A stretch of DNA of 64,000 bases from NCBI RefSeq assembly GCF_037126465.1, contig NC_088209.1, forward strand, positions 10,362,052-10,426,051, read 5' to 3'. The stretch is from Ornithodoros turicata. Its lineage: Eukaryota > Arthropoda > Arachnida > Ixodida > Argasidae. Both the position numbers and the translations under genes were made by a program. Below the pieces are notes generated by a model. The model was not told the origin of the DNA and made no database searches. It worked only from the letters and a program-made list of their open reading frames with translations. Each line of letters begins with the position of its first letter. Position 1 is the stretch's first letter. Positions 1-64,000 of this stretch are shown one piece after another.

Positions 1-179
1 ACTTTCTGTGTTGGATTCATAAAACAAAGTAAGATTTGTAGCGTCTGTTAGAATGAAAATTGTAGTGTTCGATTAGATTAAGTCATGAGGATGATTTTGT
101 GACAGTTAAAATGACAGATTCTTCTCCTCTGTTGGTTACGTGGCGCCGGTTAGAGTGCTCCTCTGTTCTTCAGCGTTAA

Positions 180-1180
180 GCCTGTGCTAGTCACAGTATT
201 AAATTTGTAATGTTTCTCGTTTTGATAGACTGTTTCACTATTATTTTCCTGGCCGTATCTGTTGTTTACGTGCTCGATGATGCGCAGGTTTGGCTCTCTA
301 TTAATGCTATCTGTCGATCGTGTTGTTTCTCGTCATCCTTACGTCTCTGCTATTCACTTAATAAGAAATTGAATAATTACGCTTGACTGATTATGAAATT
401 GATAATTACGCATGTAGGAACAATCAACTTAGATTCCCTATTGTGCTTGAAATTACTTACAAGACTTACCAAGAAACATGAGAATCAGGAAATTATTATT
501 GTTGCAATAATAGCGATCGCGACTCAGACTTGTTATATTAAAACTTGTAATTTTGATTGTAATCGTATTGATTAAGAATATCTTCTTTAACTAAGTGTAG
601 TGTTATAGATTTTATTTCCTCTTTATTCGTGTCGTTCGTGTCCCATGGTCTTTCAGGGTCCCTGCTGTTCACAATTAATTACATACATCTCTCGGCACTT
701 GTAATTAAAATTCCGCTATTGCAGTTATGGTGGCCACGTCTCAGACTTTTTATAATAAAACTTGAAATTTTGATTGTTATCATATTGATTAACAATGTCT
801 TTTCGATTAAAAGTCACGTCCGTTTCTCGTTTTGATAGAGCAATGTTTAGCTATTATTTCCCTTCATGTTGGAGGATACGTCGGTTTGGTTCTATATTAG
901 TGCTAGCTATTCATTGTGTTGTGTTGATTCGAACTGTTTCCTTATGTCTGCACTATTCACTTCATAAAGAACTGGTTAGTTAAATTTGTATAATGTTGCA
1001 ATATTAAACATAGCTTCCCTATTGTGCTCGAAATTACTTACATCTATCAGAACTTGTAATTAAAAATCCGCTGTTGCAGTGATGGTGCTCACGTCTCAGA
1101 CATTTTATAGCAAAACTTGTAATTTTGATTGTAATCGCTTTGATTAAAAATATATTCTTTGATGAAATATGCTACTCCGT
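180..1180. repeat. diverged AT-rich tandem repeat
   Basis: An A/T-rich stretch in which the same phrases recur. TTTCTCGTTTTGATAGA occurs near 207 and 822. ATTGTGCTCGAAATTACTTA occurs near 1019, with a variant near 440. A block containing CTCAGACTT...AAAACTTG...TTTTGATTGTAATC occurs three times (about 515-575, 735-795, 1095-1150). The spacing is irregular, so this is an old, partly deleted tandem array. The short reading frames inside it are chance. Confidence 0.7.
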
Positions 1181-1289
1181 TTTAATTCTGATTCATTGAA
1201 AACTTGTGTGCATGATTAGCATTAATACCCAAATATTGTGTTTGATGTGTGATACCTCTTCAATGCTATTGCATCATACTTGTAATAAG

Positions 1290-1840
1290 CAGTTTACTAC
1301 ATGTAGTTAAACTACTAGTTAAATTACCTTGTAGTTAAAAGTAGTTGTCAACTATTTGCAGAAATGTAGTGGCAGCTACTAGTTAAACTACTATTTTAAG
1401 TAGTTAGCTACAGTAGTTAGGTTACTGAAGGCGCCAACTAGTTCCCATTTTGCCACAAGCTTTACGGCACGATTGTGCTTCCGACTTTTGCCTTGAGCTA
1501 CTTGTTTGATGAGAACGGAGGTGCAGAGCTATTGTGTCGTGCATGCGTACTAAATCTTCACTTTTAATGCTTGTCCAGTGAAGCCTCATTTGCTGTGAAA
1601 TAATTCCGCAACTTAGTTTATCGCGTAAGCACAGAAAGGATCCCGCCACAAGCTTTGTATTTGACGATCATAGCAATGGCTTGAGCAAAAGTTTATTATT
1701 GCTTGTGATTCATATTTAAGTGACCAAGAACACTACAAGGGATTGGTGTTGGTGGACAACGTTAAGTAGTTATAGATGAAGTTGAACTACCAGTTAAACT
1801 ACTCAATCACAAAGTGGTTAGTAGTTAGGGGCCGTCACTG
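1290..1840. mobile_element. hAT-like non-autonomous element, 8-bp TSD
   Basis: The element is bounded by a perfect 8-bp direct repeat, GTAATAAG, at 1282-1289 and 1841-1848. It starts CAGTTTACTAC and its other end, read inward on the minus strand, starts CAGTGACGG. Both ends are crowded with short TAGTTA/TAACTA motifs in both orientations (about 1293-1425 and 1760-1830), as expected for subterminal transposase-binding repeats. There is no transposase. The 8-bp duplication and CA-start termini fit the hAT superfamily; that assignment is inference. Confidence 0.75.
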
Positions 1841-1848
1841 GTAATAAG

Positions 1849-2990
1849 TAAGTATAATTTTTGTTACTTGGATTGTATTGTGTTTCTTCTGCTTCAGGTT
1901 TTTTGGCTGGGCTTTTCTCCCCACATACAGTCACAGCATAATTCCCAGCATTACTGGCATTTTCACTTGTACTTTTTGGTATGGCTATCCTTTGCATGTC
2001 CATACTTGCATGTAAACAGCCCACCGCACACGTGTTGTAGCGAAAAAAAATTGCCCAGGCCCAGGTGGAAAAACCGCGAAAGAAGTCGGCCTCGGCTGAA
2101 AAATGCGCAACGAGAAGCGTACGCGCAGCCCTCCGCCCGCCGGTAAGCGACCCAGCAGGCCTCCGCCGGAGCGCCATCCACCGCGCGCGGGAAAAAAGTC
2201 GCGAGTGAAGTCGACCCAAGTCAATAAACGTTCCTGTAACTCTCATCGCCTGGATTTCTCATAACTTGTATACAGCTCACCCTTTATTATAATGCTCTCG
2301 TGGGCACTATGTTATTTCAAGTTCGTTGATAATTGTCATTGATCATTTGTCTTTTTTCACCTGATTTGGTTTCTATAGCGTCCAAAGAACAAAAAAAAAA
2401 CACAATACGAGGTTACTATATCTTTGCTATACAATATGACATTAAAAGTCATAGAAATAGTACATCACGACTCAGTAGTTGTGAAAAAGGTAAAAATGTT
2501 TGGAGCTATAATTCGGTTTGCAGCTTGCACAGAAACGGCAAAATTTACAAGATGCTCATTTTGAGCTAAAAGTTGTCGAAAACAGTGCAGCGTACGTGGA
2601 AGCCCTTCCAGAAGATGAGCATCCACAGTGTGTCCATTGTGTGGATATGTCAGAAGCTTTACTTAGCCTAGGATGTGCAATTACCTTTTTCAGCGGCCAT
2701 TCTGTCATAATGATCTAAGGCATAACATACTCCTCCGTAGCACTTTCCGTAGTCAGCTCTATCAAAATTCTGAAAAGAAGCCGTGCGATAACAACGTTAG
2801 CTTGATCAATACAGTTACACAAGTACGTTACTTATTTGAGAATATCAATGACAAAATGCGAAGGTCACACACTTGACACTACGGCAGAAAAAAAAAAGGG
2901 TTTTCTTTTTTTTAAATGCAGTGGTGATTTAACGGTAAATGCGGGAGAAACGCGTTAGCATTAAGCGCTTTTTCCTGTCCATACTAAACT
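1849..2990. other. no gene recognised
   Basis: Mixed-composition DNA. A GC-richer patch at about 2040-2200 contains many short open frames on both strands that overlap each other and show no family motif. The remainder is A/T-rich. I see no supported gene here. Confidence 0.5.
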
Positions 2991-2994
2991 TCTG

Positions 2995-3200
2995 GGGACC
3001 CACTTGCGGTCTAAACCCAGCTTCCGGTGTCTACTTTCCGGGAATACTTGTCTTCCGGTCTGCACTTCCGGTCCAAATCGACTTCTCGTTCTCCACTTCC
3101 GGTCTAACCTGACTTTCTGTTATCAACCTGCGGTCTATACTTCACTTCGAGTTCGACACTTTCAATTACTATACGTCAATTTAATGAACCTTTAATTAGC
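2995..3200. repeat. degenerate CTTCCGGTCT minisatellite
   Basis: Variants of the phrase CTTCCGGTCT follow each other roughly every 15-30 bases (for example CTTGCGGTCT, CTTCCGGTGT, CTTCCGGTCT and CTGCGGTCT), then decay into A/T-rich sequence. The core carries CCGGAA/TTCCGG, so it would also look like a cluster of ETS-type sites, but a decayed minisatellite is the simpler reading. Confidence 0.65.
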
Positions 3201-4040
3201 CTCAAGTACTTTCAATAGACCCTTTTCAAAAGTGGCCACCTTCTAGCAGACGACATTCGGTCATATCTTGGGCACGCCGTACATGTGGTGCCGTGTGTAG
3301 TAAGCGAGCACGCAATGGCGAACGAGAAATCAGTGGTCGAGAGACTTGACGAACATACCAAATGGGTTTTCCCAAAGACGTGTGGACCCTTTTTGTGAAC
3401 ATATGAGTTCATCTGGCACGTCTGGCCGCGCTAGCGTGAACAATATGCGTGTCATATACGGATTCAACTTCCATCCACGTTGCTTTGTCGACTTTCAGAT
3501 ACGGTACACCACATTTTTACATGCTGTATTGTTTTTCTTACGCACATTTCAAGACCAGTCGTGTATTTTGAATGTGGGACCTTACTGTGTTGCACGCTTT
3601 CTCCGATGCTTCCTACTATATCCTACTATATGTGCTATGCATTCGCCTGCGACGTATTTATAGTTCGCCCATTTAGAATGCCAACAGAACGCTTCTGACG
3701 ATAGTTATTTGGAAAGCCATGTATCATGTGAACTTTAGCCGCCAAACAGTTTGTGCACACGCCTTGTTCCCTTCGGCGTCTCTCATGCCACGCTGGCTGC
3801 AGAAGGGTACGCAACAGCAGACTGACATTACAAATGAAGATGGACGAACAACTCATGAAAAGATCGATGCTTCGATGAGAAAGCAGACCAAGTCCCTGGC
3901 GGCGGACGACAAAAGTCGCGCGGTTCAAACAGAGCCGGACTGTCCGCGCGCGGGCAACGCTTCCATCCTTGCCCAAAGTATGGCGGACGCGCGCTGCCAG
4001 AGCGTAGTTGGCTCGCCGTAAACTAGATGGCGCCGACTTA
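3201..4040. other. no gene recognised
   Basis: Several overlapping frames of about 100 codons lie on both strands. None shows a family motif, a signal peptide or splice-bounded structure. Confidence 0.45.
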
Positions 4041-4290
4041 TGAAAACCCTCTATTACCCTGTAATTACTCTTTTGTTACTGAAAGTAACCGCAGCTCACC
4101 TGAGGTAATCTCACTAATTTCATTTAATTCCTTTCAAATACGTTTGCTTAATTTAATTACCCTTAATTCCCCTTTAATTGACGTTAATTACCTTTAATGC
4201 CATTAATTACATTCAATTACTATTACATCGTACTCTTAATTACCTTCGACTACTTCAATTTCAAATCATTTACCTCCACTTACATTTACC
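4040..4290. repeat. TTAATTAC-rich degenerate repeat
   Basis: Short phrases of the TTTAATTAC/TAATTACCTTTAAT type recur along the stretch with irregular spacing, mixed with GTTACT-type motifs at 4050-4095. It resembles the motif-dense end of a DNA transposon, but no opposite end or target duplication was found. Confidence 0.5.
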
Positions 4291-4359
4291 CTCTTATGTC
4301 CCCTTTGCATGTCCACTTATACCTCTGCCTCAGTGGGACTTCACCATCCCATATATGGA

Positions 4360-4374
4360 CACACACACACACAC
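4360..4374. repeat. AC microsatellite
   Basis: A short uninterrupted (AC)n run followed by ATACATAC. Confidence 0.9.
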
Positions 4375-5879
4375 ATACATACAGCTTTTTCCAGTTTGAC
4401 ACTCCTAATGTTAACGCATTCAAAGTTTGTCATGAGCGGTGAGTTAGTAAAATGAAAACTTGATTTTGTTATCAAGAGTTCGCCCAAAGTAACGTGTGAG
4501 CACTGCACAGCAGTACCGAGTAAGACGATATGTCAATCACCCGGAACACCAAATCTTTTGATGCACATCTGAACCCGCTTTCTCTGACAACACGTGTAAT
4601 ATACTCGAGAATGCCTCTGAGAACATCGGAATATGTAGCAAATCGGATGGACACTGCATGAACGGGATTCGATCGGCAAATTGAACTCATAACGATACTA
4701 GAATATTGGTTGTGCACAATGAAGTACAAATAAAGACGAACTGTTCGCCACGTAGCTGTAATGTAATAGTTTCCGTCTTAATAATATCGGTCGTCACACG
4801 GAAATATTAATAAATGGTGGAGGGTGACCATCTAAATCAGGGGCGCCGAACTCATTCGTGCCCGCGGGTCTGCGGGTGCCCATTGAGCCATGGAAGAAAT
4901 AAGCAGGCCGCATGCCACGGCCTTGGGCTTAGTCTGTTTCTCGTAAAAATGACACAACACGAAACTTGAAACGGTACAAAAATGCATATGTTTGTGTTAC
5001 CGAGGGGTGCTAATGATATTGTTTGGACGATGTGGCCTCGTGCATGTGCCAGAAATCATGGCAAAGGTCACTCCTGCACTAGATTTTGAGTCCTAGATTT
5101 GACTGTGTGAATTTCGGTGTGATTCCCAAAGCTTTCTTTCAAAGGATCAAATTCTTGTTGTAGTACTTCTGTGGAGGTTTTTGTGTTTGCTGTATGTCGT
5201 CAATGTGGTATCATACCTTGGAGGTGGTTCCCAGGGTGGGACCATGTTACCACACTCTACAACTTGGGAACTATAGGACGAAAAATCGTGATGCTCAATA
5301 TCCCATTCAATTCTCATAGAAAGAGGAGGGAGTACTGAGGGCCTGTTAATAAAGAGCTGTTTGAAGCGTGTGCTTTTAACATAAGTCAGTGCTGGGTATT
5401 GCGGACAACTCCTTACTCTTAGTGTATATGACACCCCGAGATAAAATCGTCTTCTATTTAAGGAGTATTCATGTGATTCCACATACGAACTGTGGACTGG
5501 AGAGGTTCGGAATGCACCGAGCACAAGCCTGGGCCCCTGGTGTTGGACAGGGTCGCTTTCAACACGGATTCACAGGAGGCAGCACACAATGTTGGACCCA
5601 TATTGGCTGGGCATTGGCGATACAAGTCCAATATATAAACCGCTTTGCCAGGGTTTCCCCGATATTGGTTGAAACTTTTGCCAAGTTTCAACCAGTATGG
5701 GGAAAATGTCTGCAATATGGGCCCCATATTGCCAAGTCTGAGCCAATAGGGGTCACATGTTGCCCGTGTGCACTCCATATTGACTGAAAATGCAGAGAAT
5801 GGGACGTACCCGAATTGGCACTTGTACCAACTGCCCAAATCGATACGGCAAGAGTGAACGTTGAAGCGTGTGAAATGCA

Positions 5880-7091
5880 CAACCCAAATGGAGGCGTGCT
5901 GTGGTGGTGTCTCTCTTGAAGCCTGGCAAATCCGCGCATGCTCTGGACGCCTTTCGCCCAGTCGCTCTTGCCAGTTGTGTCGGGAAGGTTACAAAGCGCA
6001 TGGTGTACGCCCGGCTGAACTGGTACTTCGAAACCACGCAATTCTACCCCGAGGTAATGGCCGGGTTCCGCCAAGGGTGATCAGCTATCGATAATGTGAT
6101 AGCCCTCGTCTCCTCTGTGCAACAAGCGAAGTCGGAGGGGCCTCTCAGTGCTGCCCTCTTTCTTCACGTCGCAAAAGCCTTCGACGGTGTTCTTCAGAGC
6201 GTCGTAGTAACATCGCTTCAGGAAGTCGAACTGAGTGGCTGCACGCTCTCATGGCTACGCGATTTTCTTTGGGACAGATCCTTATTTGTGCGTACGCGAG
6301 AGAGTGATTGCGACACGTTCCCTATGCATCGCGGCGTTCCACAGGGCAGTGTTCTAAGTCCCCCTTTTTTCAATGTCATCTTGGCGCACTTGCCGCTTGA
6401 ACTGCCTAACCATACCCACATCACCATATATGCGCGGATGATATTTGCATATAGACTTCTGCTGTGCGGCGGGATACCATACAACGCCGCCTACAATCTG
6501 CTCTAGACGCTACTGTGTCATATCTCGCTGATCGAGGACTATCGGTATCGCCAACCAAAACCGTGGCTATGGCATTCACGCGGCGCTCATTCTGCAGCTA
6601 TCCCCTCTTCTTGACAGGATCAAGACTGCCGTTTGTTGGCTTCATCATTAATCGGGGTCTAACATGGTCTCGACAGATTACTGCCCTCTGTGCCACCACA
6701 GGCTCTTACTTTCACGTGCTGCGCCGCTCTCTGTGGGCCCTCTTGGACTACTTCCTGCACCGACCTCCTCCAAGTACACATCTCTCTCATTATTTGCACT
6801 TTACGCTACTGCTTGCCTGTGTTGCACGGTATTTCCCCCTTCAAGGAACGGCAACTGCTTAATCTTCAAGCTCGTCGCCTGTGCACTTGCTTGGGAGTCC
6901 CAAAGGCCACGGAAACTTTATTTGCTATCGCCGAAGCGCGAGTTCCTTCCGTACTTATCATCCGGGACACGGCAACCCTCCAAACATACACACACTGTCT
7001 TGCACGGCACTCATGTCACCACCTTCGTGATATTACGCAGCATTGCCCTGCTTCTGCGTACGGCCTAGCTATTCTGCGCCAACAAGGGTAA
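5880..7091 (+). pseudogene. LINE reverse transcriptase, frameshifted
   Basis: This would copy the element RNA into DNA at a nicked target. The frame opens within the fingers region (LLKPGK, then DAFRPVALASCVGK and YPEVMAGFRQG), is stopped just after that motif near 6080, and resumes at 6096 with the palm. HRGVPQGSVLSP is visible at about 6328-6365. The catalytic YADD box at about 6427-6445 is split: one frame reads YARM while the +1 frame reads ADDIC followed by a stop. The thumb then continues in another frame (RRLQSALDATVSYLADRGLS, from 6484). With at least three lesions it cannot be active. Family assignment rests on motif order. Confidence 0.8.
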
Positions 7092-7109
7092 ATCCCACCA
7101 TCGCATACC

Positions 7110-7883
7110 TTGGTCTCCTATACGAAGCCGCTGTGGACGTTAAGTCTGCCCCCCGTGCACACATCCGTTCCTGGTCTTCTGAAGAAGAGTTATGTCCCAG
7201 CTGTTGTGGCATGCGAACTAACGCTGCAACATCTCCACTCCGTGCACTCAAACCGAATGGGGATTTTCACTGACGGCTCGGTGGCGTCCGATGGATCATC
7301 ATCTGCATTTTACGTTCTGGAGGACGCATACCAGCGCGGTTTCAAGCTGCTGCTGGCGCTGTCATCAACCGAAGCAGAAGCCTTTGCTATCTTATCTGCT
7401 ATGCGGTACATCTCTTCGATGACACCAAGAGCATGTACTATACTTTCGGATAATAAGTCAGCTTTGGAGGCCCTGGCGTCGTATTCGTCCAAAGTTATCC
7501 ACGACATCTACACGGAGATCCTTTTCCTGCACGCCACACTTTCGTCTCTAGGTCACAGTGCGTGGTTCCAGTGGATTCCGGGCCACGTTGGTATCTCGGG
7601 GAATGCCCTTGCCGATTGTGCGGCCAGGGCTGCTCGTGCAACTGGGTCTGTGACTTCTGTCCTGCCTACGCAGTCTGCCTGCCGGCTAGCCATTCACCGC
7701 TACTGCAGAAATAGCTCTCAGACCTTTTTCCAAGACGCACTGTCATGTCAAAGGACACATCCCGCACTTGCTGCTCCACTGCGCCCGTTACCGCCAACAT
7801 CGTCTTATCCTATACGGTCGCGCATCGCTCGTCTGAGGATTCCGGACTTTTCCCTAGCTACGCTGCTACGCCCCACACAATAG
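7110..7883 (+). pseudogene. LINE RNase H domain
   Basis: RNase H domain of the retrotransposon, which would degrade RNA in RNA-DNA hybrids during insertion. Acidic residues appear in the expected order: Asp in IFTDGSVASDG (about 7262-7295), Glu in STEAEAFAI (about 7366), Asp in ILSDNKSAL (about 7440), and Asp in GNALADCAA (about 7603) after the WIPGHVGISGN motif. The domain is open over its whole length, better preserved than the upstream RT, but it is separated from the RT by frame changes and so would not be made as part of a polyprotein. After the domain the frame runs through arginine/proline-rich sequence to its stop. Confidence 0.8.
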
Positions 7884-7939
7884 TCAGGTGACAAAGGCAC
7901 TTCTTCAGTTTCTACGGATCAGTGGCCTTCTGGGAGAAC

Positions 7940-8150
7940 TGTGACCAATTTCGTGTTCGTTTTTCGTTTTGTTTGTTTGTTTTGCTTTCTGTGTTTTTTT
8001 TTCTTTTGTTTGCTTACCTTTTGTTTGTTCACGTTTCGTTTGTTTTCCCTTTGTTTTGTCTTCCTTTTCGTCGTTTTCTTTAATTTTTTTTCTTTTTATT
8101 TGTCTCTCTTCCTTTTTCCTTTCTTTCTCTTTTTTCTTTTCTTTGCTGGG
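7940..8150 (+). repeat. pyrimidine-rich LINE 3' tract
   Basis: About 210 bases are almost entirely T and C on the plus strand, broken by GTTTGT phrases. It lies just before the LINE 3' end. A shorter pyrimidine-rich tract occupies the same place in the second copy (about 63100-63185), so it belongs to the element's 3' UTR. The hydrophobic peptides it encodes are composition artefacts. Confidence 0.8.
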
Positions 8151-9248
8151 AGTAGCAAGCCGCCGTAGCGGTGGCTAACCTTACCCTCCTTTTTTATATA
8201 ATAAACATATTCCTCCCCCCAGCCACCCAGCCAAATACGTCATTACCTCCAACAACTTCCCACAGTTGATACACATTGTTCGAAACAGTAAACATATCTG
8301 GCAATCCCACTGCAGCATGCACTGCAACTCAACGAGTCAATTTTCCACTTCCTGCAAACGGCCGCCATCTTGCTTCGCGCTGCCAATCGGTCGACCCGAC
8401 TGAGAGCGTGGTCGTTTTAGCGATGTCTCGCGTCCTACAACTAATGCGCATGCGCGGCACTCGGATCGGACGTTTCATTCGGGCTAAAATGTCGCTGGTT
8501 TCTCGAATGACTACGGAAGCGGCAGGTCAAGTAAAAAACACAATGTTTGATAGGAAGGGATATCTCTTCTGTAATGTGAGGTGCTTCAAGTTAGTACAGG
8601 TAGTGTGAGTTGCTGCGGGGTATGTCCGTAACCGTCGCGAAAGTGCTTCGCTCCGTTGTACTCCAGGAGTAGGTTGGAAGTTGATGACAATACAAGGGAT
8701 GTGTTTGGGCAAGCTTTCGCTTGTTCCGTCTTACAGTTGGCAATATGATGTTTTTGGGACTGCAGAAGCCTTACAAGACAGCGCAGCACCTGTCCTTTGT
8801 TTTTAGGAGGCGGGCAGTGTTGGTTTTTTAACATGATGCAACGTGGACCATTTAAAAGATATACAGAAAAATAAAAATAAAAGCAACGTAAGTATTATTA
8901 CCGTTAGTAGTGCATATTATACCAGATAATGCTTTATAATTACCCAGATTCATCGTTGGCGCTATCAGAAAAAAAAATAAAAAATTCGCGCACTATGGGC
9001 AGCCAATATTTGTCCAATATTGGTGCGCTATCTGGGCAACAGTTTGCTATCACTAACCAACGCAAGGTAAGCTGTACAAGTGCAGCGCCCAATTGTAGCG
9101 CCACTACAGCCTATGCAGGTTGGGACGAATATTTTTTTTTTTTGTTTAGCTAACTATGTATTTATTTTTTGCTCGACGACCACGCGGGCCGCATAGCAAT
9201 CACAAGCGGGTCGCGTGCGGTCCACGGACCGTCACTACGGCGCCCCTG

Positions 9249-12200
9249 ATCTCGATGAATTGCGTTCGTAGGACGTTAGCTTAAGTCTGAAGAGTTGAAA
9301 GTGTAAGGATTTCTTTCCTCTGCAACAAAGACGAAAAAGAAGGTAAGAAAGAAAGGAAGACAAGATTTTTATCTGATTATGCCTCGTGTTACCTACGTAA
9401 ATCAGACACATTGCGAGTACTAGGCTCACACGCCCTGACCAACAACTATAACATTGCAGATAGTGTCTACGTACAAGGCAAGGCTCCTGGTCCCACTCCA
9501 TTTGGTAGCACGACACCGGGTCGTCGGGGTAGCACTTGCGGGAGCAGGTAAGCAGGGCTCCGTTTATCTGTAAAACACAAAAAAAAATGTATCACGAACA
9601 ATCCGGCATTGTATAATACTTGCACTCTGGACAAGATAGCACGTCGTCAGAATCGCAACCAATTTATGCCATGGCAGTTTTCCATATCTAATATTTTATC
9701 CCCGCTATATGTTGTTCCTGCATGTGGTGTAGGAGTGACAAAACACTTATTTTACAGCGACATCTGCTAAGTGCTCATTCCTGGGCTGAGCGGCCTATCT
9801 CACTGGCAGCCGCTTCCAAAAGCCATTATGTAAACAGCCCGGCTGTGTAGTTCCCGGGTATGAACGTTCGCTTAATCTTAAAATGCGCTATTTCATACCC
9901 GGCCGACAAACTACCCGTGAGAGTATGAACTATGCCGAGCGAGCCCCAACAGAAATTCGGGACACATGTAGAGAAATATTGAGCCTGCAATTGCGCAAAC
10001 AAAGCATAGCATATGCGACATGGATCGTGCGTAGATTTAGTCTTCGCAAACGAGAAACTCAAACCCGTGCACGCCCTATGAGCACGGAACCATTTCAGTG
10101 ACCATAAAGCCCACTTCATTATATTTTAATGCCGGAACCGTCAATAAGGATACTATACAGACTGTAAAATGCCTACGAGTACTTCCTAAAAATATTAACC
10201 AAGCGCTCATGCGCGGAAATGTAGCCAAAAGGAAAAGCAAATTAAGGTAATGTAGCCGCAGCTGTGGTGTGCGGAAAAAAGGAAAATTCCTTACTGCACC
10301 CTCACTTCATGTACGCTTGCGTAAGTACAGCACCGACCACTGCGTTCCTAGGGTGCCTCAATACTAGCTCCCTATGCACAGGAAGCTAGTATTCCGGCAT
10401 TCATTCGAACTGAAGTTTCCGGGAGGACCTCCATATTCCATGTTGCGAAATCGCCGATCTCGAAATTCACAGGGTATAAAATGAGGGGTTCAGAGGTGAG
10501 GCCCGGTGATGCCCAGACGGTACGGACGCATAACATGGATGAGCTCATCGGGGAAACCCTGCTCTTGTCACCCCTCCCACACACATACACACTGTGCGTT
10601 CGCTGTTGGTCACAAACACGCAGCGCTCCCCCTCCCTCCGGCAAAAGGAAAGCTCCGCGTCTATGCCTGGACGAGCCGTTTCTAATAAACGCATCGATCG
10701 CTGCTATTTTTGTATTTACCACGCTTCTCAACACAGAACCGTGATGGAAAGTAACTGGTCTGAGGTTGGACATACAGATGTCGAAAAATCCTGCCGCTTT
10801 TTGGCTTTTCCATGAACTGCCTTACTTGAACAGAACCATGCACCGTATTGCTCTCTGATCGGTAAGGTTAGGTCCTAGGATGCGGACGTATTGAATTTGC
10901 GAACTGGCGGCGCTCTGCTCCGTACTTCACTTTGATATTTCAATTTCCCTTTGTACACCCGAAGTAGACCGTTCCAACCATTGAGAGCTCAATTCAGCCT
11001 GGGAAAATTCAACAATTCTCGAATATTTGTGCTCAGTTGCGACTCCACCACAGCAGCGGTCACAAGAAAGAAGAAGCTCCTGGTGCTTCCGACTTGAGAC
11101 AGTCGGACAGATCATTCGCGCTGAACCAGTTTTCTCAAATAAAGCACACAAAAAAATGTGGACGCAAATCGCCGACACCGGAGAACGAGCTTTCCACCAA
11201 ATCATCCCGAAACCATGCACCTACAAGCGGCTTCGAGGCGAGCAAGCTTGCCAAGCAGCGTCTCTAGGTGCATGCGCACATCCCTAACCGTACGTACGAG
11301 GCCCAGCGGTCTCCTATCGAGAGAAACCGGTGATGGCGCCACAGAGCAGAGAATGGTAGCAAGCGACAAAACCACTATTCGTATTCGCACGGATCTGGAA
11401 CACTGCTCTAAGTTTATGGACTTTATTTATTGAAATCGTTTTTTTTTTTTTTTACTGTTGTTGTAGGGAATGACAAACAAACAAGGGAATGTTGGCATAG
11501 GTATTTGCAGCCGTGGGTGCCGTGAGAAGCGATTTTGTTGCATCTCCTATAGACTGCCATGTATTGGAAATCTGACAAACTTCAAATCACCTCAAGTTAA
11601 ATAAAGATCAGTGGTTCGTTTTAGGCCTTCAAAAATGTGTCATTCCCTTGTTGAACTTGGGAGGAACGCGCCTGTACTTGTTTCGTGCAGAAATGTAGCG
11701 TGGTTTGCGAGATCCCTGCGAATAAAACTTCCCCATAGACTTTCTTAAGAAGTGAGTTCGCCTAAATGGTGAAAACAGAATTTAGCACAGCAAGAATCTC
11801 GTTGTGCCGAAACTCTCCGATCAAAAAATGAATCAGAGCGAATCCTAACGGAACCATCATGTGAATAGGCCTATCAGACATTTCCACTAGACTAGTGTTT
11901 TGATGGTCTGATGGGACTATTATGCCCTGAGGGTCTAATGGCTCGGTGTGAGACTTACAATACGAAAAACTTGTTCTTAGTAGAAATCGATACTTTTTCT
12001 AACCTCTGCCACCGCATATTTTATTTCCTCTTAGAAAAGGCAACTGAGAAAGGCACAGATACGTATATTGGTTTCCATCCGAGCTTCGTTGAACGTGAGT
12101 GTCCTGTTTCCTGCCTCAGCCAAATGGGAGAGTGAGGCGTCTAAATTTATCTCGTTTACTCACACAAGTTATATTGAAGTGAGGAATTGCTCGGGCTATT

Positions 12201-15043
12201 AACTCAGGACTGACACAACGTCTGTATTTCTTACTGTGTTTGGTCTGAGAAGTTTCTGTAGGTTCATCGAAAATCGAACTTCCGCAGTGGAATCGCGCGT
12301 TTTTTTTTCTGTCTCTCTCTCTCTCTGACAACATATGCTCTATTCTGTCAGAGAATTGCGAGAACTCGAGAGCCGACACGCGAGATCCGGCGGATACACG
12401 GCCAGGGATGTCCATCTATGAAGCTCCCAATCGTTTTATGGATGCTTATTCTAACGACGAATGGAACCTGTTGTTGTCATCTATACAGGAACCTGGATCA
12501 TCTATACACGCTGTGGCACTTCCAGTTTCCGAACACGAACCCGACAGTTTTACGAAGTCATGTGTCACGAACCATATTCAACTGGATCCTAAACCAATCT
12601 TGCAATATTCCGACAGTCAATGAATCAGACGGCATAGACCATTAGCAGTCTGACGGTTGGCAGGCTATGGGCCCGACAGGACAGTGCGTGCTGCCATATT
12701 GACTACTGTAAGAATGTCGGCAAGTTTATTATTCATTTCTCATAAGTGCGAAATCCAAATGCAAGAAAACACCAGAGGACAATGGTAGAAGTGCAAGGGT
12801 GCAGGCGAGCTGGTACATTGTTTACGAGAGGACAAGTCTACGACAGGACAGGACGTCCTTCCAATATTGCCTTTTGTAGTCCTATTCTGTACTGTTATTT
12901 TGCATTTACGGTCTTTGCGATTTTAAGCTATTTCACATCTCTGATGTCCGTTTGGGGTCTACTGATATATTATGAAGCGTCATCTGTTGGACTGCCCAGC
13001 CTCGCTGACGGAGCATTGGTGTTTCCTTGTGCTGTCACTAAGCCCACCTGATGGACTGTTACGGTACGCACTGGAGGTACGCTTTGTCGGACCGCGAGGG
13101 GCCCTGTCGTACCGTCACACCTTCTTGCTGATCGTTAGGCCCAGCTGGCGGAATGCGCGACAGCATTTGTCGGACCGCTAGCAGTCCTTAGGGACAGCTA
13201 AGAGTTGCTAATGGGCCGTCAAGTTGGCTTGATGATCCTTCAAAATATTCTGATGGACCATTACCATTCCTAATCTATTTTTCTATCGCTTCGGACGGAT
13301 AGTAACATGGCTTTTAACGCCGACGCCGGGTTTCAGAATGTACCCTATTTCAATATTACACGTGGCATGCTCTACTAATGTGGAACTCTAGACGTGCACT
13401 CTAATATGAAGCACAGCACACTAGTATTGACAATGTTTGGACCTATTATGGAGTCCAAAACAGACAAGGTTCTCTCTCATGGCACAAAGTACGTGTAGAG
13501 TTACACTTACCCTGATTTGGCTGTAACCCCTGCACATATTAAAGATACATGGCACGGATGCTGTCGTAACTGCAAGGAATGGTTGACTTAGTAAATAGTG
13601 AAGCGAACGGTCGCCATTTTTATGTGAGAGCGCTTTGTAAGAGTTTGACACTCCCACCGTTAAGTGGGGACATTCGTACTCCGAGTTTCGTACGCGAGCA
13701 CGCTCCGCACGCCCCAGCTTTTGGCGGGTGCTCCAGAAAGGGGTATCGTGCAACTTTCACGTGACCTCTTCCCTTCTATCCACGGAAAGTGAAGGAAAGT
13801 GACGCAGGACATGCGGCGGTAGCAGAGCACGGAGAGTAGAAAACACCGAAAGAGGAAAATGGCAGCACAGCGAGGGTGATCGATGGTCGAAGTGGCGTTT
13901 GATAACTCCCCCAGGAGCACGATACGCGGAGCGCCCGAGTAGGAGTGAGAGAGCAGCTACTTAATGGGACGATCGCATTCGGGGGTATGCAACTGTTACC
14001 ATCATGTTCACCATCATCACCAAATATAATGCATTACCACACGATAACTATATCGCCCAATCTCGTCGTGTCGTTGTAATGTCTGCCCTAGCCTACACTC
14101 TTAAAGGTGCATTAAAGTGGCATCTAACATGGCCAAAAACTACTGTCATCTTGTAAAGCAGTATGTGAAAAGCATTCCCACAAAATATTTGTCCAAAGTT
14201 GTTTCACCACGGCGCAATTAATTTGGAAAATTGCTGCCGCGGTGACAAGCCGGAGCGCTCCAACTGCAGACCACACCCACTCTACGGTGACGTTGGTGGT
14301 AGAGAGCCCCTTATTCGTTAGCAGGAATAACCGTCTGCTACGAACATTGCGAGCTGTTTCTTGTTGACTTCTATTCTTTATATGATTTATATCACGTTTT
14401 CTAAAAAAAAAACAAAGCATATACGCAGCCTGAGAAAATAAGATTACGATCACAAGAGTAATATAACCGTGGCTTCTGTGCAATCTCAGAATTCACAGTA
14501 GCAGAAAGCAAGCGATGGCGGCGGTCTTGTGGCGCCACCTGTTAGCCACTGAACCAACTGCGCGGTGACAACTGTCGGACAGGCTGCACACTGTCGAGAA
14601 GCACGGGATTTTCGCTGTACAAGCGCAGTTAATTTCAGGCTGCACCACTCGTTCTTCCCGTGGTGTCTGCGGTCCCAAAAAGTCGCGGTTGTGTCGTGGA
14701 CAGCCTTCAAACCCTCCATTTCGGACATCACGTAGCCGGAGAACGCATGCCGTCTCCGAAGCGGTAGCAGACGTTCCCGCCTGGGCGATGTTGCTCACCT
14801 CGATCATGTGATCCCAGGTCCAATGAGGAGCGTCCTCACCACTTGCGTCACATAGTGACGCGTGTGGTGGCGCTCATCACGTGCCTATCGTGAAGGCGAA
14901 GGAGGGTGTTTCTCGCACGGGAGGTTCGGGGAGCTATTGCAGGCGTCCCAATTTCGCTACGGTTGTACTAATTGTGGGAAAACTGTTTTCGGCCGCCTAA
15001 CATTTCATACTGACGAAAAACAGAAGCAAAGTTGTGGGCCTCT
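9249..15043. other. long region without a recognised gene
   Basis: I found no protein family, RNA gene or clear element boundary. Small items: an imperfect hairpin at about 9838-9915 with a CCGGGTATGAA/TTCATACCCGG stem; a poly-T run near 11441-11453; T and CT microsatellites at about 12301-12326; and a stretch starting ACTCTTAAAGGTGCATTAAA near 14098 that resembles a degraded MITE end. Frames of about 100 codons here lack start context, splice structure or motifs. Confidence 0.45.
12301..12326. repeat. T-run and CT microsatellite
   Basis: A poly-T run passes into an uninterrupted (CT)n run. Confidence 0.9.
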
Positions 15044-15545
15044 ATACTGCTCCTTTAAGAGTGAGATTCACTACATAGCACACTCCTATCCAACCAACAT
15101 TCCGAATGATAACGTTCTAGTGCCTGATTTGTTGAAAACGTGGGGCGGAGCCTATTTTGTGACACTTATGCTGTTCGTAATTGTCACAAAAAAGGCGTAC
15201 GCCTCCCGTTTTCAACAAGTCAGGGAAGATAATCATTCGAGATTGTAGTTGGCTATGAGCATGCTATGCGGTAAAGTCCAAGTCTACACTCTAAAAACAG
15301 AACTTCACCGCATAGCACGCCGTGCTCCAACCATTGCCAAGAATGATAAGGTTATCGCTTCTGATTCGAAGAGAGAGGGGGCGTACGCCTTTTTGTGGCA
15401 ATTTTCATATATCGAAATTGCCATAAAAAGGCGTACGGCCACCTCTCTCTTCGAATCAGAAGCGATAACCATATCAGTCGCGGCAATGGTTGGCGCACGG
15501 CGTGCTATGCGGTGAAGTTCTGTTTTTAGAGTGTAAGAGTGTAGC
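15044..15545. mobile_element. foldback MITE, interrupted
   Basis: The left part (from about 15054) carries GAGATTCACTACATAGCAC and CAACCAACATTCCGAATGA. The right part (to about 15290) carries the inverted counterparts ending GAGCATGCTATGCGGTAAAGT. The core has GTTGAAAAC/GTTTTCAAC arms around TTGTGACA/TGTCACAA. Its right terminus is interrupted by a second member of the same family (15287-15533); the last bases AGAGTGTA resume after it. Confidence 0.65.
15287..15533. mobile_element. CACTCT-family foldback MITE, TA TSD
   Basis: Arms start CACTCTAAAAACAGAACTTC and end with the inverse, ...CTGTTTTTAGAGTG. They are nearly perfect for about 100 bases each around the loop ATTTTCATATATCGAAAT. Both sides are flanked by TA (15285-15286, 15534-15535), the target of Tc1/mariner-type transposases. 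It sits inside the end of a related element, so it is the younger of the two. Confidence 0.85.
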
Positions 15546-15744
15546 CTCTCCGCTCTTTCAACTCATGTTCTGGTACACACTGCGCGTGATGGATATGCAC
15601 CTGTTCTGTACTCAGGTACTTTTTCTTTCGAGTAAAAGTTAAAGGGGCGTGAACTCTACCGAGGTAGCAAGCCGACTGTGTCGGCTCCAAACGGCGATTT
15701 TAACCTGTTGGCTGTGACACGTTTTGTATAGACGAATCTAATAG

Positions 15745-16150
15745 GTCCGTATCTTCACTACATATATAGCACGCTGCTAGCCAACCATCATCCCCAATGA
15801 CAGCGTTCTCACTCCTGCTTTGTTGATAACGGGAGGCGAAGCATATTAGAGAGTTTTAGCAGACCGTTGATAACGGTGGGAAGCGTCTAACCGTATCAAC
15901 CGGAACCAATCAGTGGATAATATTCTGAGTCACGCACGAGTGCGATTGGTTCCGATAGAGACGATAACTTTATCAACGGTATACTAAAACTCACTATTAT
16001 GCGGATACATTATTATCGCATTATGGCTCCAAAATAGGCTCCGCCTCCCGTTTTCAATAAATAACGCTACGAACGATAACGTTGTCAATTCGGGATGATG
16101 GTTGTCTAGGAGCGTGCCATGTGGCGGAGTTCATTTTTAAAAGTGCATAG
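15745..16150. mobile_element. third family MITE split by an insertion
   Basis: The left half has CTTCACTACATATATAGCAC and CTAGCCAACCATCATCC. The right half has GGATGATGGTTGTCTAGGAG and GTGCCATGTGGCGGAGTTCA, its inverse. The two halves are separated by an unrelated foldback element (about 15847-15996). Confidence 0.65.
15847..15996. mobile_element. small foldback element
   Basis: Inverted ends GAGTTTTAGCAGACCGTTGA and TCAACGGTATACTAAAACTC flank an interior that is itself partly palindromic (GGAACCAATC...GATTGGTTCC). It interrupts the MITE at 15745-16150. No clean target duplication was seen. Confidence 0.6.
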
Positions 16151-16370
16151 CAGAACGTTAGATATACTTCCGCGCTGGCGTCTAATTGGGTGCTACAATT
16201 CTTCAGATGACGTAACAATAGATAGAGGCGCTTGGATGGCGGTGCGTCTACTCGCCCGTATCCGAAAAAAAAGTGCATTTTTGTATCAACGCTGCATACG
16301 TTATGAAGGAGAAGAATTTAACAATAAATTGCCAATAGAATTACGAAGCGTAGAAGAACAATAGCACAGC
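16100..16370 (+). repeat. dispersed duplicate of the 23-kb segment
   Basis: This matches about 22895-22928 plus 23324-23560 closely. Shared phrases include CTAGGAGCGTGCCATGT, GGTGCTACAATTCTTCAGAT and AATAGAATTACGAAGCGTAG. It is effectively the unoccupied form of the site that in the other copy received two SINEs. Confidence 0.8.
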
Positions 16371-17490
16371 TATTAAACCCGTAATATAAAAATATACCTG
16401 CAGATGGGAGTTCTTACCTCCTTTAAACAGCTTGCTGATTGGATTGCGAAAGCACTGAGACTTAGGACGATAAGGACGATAGATCCGGCACAAATTGATG
16501 TAGGCGCGTAAAATTTCATTATGTGACGGAGGCGTAAATTTTCTATCGTTCAACGTGAAGATCACGTTTGTAGGCCGCTTGACCGCCCAGATCTTGTGTG
16601 TTTTTCATAAAGCGGCGTGCCGTTCCAGACCAGCATAGCACGTGGCTGCCGGCGAGGTCAGGGCCCGGGAATTTCCAACTTTCATCTGCTTTCAACAAGA
16701 AGCCAGCGAGAAATGGCAGCTCAGCGTATTGTAATTTGCGATGTGGCTCGTCACCACGTGCATAGCAGGGTATGCAAAGATGACTGCGTCCTTTGTATAT
16801 AGCGTGGCAGGCAACGGATTTCGCACACACGACGTGGCCGGCTTAAACTAAATGGCCACGTGATCATTCCGCACGAACAGGAAAAAAATAGCAATTTTAC
16901 TCACGGGACCACAGGCACGCGAAGAAGACGAGCAACCCATCCAGAAACGTGGGATTCATTTTTGCTTCTAGATGTATATTACCTGCGCAGTTTAATTTGA
17001 GGCGTCACCCAGTTGATGCGTTGCATTGACAGTGAGAACATGCCCATCATCTAGCGGGATTGTTCCTTTAACGGGACCTCTTTCAATACAGAGGTCAAAT
17101 TAAGTAATGAAAAAATCATCTCAAATGTCAAAATACAATGTGGCGTGCGATATGGAAACACCTGTATAACTAGAACAGCTCTTCCGTGCACGTCGTTACT
17201 TTCTCGCTCATTAAATTTTGAGTACAATGTGGGCCATCCCTCATGCAAGTCTATTATCGTTTATTTGTTTCTTAAGGCGCATAAACTTCCTGTGGCCCCG
17301 TCTGTTATAATGAGAAATGTGTTTTCACGTTAACCGTAAAAAAAAAAAAAATATTGGGATTTTTATTACAGATGTTGTTGCTAACACGTTTCATCTCTGC
17401 ATGTTACATTCTGACTCACTGACCTTATGGAAGCAAACCCGAGACATTCCTGATATTTTATCTATGCCTGCGGTACGCGTCCTTGATTAA
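16371..17490. other. no gene recognised
   Basis: Mixed sequence with a poly-A run near 17338-17352. No motif, splice-bounded exon or element boundary could be supported. Confidence 0.45.
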
Positions 17491-17492
17491 TT

Positions 17493-18298
17493 TAAAGGAG
17501 CACTAAAATACGAAAACAACTCGCTCTCAAATGAAAGTACACTCTTAAAGATGAACTTCATCACATAGCACGCTCCTAGCCAACCATCACCCGGAATGAC
17601 AACGTTCTCGCCCCCGATTTCTTGAAAGCGAGAGGCGTCATTCGGGGTGATGGTTAGCTAGGAGCGTGCTCTGTGGTGAAGTTAATTTTTAAGAGTGTAC
17701 GTGTTTCAAGTAGTATAACACAATCAAAATTACTTCACACAGCGCTACGGTATAGAAGAAAAGCGCAGTGAAAACAGAGCCGTCTTTGGCGGCGACGAAT
17801 GGGATCCACAGAAAGCGACGATTGGAGTCATCCAATGAGACAGCAGGAGAAGCGCACGCATACCTATCCTGGCCGTGTAAATTTGGAACGGGTAGGACCG
17901 TAGCGTTCCGTATATGCGCGACAAGATGCACACTGCTTCATCTTTCAATATCGACTCACGTAATTGTAGCCTGCGACAGTTCTCGCAGATGTTCCACTGA
18001 CAACATTTATTTTCAACGGACAGCGACACCAGTCCGCTCTGCAACGCGCACTATGTTTTTCGCCGGCACTGCTTCACGGCGTGGCACGCGAGTGCAGGCG
18101 CAGCGTGGACTAAAAACACCGATGCACGAACTGAAATGGACTTCCACTGCTTAGCGCCGAAGCAAGAAAGAGTCCTGACTGTTTTTGACTGTGGCTTCGT
18201 AACGGAATCAAAGTTTTGAATTATGGTAACAAGTACGAAATTCACATAGCGTGGAACGTGATTTGAAGTGAACTTGGTTTTGCACTTTAGTGCCCCTC
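17493..18298. mobile_element. possible element with TTAAAGG ends
   Basis: The left side reads TTTAAAGGAGCACTAAAAT. The right side, inverted, reads TTAGAGGGGCACTAAAGTGC, giving a terminal match of about 16 bases. A third copy of the motif (AAGGGGCACTAAAGCGC, 18302) begins immediately after the right end, so two element ends abut. The MITE at 17540-17697 lies inside. No transposase was found. Confidence 0.4.
17540..17697. mobile_element. CACTCT-family MITE, TA TSD
   Basis: A 158-bp foldback from CACTCTTAAAGATGAACTTC to ...TAATTTTTAAGAGTG with TA on both sides (17538-17539, 17698-17699). The arms share CTAGCCAACCATCACCC and its inverse GGGTGATGGTTAGCTAGG. It is the most compact member of the family. 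Confidence 0.85.
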
Positions 18299-19924
18299 TA
18301 AAAGGGGCACTAAAGCGCTTGTCTCTTCGCGATATGAAAGATTTCCTGTGTGACGCAAAAAGGAATAAGGTACGAAAACAAAGAACAAAAGAAAAAAAAA
18401 AGAAGAAGCAGTACATTGTCTAATACCCCTGTCACACGGCAAATTGAATGCCATTCCCAGCGAATGATATTCTCACTGAATGACATTCGACTCGTGTCAC
18501 ACGGTGGAATCAAATGATAATACCCTCTTAATCTGGTGACGGCTTTTCAGCGTTAGGAAAATAGCATTTTTTTTAACGACAGCCTTCGCCGTCACAGCTT
18601 TACGCCTTCCTACATGACGCCACAGTGCCGTCAAAAAGTGACCGTTTTCTTAACGCCATTCTGGCGTGACGCGTTTTCGTGTGGCGGCACTACAACGTTA
18701 AAAGCACTCGAGATTTCAACGGCTATACTCCGTCGGGATGTAGCTGGCGTATACCGGAACCGGCGTCGCCGATTTACGCGCCAGCATCGTGACCAGTGGT
18801 GGAACCAGTGCTTCGGTGTCTTCTAAGTCACCTGCCAAAGGTATTGGTCACTCACCTAGAAGAGATCAAGCTGAAGAGGCAAGGTGTACAATGGCGCAAT
18901 ATGGGACGTAACAATGCAAAGTTCTAATGTGTATTATATTTATTAGACGCCGTCTTTACATTGCCATAATACGTGATGCGTCAACGAGGTTATGAGGCTG
19001 GTTAACAGTTGCACGAACAGTGGAACGAAGTCACATGGGTCATTTCGCACATCTGGAGCTATAGGCACTAGGCATTTCGGATGCTAAAGGAACACAGGGA
19101 AGGAATATTACACGTTGACTAACAAAATCACATTTCATCCCTTTTTAAAATATGTGAAACTCACCAGAAACACTGTGCTGCTCATTTCTAACTGCATGCA
19201 TCTGGTTCAGCGTTCCTGTGGTTGGATTTGTACTTCACATTTTTTAACGGGTAACAATAAACACACCACGGAATAATCACGCTAAAGTAAAATTATTGTA
19301 CCTGTAGTCACTTCAATGCTGATGTCAGCATCATCCTTCAAGTGAGCTGAAAGTACTTCAGTAAAAGACGGCGTGCCATACAAAGCAAGATGTCGCGCTT
19401 AGAACATTTTTAGAAGTCGAAATGCATAGCATCGAGACAATTTTCTCGAGATGTGCTCTTCGAGAACCGAACGGCTTACCCAACAGCATGTGCGCTGTCG
19501 GGGGATGGCCACGGTAAATACACCAGCCAGGGCTGGGTGGTGCCTGCAAGACAGCAATTCCCGCTGGGTGGATTCCGAACAGTCGCAGTTCCGTTCCCTC
19601 CACCCTCCTCGACCGAAACCCTTAAGGTCTCTGTTGGTGTCCTCTATATCCTTCGGTGCTAGCACGTCACCGCATTGAAGTAGATTAGGTACCTACGACA
19701 TGCAGAAACCCATTTCATTGACAAGCTTCTCTTCTTCACAATGTTCACCAACTACAGAAACTGAAATTGCACTCACCTTCCAAACACGTCGAGACTGCGA
19801 GCGTTTTGAACCGCCAAAAGTTTACGCGTCCAGAAAAAAAACGCCGAGCACGCGCTGGGCGCATCCCGACAAGCCAGAGCACGCCCTCTCCTTCTCTCCA
19901 CCAAGCTTCGGCGTTAGTTTTAGT

Positions 19925-21536
19925 GATGTCACGAACCTGGCAAAGTTCGAGTTCGCGAAAGTTCGCAAAAGTTCGACTTCACTGTGCATGCGCTGGCGTG
20001 ACCTGCAAGGAAACGTAAACAGTATCAACGTACGCCACTCAAGGCTTAATTAGGCTTAATCACATCAGGCAATATGTCCTCCTGTACGGTATATACGATA
20101 AATCAGTTAACTTTCCTTCGATTTGTACTTTTCTAGCAACAAAAACTTATACCTGCGTCTACCACGGTACCACCTAGCATTCCTACATACACCTTCGCAG
20201 AGTAAACAGACAGTCGGTAAGAAAAACAAAGCACGCAAGGACAACGGCGCAAAACTGTTAGCAGTTAAATCTTAAATGTACAAACTACGTTTACCACGAA
20301 GCCAGAACACTAGTGGGCTCAGACTTGTGCCCGCTACCAATAAAAAGGAACTAAGTACCGTTACCCGTTACTTCCGAAAAAAGTAACTAAATACGTTACT
20401 CGTTACCAACATACAAAAGTAACGAGTTCTCGTTACTCACAGGTAACGTGTTACTTTTACGTTACTGCCGCGTAGTTAGAGGAGCCAGCAAACATGCCGT
20501 CGCTTGCACGTCATTGCAATTCGAAGTGGGGGTGATCGGAGATTGTGAAAACACAAGAGAAGACACTGGCTCTCGTGCCACCCATCACCAACGGTTCCCA
20601 AAGACAGACGAGGGGCTGCGTCATAATTTGGGGCGCTCAGAAAAGGCTAGTAGTCGAAACGCGTTTTTTTTTTTTTTTTTTTTTTTTTAGCCATAGCACA
20701 ATTGGTGCACATTCTTGGGAAGGAGTAAAAGTCGGAGATTACGAAAACAAGAGAAAAGACGAGGGTTCTTCGTTTAAGACGATTCAGCATATCAACAACA
20801 CCTCCAGCGAGGGACTGCAATAACACTTGGAGTCATACATCACGCAAGTCGAATCTGCACGCATTGCGCCACACGGAGTGCCGAAATGTGCTTCCCAGTG
20901 CTGAAGAAAAATAACGAATAACGTCAGTAACGAGTTACCAATTTTTGTAACTGATTCCGTTACTATTACCATTTTTGAAAAAGTAACTGAATCGTTACTT
21001 TGTTACCAGAAAAAGTAACCGTTACCAAGTAACGAGTTACTTGTAACGCGTTAGGTACAACTATGAGTGGGCTCTGGTCTGGGGCGGACTTTCGTCGCTT
21101 ACCTGTCATCAAAGGCACCACAAAGTTTTATAGCCAGCTGGCAATTATACCACACTCTTCTGAGTCTTCTTGAATAACAGCAATATGAGAAATATCAATT
21201 TTATTGGCAAAGGAAACCGTTTTCTGCTTTCTGTGTTGTGGCTCACAGCATAAATAAATACAACTATAGCATCAGTCGATCGCAGCCTTGCTCATGTGGG
21301 CAGAAATATGTACCTCGCACAGGAGGGCGCACGTGACCGTTCATTATTGCCTGATTTTTTACTTTTCCTTCGTTTCACTCAAAGTTAAAAAGCAGCTAAA
21401 AAGTCAGCTAAATTCAGCTGCGAACTTTTGCGAACCTTTGCGAAACTGACAAGAAATTCGAAGGTTCGTCGAACCTTGCGAACCACCAGGTTCGCAGTCG
21501 AACCGCGGGTTCGCAAAACGTTCGTGACATCACTAG
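19925..21536. mobile_element. nested element with GTTCGCGAA-rich ends
   Basis: It begins AGTGATGTCACGAAC and ends GTTCGTGACATCACT. Both ends carry clusters of GTTCGCGAA/AGTTCGCAA-like motifs (about 19945-19980 and 21415-21515), consistent with subterminal binding repeats. It encloses the hAT-like element at 20320-21065. No clear target duplication. Confidence 0.65.
20320..21065. mobile_element. hAT-like element, perfect 8-bp TSD
   Basis: Flanked by AGTGGGCT at 20312-20319 and 21066-21073. The ends are CAGACTTGTGCC and, inverted, CATAGTTGTACC. Each end holds a dense array of GTAACG/CGTTAC and AGTTAC motifs (about 20355-20465 and 20905-21055). The interior has a long poly-T run (about 20664-20688) and no transposase. 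Size, duplication length and subterminal repeats fit a non-autonomous hAT element. Confidence 0.85.
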
Positions 21537-22185
21537 TGAGTTTCAAAGGCGTCAAACGCCGATGTCGCCTAGCATCCCATTGCCTTTGGTGCTGTGACGC
21601 CGAACCTCTGCTCGGCGATGCAGATTTCGACGCTGATATTAAAACTGACGGAGAGAAATAGCGTCACGCGGCTTCTACGCGTCTCCAGATTAAGAGTGTA
21701 CATGCGAATGAAATTCGCCCGGCCAATGAGTTCGGGGAACTCATTCACTTTTCCCTCTCGCACCGACAGCGTAACCTCGCACTAGGGAGGTATCAAAAAC
21801 AACAACGGTAAACCGTTCGAAGAAATGAAAGACGAATGAAAAGTTTAACTCCAATATTTTATCACGAATTTTATAACTTTTGACACGAAGGACGGAAAGC
21901 TAAACACTGTTTTTCGGAGAACGACCCTCGTTTCCAGTCGCCATGTTTACCAAGCGCGGTGTAGATAGGCTTCTTAGTTGTCTTTGCTCTTGGTACTTAG
22001 CCAATTAAGTGTCCTTGAAAGGCAACTATTTTCTGCAATAATCTAACGTTTCGCTGGTTTCGAGCAAAAGAAATAAAAATATAACTAATGTACCTGTATA
22101 ATGCGTCATATGTTCGCCCCTGGTGTCTTAATTATCGACACTGACATGGATTGCGCATGACATTCTGTTTTGTTCTTTGTACCTC

Positions 22186-22655
22186 GATGTAATGGAAGAC
22201 GTAGGAAGCATCCAAAATTTAAAGATTTATTACTAGCTTTGAGGCAGAGACTGCCCTTCTTCAGGTACATTGCGCACATGTTACAAAACAATATATAGCA
22301 CCAACATGGGTGAGCCCAGAAAGGAAGAGGGTGAGGGAGTGCTTGGCACATTTGATGGCACAAAAATATTCAAAAAGAGAAATAAAGTAAGAACCTGGGA
22401 AGAAGACAAAATTCGCGTGACATTGAGACCCGTATTTTGTCTTCTTCCCCGGTTGCTACTTTCTTTCTCTTTTTGAATATCTTAGTGCCATCAAATGTGT
22501 CAATCACTCCCTCACCCTCTTCCTTTCTGCCCTCACCCATGTTGGTGCTATATATTGTTTTGTAACATGTGCCCAATGTACCTGAAGAAGGGCAGTCTCT
22601 GCTTGAAAACTAGTAATAAATCTCTAAATTTTGGATGCTTCCTACGTCCTCCATT
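22186..22655. mobile_element. long foldback with hammerhead-like segments
   Basis: Two arms of about 210 bases mirror each other: GGAAGCATCCAAAATTTAAA on the left and its near-inverse TAAATTTTGGATGCTTCC on the right. In both arms, read toward the outside, CTGAAGA is followed by a GGGCAG-TCT-CTGC stem and then GAAAA or CAAAG. That resembles the catalytic side of a hammerhead as found in Penelope-like element ends. The core is imperfect, so activity is not suggested. Coding frames in the arms are reflections of each other, not genes. Confidence 0.65.
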
Positions 22656-22928
22656 CTCAAGCATACCTTTGTGACTTCGACATTCTTCACCATCTAGCTT
22701 GACGTAAGACAAACGAATGACATTCGGTGCGATTGTCATTCGCTGGGAATGCAATTCGGTTTGCCGTGTGACAGGGGTAGAAGTATAGCTAGACTTTGTA
22801 TTGTTGACAGCACACTAACACCAGGGTGTTCGTTTATGGCAGAGTGGAACAAGAACAACTTTATTTTGAGACGTTGTCATTCGGGGTTGGCTAGGAGCGT
22901 GCCATGTAACGAAGTTCATCTTGAAGAG

Positions 22929-23028
22929 CCCAGGACGCACATTCCCCCAGGGCGTGAGTCGTGACGTTGCCCACATACGTGAGGCCGACAACGACAAGCC
23001 CTATCACCACCACCACCACCACCACCAT
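22929..23028 (+). mobile_element. 5'-truncated tRNA-SINE tail
   Basis: About 100 bases match the 3' part of the SINE that follows (CCAGGACGCA, ATTCCCCCAG, GTCGTGACGTTG, GAGGCCGACAA), then a (CAC)n tail. It is bounded by CATCTTGAAGAG at 22917-22928 and 23029-23040, a 12-bp target duplication. The tRNA-like head is missing. Confidence 0.8.
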
Positions 23029-23040
23029 CATCTTGAAGAG

Positions 23041-23311
23041 ACCAGCCACGACAGAGAGTCAGGAGAGACCACCTCCCGTGGCTCAGTGGTTAGCGTGCTG
23101 GGAGGTACCCGGGTTCGAATCCCGGTGCCGGCTCTGCTGTCTGGGGTTTTTCCTGGGTTTCGCTCAGACGCTTTCAGACATATGACGGCACAGTTCCCTC
23201 ATGAAGTCGGCCCTGGACGCATATTCCCCCAGAGCGTCAGTCGTGACGTTGCACACCACTGTGAGGCCGACAATGGCTAGCCCTTTCACCATACCTACCT
23301 ACCACCGCCGT
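23041..23311 (+). mobile_element. tRNA-derived SINE, full head
   Basis: The head carries a Pol III A box (GTGGCTCAGTGGTTAG, about 23078) and B box (GGGTTCGAATCCC, about 23111), followed by a conserved body (TCCTGGGTTTC, GGCACAGTTCCC, GTCGTGACGTTG) and a CCTACCTACCACC-type tail. It is flanked by CATCTTGAAGAG at 23029-23040 and 23312-23323. Transcription would start from the internal promoter. Another diverged copy lies at about 56690-56860. Confidence 0.85.
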
Positions 23312-23560
23312 CATCTTGAAGAGGGTAAAGCAGAACGTTATGTGTACCTCCGCGTTGGCGTCTGATTGGGTGCTACAATTCTTCAGATGACGTAACGATG
23401 GATAGATGTATCTGGACGGCGGTGCGTCTACTCGGCCGAATACGAAAGAGAGTGAGTTTTTGTATTAACACTGTACAAGTTATGAAGTAGAAGAATTGAA
23501 CAATAACTTGTAAATAGAATTACGAAGCGTAGAAGAACGATATTCCATCTACTGAACCCG

Positions 23561-24380
23561 TACCGAAATACATGCAGCAAAAACTTCTGTAAACATTAAC
23601 TAAATATGGGGAAAAAGTAAAATCGTTATACATTTTTATCGTTCGCGTGCTGCTAGCTGTGAAAGTATTTATCCATGTGTAACGCTTGTCAAGCAACAGT
23701 GGAATTGGATCACTTTTACAGCTCCACTCAGCAGCTAATCACATTATAGACAATAGCATAAATTAAAAACATAGTATTAGATACGAAGGAATGTCAGGAA
23801 CGTTATTCGTTATACCTTGACTATGCAGATACGTGAGCTAATTGCAAAGACAGCCCCCCTCACCGTAACAAACGTTTTGCGCCCAATACACTTATAATGG
23901 ACGTGCCCCAACAACGTGTACTTCAGTATATGCTCCGGCCTCCGGCCATTTCGCCAAGAGAGACAACTGTGAATGTTCCGGTCTCCCTCCAAATCCGTGT
24001 TCGCGGTGGAGGGGGCAAAAAGGGTTTCTTTTTGCTGTTTTCTTTTTGCTTTTTCTAAGGGTGAGGGCATTTTTAACTATAAGTACACTGTATCGATAAA
24101 ACTACACGCGGTATAAGAACTACTGAATTACGGGGTTTTTATACCTGCACCGCACAATATCCATCTCATATCCACATGTCCATGAAATACATTGTCTGGA
24201 GGTTCCTGGAATCAGAAAACAGGGGTAAAGTCCAGCTCTCATGGATATCCAGTGGATGTAAGTTTGACCCTCACGAAAATCCACTGGATATTCAGATATC
24301 CATGTTGTGACGTCTTATGCACGTCTGTGTGCCGTTGGTGGTTTGCTGGGTTACTTCCTTCAAGAAACAAGAGGAAACAA
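23561..24380. other. no gene recognised
   Basis: Mostly A/T-rich. Around 24165-24305, GATATCCA/TGGATATC and CAGTGGAT phrases recur in both orientations, suggesting a decayed short-palindrome repeat. No gene is supported. Confidence 0.45.
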
Positions 24381-24381
24381 A

Positions 24382-24640
24382 AGGCGCGTTCCCAAGCACG
24401 CGATTAGCTGAGCGACGGCGACAGCGACAATTTTTTTCTTCTTTTTTTTTTCCTGTTCCGCGGAGGCAGTCTGTTCCGCGCAGATTGTAGCAACAACAGG
24501 TTTCTCGCAGCCGTATGGTTTGGTTGTCAACATCGCTTCACTTTCCGCTCGTATAAAAATCGTTCAACGAGAACCGGAGGCATAGAAAAATTGTCGCTGC
24601 CGCTGACGCTCCCGCAAATCGCGTGCTTGGGAACGCGCCT
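24382..24640. mobile_element. MITE with long GC-rich inverted repeats
   Basis: The left arm starts AGGCGCGTTCCCAAGCACGC and continues GCGACAGCGACAA. The right arm is its inverse, TTGTCGCTGCCGC ... GCGTGCTTGGGAACGCGCCT. The arms are about 55 bases each in a 259-bp element. The flank is AAA on the left and TAA on the right, so a 3-bp A/T duplication of PIF/Harbinger type is possible but not clean. Confidence 0.75.
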
Positions 24641-26755
24641 TAAAGCTCAGCTCCGCCGATTTTCGACTGCGACAGAATGGAGCCATGCTTGGACTGTGCG
24701 TTCGTTTCCGCACAGGGAGCATACATGTGAAAAATTTTCACCCAGTTGTTTGTGGTTTTTAAGAAAACATTTTTTTTAAATTTCCCTGGCACGGCGGTCC
24801 TGTGGTCGGCAAACCCTGACCAATCCCGGCTTCGTCCTGGCTTAGCCGCGCTCGTGGCTTGGCTAACGCCAAATCGTCGATGCGATGGCGGAGATCTATG
24901 GGCGAAGGTGAATGTTTTGGGTGTGTTCCGTGATAATTGCTGTCGTTAATAGCCTCAAAGATAGTCTTCTTTAACAAGCCTTACAGGATGGCCTCGTTGT
25001 GCAACGACGGCCGTCGTGAGCGGACATTCTGTGCCCGCACTGTGCTTCATGCTACCAACAAGACCTAACGCCTAACGTGTGACGTACTCGTACGCATTCT
25101 CAATAGTTTTGGCAGCGCACTATGCGCGAACTTGCTGCGCGTGCAGAAAGCACCACCAAAGCTATTGAGAACGAGAACGCGTACGTGCTCGAAGACGAAG
25201 TATTTCTTATAAGAAACATGATAAAACGGTGCGGTGGTCCCCGATAGCTCGTGACAGCTATTTCAGCACGATACAGCGGCCATGACGGAGCGTAAACACA
25301 AACTAGTTGCCAGGCAGAGCTGGCTATGCGTGGCTATCCAATCCGCGCAGTTCCAAGTATGACGTCACAAGTGGAACCGCCGCCCGGTAGTTTTTCTCAA
25401 ATTTCTCACGAAGGAGTATGGAAATTTGGAAAACAATGTGCGTTTATGAATGAAGTTGGGACCACGGTTCTGAATATCACAACGTCTTCATACTTTCGGA
25501 ACAGCAGCGGAGCTGCACTTTAAAGCGGGTACCGCAACTTTAATATCTAATAATGCTGGTAACAGACACGAGAGCACGAGGAGTATGGCTCAAAGGGCAC
25601 AAAGGCCATTGTCAGGCTCCTGATAAAGGGACTCTCTTTGACACTTTAACCTGACATAACCGCAAGCGACATCCGTGGGAGCCGTCTCTTCCGCCACGTC
25701 TAAGCGCAGATCTCACACTAAACTGGACCTCTGGAAACACGCGTGATCGTTTTCAAGTTGGTAAAAGCATATAGACTAGAAAAATGTGCACTAGGAAGGT
25801 AAATGGCGGTAAAGACAGTTCAAATGACTAGCATAGCATGTACTCGGAGTCAATATGTCATAAAAAGGCTAAGTAGCAAGGTCTTGTGGTGAAAGCTCCA
25901 ACGCCAAAGTATCACAAGTCCAGTTGCAAAGGTAAGTTTGAAGCAGTCAACCACAGTTTGAGCAGAATGTATTTCTGGTTGTTGAATATGATCAACCTTG
26001 ACAATTTCTTTAGCAGATGAGGCCTGGCTGTCACCTCCTCTGTACATTCCTTGGCAAGATGATACATTTTAAATTTAATGTAATTTTGAAATAATTAATC
26101 AATTATTAGGTGGCCTGCCACGGTTGTACCTCGGAGATTTCTCTTTTGCATGTTGCGTAGGATTTTTCCAGCAAATTTTCCCGTGCCCTATGGTATTTCC
26201 AGCAAAGCAGAAGCGCGATCAAAACGGAGAGACCAGTGACACATCAGACCGGCGGTGCTTGGTTTGCGAAAGAATGTGGAGGGAAATAGCACAGGGTTCT
26301 GTGTGGTTTTATCCCACATCATGTAGGCGGTGACCTCAACTGGACTCTGCAGGTGCTTAACCCAGCAAAAAGCCCTTGCAAAAAGTAATCTGTATAGTTC
26401 ATTACCACGGAGTGTCCTACCTTACCCCCGCGCTGCCTGGTCTTGCCCGGAGGGTTGAGGCAAGACGAGACAATCTGCATTTTTGAATCACTTGTTCTGT
26501 GTTGATCTTAGAGCCGCTTGCCTCCGTTATGATTTACAGATAAGAATCTCTAGACCTGCGGGAATGTGCCTAAGAATAGTTTTAAAAAACATGAAAATAA
26601 AAATTCCACATTCAATTCGGAATCTCTGTTTAATCTTGCCCCACATCCAGCCAGAATTTGCCCAAAATTGTCGATTCGGCATGAGAAATTCTGGCCACTT
26701 TGAGTGAGAATTGTGAATGTGATACCCCCTTACGCCGAGTGAAATTTCTCACTGA
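24641..26755. other. no gene recognised
   Basis: No family motifs. Around 26540-26760, AATTCGGAATCTC, GAGTGAGAATTGTGAA and GAAATTTCTCACTGAG hint at a decayed inverted-repeat element. Short frames here are unsupported. Confidence 0.4.
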
Positions 26756-26769
26756 GGTGGACTATTTCC

Positions 26770-26883
26770 AGCCGCGTTACAAACGGTCTTGGTGCCGATC
26801 ACGGGTGTCGTCATCTTTATGGTCACCTGTGCCTTGACGTTCGGTGTGGATTACGACCAGGACCTGTCCAGGGTGCATTGCGT
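26770..26883 (+). CDS. possible transmembrane-segment exon
   Basis: After a TATTTCCAG acceptor-like site (ending at about 26771), one plus-strand frame reads ALQTVLVPITGVVIF and then MVTCALTFGVDYDQDLSR, a hydrophobic helix followed by an acidic stretch. It runs to a TCCAG/GTGCAT donor-like site near 26871. The frame stays open to 26955 without a start codon of its own. I recognise no family and no neighbouring exon. The composition and splice-like edges make an exon fragment plausible, but chance is not excluded. Confidence 0.25.
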
Positions 26884-27165
26884 TCGCCTAGCACGCTTTC
26901 GTCTACGGAGCAATACATTGGATGCCACCCCTCTGTTCAACGCGCGATGTCCCTAGGCTCCTCAAGGAGCGAATAGGTCATTTGTTGACGGCACCTCCCA
27001 GGAAACACATGGTAGTCTGGTACACATCCAGACCAGTACCGACCTTAGACTTGGGCTATGTCTCAAGCTAGACCAAACTATAGGGCATCTACGAAGAATA
27101 TAGGTAGGAAGGCAGTTACAACCTGTTCGTTCTTACTAAAGGGTACTCAGATTAATTAGCAATTT

Positions 27166-27512
27166 CCCGCAAGAAAAAAAGGTATGATTTTCTACCCATT
27201 TCGGTAGAGCTGCATTGCAATCACATTTCTACTCCAACCAGTTTTACCTTTTGGGTATAACTGCAGAGTAGAAACAAACTACTGAGTAGAATCTGTCGTT
27301 CTACCATTTATTGGTAGAAAGACAGTAGAGCGCTTGGGTAGGAAATTCTACCATTTTTCCTTAGAGCAAACGTGAGAGAGAGGAGCAAGGGAAAGGGACG
27401 CCGTCGCTTATACCCGCGGGGGAGAAGTCGCGTGTGGATTGCACGAAATGGTATCGAAGTAGTGTCCTGCTGCAACTTTGGGTAGGAAATTCTACCTTTT
27501 TTCCTTGGAGTG
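27166..27512. mobile_element. CACTCT-family MITE with GGTAGAA motifs
   Basis: Shares long blocks, in inverted orientation, with the MITE at 30400-30756: TCTACTCTGCAGTTATACCC, GGTAGGAAATTCTACC, and a GC-rich inner block with GAGAGAGGAGCAAGG and AAAGGGACGCCG. The right end is TTCCTTGGAGTG; the left end is degraded. Confidence 0.7.
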
Positions 27513-27742
27513 TAGAACAGAGGTACCAGGTTGTAAATCACAAGAAAAAGAATTACATGTGATGTCGGTGTTTCCCGCTGTCCTTTCCGCTAACCTCTAT
27601 GGTATAGACTGGATCGCGCATATGGGGTGAGTCGCAGCGTGGTCACCAGCAGCCATATTGGTGGGCCCACGCATCCTGTCGTCTGCATGTTCAAGCGGAG
27701 CTGCCTGCGTTTTTTTTTTCCCTTAAAGTGAAAGGGTATGTC

Positions 27743-27810
27743 ATGCCAGTTTATTGCGGTTTTGAGTACAGTTCACTAACGGACACAGAAAGCGGGATCA
27801 TTTTTCACAG
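27743..27810 (+). CDS. THAP domain protein, first coding exon
   Basis: ATG at 27743 opens MPVYCGFEYSSLTDTESG, then IIFHR, ending exactly at CACAG/GTAAGC, a consensus splice donor (27811). The pattern MPxYC...SS...(D/E)SGIxFHR is the start of a THAP zinc finger (C2CH, sequence-specific DNA binding), where the exon junction commonly falls before the FP motif. The second zinc cysteine, expected where GFEY is read, is a tyrosine here, so zinc binding may be impaired or this may be a decaying copy. A THAP second-half exon exists at 40337 on the same strand, but linking them over 12 kb is speculative. Confidence 0.5.
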
Positions 27811-29808
27811 GTAAGCCTTCCATTTTCAGGGAAAATCCCGTTTATTTGTATCGCATGCATGTGAGAACTGGCTTGCATTTCTACTTCGCTGGTGCCATTA
27901 CGTATGAAGAAAGTATGTATGCTCCTACAAATATCAAAACCATGCATTTTCTATAAACAATGCCCTTGTGCAATAGAGGTTCCCCTCACAGTCGCAAAGC
28001 CGTGCCGAGGAAGCGCATGCAGAACCTGCATCAATATGCCAATACAAATATCCCAGTTTGTTCTACTGTTCTTTTAATTTGTGCGGTAGGGTGGAAGTAA
28101 ATAAACTGCTGTGTTAACCTCGTATGTGCAGTCGCTCCTACAGCATGTGTGATAAGTCATGCATGTGCATGCTCTTCGTGCACAGCGCTTCGAATTTCTG
28201 TAATGAAATTCGCTCACAGCTTTGGACAACTGCAACGCACACGTGACATCAACGTTATTTTAAGATGAGGAATGGGCAGTTTCATGGCCAGCGGCGGTAT
28301 CTGTACCCCCAATGCTGGTGGTGATGTGGTGAATCAAATAATGACCCCCTTCACAGTAAGGATCGAATAGTGATATTGTAGAACGACACACACTCGTAGG
28401 ACATCATACGGTTACGGAAAAAGCCAAACGGGAGCCATACGACACCAAATGAAAATCACACAGTATCGAACGAAAACCACGGAACGCCACAGAAAAACCG
28501 CACAATAAGGAACGAAAACCACCCCCATACACCATAGGCAGCGGCCTCTACCATACACGAGAAGTTTTAAATAGCAACATAGATTTCCAATGCGATTTTT
28601 GGCTTTTCAGGTAAGTGCTATTCTGTCTTGCTGTTCTAGATGTGTCGCACTGTCCAGGACATTGACTACTTGATTTGTTTTAGAATTAGTCACTTATTTA
28701 GTCGAGGAACCCATTCTACGAGGAACCCACTGTGAAAATTTACAGTTTAAAACGATTCTCTATTCTTGCGCTTATAATCGTTAGTCAAGTAGCACTCTGT
28801 AGATGACGATGGTCTTCTACGCGAGTCCTGACCGGCGGTGATGGAATGTCCCAGCGGGCAGATGTGTCTTGCCTCACACTAAGGACGGTGCCGGTAGAAC
28901 TGACGAGCCAGCGTGGTATCGCGTGGCGCAGCAGAGGCACATCGCCGTCATCATCGGCGGCCATCACAACTCGAAAATTAAAAATTTTAAGTCTTCATTA
29001 TAATCGTGACCCGGGAGATTGAAATGCATAGATATGGGAGTCTCTCGTTTATCGACGATGGCCCCTTTGTTCAGCATTGTCTCTTTTACAAGAGAAAACG
29101 CATCTCGTACTTACATCCGCCCCACTATATGAAATACAGTCCTCACTACAGCAGCAATAGGTGAAAGAAAAAACGAAAAACAAGTTGTTTCGCAAATCCT
29201 GGGTTTCGTTCAGAACCCCTGTGAACCCCGTCAAGCTAATAACCAGTTCCAGTGTAGAGATGGATCCAGGAGCGATCTGAGCGAGGGGAGTGGGGAGGTC
29301 CTGCCTTTCAAACCATTCTATACATCACCAAGGACAAGTGAAACTCTAGGTAACGATCGAAATTGAGGAGGAATGGGGACAGGAGCCCCCCACTAAATCC
29401 GCTCATGGGATATAATACACTGTTAAAAGGGCTAATCCCGCGGTCTTAATTCGCGACCTATTGTGGAAGGATCTTACGGGAATGTTTGTTGTAGAGGCTC
29501 ACGGGGTACTCCAATCTGCCAAACGCATGATCATATCGTTCGTTGCACCGGAGTGAAAAGTCGCGCCAGCAGTTTTTCGTTTAAAATTATAGAACGTATA
29601 AACTGTTGCTCGTATGCCATAATTTTTTATGGTAGAGTGTGTTTGTATGGGAGAGTCGTGAAATTCCCTTCCCTAATGATTTTATGGCAACAGGTTATAA
29701 GGAAAGGCGAAGTACACTTTCGAAAATCGAGAGTTCATGAAATTGGATTCATTTGATGAATTCATTTCAGTTGAGATTTTATAAACCTGCTTCCAATAGG
29801 TACACGCA
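27811..29808. other. no gene recognised
   Basis: Downstream of the THAP exon I find no second half of the domain. A minus-strand frame of 60 codons (28967-28785, start MMAADDDGDVPLLRH) has a good start context but no recognised family. At 28430-28540, AACGAAAACCAC-like phrases repeat with short spacing. Nothing else is supported. Confidence 0.4.
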
Positions 29809-30061
29809 CACTCTAAAAAAAGAAAAGGGTTGAAAAGGTGGTAACTTAAGTAGTTGCCACCTAGGTCAACATAGCGTCTGATAAAGGGTGTAAAAGGGTG
29901 GTAAAAGCAATTATCATATATCCAAATTGCTAGAAAAAGGCATACACCGGCCTCGCTCACCGAATCAGAGCCGGTGACATTATAATTCGTAGATAGACAC
30001 TTTGCAGCCTTTTAGGCACAACATGCTCGTCGACTATTACCTCCTAAAAGGTGCAAAGAGT
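29809..30061. mobile_element. CACTCT-family MITE, copy 1
   Basis: Starts CACTCTAAAAAAAGAAAAGG and continues GGTAACT..., GGTCAACATAGCGTCTGATA, AATTATCATATATCCAAATT, ending near AGGTGCAAAGAGTA. It matches 53745-54011 over most of its length with scattered differences, so the two are copies of one family. Confidence 0.75.
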
Positions 30062-30399
30062 ACAAATGTCGTTGACCGCATATTTCATCTGTAGTTTCAC
30101 GTTGCCTCTAAAACGCCGTGTATATTCGGGCTTCCGAATGTAGAAGGAAAATCGAGGATTTGGATAGTATGTGGTTCGGCAATGTGGACACATTGGTTCG
30201 CACACATTTTATTGGAGTGCTCCTGAAACACTCAGCTCATTCTAAAATGGATACGAAAGAGACATTTTTTGTCGCGGATTCATTGGCGAATTGTCAGGGC
30301 AAGAGGACGTTTTGCTGAAACGGACTGAGTTCACGAGGGGAGTTCTTGCACCTCTCATCTGACGGTGGATGTGTTTCATTCTCGTCATCGACCTCATCA

Positions 30400-30756
30400 C
30401 ACTCTGAGAAAAAAAAGGTAGAATTTCAAACCCAAGGTGGTAGAACGACAGTATTTCTACCATTTCGGACCAATCCACGCGCGCCTTCTGCTCCGCGGGC
30501 ATAAGCGGCGGCGTCCCTTTCCCCTTGCTCCTCTCTCTCACGTTTGCTCAGAGAGAAAAGGGTAGAATTTCCTAGAGTCACTAAATAAGCTCCGTATAAA
30601 TAAGCGTAGCTTATTTAGTGACTCTAGAATTTCCTACCCAAGTTTGCTTCTACTCTGCAGTTATACCCAAAACGTTAAATTGGTTTAAGTAGAAATGTGG
30701 TTGCAATACAGCTCTACCGAGACGGGTAGAACATTCTACCTGTTCTTCTTAGAGTG
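30400..30756. mobile_element. MITE inserted in the M13 gene
   Basis: Ends CACTCTGAG and AGAGTG with CA on both outer sides (30398-30399, 30757-30758). The inner GGTAGAATTTC/GAAATTCTACC-type motifs match the copy at 27166-27512. It separates the M13 conserved tail (30242-30399) from the rest of the catalytic domain. It was itself later hit by a smaller element at 30573-30626. Confidence 0.85.
30573..30626. mobile_element. 54-bp micro-MITE with 8-bp TSD
   Basis: Palindromic ends TAGAGTCACTAAATAAGC and GCTTATTTAGTGACTCTA around a short centre, flanked by perfect GAATTTCC duplications (30565-30572, 30627-30634). A 48-bp relative with its own perfect duplication is at 60483-60530. The 8-bp duplication suggests mobilisation by a hAT transposase. 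Confidence 0.9.
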
Positions 30757-32705
30757 CAGTGTTGAAATCGCCGCATCAGTCGAGGCAGCTAGCGACATAA
30801 AAGAGCCGGTCACTAGTCAAGCCCTTAACGTTGCCCAGCTTTACCGAGGATCTTTTAGCAGCCTTTTGGTATGCCCTCAGTAAGGCCAGACTGCCGAGCA
30901 CGTCTGCCTGGTACTCCCAGGGATACTGAGCATAGCCCCTGGATTTCGGAGCCCCGTTAATATGCTCCACATAACAGCGCTCCACAATCTTGAACTCCTT
31001 CGTGCTCTTCTCCGTAAACCACGGTACCTTGTCCCCTTTCCCGTCGTTCGGTATCAAAGCCGTGCATTATCTCATGCGTCATTGTGTATACAAGTACGCC
31101 ATAGTTCATTTCGGGTGGACCTCCAAGGTTAAAGTAGTGTGATAAAAGATATGGGATATTAATTTGGACAAAATTCGCTGCGGGCAAATAAAAAGCGTTA
31201 GCAGAGCTGAAGCAGTCAGCATTTCATAGAAATAATGGGAATACTGTATCACAGCATCCCAGTACTTCTGGGTCTGAAATGCGCCAACGCTTAGAACGTC
31301 CTGAATAAAGGGACCGCTGAGGTCTACTTGTCTACTTTTTTAGAGGTGTTCAATCCCGGTGCCATTCCTAGGCGTACCCTAAGCATAGATATTTTCTTCA
31401 AAGCTCCTTTTTTCGTTGTGCCATCTAGCCACGGGCAGGTTCTAAAGCTTTCATTTATTTCGTCGATGATTCCTTCGCTCATTTTCGTGATGGCTTCAAT
31501 CCTTTCGCCGTAATTGGCTTGGAACGGGGCTCCTATGGACGCCGCGTTTGGGAGGATCCGCGCCGTAGTAAGAGCGCAGTTGTAAGTTCTAACAAAAAGA
31601 CGCTTGTAAAAGTCAGAGGCACATCTTCAGGCGAAGAATACTCGCATATCATCTTTCGAGACGTCCCTGTGCTTCCAAACAGGCGGTGGAAAAAGCGGAA
31701 ATCAGCTTCTATTATCTGTACTATTTTCGTTTGTATCGCAGCGGGTGCGTAGCGTCGGAGCGCCTCACTCCACTCGTCAGAGAGTTCGTCGTCTCTTTGC
31801 CCCACTTTCCGGAGCTCGATCATCTTGACAGTGTCGTTTGACATCCCATGCCCACTTCCCTGTGATTTATTGCCACCCAACCCGTTCTCTAACTCTTCAA
31901 TAGTCCGCGCCAGGTTGCTATAAATGGATGCCGAATATATGCGAGACAAAATTGCTCTAACATGTGTAGACCCTACTCCTGTGGGGGCTATTGTCTCCTT
32001 GCGAAACGCGAAAGCACGTGCTCCAAGCTCAACTGGTTCCAATGAAAACAGCAAATGAATGTTAATCTTGAAGATAAATTTCACCATGATGTCCATTGGC
32101 TGGAATGACATCTTTTTCGTTACGTCCATCTGGTGCTCTCGAAAGAAGTCTATAATGACTTCCAGAGATGTGTTCTTGTCGCCCTCTGTGCAGTGTTTGT
32201 AGCGCGCTGCAGACTTTTGGAAAGCCATTTGACCTACGGGAGGAACGTTCGCCTCTTTCAGGTTCTTCGCGACGGATGCCATCACGTCTTGTTCTTCTAA
32301 ACTGCCGCCAAAATTATCGACGTACATACCAGTAGGCAGCCGTTCATTTTTACCGCAGGCGAAATTGAAAAAGTTATCGCACGGGTCTCGATCTGCGTCC
32401 ACAACCGTTTCAATGAATTGGCGGACGTATTTGCAATCGTCGGTGTTGCAAACTCTCGTATCTTTCGGTGCTGTATCTTCTGCCTGATCAATACCGCTGT
32501 CCATGTAATCCTCGTAGTTGTCCTGAGGAGGCTTTTGCGGGAACTTCGGCATCGATACGTGTCCAGCAGAAGCTGCGTCGGTCTTGTCCTTGGGTGTCGG
32601 ATGGTTCAGGTTCAGTGCGACAACACAGATAGCCGTGACAGTGGTGATGATTAGGGTGACAAATATAGTGAATGCTACGGCAGCGTAGGACCTGGTGGCT
32701 TCCTC

Positions 32706-34084
32706 CTGAAAAGTACGAAATACTCCTGTTACATGTCGCCTCTTTCATTTGAGGGAGAGGTATTATGTTCCTAGAACCAGTAACTGGGGTTTTCGATGTC
32801 CTCACTGAACAGGCCAGAGGCACTTTTACGCATGTCCTCTTGGTTAGAGTGCGTCTGTGCAGAGACGGCAGCTGTTTTAAAGACTGGACAGCGGGCCATT
32901 ACTTTGAACGCTCCCACTCACAGCAAAGTCAACTGCTGACGAACTAACGTGTACCAGGAGGGTAGTGTTACAGCGGAGAAAGCTTTCTTTCTCTGCCGTT
33001 CTGCTGATTTCCAGATTATTCTCAAAGCAAAAGAGAGTCGTTACTTGCGTAGTACACCAGGGTACATAAACCTACACGGCAAATGGGAGGACGGAAGGCG
33101 ATCACGACTAGGCGCTGGACAACCGATTTCAGAAAGCCGTTTTCCATGCAATTTCCTAAGTATACGGGGTGGTGGTGGGAATGGAGTCTGTAGAGTTCAT
33201 AAAAGAGGAGCAGCTCCATAAGCAGGAAAAAGACAATTGAGGGCAGACGATCATAGCTCGCTCGTGTAACCTTCTACAGACCGACTCGGAATACACGGCT
33301 CGAGTTGACATCCTGCAACCTCTCAACAGCCAACTCTCGGCAGTCGCCACCAGCGCTGTGCCGTCACAGATTGCGCCAACATCCAATTGTGATGAGCCAG
33401 GTCGTCTGCGCACAGATTTAGCAATTTTTTGCAATAGATCAAAGTGTGTGGCCATTATTTACTGGTGTTGGCATCGTTACTCCCATAAACCGCCCCAAAG
33501 GTACACCTAGCTCTTGTGCTACCGTTCCTAGCAGAGCAGTTGTCACAGAGGAAACTGAACCTGAAGCATCTCCCGCTAAGAAAGAAAAGTTATGCCGTCG
33601 TTATTTATCATTAATGTACAGAGTTATAGCTTAGAAGAATGAATATTTCACTGTTACTCTTTCGGAAAACACGGATGCGGGCCATATTGTACCTACATTC
33701 TACCATTCTTCCAAGCTGTTCTTTTTTTCCACTGCAGGCGCTGTTAGTCTCATCAGGAGGATGGAACCGATACAGTGATGCTCACAATCTCTTCACTGTC
33801 AACACTGCCTGCAGCTGACACTATATATGGTGACGTAAATTAGATACATGAATGGAAGCGCAGGCGACAGCCTCCGATGTCCTCTGCTTCAGAAAGTCGT
33901 CGGTGAACCCGCCAACATGAGAGGGTAAGTAATGGCGTGCCTCTGTTGTGTGAAACATGGTGTTAAGCATGATTCACACTGTTGCCTTTACCGCTGCGCT
34001 CGCGTATCACGTCCACTGACAGCGAATCATGGCAAAGGAACAATCTTCTGGATGGAACGAAGGTACACGTAAGATGCCGTTCGT
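32706..34084. other. flank of the M13 pseudogene; no gene recognised
   Basis: This should hold the intron upstream of the M13 exon, but I could not identify the exon for the cytoplasmic tail. On the plus strand, a TATATA motif (about 33822) lies about 95 bases before ATGAGAGG (33917-33924), which runs straight into a consensus donor GTAAGT (33925-33930). This could be a minimal first coding exon, but without a partner exon it remains weak. Confidence 0.3.
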
Positions 34085-34289
34085 AGCCGTAAGTGCTGCA
34101 ATGTGAGTCCCTTTTGTTTCGGCCTTCTTTTGCCTCTTCAGTAGCGTGCAGGCAAGAAACGTTTCAGCGGATGTAATAGGGAAAGAAAACGAATCAAAGC
34201 TCTGTGGCTGCAAGTTGAGCATATGTTTATAATCTGATCGCTCAGCCGAGGACACCTCTTTCGATCTAGTTGGTGCCCTTCCGCCCGGC
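34085..34289 (-). repeat. inverted, diverged ribozyme-repeat unit
   Basis: Read on the minus strand, this resembles the 233-bp units that follow: CATATGCTCAACTTGCAGCC then GAGCTTTG, CGTTTTCTTTCCC, GAAACGTTTCTTGCCTGC, CTACTGAAGA and GGCCGAAAC. The hammerhead core elements CTGAAGA (34141-34135) and GAAAC (34120-34116) are retained, but helix III and the cleavage site are not recognisable. Confidence 0.6.
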
Positions 34290-34293
34290 GCAG

Positions 34294-34349
34294 GGCAACG
34301 TTTGAGTGGATGGCGTCAGCGTTCTGACGCCATCCACTCAAACGTTGCC
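34294..34349. repeat. perfect 26-bp inverted repeat at array start
   Basis: Left arm 34294-34319 and right arm 34324-34349 (beginning CTGACGCCATCCACTCAAAC) are exact inverses separated by 4 bases. The right arm is the start of the first ribozyme unit, so the array begins with a head-to-head junction of two units. Confidence 0.9.
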
Positions 34350-34416
34350 TGCCTGCGTACTGCTGATGAGGCCCAACAAGGCCGAAACAGCTGTCCAGTA
34401 CTGGCATGGCGACGTT
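34341..34416 (+). ncRNA. type I hammerhead ribozyme, canonical unit
   Basis: A self-cleaving RNA. Core CTGATGA (34363-34369); helix II GGCC-CAACAA-GGCC (34370-34383); core GAAA (34384-34387); helix III CAG/CTG (34388-34393), a palindrome with no loop; then T-C with predicted cleavage after C34395. Helix I pairs GTACTG (34357-34362) with CAGTAC (34396-34401). It continues past an internal loop as TGCC/GGCA and AACGTTGCC/GGCGACGTT (one G-U pair). All core positions agree with the consensus. The loopless helix III is typical of hammerheads of retrozymes and Penelope-like elements, which work best as dimers, as a tandem transcript would provide. Confidence 0.9.
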
Positions 34417-34573
34417 TGAGTTACATACATATGCTATACGTGCAGCCAAAGAGCTCGGGCTATTTTTTTCCTTTTATACTTCACTGGCTTTGCACTGGGC
34501 TTTCAGTGAGTGAGTTATCTCACCCTGACGGGAGGAATCACGTGTTACGTGACCTTCTGACGCTATCCACGCA

Positions 34574-35348
34574 AACGTTGCCTGCCTGCGTACTGTTGAT
34601 GAGGCCCAACAAGGCCGGAACAGCTGTCCAGTACTGGCATGGCGACGTTTGAGATACAAACATATGCTATACGTGCAGCCAAAGAGCTCTGGCTATTTTT
34701 TTCCTTTTATACCTCACTGGCTTTGCACTGGGCTTTCGGTGAGTGAGTTATCTCACCCTGACGGGAGGAATCACATGTTACGTGACCTTCTGACGCCATC
34801 CACTGAAACGTTGCCTGCCTGCGTACTCTTGATGAGGCCCAACAAGGCCGAAACAGCTGTCCAGTACTGGCATGGCGACGTTTGAGTTACAAACATATGC
34901 TATACGTGCAGCCAAAGAGCTCTGGCTATTTTTTTCCTTTTATACTTCACTGGCTTTGCACTGTGCTTTCAGTGAGTGAGTTATCTCACCCTGACGGGAG
35001 GAATCACGTGTTACGTGACCTTCTGACGCCATCCACTCAAACGTTGCCTGCCTGCGTACTGTTGATGTGGCCCAACAAGGCCGAAACAGCTGTCCAGTAC
35101 TGGCATGGCGACGTTTGAGTTACAAACATATGCTATACGTGCAGCCAAAGAGCTGTGGCTATTTTTTTTCTTTTATACTTCACTGGCTTTGCACTGTGCT
35201 TTCAGTGAGTGAGTTATCTCACCCTGACGGGAGGAATCACGTGTTACGTGACCTTCTGACGCCATCCACTCAAACGTTGCCTGCCTGCGTACTGTTGATG
35301 AAGCCCAACAAGGCCGAAACAGCTGTCCAGTACTGGCATGGCGACGTT
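34574..35348 (+). ncRNA. four hammerhead copies with altered cores
   Basis: Copies at 34574-34649, 34807-34882, 35040-35115 and 35273-35348 keep helix I, helix III and the GTC site almost unchanged, but all have T in place of core C3 (TTGATGA). Copy 2 also has GGAA for GAAA. Copy 3 has GTACTC, weakening helix I. Copy 4 has TTGATGT, losing core A9. Copy 5 has A for the first base of helix II. C3 pairs with G8 in the active fold, so C3 to U is expected to lower activity strongly. Confidence 0.85.
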
Positions 35349-35507
35349 TGAGTTACAAACATATATACATACATAGGTTAAAGAGGTTAATATATCAGAC
35401 GGCTGCGAAGTTGAATAAAAGTAGAATAATAAGACGTGTACGACAGATTGCAGGAAAGTTAACAAAAACTAATTTATTTCATGGGTAATTTAACACATAG
35501 ATTATAA

Positions 35508-36006
35508 TAGAGATGGGACGAATCCGAAATTTTTCGAATCCGAATCCAAGGAAGGTTCTGCGAACCACGAATCTTACGAATCTCGAATCTTTCGAATCCT
35601 TTCTCTAAAAAGAGTTTTAAAAGCCGGGAAAAAAATACTTCTAGCGAAAAATGTTTTGAAGCAGAATATGATACATTTGTTTACTGAAAAACACGCGTAC
35701 TACAAGAAATACGTAAATGCTTGACTCCGAATTCTTTCATAAAACTAAGTCACTATCAAAATCTAGTTTTTAACTTGTAATGTAACGGTTCCTGCCTGAA
35801 CTCTCTCAGTCCAGAGTAATGTAAACAAACAAAACAAGAAGACACCTGTCGGCCAATAGGGCTTTCGGCGGACTCCGAAGGAGCCTATTTTAAAAAAAGA
35901 AACAAACAAACGTGGTTGGTGGATTCGAAAGATTCGATTCGCCGTTTTGGGCACTGGGATTCGGATTCACGAACCTCGATTCGTGGATTCAGTTGGTACA
36001 TCCCTA
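35508..36006. mobile_element. hAT-like element with GATTCG repeats
   Basis: Starts TAGAGATGGGACGAATCC and ends ...TTGGTACATCCCTA. Flanked by GATTATAA (35500-35507) and GATTAAAA (36007-36014), an 8-bp duplication with one mismatch. Both ends are dense in CGAATC/GATTCG motifs. No transposase in the 499 bp. Confidence 0.75.
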
Positions 36007-36043
36007 GATTAAAATATTCTATGAAACGTTTAAAAGAGCGGTC

Positions 36044-36074
36044 GACGTTTCGACAGTAGCGCTGTCTTCCTCAG
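36044..36074 (-). ncRNA. hammerhead-like core, probably element-derived
   Basis: On the minus strand CTGAGGA (36074-36068), a GACAG/CTGTC stem with loop CGCTA (36066-36052), then GAAAC and GTCGACC follow in hammerhead order. Helix II and both core blocks fit the consensus, but I cannot find a convincing helix I, so this may be only an element-end hairpin. Similar CGACGTTTCG...CTTCCTCAG motifs are known near Penelope-like element ends. Confidence 0.45.
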
Positions 36075-36427
36075 GGCAAAAGAGATAAAAGGGTTGCACA
36101 TTGCTTAAATAGCTGCGGTAAATGATGCCCTCTACAAATCTCGAGCATTTCTTCACGCGAAGCTCCTGAGAACGCTATCCTCTCGATTACATAGTAACTT
36201 ATTGCAGTTCTGTTCCTACATTTGACCAATGACTGCACAAAAGAAGAATTAAAGAAAGAAATTCGCGAAATTCAAAATGGCCTCCAAATTTTCTCAGACG
36301 TTCGGCGGTTGCTCTTGCATTTACTTTACATTGAATCAGCAGGGAGCCTGCTAGTTTTCTGCTGAAACCTTTCCAACGTACACCATGTTGATAACAAAAT
36401 ACACGGAGGGAATTGCAGAACAACTTA

Positions 36428-36683
36428 CTTCTTTGTGGTAGTCTTCAATCAGGGTAACTCCTGTACCGTGCACGGCAAAGTACCCGTCGTACGCCATAAT
36501 GGTCTGAGGTTCCTTTTTTTTCTGCTTCTTCCTCAAAACAGTGGCGCGTAACCCCGATTTCTTCATCATCTTCTGCATCAGACGGTGGCCGTTATCCACC
36601 AAGGGAGATTGCTCAGAACTGGGATATTTATTTCTAGCTATGATTGATGGGCATGGGGACGTCGTTTTCAAAAATAATATCAT
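36428..36683 (-). CDS. possible exon, family unknown
   Basis: A minus-strand open frame reads ...LVDNGHRLMQKMMKKSG..., a lysine-rich stretch (LRKKQKKKEP), then TIMAYDGYFAVHGTGVTLIE and DYHKE. It stops exactly at GAA/GTAAGT, a perfect splice donor (exon end about 36428). The start is unclear. It lies on the same strand as the possible peptidase exons at 38.4-39.1 kb, but its position after them does not suit a domain of that protein. No family recognised. Confidence 0.35.
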
Positions 36684-36745
36684 ATGATACGTGTCGTTTG
36701 TGGTTTCTCCTTCGGGATGTCTCCTTCTCTCCTTCGGAGTCTTAA

Positions 36746-37733
36746 AGGGGCCGTAAACAGGTACAAAAGGTGCACATTTCTTTGTGTTATATTATTGAAA
36801 CTTATGCAGTGAAAACTCCTTGCAATTACTAACGCTCAAAAACAAAAGGCGCTTGCATACGGATGAAATATTCACTGCACTCTTTCGCATTTTAGCTCCG
36901 CCCCGCGCTCTAACTTTACGTCGTTTTGACGTAGCGCTTTCCTCACCAATTACGATCGAGTGTTCCACGTATGATTTTATTTCAAATGCGGAATTGGACT
37001 AGATGAACGTGAATCCTCTTCTATTCAAAATCTGAACAGTTACAGCCTCAAACTGAAAAAGAAATGCGTTTAATTATAGGTATCATACGCGCACTACGTT
37101 TTCTGGGCAGTAGCACGCAGCACACCACGAGCGCGAATGAATATCCGGGACTACAGTTCCGGAATCTTAGGTAGGTGCGCGATGGAACATCTTCGTCATC
37201 TTCGAATGGTTCCGACAACTGGGCTGCCGTACTTTGGTTTGAGCCACGCGGCATCGCATCAGCAGCTCGCGTGGTACAGTGGACAGCGTGCTGGTCATGT
37301 CACGTCGTGACTGGGAGGAACCCGGGTTCGAATCGCGTCATGTGATAGCAGCCCAACTGTTGACGTTTGCGCCAGCCGGAGATGTTGAAGATGTCATGAC
37401 GTTGAATTTCGGAACCACGGAGCGCAAAACGTCGTTTCACACGAACAAACTGAGCGCTCCGACTCACAGCTGATAACGAAGTATGTTTATTGGCTGGTAA
37501 TTTGAAACGTCATGTGCGCAGCTCGGCCCCCCGATTCGACGGCAAAACGCTACGTAGCCATGTGACGTATGCGTGGTGGAGAGAGGCTCGCTGGTTACTC
37601 ATCTTTGAAAGCAGTTATATGGGTCAATGAGCTGGCACGAGCCGAACGAAATGTATATTTGGGTATTATTATCTGCGTTCTTTCATGGGGTATCATTATT
37701 TCAGAAATGTTTGGTGGCCTGTTTACGGCCCCT
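36746..37733. mobile_element. piggyBac-like element with TTAA target
   Basis: A 16-bp perfect inverted end, AGGGGCCGTAAACAGG, at both termini, with TTAA immediately outside (36742-36745, 37734-37737). TTAA duplication is the known signature of piggyBac-type transposition. There is no transposase. The 988-bp body contains a tRNA-like segment (about 37268-37345). Confidence 0.75.
37268..37345 (+). ncRNA. tRNA-like Pol III head (SINE or pseudo-tRNA)
   Basis: GTGGTACAGTGGACAGCG resembles an A box and GGGTTCGAATC (about 37322) a B box, about 50 bases apart. The segment between them is too long and unpaired for a normal tRNA fold, so a SINE head or tRNA pseudogene is more likely than a working tRNA. 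Confidence 0.5.
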
Positions 37734-38408
37734 TTAATGCTTCTCTCATCCTTCTTCGTCCTCCTCCTCCTTCTTCTCATCTTTCTTATCCATCGTCACA
37801 TTGCTGCAAGTGGTGATATCAAATTTACCAGTGTATACGGGATGAAAAATAGGAAGGGGGACAAATTGCTGACTATGTTAAGTGCGATGACAAATGTTAG
37901 CATGGAGAAACGACAGAGAGGCCTTCTTCGGGAGGTACATTGAGGACGAAAAACGGGGGAACATTTCCATTCGTGAGAATCATTTGAGCTATCCATTTTT
38001 TCCATGCGCCCGTGCATGGTCTAACTGTGAAATGCAGGCCCGTGCATAGCTCTACCTTGTGATACCGTGTACATAACCCATGGACACCTTGTGCTTGATA
38101 CGGCAGAGTTTACGGAGAGCACGGACTGCATGGCGGAAGTAATTCCTGTGTAATGTGAAGAGGGTGTATAGGAGAGAGTGATGAACGCATTTACTAGAGA
38201 GCCAGGAAGCGCCAATCAAAGATTAAGCGGAGTGACGCAGAACGCTCGTACGTAGCTGCACATATAATTAGTTACGGTGTCAGGCCCATATAATTCAACC
38301 CATATAATCTACAAATCAAAAGCTAATTAAGCACTCCATGTAATGGACACGTTAAGATACCGATGAAATAAAATATGGTGTTGTCTTCAACGTAGCCACA
38401 ACGATGGA

Positions 38409-39069
38409 TTATCGCCTATGTACGGAAGCCTTGTCCATTCTGTCCACTTGGTGTCGCAGCCGGAACGCTCCGCAGATGCCGACATTGCTGTGTTCGGGAG
38501 CAAGGCGCTGAAATACAGGACACAGATGCAAACTAGAACGCCGTTCTTCCAGCTTGGGGGCGCTGCATGCCACGGGGGCAGCGATGCAAAACACTGGTTT
38601 ATCATGCTCGACACAGCCCAGTGATCTGTTCATGTTTAAAGACAAGATATCGTCCTGGCGATAAAATTCTATATTCATCAAGTTGTTATTGTCGTCGGGA
38701 GGTGTCGTGGATGGGAGAGAGGTACAATAACCGTCTGCCATGTTGATGTGCCTCATGCAGTTAAATAGGAAGACTCTGGAGAACGGAGTTGGTGCGTAGT
38801 CAATGGAGCTCACGTAGCCCCGAGCGCGACAGCCCGGATGCAGCCATCCCTTCGTCGTGGACTGCGTTAGTGGTCGAATTTCTGCCCCCAAAACTACAGC
38901 GGAGCTGCTCCGCTTGTTGCCAACTGTGTGCAGTCACGTGGGATAACAAACCTGGAAACCGACCGATGGAGCGAACGACGTCCGCAAAGGAAGCGAGGGC
39001 AGCCGTGTAAGACGTCGAGTCCGTAAGAACCTTTTGGATACGTACACAGTTGAGTAGTGCTGTCGGCAT
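38409..39069 (-). pseudogene. possible M12B (reprolysin)-like peptidase lacking zinc ligands
   Basis: Minus strand. One frame reads CVRIQKVLTDSTSYTAALAS, then FADVVRSIGRFP up to a CCAG/GTTTGT donor (exon end 38952). After a 70-base intron ending GGGGGCAG the next exon (from 38881) joins in phase: EIRPLTQ...HPGCRARGYVSSID...FSRVFLFNCMRHI...GYCTSLP...DDILSLN. The order (helix, small residues, HPG-C-GY-S, FxxCxxxxI, C, then an LSL-containing Cys-rich start) follows the reprolysin catalytic domain to its C-terminal extension. The HExxHxxGxxH zinc site would align with ADVVRSIGRFP, so all three histidines are absent. The upstream exon edge and the 3' end (after 38409) are unclear. The resemblance is by eye and modest. 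Confidence 0.4.
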
Positions 39070-39167
39070 CAGAACTAGACGTTCTTATGGAAGCGTAGCT
39101 TAGCATGGAAACTTCCAGTAGGTCAATGAAAAAATGGCTAGGAAGCAAGCGAGCTGGTGAAGATGAT

Positions 39168-39256
39168 GCATAATGTAAAAACCCCGAGACTAGGGAACAC
39201 GAAGTGTCTGTGTCTGTCCCTTCGTGTTCCCTAGTCTCGGGGTTTTTACATTATGC
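39168..39256. repeat. perfect 37-bp inverted repeat hairpin
   Basis: Arms 39168-39204 and 39220-39256 are exact inverses; the right arm begins CTTCGTGTTCCCTAGTCTCG. The 15-base loop is TGTCTGTGTCTGTCC. There is no target duplication immediately outside. It is either a foldback MITE or the internal end of a larger element. Confidence 0.95.
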
Positions 39257-39595
39257 TTCCAGTAGGTGTTTCAACCCTGCCCAGTATACCAAAGCGCTAC
39301 CGCACAAGGCGCTCGCAAAGCGTCTCTTAAATACACTTATTATCCATGCAAGAAAGCTAGTGAGTGTATCTGAGTCAACATGGACCATGCCACTTATGTA
39401 GGAGGTAATTTATGACCAATAAAGCTGTGAAGTCGTATGTTTTACGAACCTGCAGCTGTCGGAAAACTTCTATTGAGTGTAGCATACGCCTAGCGCGCTT
39501 ACAACAAGCATACGCGTTACAAATAGTTTGCCGTTGGTGTCTCTGGTTAAAACCGTGAGTAGATATCTCCCTTCGTACTGTGTTATTGTGTAGTT

Positions 39596-39672
39596 AATAT
39601 TAATTAATTAAAAGTTAATTAGTTAATTAAAAGTTAATTAAAGTTAATTAAAAGTTAATTAGTTAATTAGAT
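39596..39672. repeat. TTAATTAAAAG-type tandem repeat
   Basis: Short units AGTTAATTAAA/AGTTAATTAG follow one another about seven times in pure A/T/G sequence. Confidence 0.85.
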
Positions 39673-40336
39673 AAAATTAGTTTAATCGTGATTTCTTGTG
39701 CCGCACCACTTATCCCGTTGTGATCCTTGTGGTTTTTTGCTGATGAGTAGAGGTTTGTGACCCATATTTGAATACGGGGAAACTTTCAACCTACCGCATG
39801 TGACCTTGAAGTTCAGCTTCGGGGAAAATTCAGTGCCACAGATCACAAGAAAAGTGAGCAGGCACAAAGGTTGGTGCCTACTGAATGTGCGTCGAAAATA
39901 GTTTGGACCCTGTATTGGCGGAGAAATCGAATTTTTGGTTTGCCGTCCGACCGTCCGCTAAAACCGCTGCCCTTACGGCCAGCCCTTCCATTGGCTATTC
40001 TTGTCTCGTTTACTTGCTCGAAGCTTCGCAATCGCCAGGCTGAAAGCGAAATCGAGAGCCGCCCATATACATACAAGCACCACGGGCACCGTTCTCTTCG
40101 TTGAGCATCATCGCTTTCCTTCGGCAGGTCAGTACGCAAAACGTCATCTAAGGTGTCACCTTGTGAGAGGTGCGGTGTGAGAGAATTGTAACACTACCAT
40201 GCTCCTCGCGATACGAATAGGCACCCCTAACAACTAAGATGTTTCGTACCAAATTATCAGTTGATTTCGTGCATGACCGTGTGGCATGGGACTAATGGTT
40301 GATTGCTCTAAACTTCTTGTTGCTCTGAACTTATCA

Positions 40337-40459
40337 GGACAACATCGTATGTGCTCCAAGCATTTTGCATCAGAATGCTACGAGGTCGTTCACAAGGCGT
40401 CTGATTTAGCCTCAAAAAGTCGCTGGAAAGGGTTGTGGTACCTGCCTTGTTCAATGATC
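40337..40459 (+). CDS. THAP domain, second-half exon
   Basis: After an acceptor-like CTTATCAG, the plus frame reads GQHRMCSKHFASECYEVV then HKASDLAS...KGLWYLPCSMIT and a stop. HRxCSxHFxxxCY is the C-terminal half of the THAP C2CH zinc finger, giving the last two zinc ligands (Cys and His). The AVPTIF end of the domain is not preserved. No first-half exon lies just upstream on this strand; the candidate at 27743 is 12 kb away. This is probably an isolated or decayed fragment. Confidence 0.5.
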
Positions 40460-40783
40460 ACATAGAGCACAAAAGCACCACAGTTGCAGGTAAGCGTCCA
40501 CGCGAACCTGCACACAGTACGAACATGTGAACTCCAAATGTGGGACTGCTCAGCCCTATAGTCCGCGGTTGTGTGTAAAAGTACGTAGTTTCTCGGAGAA
40601 GGTGGTTGCAAATTACGACTTTGAAGAAACCTGACCATGAGCACAAGAAACACGACAGAATCACAGCAGCTGGGGTCAGCAGTAAATTGAGGGTTCCTGT
40701 TTTGAGACACTCTGTGTCTGCATTTACTTCTGTATGGTCACGCTCAGCCTTTTTCCCAACCACGGAACAGGCCCATACCCCAC

Positions 40784-41640
40784 TTACGTGGCAGCATTAT
40801 TTCTCCTTTTTAAAAGCCGGGCTGTGTCTGTGATTGACAGTGTTCGACACAACTCGATGGCCGTTCGCAACTCAACATGTTCTCGATAATACTGATGACG
40901 GCACAACTCGCGGGTAAATCCAGCTGCATGTCTATATTCGTCTACATTCTGTTGTACCACCTTTGCTGTCATGTGCACACCACAGCGGTCACGATGGACG
41001 ACGAAGGGTCCGTCTAGTGGACACGGCAACAGAACACTTTCAAGGTTGTCCCTATAAGTGGTGCCGTTGAAACGCCCCTGCACTCGAAGGAGCGGTCCCA
41101 TTCTGCAGATGGACACCGCGTCCCACACTCCCACTGAGTGCCGGCCACTGTTGAGCACCCTCTGGGCATAGGCTGGCATAAACTGAGGAAAGGCGTTTAA
41201 TTATTTTCACATCACACAAACTAAATATTATACCACTGAGGAGGCTGTAGGACACGGCACCGCTAACTGAAACACGTGGAGAACGTCGATTCGTCCGAGC
41301 AGGTGACGTTGGCCCAATCTTGGACGGTCCTGTTGCGATAGCGTTCTGTGAAAAGCACCCTAGCACCCTTGTGCCCATCCGTGAGCTCAATTTGTCGTGC
41401 GGCCACACGGTTCCTCAGCCCCAACAGTGAAGTCTCCTAATGGGATTGGAGTAGATTTGGTCATCCTCCTCATGGCTAGAGGTTGCTGAGGGTGGCCCGC
41501 AAGGGGCATTTCGTGGAGGGTCCTCGTCCCTAAAAGCCTGAATCGCACAGGTGACTGCCGGCAGGGAACGTCCTATCTGTCGTGCGATCTGGCGCTGGGA
41601 AAAGCCAGCTTGAGAAAGCCTAGCGATTTTATTACAGTTC
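40784..41640 (-). pseudogene. Tc1-type DD(E) transposase, frameshifted
   Basis: Minus strand. The N-terminal helix-turn-helix reads KIARLSQAGFSQRQIARQIG (from about 41620) followed by AIQAFRDED. After a stop the catalytic core resumes: VAARQIELTDGHKGARVLF, DWANVTCSDESTFST (first Asp, about 41290). Then, after about 100 bases of non-matching sequence ending in CTCAG (a possible intron), SGRHSVGVWDAVSICRMGPL, LRVQGRFNGTTYRDNLESVL, VVHRDRCGVHM (second Asp, about 40990). A 1-base frame change leads to MQLDLPASCAVISIIENM (catalytic Glu, about 40870). DNA binding, both Asp and the Glu are recognisable, but the frame is broken in at least three places. Terminal inverted repeats were not found. Confidence 0.75.
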
Positions 41641-43000
41641 TATGTCGAAACTCCTGGTGGCATTGCAACCGCCAAAAAGAAGAAGGCGAGAAAATCCGGA
41701 AAGCGCCCAGATATGCGCACCCCTCCATGGTTACCAAAACGCTTATCAAGATACCTACCGTAGCACCCCGACACCGGGTTCACGATTCCTGATATGGTGT
41801 TTTAGAGCGTGTGCGCGGTCTATATGCCGTTCTCTTATCAATAGGACAGTCGTGGGTCCATCCTCTGGTGTACCAGATTCTTCAAGCACTGCAAGTGTCA
41901 GCAGTCGTACTGACACTACGACGACCACTAGCAGTATATATTCAGCCATGCCTCATCCACTTGCCATTAATATTCACCTCTTCACGGTGACTACGCAGAC
42001 TTCGACCGCACGCAACGTCCATCAGAATATATATGACACTCATGTACTGACCTGTGGACGACTGCATGCCTCTAGTGCCACGCGATAGCACTCTGGCAGC
42101 TTCCAGCTGTTCGGAATGTTCCGACAACACCGACTAGGAGCGCCTGATCCTCCAGAAGCTGCCTGCGTTTCTCTTCTGACTGGATTTTTGTGCAGGCTAA
42201 CGTCACATGCCGGTGTGACATTTCTTAGTCCGCATTGAAATAGTTTTTTTTTCGAGCACGAGCTTGCATCGAGCTTCGGAGAACCACAGGTAAGGCAAAG
42301 GAATAAGTGGCCCTGCATTAGACGTCACGATTGAATTATTCTTCGTAGTGGCTATGATTTTGAACAATTATATATCTAATGATTATTTCTGTTTGGTTTT
42401 TATCTTCTTTAGTTTAGTTTAGTAACATTATTATGATGTAATATTATTTTTTATTGATGCACACCAACGGGAAAAGCCTAACCAGAGCTGCACTTATACA
42501 CTGCAACAGATGCTAAATAGATGCTTATGTTACAACGTAAGCGCTACCGATAAATTCGTGTCGCACGGGAGATGAACGAAAAAAAGGTCCGCAAATATTG
42601 TCGCCTACTCGACTACTTCCGTATTTACTCTTTACTAAATAAATAAATAACATTTGCTTTTATCCTCAGTCCTTTTAATATAACGCTCCTGATCAACAAT
42701 TCATGCGCACAAGATTGTCCCCAGATGCGTGCCAACCGGGGAACATTATCGATGTTGATGTTGATCAAAAAAGAAAAATACTAGGGAGAGGTAACACACC
42801 GGCTTCCGCCGATATCAATAAGTGCTCAGCGTGCATACTCGCTAGAGTCAAGCCAAGTGCCGCGTTGACATGCACAGCTGAAGGCAACAACGTTCCTCGC
42901 CAAACGTCGGACAAAACTGTGGCACGAGCAGGATCATCCGAACCTTCTCTCCCATTAGTTTCGCTAAACGCCGCTAGGGTGTGTTTCCCCTGTGTCCAGC
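41641..43000. other. no gene recognised
   Basis: Plus frames of about 145 codons at 41642-42088 and 42703-43140 are basic or Ser/Thr-rich without motifs, and the second runs into a MITE at 43001. An A/T-rich block lies at 42340-42460. No gene is supported. Confidence 0.45.
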
Positions 43001-43486
43001 CAGAGGTGTTTATAGAGAGAGTTTGGCCATTAGGGGGAGCCAAACTTAAAGCGCGTCATGCGACGTCACGGCTGAACGACCTTCCTCGTCGTCCTCTATA
43101 TAGTTATCCAGTCGTCAACCAGTCGCCGACGCCATATTGATGCTGATCGTTGTTTACAATCCAAGGTGAGGAGACACGTGCGTACTTCTTGCTTCGAAAG
43201 CCTTTCGTCCTTGAACTCTTTCAGTTCGGCAACAAAGCCCCTTATCACTGGCGCCTGTGGGTCATAAGCCGGTTATTCCTGTAGATTACATTCAACGCGA
43301 CCACAAAGCTGTCGACCAGCTGGCGGACAGCATCAATGTGGCGAGGACTAGTTTGCTGATAAGCGGATTCCGCTCCGATTCAGACTTTTTGGGCGGCGCG
43401 ACGACGACTCTGACGTCAATATAAGCTCCTCCCATGGGGCGGCAAAAGATCAAAGAATGGCAAAACTCTCCCTATAAATGGCTCTG
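43001..43486. mobile_element. MITE with CAGAG...CTCTG ends
   Basis: The left end CAGAGGTGTTTATAGAGAGA then GTTTGGCCATT is mirrored on the right by AATGGCAAAACTCTCCCTATAAATGGCTCTG (given in parts: AATGGCAAAACTCTC and CCTATAAATGGCTCTG). GACGTCA motifs lie inside both ends. No clear target duplication. Confidence 0.65.
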
Positions 43487-43769
43487 TGTCCACCATTCCC
43501 AACGACGAAGGAGCGTTCAAGTGAACTCTAGATCTAGCAGTACCTGAAATTAATAAATCAAGAGGTAACGAACTTTTTACGGTCCTCTCTTCGCATAGCT
43601 TGAGCTGTATTCCCATCGACTTCCGCAACGAGATGCGAAAAGTAACACTGGTGTTGCTGATGATGTCCTTCACTCCAGGTGAGCCCTTTTTTCATTTGTA
43701 GGGACCACATAGGAGGGCGTGAGGCTACTAAAAGAAAAACCAACGAGGTTACATTAAGGCTGCGCGCGC

Positions 43770-45305
43770 AGTTAGTGAGTTACAAGTTACTCTCTTTGAG
43801 ATGAAACTAGTTTCAGCTACAGCTAGAGCGTTAACGTAACGCAGTTATTTTGCAGTTACCTGAATGTATATCTTAGGAAAGGAAAGTCGAAAAAAAAATC
43901 TAACTCTAAACCGTTTACGCGGGTGTACTGTTCAAGCAGGGTTATACATTGTTACTATATGTTAAAGCTACTAAAATCGTAACTATAGTTACAGTTACCA
44001 CATACCTTTGTACAAAAGTAGTTAGTCATGCTGCCATGCTGACTAGTTCAGCTTTCCGTTACCCGTAACTTACGCACCCGAACGTACGGACTAATTTTTA
44101 ACTTCTAGACAACGACGACATATCGCTTTCACTCTCGTCAGACATGTTGAATGTTCTGCGCCGCCTTTACGGGCGACGGCGGAACAGACGTGTCCTGATT
44201 CAAGATGGCCGCGCCCCCCATTGCTTCTTCGAGAGATAAATTTTCTCGTTCCCAGGGAAAGAGATTTCCAGCTTACCCTCAACACCCGGCGTCTAATAAC
44301 TCTGTAAGACGGCCTTTAGGGTTACGGCATTAAGAAATGGATACGGCTTTCAGCTCTGGGAAGCTGCCGGACGGTATCTGTGCAGGCATTTTGCCAATGA
44401 TGTCCACATCGATAAACACATCTGCGAACGTTGAATGTAATGTCGTGAAGTCACATGTTTTTCACAGTGAGAGTACACGAAAACAACGTGTGGTTGGTAT
44501 TTTGAAACTTTTGAAAATACAACAGGAGACTACATTTGCTTTGACGTGCCTTGGATATTTTTTTGAGTGGCGTCCGACTTTTTGGATGCAGACAACACGG
44601 TGCGTTGCCGCGTGCAGTGGTTCGAGGGTGTCACTACGATCTGAACACCTGAACAGACGAGATAAAAAGCGAAGCAAAGTGGAAAAATGCATCAGCAAAA
44701 CGCGACAAAAAAAAAAAAAAAGAAAAGACGACAGAACATTACGTCGCGTAAAAAAAAACATTTTATGTCTAATTGAAATAAATGTGCGAAATCCGGCTTA
44801 TGGCGCTTGGTGACGAGGCTTGGGCAGTTTTGATGTAATGTCGTAAGCTCTCTTGCGGTAACGCCGTTGCCCTTCTATCTCAGTTTTGTCGCAAAGGCCG
44901 TATTGCTGACCGTCTGGCAAGGAGTTAATGACAGGATGCACTTATGGCCATAACCGTTAAGGCCGTAAGTGCGCGTGTCTGATAGGGGCATAATCGAACA
45001 ACACTCGCTGTACACCACTATTTCACGTTGAGGCTTTCGATGGCGTGGTCAGGAGTAATTTAGGAACAAAACGACATTATAGTTTCGGAATCGTCCTGAG
45101 ACGGGTGCGACTGTCACTTTAATGCATAGATCGAGAAGTTACCCGTCAAAAAAAACTCATTACAAGTTCAGTTACAGTGTGAAAAATGTAAATAAGTTAA
45201 TAAGGGAGTTCTTCAGCCCGAAATGTAAATCACAGTGACGGAGTTACTTTAAAAAAGAAAAAGCACGAGTAACTTTCAAGTTACTTCAGACACAAAATAG
45301 CATTA
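43770..45305. mobile_element. GTTAC-motif-rich element, no transposase
   Basis: Clusters of GTTAC/GTAAC motifs lie at 43780-43865, 43955-44080 and 45130-45300, the pattern seen at the ends of the hAT-like elements at 1290 and 20320. I could not fix the termini or a target duplication, so the bounds are approximate. The interior has a poly-A run (44707-44720) and a frame of 158 codons (44337-44813) with no motifs. Confidence 0.45.
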
Positions 45306-45735
45306 CACATCGGCAACGCGCGTGAGCAGTTGAGTTCAACCTTGAGTTGCATGCGGAGGAGTGCAACACGCGGAGATTGTTTTCGTTTATGTTCAGTAAT
45401 TCGAACGCTTTGCATCATACTCCCTGAGGGCGCTGAACGGTTCCGCTTCATATTCATTTACAACACCACCTTTGCCCATTTTTGATACTATCTGCTTAGG
45501 TTACTTGATTAAAGGTTCATACAGCTGTGTACAACGTGTAAAAAATGGTTCTGCCGCCCTAAACTTGCCAATCAGGTGTGTCGGCAACCCAATCTGCTAG
45601 ATTTCCTAAGATTACTGCGTTTTCTCCCGACATGCTTGTTTATGTTTTCTAAACGTAGATAGATAGATAAAATATCAGTAACACTCATACAAACAGCGAC
45701 GCGATTCCACCTCTAGTGCATAGACAATTCGTCCA

Positions 45736-45937
45736 CACTCCTATTTTTTACACCCTTTAGGGTGTATTAAGGGTGTAATTCAAAAGTGCGTTAACTCACT
45801 CCCTTTCGGGTGTAATATAACACCTTTTTCCACAGGCTACACCCTCCAAAACAAAAAGGGTGCACCATTTTTGGAGGGCGTAGCCTGTGCAAAAAGGTGT
45901 TATATTACACCCTAAAGGGTGTAAAAAATTAAGAGTG
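45736..45937. mobile_element. CACTC-family foldback MITE
   Basis: Starts CACTCCTATTTTTTACACCC and ends GGGTGTAAAAAATTAAGAGTG (in parts: GGGTGTAAAAAAT, TAAGAGTG). Arms carry GGTGTAATATAACACC and CCACAGGCTACACCCTCC, nearly perfect. CA occurs on both outer sides (45734-45735, 45938-45939), as for the MITE in the M13 gene. Confidence 0.8.
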
Positions 45938-46233
45938 CAGGAAACGGGTGACCAGGAGAGCCAAAAGAGAAAATGGAAATGTTATTGCAAGGGTAGGTTA
46001 CAAAAAAGATAAAACAGCGTGTGTAACGAGCACGCGTATTTGGCGTAGTTTTCGTTTTGCGTCACTTCGTACAAGTGGCAGCCGAACTGTCCGCCACTAT
46101 CTGGCAACGTTGTGGAAGTGGATTGCGCCAACATTAACTCCCAATGACAGAAACCAAGTACACTTGCTGTTTGTCAGAGGAAACATTTTCCACGTGCGCA
46201 CCAGCAAGATGAACCGTTTTTTCTTTCTTTCAG

Positions 46234-46415
46234 TCGTTCACCTCCACCCGGATGACAAGTACGACTGTCCCTACCACGAACGTGAATGTGACACGACATG
46301 CAAGCTACTTGGCTTCATCGGTGGCCACTGTAGCGGCTTCGAAAACATTTGGTGCAAATGTGAATTCAAACCTTGGTCGTCCAAAGAGCCAAATAAAGAA
46401 GAGATCGTCTTCTGA
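46234..46415 (+). CDS. tick-type defensin, final exon
   Basis: Arthropod defensins are secreted antimicrobial peptides with a Cys-stabilised alpha-beta fold. After a TTTCTTTCTTTCAG acceptor (ending 46233) the frame reads VVHLHPDDKYDC, then cysteines spaced C-x6-C-x3-C-x9-C-x7-C-x1-C, exactly the spacing of tick defensins, with the glycine before Cys4 kept as GGHC. The first Cys is at 46266. Unusually, the region before Cys1 has no basic (furin-type) processing site, the Cys region is acidic to neutral (DD, ERE, E) rather than strongly cationic, and a 17-residue tail (EFKPWSSKEPNKEEIVF) follows the last Cys, whereas tick defensins usually end within a few residues. The signal-peptide exon was not found, so this may be a divergent gene or an orphan exon. 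Confidence 0.75.
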
Positions 46416-48023
46416 TGACGTTAGGGTATCTGCTTATTCACACGAGCGACATCTTCACGAATGGAAGAAACAGGAAGAAAAAGAGAACACACTGCTCACA
46501 GAGGCGAATTTCCATGCGGTGTTATGTTGAAGGGGTTGAGACCAGGTTATGCCAGATAAACGTAAAAAACGGTTCTTTGCACCGATGTGAACCTGTATTG
46601 AAACTTTCACAGCGAAGGACAAGTGGAGAAAATGGGCACCGCGAATACCGAAACTCGTGGGGCTCTGACATCACAGCGCGCGTGCTTACGACTGCCAATG
46701 GGAATGGACGCAGCTCTGACCTCTGTGACGTCTGCGCTTCGCTCGGGAGTGTGTACAAGGGCTTGTATCTCGCTAGGTATGACACGTAGAACAATAATTA
46801 TTTTTTCCTCAGTATTGTGGTGTGCAGTACAATGCGTCCATGATGTAATGAACAACATCTATGAATGTGTCCCAACCCCTTTGAGCATTCACACGGGGCT
46901 GAATATCAAGAGTGGCGTTTGCAGACGACACTGTCAGCGTCTTTCCTGTCGTCTGCTACAGAATAACTTGTGGCTGTGTCTCAGAATATTTCCGGTTAGC
47001 AGTGTTACGTGAACACTGGACGTTCAGCGCTCAGAAATCTGCGACATTTTTCGCGCCTTTCGCTTCTGTGCGACGTGAATAAAGGGTATGTTGCACGGAA
47101 AACTGGTGGTGAATGAGGCTCGTGCATATGACGTCACGCGGAGCCTTTGAGCGACTTGGAACCACCGTCACATCGGAAAACGTGGGTTTGCGTCTCAGGC
47201 GTCTTATTGCGGGCCAAATGAAGCACCAGTGTGCGTTTCTTTAATCGCACGCATACCGCAACAGCTCACAGCTTGACCTCCTATTGTGACTCCGGGGAGG
47301 AAATACGCTTTCAAATGCCACGTGACAAAACCTGACGTCACTGCGCAAGCACGTGTGGTGTACCGGTACCGGATCGGTGTAGCAACAAACCGAAGGAACC
47401 GTTGAGCATGATGCACCAGAGCAGCCAGCGTTTTATGCAAACTAAAAGCCAGTATAAGATTCTTGTGCACTGCAACAGCCAGTGCAGCACATCTCTTAAA
47501 GGGAGGATCCGCAACGGTTGTGCCCAAAATTAAGTGAAAGTTGATTTCAGCAGAGACCACCCCCCCAGATCCTGACAACAGACTCCGTTTCGTATAAACG
47601 TGCGCGTATAATTTATAAACAGCGAAAACGATAAAGCGAAACCGAAACTCTGAGAGCAGGCGGTGGCATCGGAATCGAGGAGCGCCACGCCGTGATGTCA
47701 GTCGCGAGATTCGTCTGCCGTGATTCCCATGTGTTGTATTGCATTGAAGACGCAAGGAAGCAAGTTACGCTCAACGTGCAATCATGGAAACCGACTCCGC
47801 ATCAGAATAGAACTCCACGGGACTTCAGCCCGATTCAGACGTCTATTCTAATGAGGAGAATGACTTGACCGTCACCATAAACCACAACGACTCGCCGTAT
47901 TCGACGGACCCTGTACCAGTGCGCGCGTCGCTTGAAACCGAGGCCTCGGACCCATACACTGAAGACTGTCGAACTCGGAGTAACTAATGATGAGTTTCTA
48001 ATAGGTTGTCACACATTCTTATA
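46416..48023. other. 3' flank of defensin exon; no other gene
   Basis: Downstream of the defensin stop I see a GATAAACG signal (about 46555) and AATAAA (47079). The longest frame, minus 47755-47204 (183 codons), is free of recognisable motifs; I do not call it. Confidence 0.45.
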
Positions 48024-48900
48024 CAGGATGTCCCAGAAAACGTGTCATTGAATTATAGTAAAAAAAACTACACCAACTAGAGTCATGCGGTCAATGGCAT
48101 TTGTTCTTACTGGGTTTTTGCCACCTCCTCGTGTGAATGTCGTGTAACGTAAGTTGAATTATGTAAATTTTTGCGAGCTCAAGTCGGAAATTTGCCTATT
48201 AAAGGTAACTTTGTTACCCCACCAATGTGAAGAGCGTGTCTAATTTAGTCAAATTAATGATAATTGACGGGGATATTCAGGAGCTATCCCATCGGAGAAA
48301 ATAGCCGAACATCATACTCTACGGAGGTCGCACAGAATAGCGCACGATTAATTTTTCAGCGCAATCTTTGTCAGTCCGACGAAAGGAGGTTGGAAACCCA
48401 GCCCTCCCCGACATCGCAGAAAGAGATAAAACAGGCACGGCTTATCATGTCCGACTTTCGCTGGGATTTTGCTTTCCCTCTCCCAATTTTAGGAACTGTT
48501 ACTTTTTCTACTATCACTCTGTGGGCTGGCTTCGGAACCTCCTTTCGTCGCACTGAGAGCGATTGCGCTCAAAAAGTCATCGCGCGCTATGGTCCGGTGC
48601 TCCGAAAAGCATGATATTCGGCTATTTTTTCCGATGGAATAGCTCGTGAATATCACTGCGAATTATCATGAATTTGAGTGTATTCGGCACGCTCTTCATA
48701 TTGGTGGGGTAAAAAAGTGACCTTTACTTGGCAAATTTCCGAGTTCAGTTCGCAAATATTTACATAATTAAACTTGGAGTACATGACATTCACATTAGGA
48801 GGTGGCAAAAACTAATAAAAACAAATGCTGTTGACCGCATGATTCTAGGTGGCGTAGTTTTTTTATTATAATTCAATGACACGTTTTCTGGGACACCCTG
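48024..48900. mobile_element. 877-bp foldback element, TA/TATA TSD
   Basis: Ends CAGGATGTCCCAGAAAACGT and, inverted, CAGGGTGTCCCAGAAAACGT. The whole element mirrors itself around about 48462, with arms of about 420 bases at high but imperfect identity. TATA lies on both sides (48020-48023, 48901-48904). Plus and minus frames in the middle encode near-identical peptides (RRKEV...NLLSS) because of the palindrome. Ends CAGGGTGTCCCA with TA targets are consistent with a Tc1/mariner-related group (inference). Confidence 0.85.
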
Positions 48901-48969
48901 TATATGTGCCACGGGTGCACGCGTAATATGAAACATGTTGCAGGTGCACGTGCGGTCGGTGCCTCCGGC

Positions 48970-49080
48970 AGGTGCCCGTAGGTGACGTTGTTTGGCCGTC
49001 GGAAACTGGAAATATTCTACGTCCCTTGTTGTATCCGACCTGTTGCCACAACTGATTATACAGCATGTCTTACCGGCCAT
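48970..49080 (-). CDS. THAP domain N-terminal fragment
   Basis: ATG at 49080 (minus) opens MAGKTCCIISCGNRSDTTRD then VEYFQFPTAKQRHL. CCxxxCxNR...(V/I)xFxFP is the beginning of a THAP zinc finger with the first two zinc cysteines, ending in FPTAK. After RHL the sequence no longer matches (the expected W and the CxxH half are missing), and 80 bases further a foldback element begins, so the gene is truncated here or an intron starts near 48975. Confidence is limited by the short length. Confidence 0.55.
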
Positions 49081-49401
49081 CGTGGTGGGTGTAAGATCAG
49101 TGTGCGACGTAACGAACACAATTGCTACGGAAAATTTCCTTCGTCAAAACTGCCAAAACACACAGCAAAGCAAGGCGGACGGCGCGGGATATCTCGCGAC
49201 TTACATCACGCTCGGTGTTGCTTGCAGAAAAGCGCTCGTGGCTCGCACTACCCTGTCACCGAGCGCGTCATAGAAGAAAATCATTTTTATCAAGTTTGAC
49301 TCAGTTTTCGAAGGAGATATTTTACAGGCATGGTCGTTGATGGCTAAAGGTGACGAATATTCGAAAATCTCGGAAGGGACCTTATGCGGATTCTCCCTTT
49401 A

Positions 49402-50083
49402 AGGCTCATTCACACATGAGTTTCAAAAAGCTGCGCCGCCTCAGCGTTCGCGGCGCCGCCGAGAGGGGCCTGTCACACATAGCCGAGCCGCCATCCTGCA
49501 AACGCGCTTCGTTGTTTTTCTTGCCTTCGTCAAGATCGTATTGACTTCCAACTCTCTTCCTCCAAATTTACATTGTGAAGCGTGTTATAGCCTGTTAGCA
49601 TTATTGTAAAGCATTTCTGCTGCAGTCATCAATCGTTGGAACGACAGACGAGACACAATGGCAGAGAAAGAACGGGCAAAGAAGCGAGACACCTACCGAC
49701 GACGCACACAAGTTGTATTTATTTTCGTCGATTCCGTGGTTTGCGCAAATTTCCAGCTCAGCGTTGACAGCTCAGACCACAAACAGCTATTGGTGACAAA
49801 TAATTTACTCACGCGGTATCACCAAACACACGCACACGCACAAATGACAAAAGATCCCAGCGCGGTATGGGGAGGCCCGCCGTTGCGCGCCGGCGCCAAA
49901 AGAAAGCCACTTCCACCCCTCCAAGCGCTCCCATTGGCTGGATGAAAAAGCGTTTGTAGAGCAGCGCTGCGGAGATGCAGCACGGAGCTGTTCTCGCAAA
50001 CCGCCTGGAAACGCGCGGGACAGCTGCCTCGCGGTCTCAGAGATCGCGGCGCCGCCTCAAGAAACGCATGTGTGAATCCAGCT
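49402..50083. mobile_element. Harbinger-type MITE with TTA TSD
   Basis: The left end is AGGCTCATTCACACATGAGT. The right end, inverted, is AGCTGGATTCACACATGCGT. TTA lies on both sides (49399-49401, 50084-50086), the 3-bp target of PIF/Harbinger elements. Subterminal GC-rich blocks mirror each other (GGCGCCGCC). A 95-codon plus frame inside (49658-49945) has no motif. The Harbinger-like transposase at 53.1 kb could in principle have moved such elements, but that is inference. Confidence 0.75.
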
Positions 50084-50277
50084 TTACCTCATTATGTATG
50101 TTATGCACCACGTTGAAGCAGCCGTTACTGGGAGCGATCGGATGACGCTGTGGAGGAAATATTATACAGGGCTCATTCATTGACACATTGTGGGGAACTG
50201 AAATCTATATAAAGGAGAATCAAAGAAGTCTGAATCAAAGGCGTAATTGTTCTCCTTTCGAGGACCAAATGTATTGC

Positions 50278-50293
50278 CACACACACACACACA
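50278..50293. repeat. CA microsatellite
   Basis: An uninterrupted (CA)n run. About 400 bases downstream (50681-50726) there is a small hairpin with stem GGGAGTAATT/AATTACTCCC. Confidence 0.9.
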
Positions 50294-51219
50294 AATGTCC
50301 GTTTCAGGTGTAAACGCACTGCAGAAAATGAATGTCACAGAGTGGAGACTGCATTTCACGCTTTATTCTAACAGTTCCAGGTAATCAACTCGTGTGCGTA
50401 AATTAAAATACTTAGTATCAAAACCGTCAACAGTGATATATCGAGTGATATAAAATCTAGCGACATACCTGGGGCACAATTTGCGAAGAAGGAAGCCCTA
50501 ACTGTTTCTTACTCTGTGTGGGTGGAAAATTTCTCAAGTTGGCTGAGTCATACAGCGTTATGCCACCAAATTGACCAAGAGCAGATATTTACGTAGTCTG
50601 TCGCATTTGGAGACCATTTGCGAAGTTCAATGACAATTTGCAGTCCTGGGGTGTAAATGTCGGGGTTAAGGGACTAAAATAGGGAGTAATTATAACCTAG
50701 GGGACTAGAAGCTCCAATTACTCCCTCTTTTACTCATTTTCTTCTTTCCTTGAGTGCACCTACAAACAAATAACCTAAGGGTGGGATATTCTGAAAGCAG
50801 TGCAGATATAAGAAAAATGTAAGTTGTCAAGCTAAATGTTTTACGATACCATATGGCGAAACCATGAAACGTTTCTCTGTGATCAGGTTTATACGAAGGC
50901 AGAAAAATAGGCGATGTCAAGTTGCCGGTGGTGAGTAAATCAAACAGCGATATTAAACGGTAGGAGCAACTTAATTTATTTACATATGGTAAACAAGACT
51001 TTCGTGCACGAGACTGCACCTCTTCGGGTTACAGAAATATGAACATGGTACAGGCACATATATACAAGTTGACGGGGGAGTTTTGGCATGAGAGGGTACA
51101 ACAGGGTGATGGAAAGCATGCAAATACAGGTAAAAATGAAAAGAACATAAATACAAACGCAGGGGTATCAGATGGATATCAGGGGATCAGATCAGGGGTA
51201 CACAGGAAACGAGAACGCA

Positions 51220-51762
51220 TGTAGGTGACGTTTGAGGAATTATGGGGCCACACGGAATGGGGCCACACGTGTGGAGTACAAAGATGGCCAGTGGATCGCG
51301 ACAACCTGAAGACGGAGGTGGGTCTCAGAAGAGATATTGATAATGTCAATAACCACCCTACACCCGTTTGTACACACGTTCCGCGCAGTCGCGTTGACTG
51401 TGGATAGTGCCAGATATCATCTTTGAAGCGACCACACGGAACAACAACAGGCAACGGGTGTCGAATGACAGGTTGAAATTCACGACACGCCGCGTCGATT
51501 AGCGAGCGATCCTTCCAGAAGCGTCTGCTCATCAATCTCAAGGACGGGCCGACGACCTCGGAGAATCTTCTGTATTTCCTCCTCTCCACCGACGCGTGTT
51601 TTCTACAATGTTCACCGCTGTGTATAAAAGCTTGTGAGTCGGAGCATTCTTTACCTTGGTTCTGGTTGAGAGCTAGCGCTCTTGGGTGTTAGGCAGCCAA
51701 GCAGCTGAATAAAGCTTTCGCCGATTATTCGCCGTCTCGCTCGTCTGTTTCCATTCGTGACA
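51220..51762 (+). mobile_element. possible solo LTR
   Basis: The right half reads like an LTR promoter and R region: TGTATAAAAG (about 51622), then AATAAAGC (about 51708), then CGTCTCGCTCGTCTG and an end at CGTGACA. A TG start near 51220 would give TG...CA termini, but there is no matching target duplication and no internal region nearby. Confidence 0.35.
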
Positions 51763-52289
51763 ATAGCATGCGTAAACAGAAAGGATTTTTCGGCTTCTCA
51801 GTCATCTCGAGTGTGCTCTGAACATGAGAGGACTAAGGAGAAGTGGCTTCCGTGTCGTTTTCAGTGGTTTTCAGTGACTTCCATCTTTCATCGTGCTATG
51901 AACACTTCGTCGATGGAAGGAGAACAGAGAGGAACCCGACGCCGATTACTACGCCTTGGCTATGAAGGAAAGGTGCTTCTCTCTAGGAGTTCACAATGCG
52001 ATTGTTTCACCTTATTAAGCGACGTCTCACATGCCTCCCACCTTAGGTGAAGGTCGGTAGACGGCGCATTCTAACGCAACCCTACGTGCCGGAATCGCGT
52101 TGGATTTCAATTGTGAAACCGTGTAAGTTGTATTCATAATACCCGGTGTTTTGCACACCCTTACAGATTTCGTAAGCCTAATAAATAAGTCTTCGTAGTA
52201 CATTTCTCAGTGACTTCTCTGAAAATGGTTGTTAGGTCCGTCCCGACGAAACGCAACCAAGAACAGTTCCTGGCATGAACTTGGTGCAA

Positions 52290-52640
52290 GTCGCAGCAGA
52301 TAGCAGTGATGAGGTGCATATCACTACTTGTTCTCTCACTGCGTTTAAAATACATAGAATTGCTGATTACATGTTTTCTCATGCTTCCAACCCTTCTTGT
52401 AGCGTGACCCGAGTGCAGACATGAGTCCACACCCCAGGAAACACATTGCACAACTGACGATGCTCTTAGCCCAGGCAGTGATGAGGTGCATATCACTACT
52501 TTTTTTTGTTGAAATATTTACATAGTAGCATTGTCGCTAGACAGCTTGCTTCACACAGTACAACCTCGCTGTCCGACGTGCAGTTACTGATAGCATGTTT
52601 TCTCATACTTTCACTTCTTCTTGAAGTCTGGCTCTAGTAT
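52290..52640 (+). repeat. two-copy tandem repeat
   Basis: GCAGTGATGAGGTGCATATC followed by ACTACT occurs at about 52303 and again at about 52473. CATGTTTTCTCAT(G/A)CTT follows each (about 52369 and 52594). The copies are diverged. Confidence 0.7.
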
Positions 52641-53062
52641 ACAGAAGTGCAGCACTGTAACAGGCTGGACCTGGCACAGCACAAGTATTTCGTGTAATTC
52701 CATCTGCGCAAACACCTTCTATTGAAACACAGACAGACAATGACTCTGTAAGTATCTGTAATTAAGTTTTTGAACTTTAGCAGCACAGGAAATATAGAAA
52801 TATAGTTAAAACAGAAATTATGTGTGTTCATTCAGGATCGCAACCGTGACGTAGCCACACAGTGAGAGGATGTAGCATCAGCAACCCTACATACAGCTTG
52901 CCGCTGAATATGGGAGCTCTCCATTCATATGAGGTCTCGGATGCGGACTTCTGACACCCTGTTTTACACGCAGGACTCTCGGGGGAAGTTTTTCTGAAGG
53001 TCCTTCTATGCCTTGAACGATCATTTCGGCCCCTCTCACAACTGCCATTGGAAGACCAGTTA

Positions 53063-53640
53063 CTGCTTCTACTGATGCGCCTCAGACTGGGGACTTTGCA
53101 CCGAGATCGTGCCTGGCGGTTTTTCATATCTCCATCGTCTGTTCGCAAGATATTCAACAACGTCCCGAAATCGCTGAATTAAATTACGAAATACTTCGTG
53201 GTTGGGCTACCGGAGTCAACGATACAAAGCAGCGTGCCACATTCATTCACTCAGAGCGGTTACGAGAACGCCAGGTGTATTCTGGACTGCACAGAAGTTT
53301 TCCTCCATAGGCCAAGGAAACAAATGTCCAGGGCACAAACGTACAGTTCCTATAAGGCACATGACACACTTAAGATTTGGACTGTTATTGCGCCAAACGG
53401 CTTTATAATGTATGTGTCCAAAGCATACGGGGGTCAGGCCTGTGATAAGTTGATTGTGAAGGATTGTGGAATTCTAGAGTACTTCGCACGAAATGATGAA
53501 ATCATGGCTGACAGCGGCTTTACCGCTGGACCCTTACCTGGCAGCCCAAGGGGTGAAGCTAAACGGCCAAGCACACGGGGTGTGGGTGGACGCTCGTAAT
53601 ATTGCTGCTAATTCACGGAACATCATTGCTTATCTCAAAT
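53063..53640 (+). pseudogene. PIF/Harbinger-type (DDE_Tnp_4) transposase
   Basis: Cuts and pastes the element's DNA. The N-terminal part reads LLLMRLRLGTLHRDRAWRFF, ISPSSVRKIFNNVPKSLN and then a stop (about 53178). The catalytic part follows in the same frame: GLPESTIQSSVPHSFTQ, CILDCTEVFLHRP (first Asp), RAQTYSSYKAHDTLKIWTVI, APNGFIMYVSKAYGG, ACDKLIVKDCG (second Asp) and EIMADSGF (third Asp). A 1-base frame change then moves the continuation to LDPYLAAQGVKLN and VWVDARNIAANSRN. The domain order and motifs match nuclease HARBI1-like transposases. The internal stop and frameshift make it inactive as it stands. Confidence 0.8.
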
Positions 53641-53744
53641 TTTTCATTCCATTAGATGTTTCGACATCTAATGCTGGAATCTTTTTTAATTTCCTGAGAC
53701 TACTTAAACCATAATACCTGTTTAATGATGTTTCGCTCTACATG

Positions 53745-54011
53745 CACTCTCAGAAAAAAGGGTGTGAAAAGGTGGTAAGTTCTATAGATACCACCTATAT
53801 AGGTCGGCATAGCGTCTGATAAAGGGTGTAAAAGGGTGGTAAAAGCAATTATCATATATCCAAATTGCTACAAAAGGGCGTACGCTCACCTAGCTCACCG
53901 AATCAGAAGTGGTAACCCTATCATTGGTGGGAGAGAGTGAGGTGCAGGTAGAACTTTGCAACCTTTTAGGCACAACATATGCGCCAAATATTACCTCCTG
54001 AAAGGTATAAC
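53745..54011. mobile_element. CACTCT-family MITE, copy 2
   Basis: Close relative of 29809-30061: CACTCTCAGAAAAAAGGGTG, GGTCGGCATAGCGTCTGATA and AATTATCATATATCCAAATT are shared. The right end is degraded near GAAAGGTATAAC. Confidence 0.75.
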
Positions 54012-54419
54012 TGCTCCATCCTTTCTTCTGATACAATGGTCTCACAGTGCTCAGCTGAAGCTTTCCAGCAATATCAAAAATATTTAAATTAAATCACTGA
54101 ATACTGGGCAAAAAAGTAACTGAGCCGAGCTGTACCAAATACCGGGACAATAGGTACATTTTTTTGCCTCGGGTATTGCCGTTGTAGTAGTGAGTGTATT
54201 TTGCAATATAGCGGGGTAAATCCGGGATGTGCTTTGTGTCCGAAAAAGTGTTAGGTTGACTTTGCAAACTTTGGAGTTCAATTGGGAAAATTCGATTTCT
54301 CACAAAATTAAGTTTTAAATTAAATCCAGCCCGAGATAAATAGCGTTGACCCCATAGTCTTCAGACAAGTAGAATATTTAATACTTTTTTTTTCGTCCAT
54401 GTCGGGTGAGATACTCTGT

Positions 54420-54700
54420 TCGTACCAGTAAAAGTGTGGGTCATACAGCCTGCGAACAAACTAGTCAATATCAGAGCTAGGGAGCCGGGTACTGTAAAGG
54501 TCCGTCCAACCTTGTATTGTATGGACAAGGAAGGTGGTGTAAGATGAGAAGGGCTCCGTCCGACCTGCTCGATGTCTCAGCACGGACCGTCCTTCCAGAA
54601 GTGCTCCGTGTGCGAGCACACAGACCCGCGTGCTGTGTGTCATCTGATGACGATTTGGCTTCCGGGCCACCACGCAGTTACACCTCGCACCTCAAGTTCG
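54420..54700. repeat. segmental duplicate A (with 55505-55745)
   Basis: Shares AAAGTGTGGGTCAT(A)AGCC, GGTCCGTCC...GACCTGCTCGATGTC, CACGGACCGTCC, GTGCGAGCACAC and CGTGCTGTGTGTCATC with the later copy, in the same orientation and order. Minus-strand frames in both copies give distantly similar peptides (...VLAHEA/VLAHGA...), so the duplicated unit may once have been coding, perhaps part of the YqaJ-type gene just beyond. Confidence 0.65.
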
Positions 54701-55504
54701 TTAGCATCCCGGCAGAGGCATCTAACGTATGACACGATGACCAGCCCCATCCGTTGCACAGGATTTTCCAGGTTCTCTGGCTTTGAACCTCAAAGCTGCG
54801 AACAGCCTGAAGAAAACAGTACAACACCTCACAAACACAAAGCACACCCAACCGACGAAGGTATCCCGGCACACCAAGCTTCCCGAAGAAAGGTGCGGTA
54901 TCGACGCAGTTATAAGACAGTTATAAGGCCTTGAAGTGACACCAGCAGGCTGCAAAGTTTGCCGACCTGACCCTCACAGTAAATCATTTTGCACCTTTAT
55001 TCGCTCAAAAACAGGTGTATTGTTATAAAAACACCATTTTCTATCCCGCAGATTGAAGCCAAAGGTGTAAAAAGGTATAACATCGCCATACAACACGTTT
55101 TATCCCATGTCGATCATTAAGAGTTTAAAAAGGGGTGTCGAAAAAGCTGTTTACGTTCTATACACCCTTTTTAAACCCCATTTGAACTGGGAATATAGTG
55201 TTGAAAACGGTGTTTTAATTCGCGAAAGAAAAATTATACTGGTTTGACAGCTCAGCTCATTAGGTAATCACATTATAGAAGATACATACATACAAGCAAA
55301 AACGTCGGACTGCATGGCTCGACATGCTGCCGTGGGAGCTAGCGCTACATTAGTTATTTGAGAGGTGGTATTTGCCAGCAAACACTTCATCCTAAGGGGT
55401 GTTTTCAATAGGATACACCATTTGATGGTGTAAAAAATGGAGTGCGCCATTGGACAAGCATGTGCATAAAAAAGTGTAAAATGACTTATTGTGTAGATGA
55501 TCCT

Positions 55505-55745
55505 GTTGACTGCGCCAGAAAAAGTGTGGGTCATAGAGCCTGCGAAGAAACTATTTAATATCAGAGCCAGGGAGCATTGAACAACTTGGTTTTATTGGCG
55601 GTTACTGTCAACGTCCGTCCGACATGCTCGGTGTCCCAGTACGGGCCGTCCCTCGAGAATGCTTCGTGTGCCAGCACACTTCCCCACGTGTTGTGTATCA
55701 TCGAATAGCGATCAGGGTTCAGGGCCACCGTTGCAGTACCCCGAA
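55505..55745. repeat. segmental duplicate B
   Basis: Second copy of 54420-54700: AAAAGTGTGGGTCATAGAGC, CGTCCGTCCGACATGCTCGG, CCAGCACACTTCCCC and ACGTGTTGTGTATCATC. It lies immediately downstream (minus-strand sense) of the YqaJ-like fragment. Confidence 0.65.
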
Positions 55746-55865
55746 GGCTGTCCGAAGAAGATGTCACCAGAACCGGACGGATTGCGTCCGTTAGAATTCA
55801 TGTTGAGAGAGCCATCAACCGGACGAAAACCTATCGAATATTCAAGTCGTCCCTTAGCATCAAAT

Positions 55866-56273
55866 CTAACAGATGATCAACAGATCAAATCTAACAGATC
55901 TAATCTGTATGATGATTTTTGTGTGGGCGGGACTGTGTAACCTTAAGCCACCTCCTATTGCAGAAGCGACAGGCACACAGGAGCAACAATGAGGGCAGAC
56001 TGCAGGTGATTCCTGACAGTCATCTACGAAGGCACACTCAATCTCCAATACTGCATCACGGGACTCTACAACACCGTCCGGATTGTCTATGCACACTTGT
56101 GTACCACAGAGTGTGACACGAAGCCCAAGGACAGTCTGGAACTGTTGGCGGGCGACTGCTTCACTCCTTATTCCATACAGTGTGGCAGCATTTCCGTCAA
56201 AACTTGGAGAGGTGACAGACTGCTCGCGCCTTGGCCGTTGATGTTGTTGCTCGCTTCTGGACCTTTTTGACAT
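55866..56273 (-). CDS. YqaJ-like viral-recombinase-type nuclease fragment
   Basis: A minus-strand frame of 135 codons. Its middle reads LYGIRSEAVARQQFQTVLGL, RVTLCGTQVCIDNPDGVV, then AVLEIECAFVDDCQESP. This follows the YqaJ/lambda-exonuclease pattern: G-x-x-x-E..A...F (first acidic residue), a ...PDG(L/V)V box with catalytic Asp, and (L/V)EI-K-C. Here the catalytic Lys of the EIKC box is Glu (EIEC), so nuclease activity is doubtful. YqaJ-domain genes, often with SWIM zinc fingers, are expanded in arthropods as part of mobile elements. The frame before the domain is Ser/Arg/Gln-rich and no SWIM motif was found. Frame ends are probably not real gene ends. Confidence 0.5.
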   Translation of the reverse strand: MSKRSRSEQQHQRPRREQSVTSPSFDGNAATLYGIRSEAVARQQFQTVLGLRVTLCGTQVCIDNPDGVVESRDAVLEIECAFVDDCQESPAVCPHCCSCVPVASAIGGGLRLHSPAHTKIIIQIRSVRFDLLIIC

Positions 56274-56570
56274 TCGGGGCTGTTTATCCCAGCTTTCTGT
56301 ATATGTACCACAAGGAGCCGTTCTGTGTCTTGGTGGCTTCCTCTAAAGCGGTTACCGCAGAAACACAAAGGTCAATATATCTGCCCTAAAACGCGTTGCA
56401 CGGACCACGAGATTCCCTTCAAACTGGCGATGTCCTCATGTGAGGAATGCTGGACGATAGGTTTTTGCCTGCTCGATGCTGTGGCTGCCGTGCTGGAGCT
56501 GCCAGAGTTGCATGAGTGTTCCTGCAGTGGAGAACACCGGTCACTATGGTGCGACATACATTAAGCACAG

Positions 56571-56597
56571 ATATTATTATTATTATTATTATTATTA
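56571..56597. repeat. TTA microsatellite
   Basis: An uninterrupted (ATT)n run. Confidence 0.95.
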
Positions 56598-56689
56598 TAT
56601 GTTTTATTATTTGCATATAATTTCCTATTATTAAGCTGCCAGGCCCCAATCAGTCTCAGTGTACGCTGTGCTCATACGCACCAGCTCCC

Positions 56690-56860
56690 GAGGCATAGTG
56701 GTTAGGATGATCGCTTTTCACGCCGAGAGTGGGAGGTGACACGGGTTCCGATCCTGTCACCGGCTGTGCTGTCTGAGGTTTTCCCTGGGTTTTCCGAAGA
56801 CTTTCCAGACGAATGTCGGCACAGTTCCCCCTGAAGACGGCCCAGGACGCATACTAATCC
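56690..56860 (+). mobile_element. tRNA-derived SINE, diverged copy
   Basis: A-box-like GGCATAGTGGTTAGGATGA and B-box-like GGGTTCCGATCCTG are followed by the body CTGTGCTGTCTGAGGTTTTC, CCCTGGGTTTTC, GGCACAGTTCCCCC and CCAGGACGCATA. The body matches the SINE at 23041-23311. Confidence 0.8.
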
Positions 56861-57420
56861 CCTGCCCCCCACTCCTTCCCCGCTGTCCTCTCTCCATCTA
56901 TCCGCATCTGCACGCCGCTCACAGCCACAGCTGCTTCGCGGCGGTAACACGGAATTAAAAAAGTGTGCTTGTACATATGAAAGCGGAGGCATTCCAGGTC
57001 TATTTTTGCTTGCATGAGACTGTTCCCAAATGCATAAAAAATGTAGGGGATTAAACAAATTTTTTAAACAATAAAAAAAAATGAAGATGTAGACACCAGA
57101 AGGAAAAGTGAGAAGCGCCAGCCAGCGCCAGGCGAGAGAGAAAGAGACTGTAACCGTATACTCAGAATCCAAAGGGTATTCTCAAGTGTATTGAGACGAA
57201 AGGGTGCGTCAGTTCATCGGTGTGACCGGCGTTGTTCGGAATCATTCCTTTGTGTACCAAAAATGTATTGTGTATTGATGTGTAACACCGTTGGGAAGAA
57301 ATAAACTACAGGATTACCCAACATTAATCAGAAGTGGGATTGTGAACACACCATCGGACGAAGACAACAAGCGAAAGTCAAGTAAGCAGACTCCTCGTTG
57401 GAATTTAGGCCTAGCTAACA

Positions 57421-58650
57421 ATGAAGAAGAAGCGTCCGCAGTCGGGAGCTCAGCCGCAGGCAGCAGAAGATACATCTGCTTCGAACACTCAAATTTCACC
57501 TGCGGGAGATGGCACAACACCAACTGCCGATACAATTGGTCAGTCTGTGCAAGACCCCGCTGACGATGGTGAACATGAGAGCCGTGAGGCGATCATAGAT
57601 TCTTCTATCACCTGCGAAGAAGGCTCCACCGCACCGAATGTGACTTCGACCACCGAGGGCACACAGCAACTCGACTTCCAGGCAATTCTTCAAACCGCGG
57701 TTGAGACAGCGGTCAGAGAAGCAAGTGCTGGCATATCACCAGCTCTGCAGCAAAACGCAGCACGTCCTCCTCACCACCGTGTCAACTACATGAACGATCT
57801 CGTTCCCGAGTTTCATCCGGATCAGGACAAGGTGATGACAGCAGAAAGGTGGACGAAACGTATTGACGAACTTGCAGAAACATTTGGCTGGTCAGATCTG
57901 GACACAGTTGTGGTGGCTCTTCCGAAACTCAGAGGAACGGCACGAACGTGGTATGAGGGTGTGTCCGTAGGCCGTCGAACTTGGGAGGAATGGAAAGAGC
58001 TGTTGCACGAGTCATTTCGTTCCACATCAGGCCTTCAGTCGCTCTACAGAGAAATGGTCGCCCGAAGGAAACGTCCAGGGGAGACATCAGAAGAATACTT
58101 TTACGACAAGGAGACGAAGGCAAGACAGTACAACCTCTCCGAGCCAGACGTTATCGAACACATCATCACAGGGCTCACCGACATGAAGCTCGTTCAAGCT
58201 TTGAGTGTGAGAGACTACCAGAACACCAAGGAACTGTTACGACACATCAAGAAGATAGAGGAAAGAGTCCAACTCGCCACAGAAAGGCACCAGAAAGGAA
58301 AACCACCTGAACAGTCGAAAGAAAACGCTTCAGAGAAATCGCAGGTCCAGGTGCCCAAGTCAGAGAATCAGAAGGGGCAGCCACTCTGCTTTAACTGTAA
58401 TAAAAGAGGGCATATAGCTCGTGACTGTCCAGAGCCGTCTCGACGACAACAATCACCAGCTGTTAAGGACACAAACTCCAATCGTCAAGCGCGCGATGCA
58501 AGTCGGGGATCATCGCAGTTTGTCGTGGCCGAGAACGTCAACCCCTGTGGACCCGACAAGTTTATCAAGGTTGCCAATATCAATGGTTCTCACGAGGTAC
58601 AGGCAATGCTGGATACAGGCAGCTTTAGTTGCATACTCCAAGCATCAGAT
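57421..58650 (+). CDS. LTR-retrotransposon gag with start of protease, truncated
   Basis: Gag packages element RNA into virus-like particles. ATG at 57421 is followed by a Gln/Ser/Thr-rich N-terminus (about 120 residues), then the retrotransposon gag core: FHPDQDKVMTAERWTKRIDE, LPKLRGTARTWYEGV, TWEEWKELLHESFRST. A zinc knuckle CFNCNKRGHIARDC lies at residues 323-336 and an aspartic-protease start, VQAMLDTGSFSC (Asp at residue 398). The frame then enters a poly-C run (about 58651) and unrelated sequence, so protease, reverse transcriptase and integrase are missing. Upstream (about 57180-57310) is A/T-rich sequence with AATAAAC and TTAATCAGAAGTGGGAT, possibly an LTR end and primer-binding region. 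Order gag, knuckle, protease fits the Ty3/gypsy type. The open, frame-intact gag suggests a fairly recent insertion. Confidence 0.85.
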
Positions 58651-61070
58651 CCCCCCCCCCCCCGGAACTTTCGCAGGGGGGCCAGGCCCCTCCGGGAAGT
58701 CTACGCAGCTGACACTCAATATGAATGTTTCGAGAGATTTCCTAAGAATCTTTCGCGTGTTGCACGCGAGTGAACATGAAAATCCTGAAAAAATTCGTCT
58801 CATAACGTCACAACACGGAAGCCTTGACACCATGTCCGACCTGTGTGTATGGGGAAGGGCGTTGTGCTCCGGCCCCCTCCGGCAGATTGCAAACTCTCCG
58901 CCTATGCACGAGACCAAAGCTAACCCAGGAAAGCACAGCTCACGTGCTATACGCAGCGCGTGCATCGTACCTCGAACGATTGTTAGTATTCCATGGACGG
59001 AGCAAACCCGTGTGACCCCGCCGGGAGCATGCACTCAGACCCCACGCAGCGCAGGGTCAAAATCTGCTCTCTTATGGAATACATCATAAATATAGAAGGG
59101 CAACAGGATAGGGAGGAATGCGACACCAGCCTCAGCCTCTAAGTAGATGTATAAAATGTGTAACCGCCACGATATTTCGAGATCTACGGCTGTCTCGAGA
59201 ATACACGTCGCTAAAGGTTACAATAAATGGTACTGAGTTAAGAGTGTGCACAGCAGCGGTGCTGAATTGCCTTTGTCTCAAAGCCACCGAGGAAGATGTG
59301 GTGAACAATCAAGAGAGTGTACACGATAAACAGTTTGGCAATAAAAGAGTATGCCCAGTAGACGTAATTCGACGTATTTATTGGTTTCTCTTTTCCTCTT
59401 CGCCTAGGAGCACTTGCAATAGTAGTCCCAAACACCGATACATCTTCCGGCAGAATAACCCCATGAAACGCAAACGACGTGGCAGGTTCGGTCTTCGGGA
59501 CACCTCAGCTTCTCCGGCATTTGAAGGGCTGAAAATGTCGCACTATGAAATTGTGCGCAACGTTATACTAACGAGTTTTTGTTCGTTGGATGAACTCTAG
59601 GAAAACAATACAGTAAACAACGTTATCAAAACCAAGCTTAGGAATGTGAGTTCATCCGTTTCAAAGAAACACGCTTTCGTGACCGTAATCAAATGTCCCA
59701 ACGTACGTGGCCACCGCCGTTTGCCCCCAAGACCGACGACTCCAGTGTCCGCTGCGAACGCTGTAAGGATACATAACTGATATCAATACTTTGATCAAGA
59801 GAACTTAATCACGCAAGGCGCTCAGTGTACAGCTCGAAGCAGAAGTTAGATGGAACGCATCTCCTACCTGCGGAGCGGGAAGAGAGGCACCCTAGCAGCG
59901 CCTCCGAGAAATAAAGGGAAAGAGTGTCTTGACTCTCCCATTTTTGCTGGGGGTGTCCGCCTAGCCATGAGTTGTTGACTCGGCATCGCGTTACCTTCAA
60001 CCGTTGTTATCATCGCGACGTTTCTTTGGTTGGCGGAGGTTGTGTAGAGGTGTATGTTAGTCGATATCTAGTAATGCAATGCTGAATCAACAGGTCATGG
60101 CATGACGGACACCCCCGCTACACAAGTGGGACAGCCGAAACACTCTTTCCCTTCATTTCGCCTAAGTGCCGCTAGGGTGGCTCTCTTCCAGCTCCACAGG
60201 TCGGAGACGCGTTCAAGTTAACTGAGCTCCGAGCTGTACCCTCCTCGGCGTGCTACACGCCTATCATTATTGCACTACTACGTTCCCTGTTGAATCTTTA
60301 AATGGCTATCGCATCCGGAAGGTTGTGTATGAGACCGACACGGTAATGCTGGACATGGCTTCACGGTCTATACTTGGCAAAGTTTATCTTCTGAAACCAG
60401 CTGACTTACTAAATACATGACCAGAATTTAGAGACACAGACTGCAAAGCTGGCTTCGCCGTAGACTTGAGTATCATGCAGTGTAGAGTCACTAAAGCTAC
60501 TAAATAAGCGTAGCTTATTTAGTGACTCTAATGCAGTGTAGCCAGCTTGACAGGCCGGCACGGGGACATGCCAGGGGCATTAAAAAGAAGCGAAGGGGTG
60601 TGGAGGGAGATAAGGAAGGGAACTTCTGCGTTACATAGTCACGAGCACCGGCCTTTATTAGGACGTTACGACAGCACAATGACCGGCCGAGGGCGGTAGC
60701 AATGTGGGGGGGGGGGGGGGAGGTAAACATTGCTTCCAGCGCCGTGTGTCGGAGAATTCCGGCGCACGTCAAAAGAACCCCAGGTGGTCCAAATTATCCG
60801 TAGTCCTGCCCTGCGGTACGTGCAACATATCGCCACACTGCGCAGACAAACCTTCCGTGTAACATCACAGTACGATTACCATTATTACGCGTGCCCGCGA
60901 GGTCTCGTACTTAGATCTAAAATGAAAGACGTAATACATAGCTCCAGCAGGCTTCTGCGACGGTTGAATATCGTGGAACAATGGACCATTTCCATGTACG
61001 CTTCGCTCCTTGCGGCGAAAGACGACATGATGAGAAGACGACGAAGCAACGATGAAAAGTTAACACGACG
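58651..61070. other. gag-truncation flank; no gene recognised
   Basis: From the poly-C run (58651-58664) onward, sequence unrelated to the retrotransposon follows. The plus frame to 59089 and that at 59118-59600 show no motifs. A G-run lies at 60706-60720. The micro-MITE at 60483-60530 is the only clear feature. Confidence 0.45.
60483..60530. mobile_element. 48-bp micro-MITE with 8-bp TSD
   Basis: Ends TAGAGTCACTAAA and TTTAGTGACTCTA, with perfect ATGCAGTG duplications outside (60475-60482, 60531-60538). Inner AAATAAGCGTAGCTTATTT matches the element at 30573-30626. Confidence 0.9.
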
Positions 61071-61071
61071 T

Positions 61072-61815
61072 GAGCTTCTATCATCTCTGTGCCGGCGGAC
61101 GTTCTTGGCCATATGTTGCTCAACCGTCAAATCAGCAATTACCTAAGAATCGTTACTATAAACTGTTTAAGTATAAAAGCTACGAAGGTGTCCCAATGAG
61201 AACATCTGTTCCTTTCGGTGACCCGATAGCGTAGCCGTTTCCAGAAGAAAAATCCGTTCGGTTGATCGTCCGCAAAAAATTCGTGAAGGAGCACCTTTTT
61301 TTTTTTTTTTGTTCGTTGCGCATCTTTGGAGGCCCGTCTTTCCTTCACCCCCAATGTGAGAGGGGGAAAGGGCACACTTTTGCCTCTTGCGTCCTGGAAA
61401 AGAATAACAGAAAATGCAGCCCAAGATAAGGGCAGTTCCGATAGCGTCGCCCGATACATGCGTTTTGTTTTGTTTGCTCAAGTAAAGCTCACCTTGGACG
61501 CATAAAGGTGGCACTGTGGCGGCATCTTCGACGCATGAGGCTCCATCACCATCGCACATGGGGGGGGGGGGGGTGAAGGAAAGACGCGTGTTGAAAGATG
61601 TGCAATGAAGCAAATGGAAGAAAGAAGAATGGTGTTCCTTCACGAATTTTTTGAGGACGATCTACCGAACGGATTTTTGTTCTGAAAACGGCAACGATAT
61701 CAGGCGTAGCTTTTATAATTAAAAAGTTATTTAACGATTTTTAGGTAATTAGTGATTTGACGGTTGAACAACGTATGGCTAAGAACGTCCGCCGGCCCAG
61801 AGATGATAGAAGTGA
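61072..61815. repeat. long inverted repeat
   Basis: The left arm (61072-61294) and right arm (about 61634-61815) mirror each other: CTTCTATCATCTCTG, GCCGGCGGACGTTCTT, TTCAACCGTCAAATCA/TCAACCGTCAAATCAG, AATCCGTTCGGT and AATTCGTGAAGGA. Arms differ by scattered substitutions and small indels. The roughly 340-base centre has poly-T and poly-G runs (61297-61309, 61561-61573). Confidence 0.8.
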
Positions 61816-61979
61816 AAACAGTATGTCTATGCCTAGGCAGTGCTCAGCTGCGGCAACCTCTTCCATCGGCCCCTCGCGTCTCGTGACGTCAGGTGACGGA
61901 GAACGGTGACAGGTGACGTCACTGACACACAGACCACTAGTGATAGGCGCAACGGCAGACAAATGAGCCATAAACTTAC

Positions 61980-62201
61980 CGGTTAGGACACACAGGGTCC
62001 CCAGAAAAGTGAGCATAGTGCCCGATGAAGACCCTTCCTGCAATAAAGAACATACCGTAGAACGGGTTCAGACGGAGAGGCGGTGGACAACATATCGTCC
62101 CAGCTGCTTCCTTTATCTGTGACGTCAGCTCAACTAACCGCCCAGATGACGTTTTCCTACTGACCAGTGTCACGCAAATAACGATAGCGACAAAGCCGTC
62201 C
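61980..62201 (-). CDS. candidate internal exon, family unknown
   Basis: On the minus strand a TTCTCCTTTCAG acceptor is followed by an open frame (DGFVAIVICVTLVSRKTSSG, RLVELTSQIKEAAGTICC, PPPLRLNPFYGMFF, GHYAHFSGDPVCPNR) that ends at CCG/GTAAGT, a consensus donor. The 222-base segment has no stop and the start is hydrophobic (possible membrane segment). I recognise no family, and the neighbouring exons are not visible; the frame is also a usual length for a chance opening. Confidence 0.35.
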
Positions 62202-62382
62202 CTGAAAGGAGAACAAATGTCAACAATATTCCTTAGTTGCGACTCTTCTGCGAGCGAAGAACGTTGAATATCCCAACGCCAGGTCGAATATCCTAGCTAG
62301 GGGGTGGGGGTGGGGATATGTTTAATGATAGCTTTGGAGCTTTGGTATTGCTGCTGACAGCCTGAAAGTGTACCTCCAAACC

Positions 62383-63250
62383 ACACCATCAGTGCGTTCC
62401 TATGCTTCACCAATGTTGACTCTTCGCGGGACTCCTATATGTGACCACATTCCTGGTCTTCTGAAGAAAAACTTTGTGCCTCCCGTTGTTGCTCAACTTC
62501 GGCTGGAGCACCTCAGCTCAGTTTGAGTCTTAACGAGTCGGGAACATGGGGACATCACCTTCAATAACTGCCTCCTACCACTTTCAGCCTCAGCGTGTCA
62601 GTTACATATACAGCGACTCCGTCACAGCCGCACTCAGCAGTTTCAAGAGGACGCATTCCTACTGAACGAACATCTCCGGTCTATGGGCACATCGATGGAT
62701 TTCGTTACACACACCACTGCTCGCGTCGAGAGGCGTCGATTCGGGTCTTATGGACAGCCTTTGAACACCGGTCTTGCAATCTCATTCTTCAATGCCCCAC
62801 TCAATGCCCACCTTCAACGCATTAACCCTATGCCTTTCCAGCCAGGAAATTACGTCGAACAGGAAATGACGCCATCAAGGTCGCATGGCGTCACCCAAGG
62901 CCGCTACCACTCCGCCCTCATATCAGTGAGATCATGACGTCACTGGATAAGATAGTTAATCAGTGATACATGTCATAGTTAATGCAGTGATGTCATACCA
63001 TTGATGTGTCTGTAACCACCTCCTCCTTCTTTCGCTGGCTCTAGTCATCTTTATTTGTCATCTTTGTCTTTGACCTATCTCATTCTTCGGTCACCGTTTG
63101 TTGGTTTATTCTTTACCTCCTAGTACTTTTCCTTTCTTTTTTAATTTATTCCTGTTCTTCTTTCATTTATTTTTCTTTTTTCCTTGCGGAATAGCAAGCC
63201 AGCGTCCTGTTTGCCTGACCCTTTCTCCGTTTTTGTCCTTTGGCCTAACA
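62383..63250 (+). mobile_element. second LINE 3' fragment, degraded
   Basis: Related to the LINE at 5875-8215: TTCCTGGTCTTCTGAAGAA precedes the RNase H region. A TCATTCTTCAATGCCCCACT stretch and a pyrimidine-rich tract (about 63100-63185) precede AATAGCAAGCCAGCGTCCTG, matching AGTAGCAAGCCGCCG in the first copy. The RNase H coding part is deleted and frameshifted. Confidence 0.65.
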
Positions 63251-63403
63251 AATCTAGCCCCCCTGGCTAGCTTGAATATCATAGGCGGAGAAAACGATCC
63301 CCTGCCGAATCATTATAACCTTTTTTCGTGGCCACAGTTGTGTAGCGACGTAAATTATGGGCTACCATTAACGTTTAGTGCGGGAGGTTGAGAGAAGTGT
63401 GTA

Positions 63404-63692
63404 CTGTTGGGGACACGGTTCTCTAAAATCTCCAGCCAGTGGCCGAGCTGTCACCTATCGGCGATGTCGCGCACGAAGGAACTATAGGATTACATTACAG
63501 TCTCCGAGGTAGGGCCACGCAGCGCCTTCTGTCGGGAGTGGTTACCATAGCATCCTTAGCGTCGTCTGCTAAGGAAAGTAGTTCAGCGTGGCCTTTCTTC
63601 GGGTATTGCTATAGTTCCTTCGGGCGCGACATCGCCGGTGGGGGATCGCTCCGCCATGGGCCGGATATTTTAGACAACCGCGTCCCCAACAG
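63404..63692. mobile_element. MITE with ~85-bp inverted repeats, TA TSD
   Basis: Ends CTGTTGGGGACACGGTTCTC and, inverted, CTGTTGGGGACGCGGTTGTC. Inner arms share TCTAAAAT(C/A)TCC and GGCGATGTCGCGC...GAAGGAACTATAG. TA occurs on both sides (63402-63403, 63693-63694), a Tc1/mariner-type target. Confidence 0.8.
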
Positions 63693-64000
63693 TACCCTGT
63701 TAAAAACCGTAGGATTTGCAAGAAAAATTCGGCACCGCAGCCCTTACCGTGGAATTTGTCCTCACATCATTACACACGTGACTGTTGCTGTAATGACATT
63801 TGCGAAGCATTAGAAGGGCGAGGTCTCAGTACCAGGTGTTCTCTCTGTGACTCGCCCCATAAGGACGCGGCGACAGAAATCGTCGTGTGCTATCTACAGG
63901 GTGTTACACCTAACGTAGGCGAAAATCGTATTAAGAAAGCGCTGTGCTCTTTGGCTCACTGCCAAACGCGTATGGAATGCAGTAGCGCACCTAACATTAC
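63693..64000. other. no gene recognised
   Basis: Window end; no motif, RNA gene or element boundary identified. Confidence 0.4.

Follow-up and report, generated by a model that had tools for sequence, protein, structure and literature searches.

Metazoan retrozymes have been described as non-autonomous elements that carry type I hammerhead ribozymes in tandemly arranged units and give rise to RNAs of about 170-400 nt, both linear and circular (Cervera & de la Pena 2020, PMC7229834). That paper mentions target-site duplications with the words 'when present', and the question of how animal retrozymes move is left open. Among soft ticks, Argas monolakensis has a predicted, putative retrozyme RNA (Fig. 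7c of Cervera et al. 2016, PMC4918200). The same source gives a paired fraction 'above 70%' for retrozyme RNA, as an observation and not as a criterion. Penelope-like elements are regarded by the retrozyme authors as a strong or likely mobilising candidate, though with no motif that would prove it. Two Penelope systems are of relevance. In the rotifer Adineta vaga, endonuclease-bearing Penelope elements such as Pen2a and Pen3a often have an inverted terminal repeat that faces the direct repeat head to head; an inverted 5' pLTR overlapping the direct one by 15 bp has been described, and 18-bp and near-perfect 38-bp palindromes are present at pLTR 5' ends, the junction palindromes being read by the authors as self-priming (PMC3846280). 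For the PAc element of Anolis, reverse transcription begins in an AC-rich stem loop and AT-rich DNA is favoured; in vitro insertion was independent of ribozyme cleavage, and the uncut RNA was taken as the main substrate (PMC11167929).

A tandem array of a 233-bp unit was found on the plus strand at 34322-35364 of the window (the whole stretch of 64,000 nucleotides of Ornithodoros turicata DNA that was analysed). Tandem Repeats Finder and a comparison of the units indicate 4.47 units, with five hammerhead domains and four linkers; the program gave a period of 233, 4.5 copies, 96% matches and 0% indels. The first-pass annotation had noted the 233-base periodicity at 34324-35355, and this was borne out, with the edges off by 2 and 9 bases. 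Pairs among the four full units differ at 5 to 11 per 233 bases; the fifth, partial unit has 2 to 5 differences from the other units over its first 108 bases. A variant at unit position 176 is common to units 3 and 4 and absent from units 1 and 2. Within the 64-kb window, the sole other copy of the unit found is a decayed one adjoining the array, and one exact piece of the unit gave no match in genome_contigs.

The presence of the ribozyme in each unit was assessed with the Rfam model Hammerhead_1 (RF00163; gathering score 34 bits) in a search of 33800-35900. All five domains matched on the plus strand: unit 1 at 34357-34401 (44.8 bits, intact core, expected cleavage after C34395), unit 2 at 34590-34634 (36.1 bits, C3 to U and A13 to G), unit 3 at 34823-34867 (32.7 bits, C3 to U and the helix I closing pair broken by G2.1 to C), unit 4 at 35056-35100 (36.5 bits, C3 to U and A9 to U) and the partial unit 5 at 35289-35333 (36.2 bits, C3 to U and G10.1 to A). 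Significant matches to all five segments had been anticipated from the letters alone; the assignment to Hammerhead_1 held for all five, and four reached the cut-off, unit 3 falling under it. When the full window was searched at the gathering threshold, three of the five segments were listed, the best with an E-value of 3e-08. In a whole-window E-value run Hammerhead_1 was listed for four of them, and at the fifth place the row was Hammerhead_HH9 (28.9 bits against a cut-off of 52). Since the chance expectation of the best segment in 64 kb is 3e-08, the hammerhead motif is not a chance match. There was no minus-strand hammerhead row in the searches of 33800-35900 or of the whole window, and the miRNA and snoRNA rows near the array lay far under gathering (27.3 against 140, 19.6 against 92 and 16.8 against 75 bits).

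The core of unit 1 reads CTGATGA, GAAA and GTC in that order. In helix II, GGCC pairs with GGCC around a CAACAA loop; helix I is GTACTG/CAGTAC, and helix III, as aligned to the Rfam model, consists of two base pairs with AGCU as the closing loop. Every one of the unit 1 features named in the first-pass annotation (CTGATGA, GGCC-CAACAA-GGCC, GAAA, CAGCTG, GTC with C34395, and GTACTG/CAGTAC) was thus found. Helix I belongs to a larger domain, which in unit 1 extends over 34337-34420 on the plus strand, where a 13-bp outer, a 4-bp middle and a 6-bp inner stem enclose the ribozyme. With the 4-bp and 13-bp stems possible beyond helix I, the ribozyme is tied into a long arm. The extended domain recurs in every unit, units 2 and 3 having one mismatch in the outer stem. 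This 13-bp extension of helix I, the core lesions of units 2-5, the inverted decayed copy and the palindrome at the left of the array are additions to what had been noted before. For the unit 1 domain the predicted fold of lowest energy (-44.7 kcal/mol) pairs GCUG with CAGC and does not form the active core, whose own fold reaches -38.7 kcal/mol. In each of the five units some other fold lies below the active one, the gap being 0.3 to 6 kcal/mol overall and 0.3 to 3.9 kcal/mol across units 2-5; as the folding program ignores tertiary contacts, this preference serves as a caution only.

The five ribozymes were compared at 14 core positions, whose list and numbering agree with the core consensus quoted in PMC7151607, the 10.1-11.1 pair being added to it. 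All 14 match the consensus in unit 1 only. Units 2, 3, 4 and 5 have U at C3, and each of these also has a private lesion. At most positions of the hammerhead core, mutations lead to a drastic loss of activity, tolerated exceptions being rare (PMC3088659), and C3G and G8C each abolished cleavage in a Penelope hammerhead (PMC11167929). A natural hammerhead variant with U at position 3 has been described, in which that base is preceded by two inserted bases (PMC7151607). By analogy with these cases, the change of C3 to U probably weakens or kills cleavage in the ribozymes of the array. Because only the core of unit 1 is intact and those of units 2-5 are damaged, the array copy should not efficiently release 233-nt RNAs, and inefficient processing is the most that would be expected. 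As unit 1 alone has a consensus core, a transcript of the array should be cut mainly once and not into monomers. The output implied earlier for this locus, self-cleaving circles, is weakened to that extent, the catalytic cores being damaged in four of the five units, and the array copy has probably outlived its activity. The differences from the array consensus were also counted: at the 14 conserved positions per unit they number 4 of 18 against 1.2 expected (binomial P 0.03), and at 16 positions, with the helix I closing pair added, 5 of 18 against 1.4 expected (P 0.01), in a test picked post hoc and with the position 176 variant counted twice in the 18 and the C3 difference once. The excess of changes at core positions is only a lead.

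The array can most likely be assigned to the animal non-LTR retrozymes, as a genomic copy of one. This is supported by the five covariance-model matches, which are in register at a spacing of 233 nt and of which four are at or above the cut-off, and by a further copy of the unit beside the array, in a more advanced state of decay. The earlier description of the sequence as retrozyme-like is well supported, since it has a type I hammerhead, a short helix III and a tandem unit whose 233 bp fall within the roughly 170-400 nt published. Its likeness to the metazoan retrozymes (PMC7229834) extends to the type I hammerhead, to tandem units of that size, and to a short helix III with a tetraloop. The G+C content of the monomers, 48-50%, is at the edge of the 'below 50%' given in PMC7229834. 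The element would be small, non-coding and non-autonomous. A polymerase would transcribe it as a multimer, which the type I hammerhead would cut at each unit where it is intact; the unit-length RNAs would be closed into circles by a host ligase, and a borrowed non-LTR or Penelope reverse transcriptase would copy the circles into DNA at fresh sites. Cleavage, circles and reverse transcription are expected here by analogy with the published animal retrozymes. Circular RNAs of the four monomers are more stable than dinucleotide shuffles (z of -2.7, -1.9, -4.8 and -3.9), with 0, 6, 0 and 0 of 200 shuffles as stable as the respective monomer.

Several features count against this assignment, namely the core deviations in four of the five units, the paired fraction, the minimum folds other than the active one, and the absence of a target-site duplication. 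The paired bases amount to 57-64% in the monomers and to 60-62% in the shuffles, three of the four monomers being at or below their shuffles and the fourth at 64.4 against 60.8%; the monomers are thus below the 'above 70%' of PMC4918200. The array differs from the metazoan retrozymes in its damaged cores (four of five) and in the decayed head-to-head copy with a palindrome attached to it, and from those of them that have a target-site duplication in that one was not detected here. Plant LTR retrozymes (PMC4918200) are likewise non-autonomous, with hammerhead-cut, circularising transcripts; they differ in having type III hammerheads in LTRs, a PBS, a PPT and 4-bp duplications.

A putative retrozyme RNA from another soft tick was published in 2016 (PMC4918200), and on this assignment the unit is another representative of an already described kind of element. 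Both hosts, Argas monolakensis and Ornithodoros turicata, belong to the Argasidae; the two are likened by description and not by sequence identity. The present locus adds a soft-tick genomic copy to the earlier soft-tick report found, which is of one predicted RNA only. Literature searches, with most subscription journals outside their scope, returned nothing besides PMC4918200 for Argas monolakensis with hammerhead, nothing joining Ornithodoros turicata with ribozyme, and only African swine fever virus work for hammerhead with Ornithodoros. Within that literature, the Ornithodoros turicata unit may be undescribed so far.

On its left the array is joined to an inverted copy of the unit. This copy, at 34083-34319 on the minus strand, is decayed and holds parts of two successive units with deletions. 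It lies head to head with the array, the two meeting at an identical unit position, and both end in, or shortly past, a hammerhead domain. The junction is a perfect palindrome (34294-34349) at the 5' end of the array, with arms at 34294-34319 and 34324-34349 and a 4-nt spacer; this 26-4-26 structure joins the inverted copy to the array. Beyond it, 34293-34183 aligns to unit positions 29-150 with 80% identity, and 34174-34083 to unit positions 9-110 with 81%, both with deletions and both as fractions of aligned columns with gaps set aside. The two local alignments each score 53; for each arm, the highest score among 500 single-base shuffles was 26. In blastn, where gaps count, identity was 78% over 59 columns in one alignment and 72% over 135 in the other, which takes in the perfect stretch. 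Clear similarity of the inverted copy stops at 34115, and a weaker alignment continues to about 34083. A target-site duplication was not found around the array alone, around the array with the inverted copy, or around the inverted copy. The best exact match at the ends is an 8-mer that belongs to the unit, and the matches of 5-8 bases are unit motifs or, in one instance, a 5-base match that is too short. The window has three places with perfect inverted arms of at least 16 and a spacer of at most 20, namely the palindrome of the array, 39168-39256 with 37-nt arms and 30572-30627 with 20-nt arms; short hairpins per se are therefore not unique to the locus of the array.

A single event producing the array and the inverted copy from one template was considered, and its simplest form was rejected, because the inverted arm differs at about 20% of aligned columns and has large deletions, against 5-11 per 233 bases in the full units. 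It is more likely, judging from this divergence, that the inverted arm was an older copy beside which the array inserted, or that it came from a divergent second template. For the perfect palindrome beside sequence of about 80% identity, local self-priming or arm-to-arm conversion would each suffice as an explanation.

The head-to-head arrangement bears on the suggestion, made in the first-pass annotation, that the sequence might be the end of a Penelope-like element. The units would then be the pseudo-LTRs of an element that has lost its ORF, and the inverted copy would be a head-to-head pseudo-LTR. Inverted copies placed in this way and joined through a palindrome have been described for Penelope elements (PMC3846280), and the locus resembles the Adineta vaga elements in its tandem and head-to-head arrangement and in the palindrome at the inverted junction. 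With Anolis PAc (PMC11167929) it shares a hammerhead in the element and an AC-rich start beside AT-rich DNA: unit homology stops at 35364 in GTTACAAACATAT (3' junction, 35355-35400), and in the 36-base flank 35365-35400 AT makes up 72%. The transition from AC-rich to AT-rich sequence at the 3' end is weakly Penelope-like by this comparison. It is a weak point, because 5.5% of sampled 36-mers of the window are equally AT-rich, and the head-to-head palindrome is the stronger resemblance. However, Pfam scans covering 23 of the 76 listed ORFs, all of at least 110 residues and clear of the array, revealed neither a GIY-YIG domain nor a reverse transcriptase near the array. In these scans the only reverse transcriptase above the cut-off, together with a neighbouring RNase H, occupies 6081-7883, some 26-28 kb distant, and the contiguous units leave no space for a Penelope ORF. 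Penelope hammerheads are described as minimal and usually without helix III, whereas the ribozyme of the array has a helix III of 2 bp. The inverted arm of the array (72-81% identity, with deletions) is also far more decayed than the direct units, unlike in Penelope-like elements, and may be a separate older copy. A Penelope remnant is therefore very unlikely as the identity of the array and was rejected on the Pfam scans, with one distant reverse transcriptase and no GIY-YIG in the 23 of 76 ORFs; the suggestion is not supported as it was put, given the lack of GIY-YIG, the lack of a nearby reverse transcriptase, and the presence of the 2-bp helix III. As to Penelope elements in soft ticks, among the literature matches listed only a mite genome paper has the word.

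An ordinary satellite array, expanded by unequal crossing-over and carrying the hammerhead as a passenger that has no mobility at the RNA level, would easily account for the position 176 variant shared by units 3 and 4, and the small number of units and the lesions in the core would suit it as well. It is nonetheless unlikely, as the array is short within the window and lies inside a predicted intron, the older inverted copy alongside suggests insertion, and both copies begin at one unit position and end in or shortly past a hammerhead domain. For a viroid-like or delta-like infectious circular RNA captured as DNA, the unit length and the ribozyme are of a fitting kind, but the ribozyme is on one strand only and the decayed second genomic copy suits a retrozyme better. 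Two exact pieces of the unit (32 and 36 bases) and one degenerate core pattern had no match in viral_contigs, exact patterns reaching close relatives only, and two units had no match in phage records. With nothing in viral_contigs or phage records for the unit pieces, the core pattern or the two units, an infectious RNA was rejected, and such an origin is most improbable.

If the array is a retrozyme copy, the question of its movement may be related to the Penelope-like traits of the locus. It is a doubtful proposal that the locus records the movement of an animal retrozyme in which an enzyme of the Penelope type would have begun in the AC-rich sequence just 3' of the ribozyme, used AT-rich DNA and copied an uncut multimer with disabled ribozymes beside an older copy, self-priming leading to the palindromic head-to-head junction. 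Were this so, long arrays would come from cleavage-dead transcripts and not from laps round a circle, and an excess of core mutations would be expected in genomic arrays. If the palindrome and the surplus of ribozyme damage were to recur in other copies, they would provide sequence evidence on the mobilising enzyme and its template.

The array lies antisense within predicted intron 1 (32706-36428, minus strand) of the Ornithodoros turicata gene LOC135369293. The intron has a gtaagt donor and a ttttcag acceptor and follows from the protein prediction. A 360-residue stretch on the minus strand has 100% identity over its full length to an uncharacterised Ornithodoros turicata protein, and no other match had an E-value below 0.001. 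The full protein has 413 residues; exon 1 is 36497-36429, followed by gtaagt, and exon 2 starts from 32705, preceded by ttttcag. Given this orientation, the host pre-mRNA would carry the complement of the array, which has no hammerhead match. The protein matched the Pfam M13 peptidase N-terminal model under the cut-off (17.2 against 32 bits, E 0.0036). The neighbouring exon had no match among plasmids, and there were no tRNA genes in the window by ARAGORN with the bacterial code.

Other elements were seen in the window. The stretch 6081-7883 is a LINE-type fragment, with RVT_1 in the ORF 6081-6506 and RNase H in the ORF 7092-7883. A DDE_Tnp_4 domain (81.4 bits) at 53183-53599 is the remnant of a DNA transposon transposase, presumably of the Harbinger-like kind. 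The long ORF at 57415-58773 has a CCHC zinc knuckle and a sub-threshold match to retrotransposon gag (22.5 against 24.1 bits), and is probably the gag of an LTR element. The cysteine-rich stretch 45933-46415 matches gamma-thionin (18.5 bits, cut-off 25.1) and defensin models under threshold and is perhaps a defensin-like exon. Close to it, at 45798-45922, is a MITE-like inverted repeat with 54-nt arms that are 93% complementary, and an extra copy of one of its ends is present at 45750-45769. Further inverted repeats are located at 30560-30639 (35-nt arms, 86% complementary) and, near-perfect, at 39165-39259 (40-nt arms, 98% complementary, 15-nt spacer). A long hairpin at 22250-22596, with 169-nt arms that are 92% complementary and a 9-nt spacer, looks like a foldback MITE and gave plant miRNA rows in Rfam under the cut-off on both strands; it reaches the left end of the searched stretch and is possibly longer.
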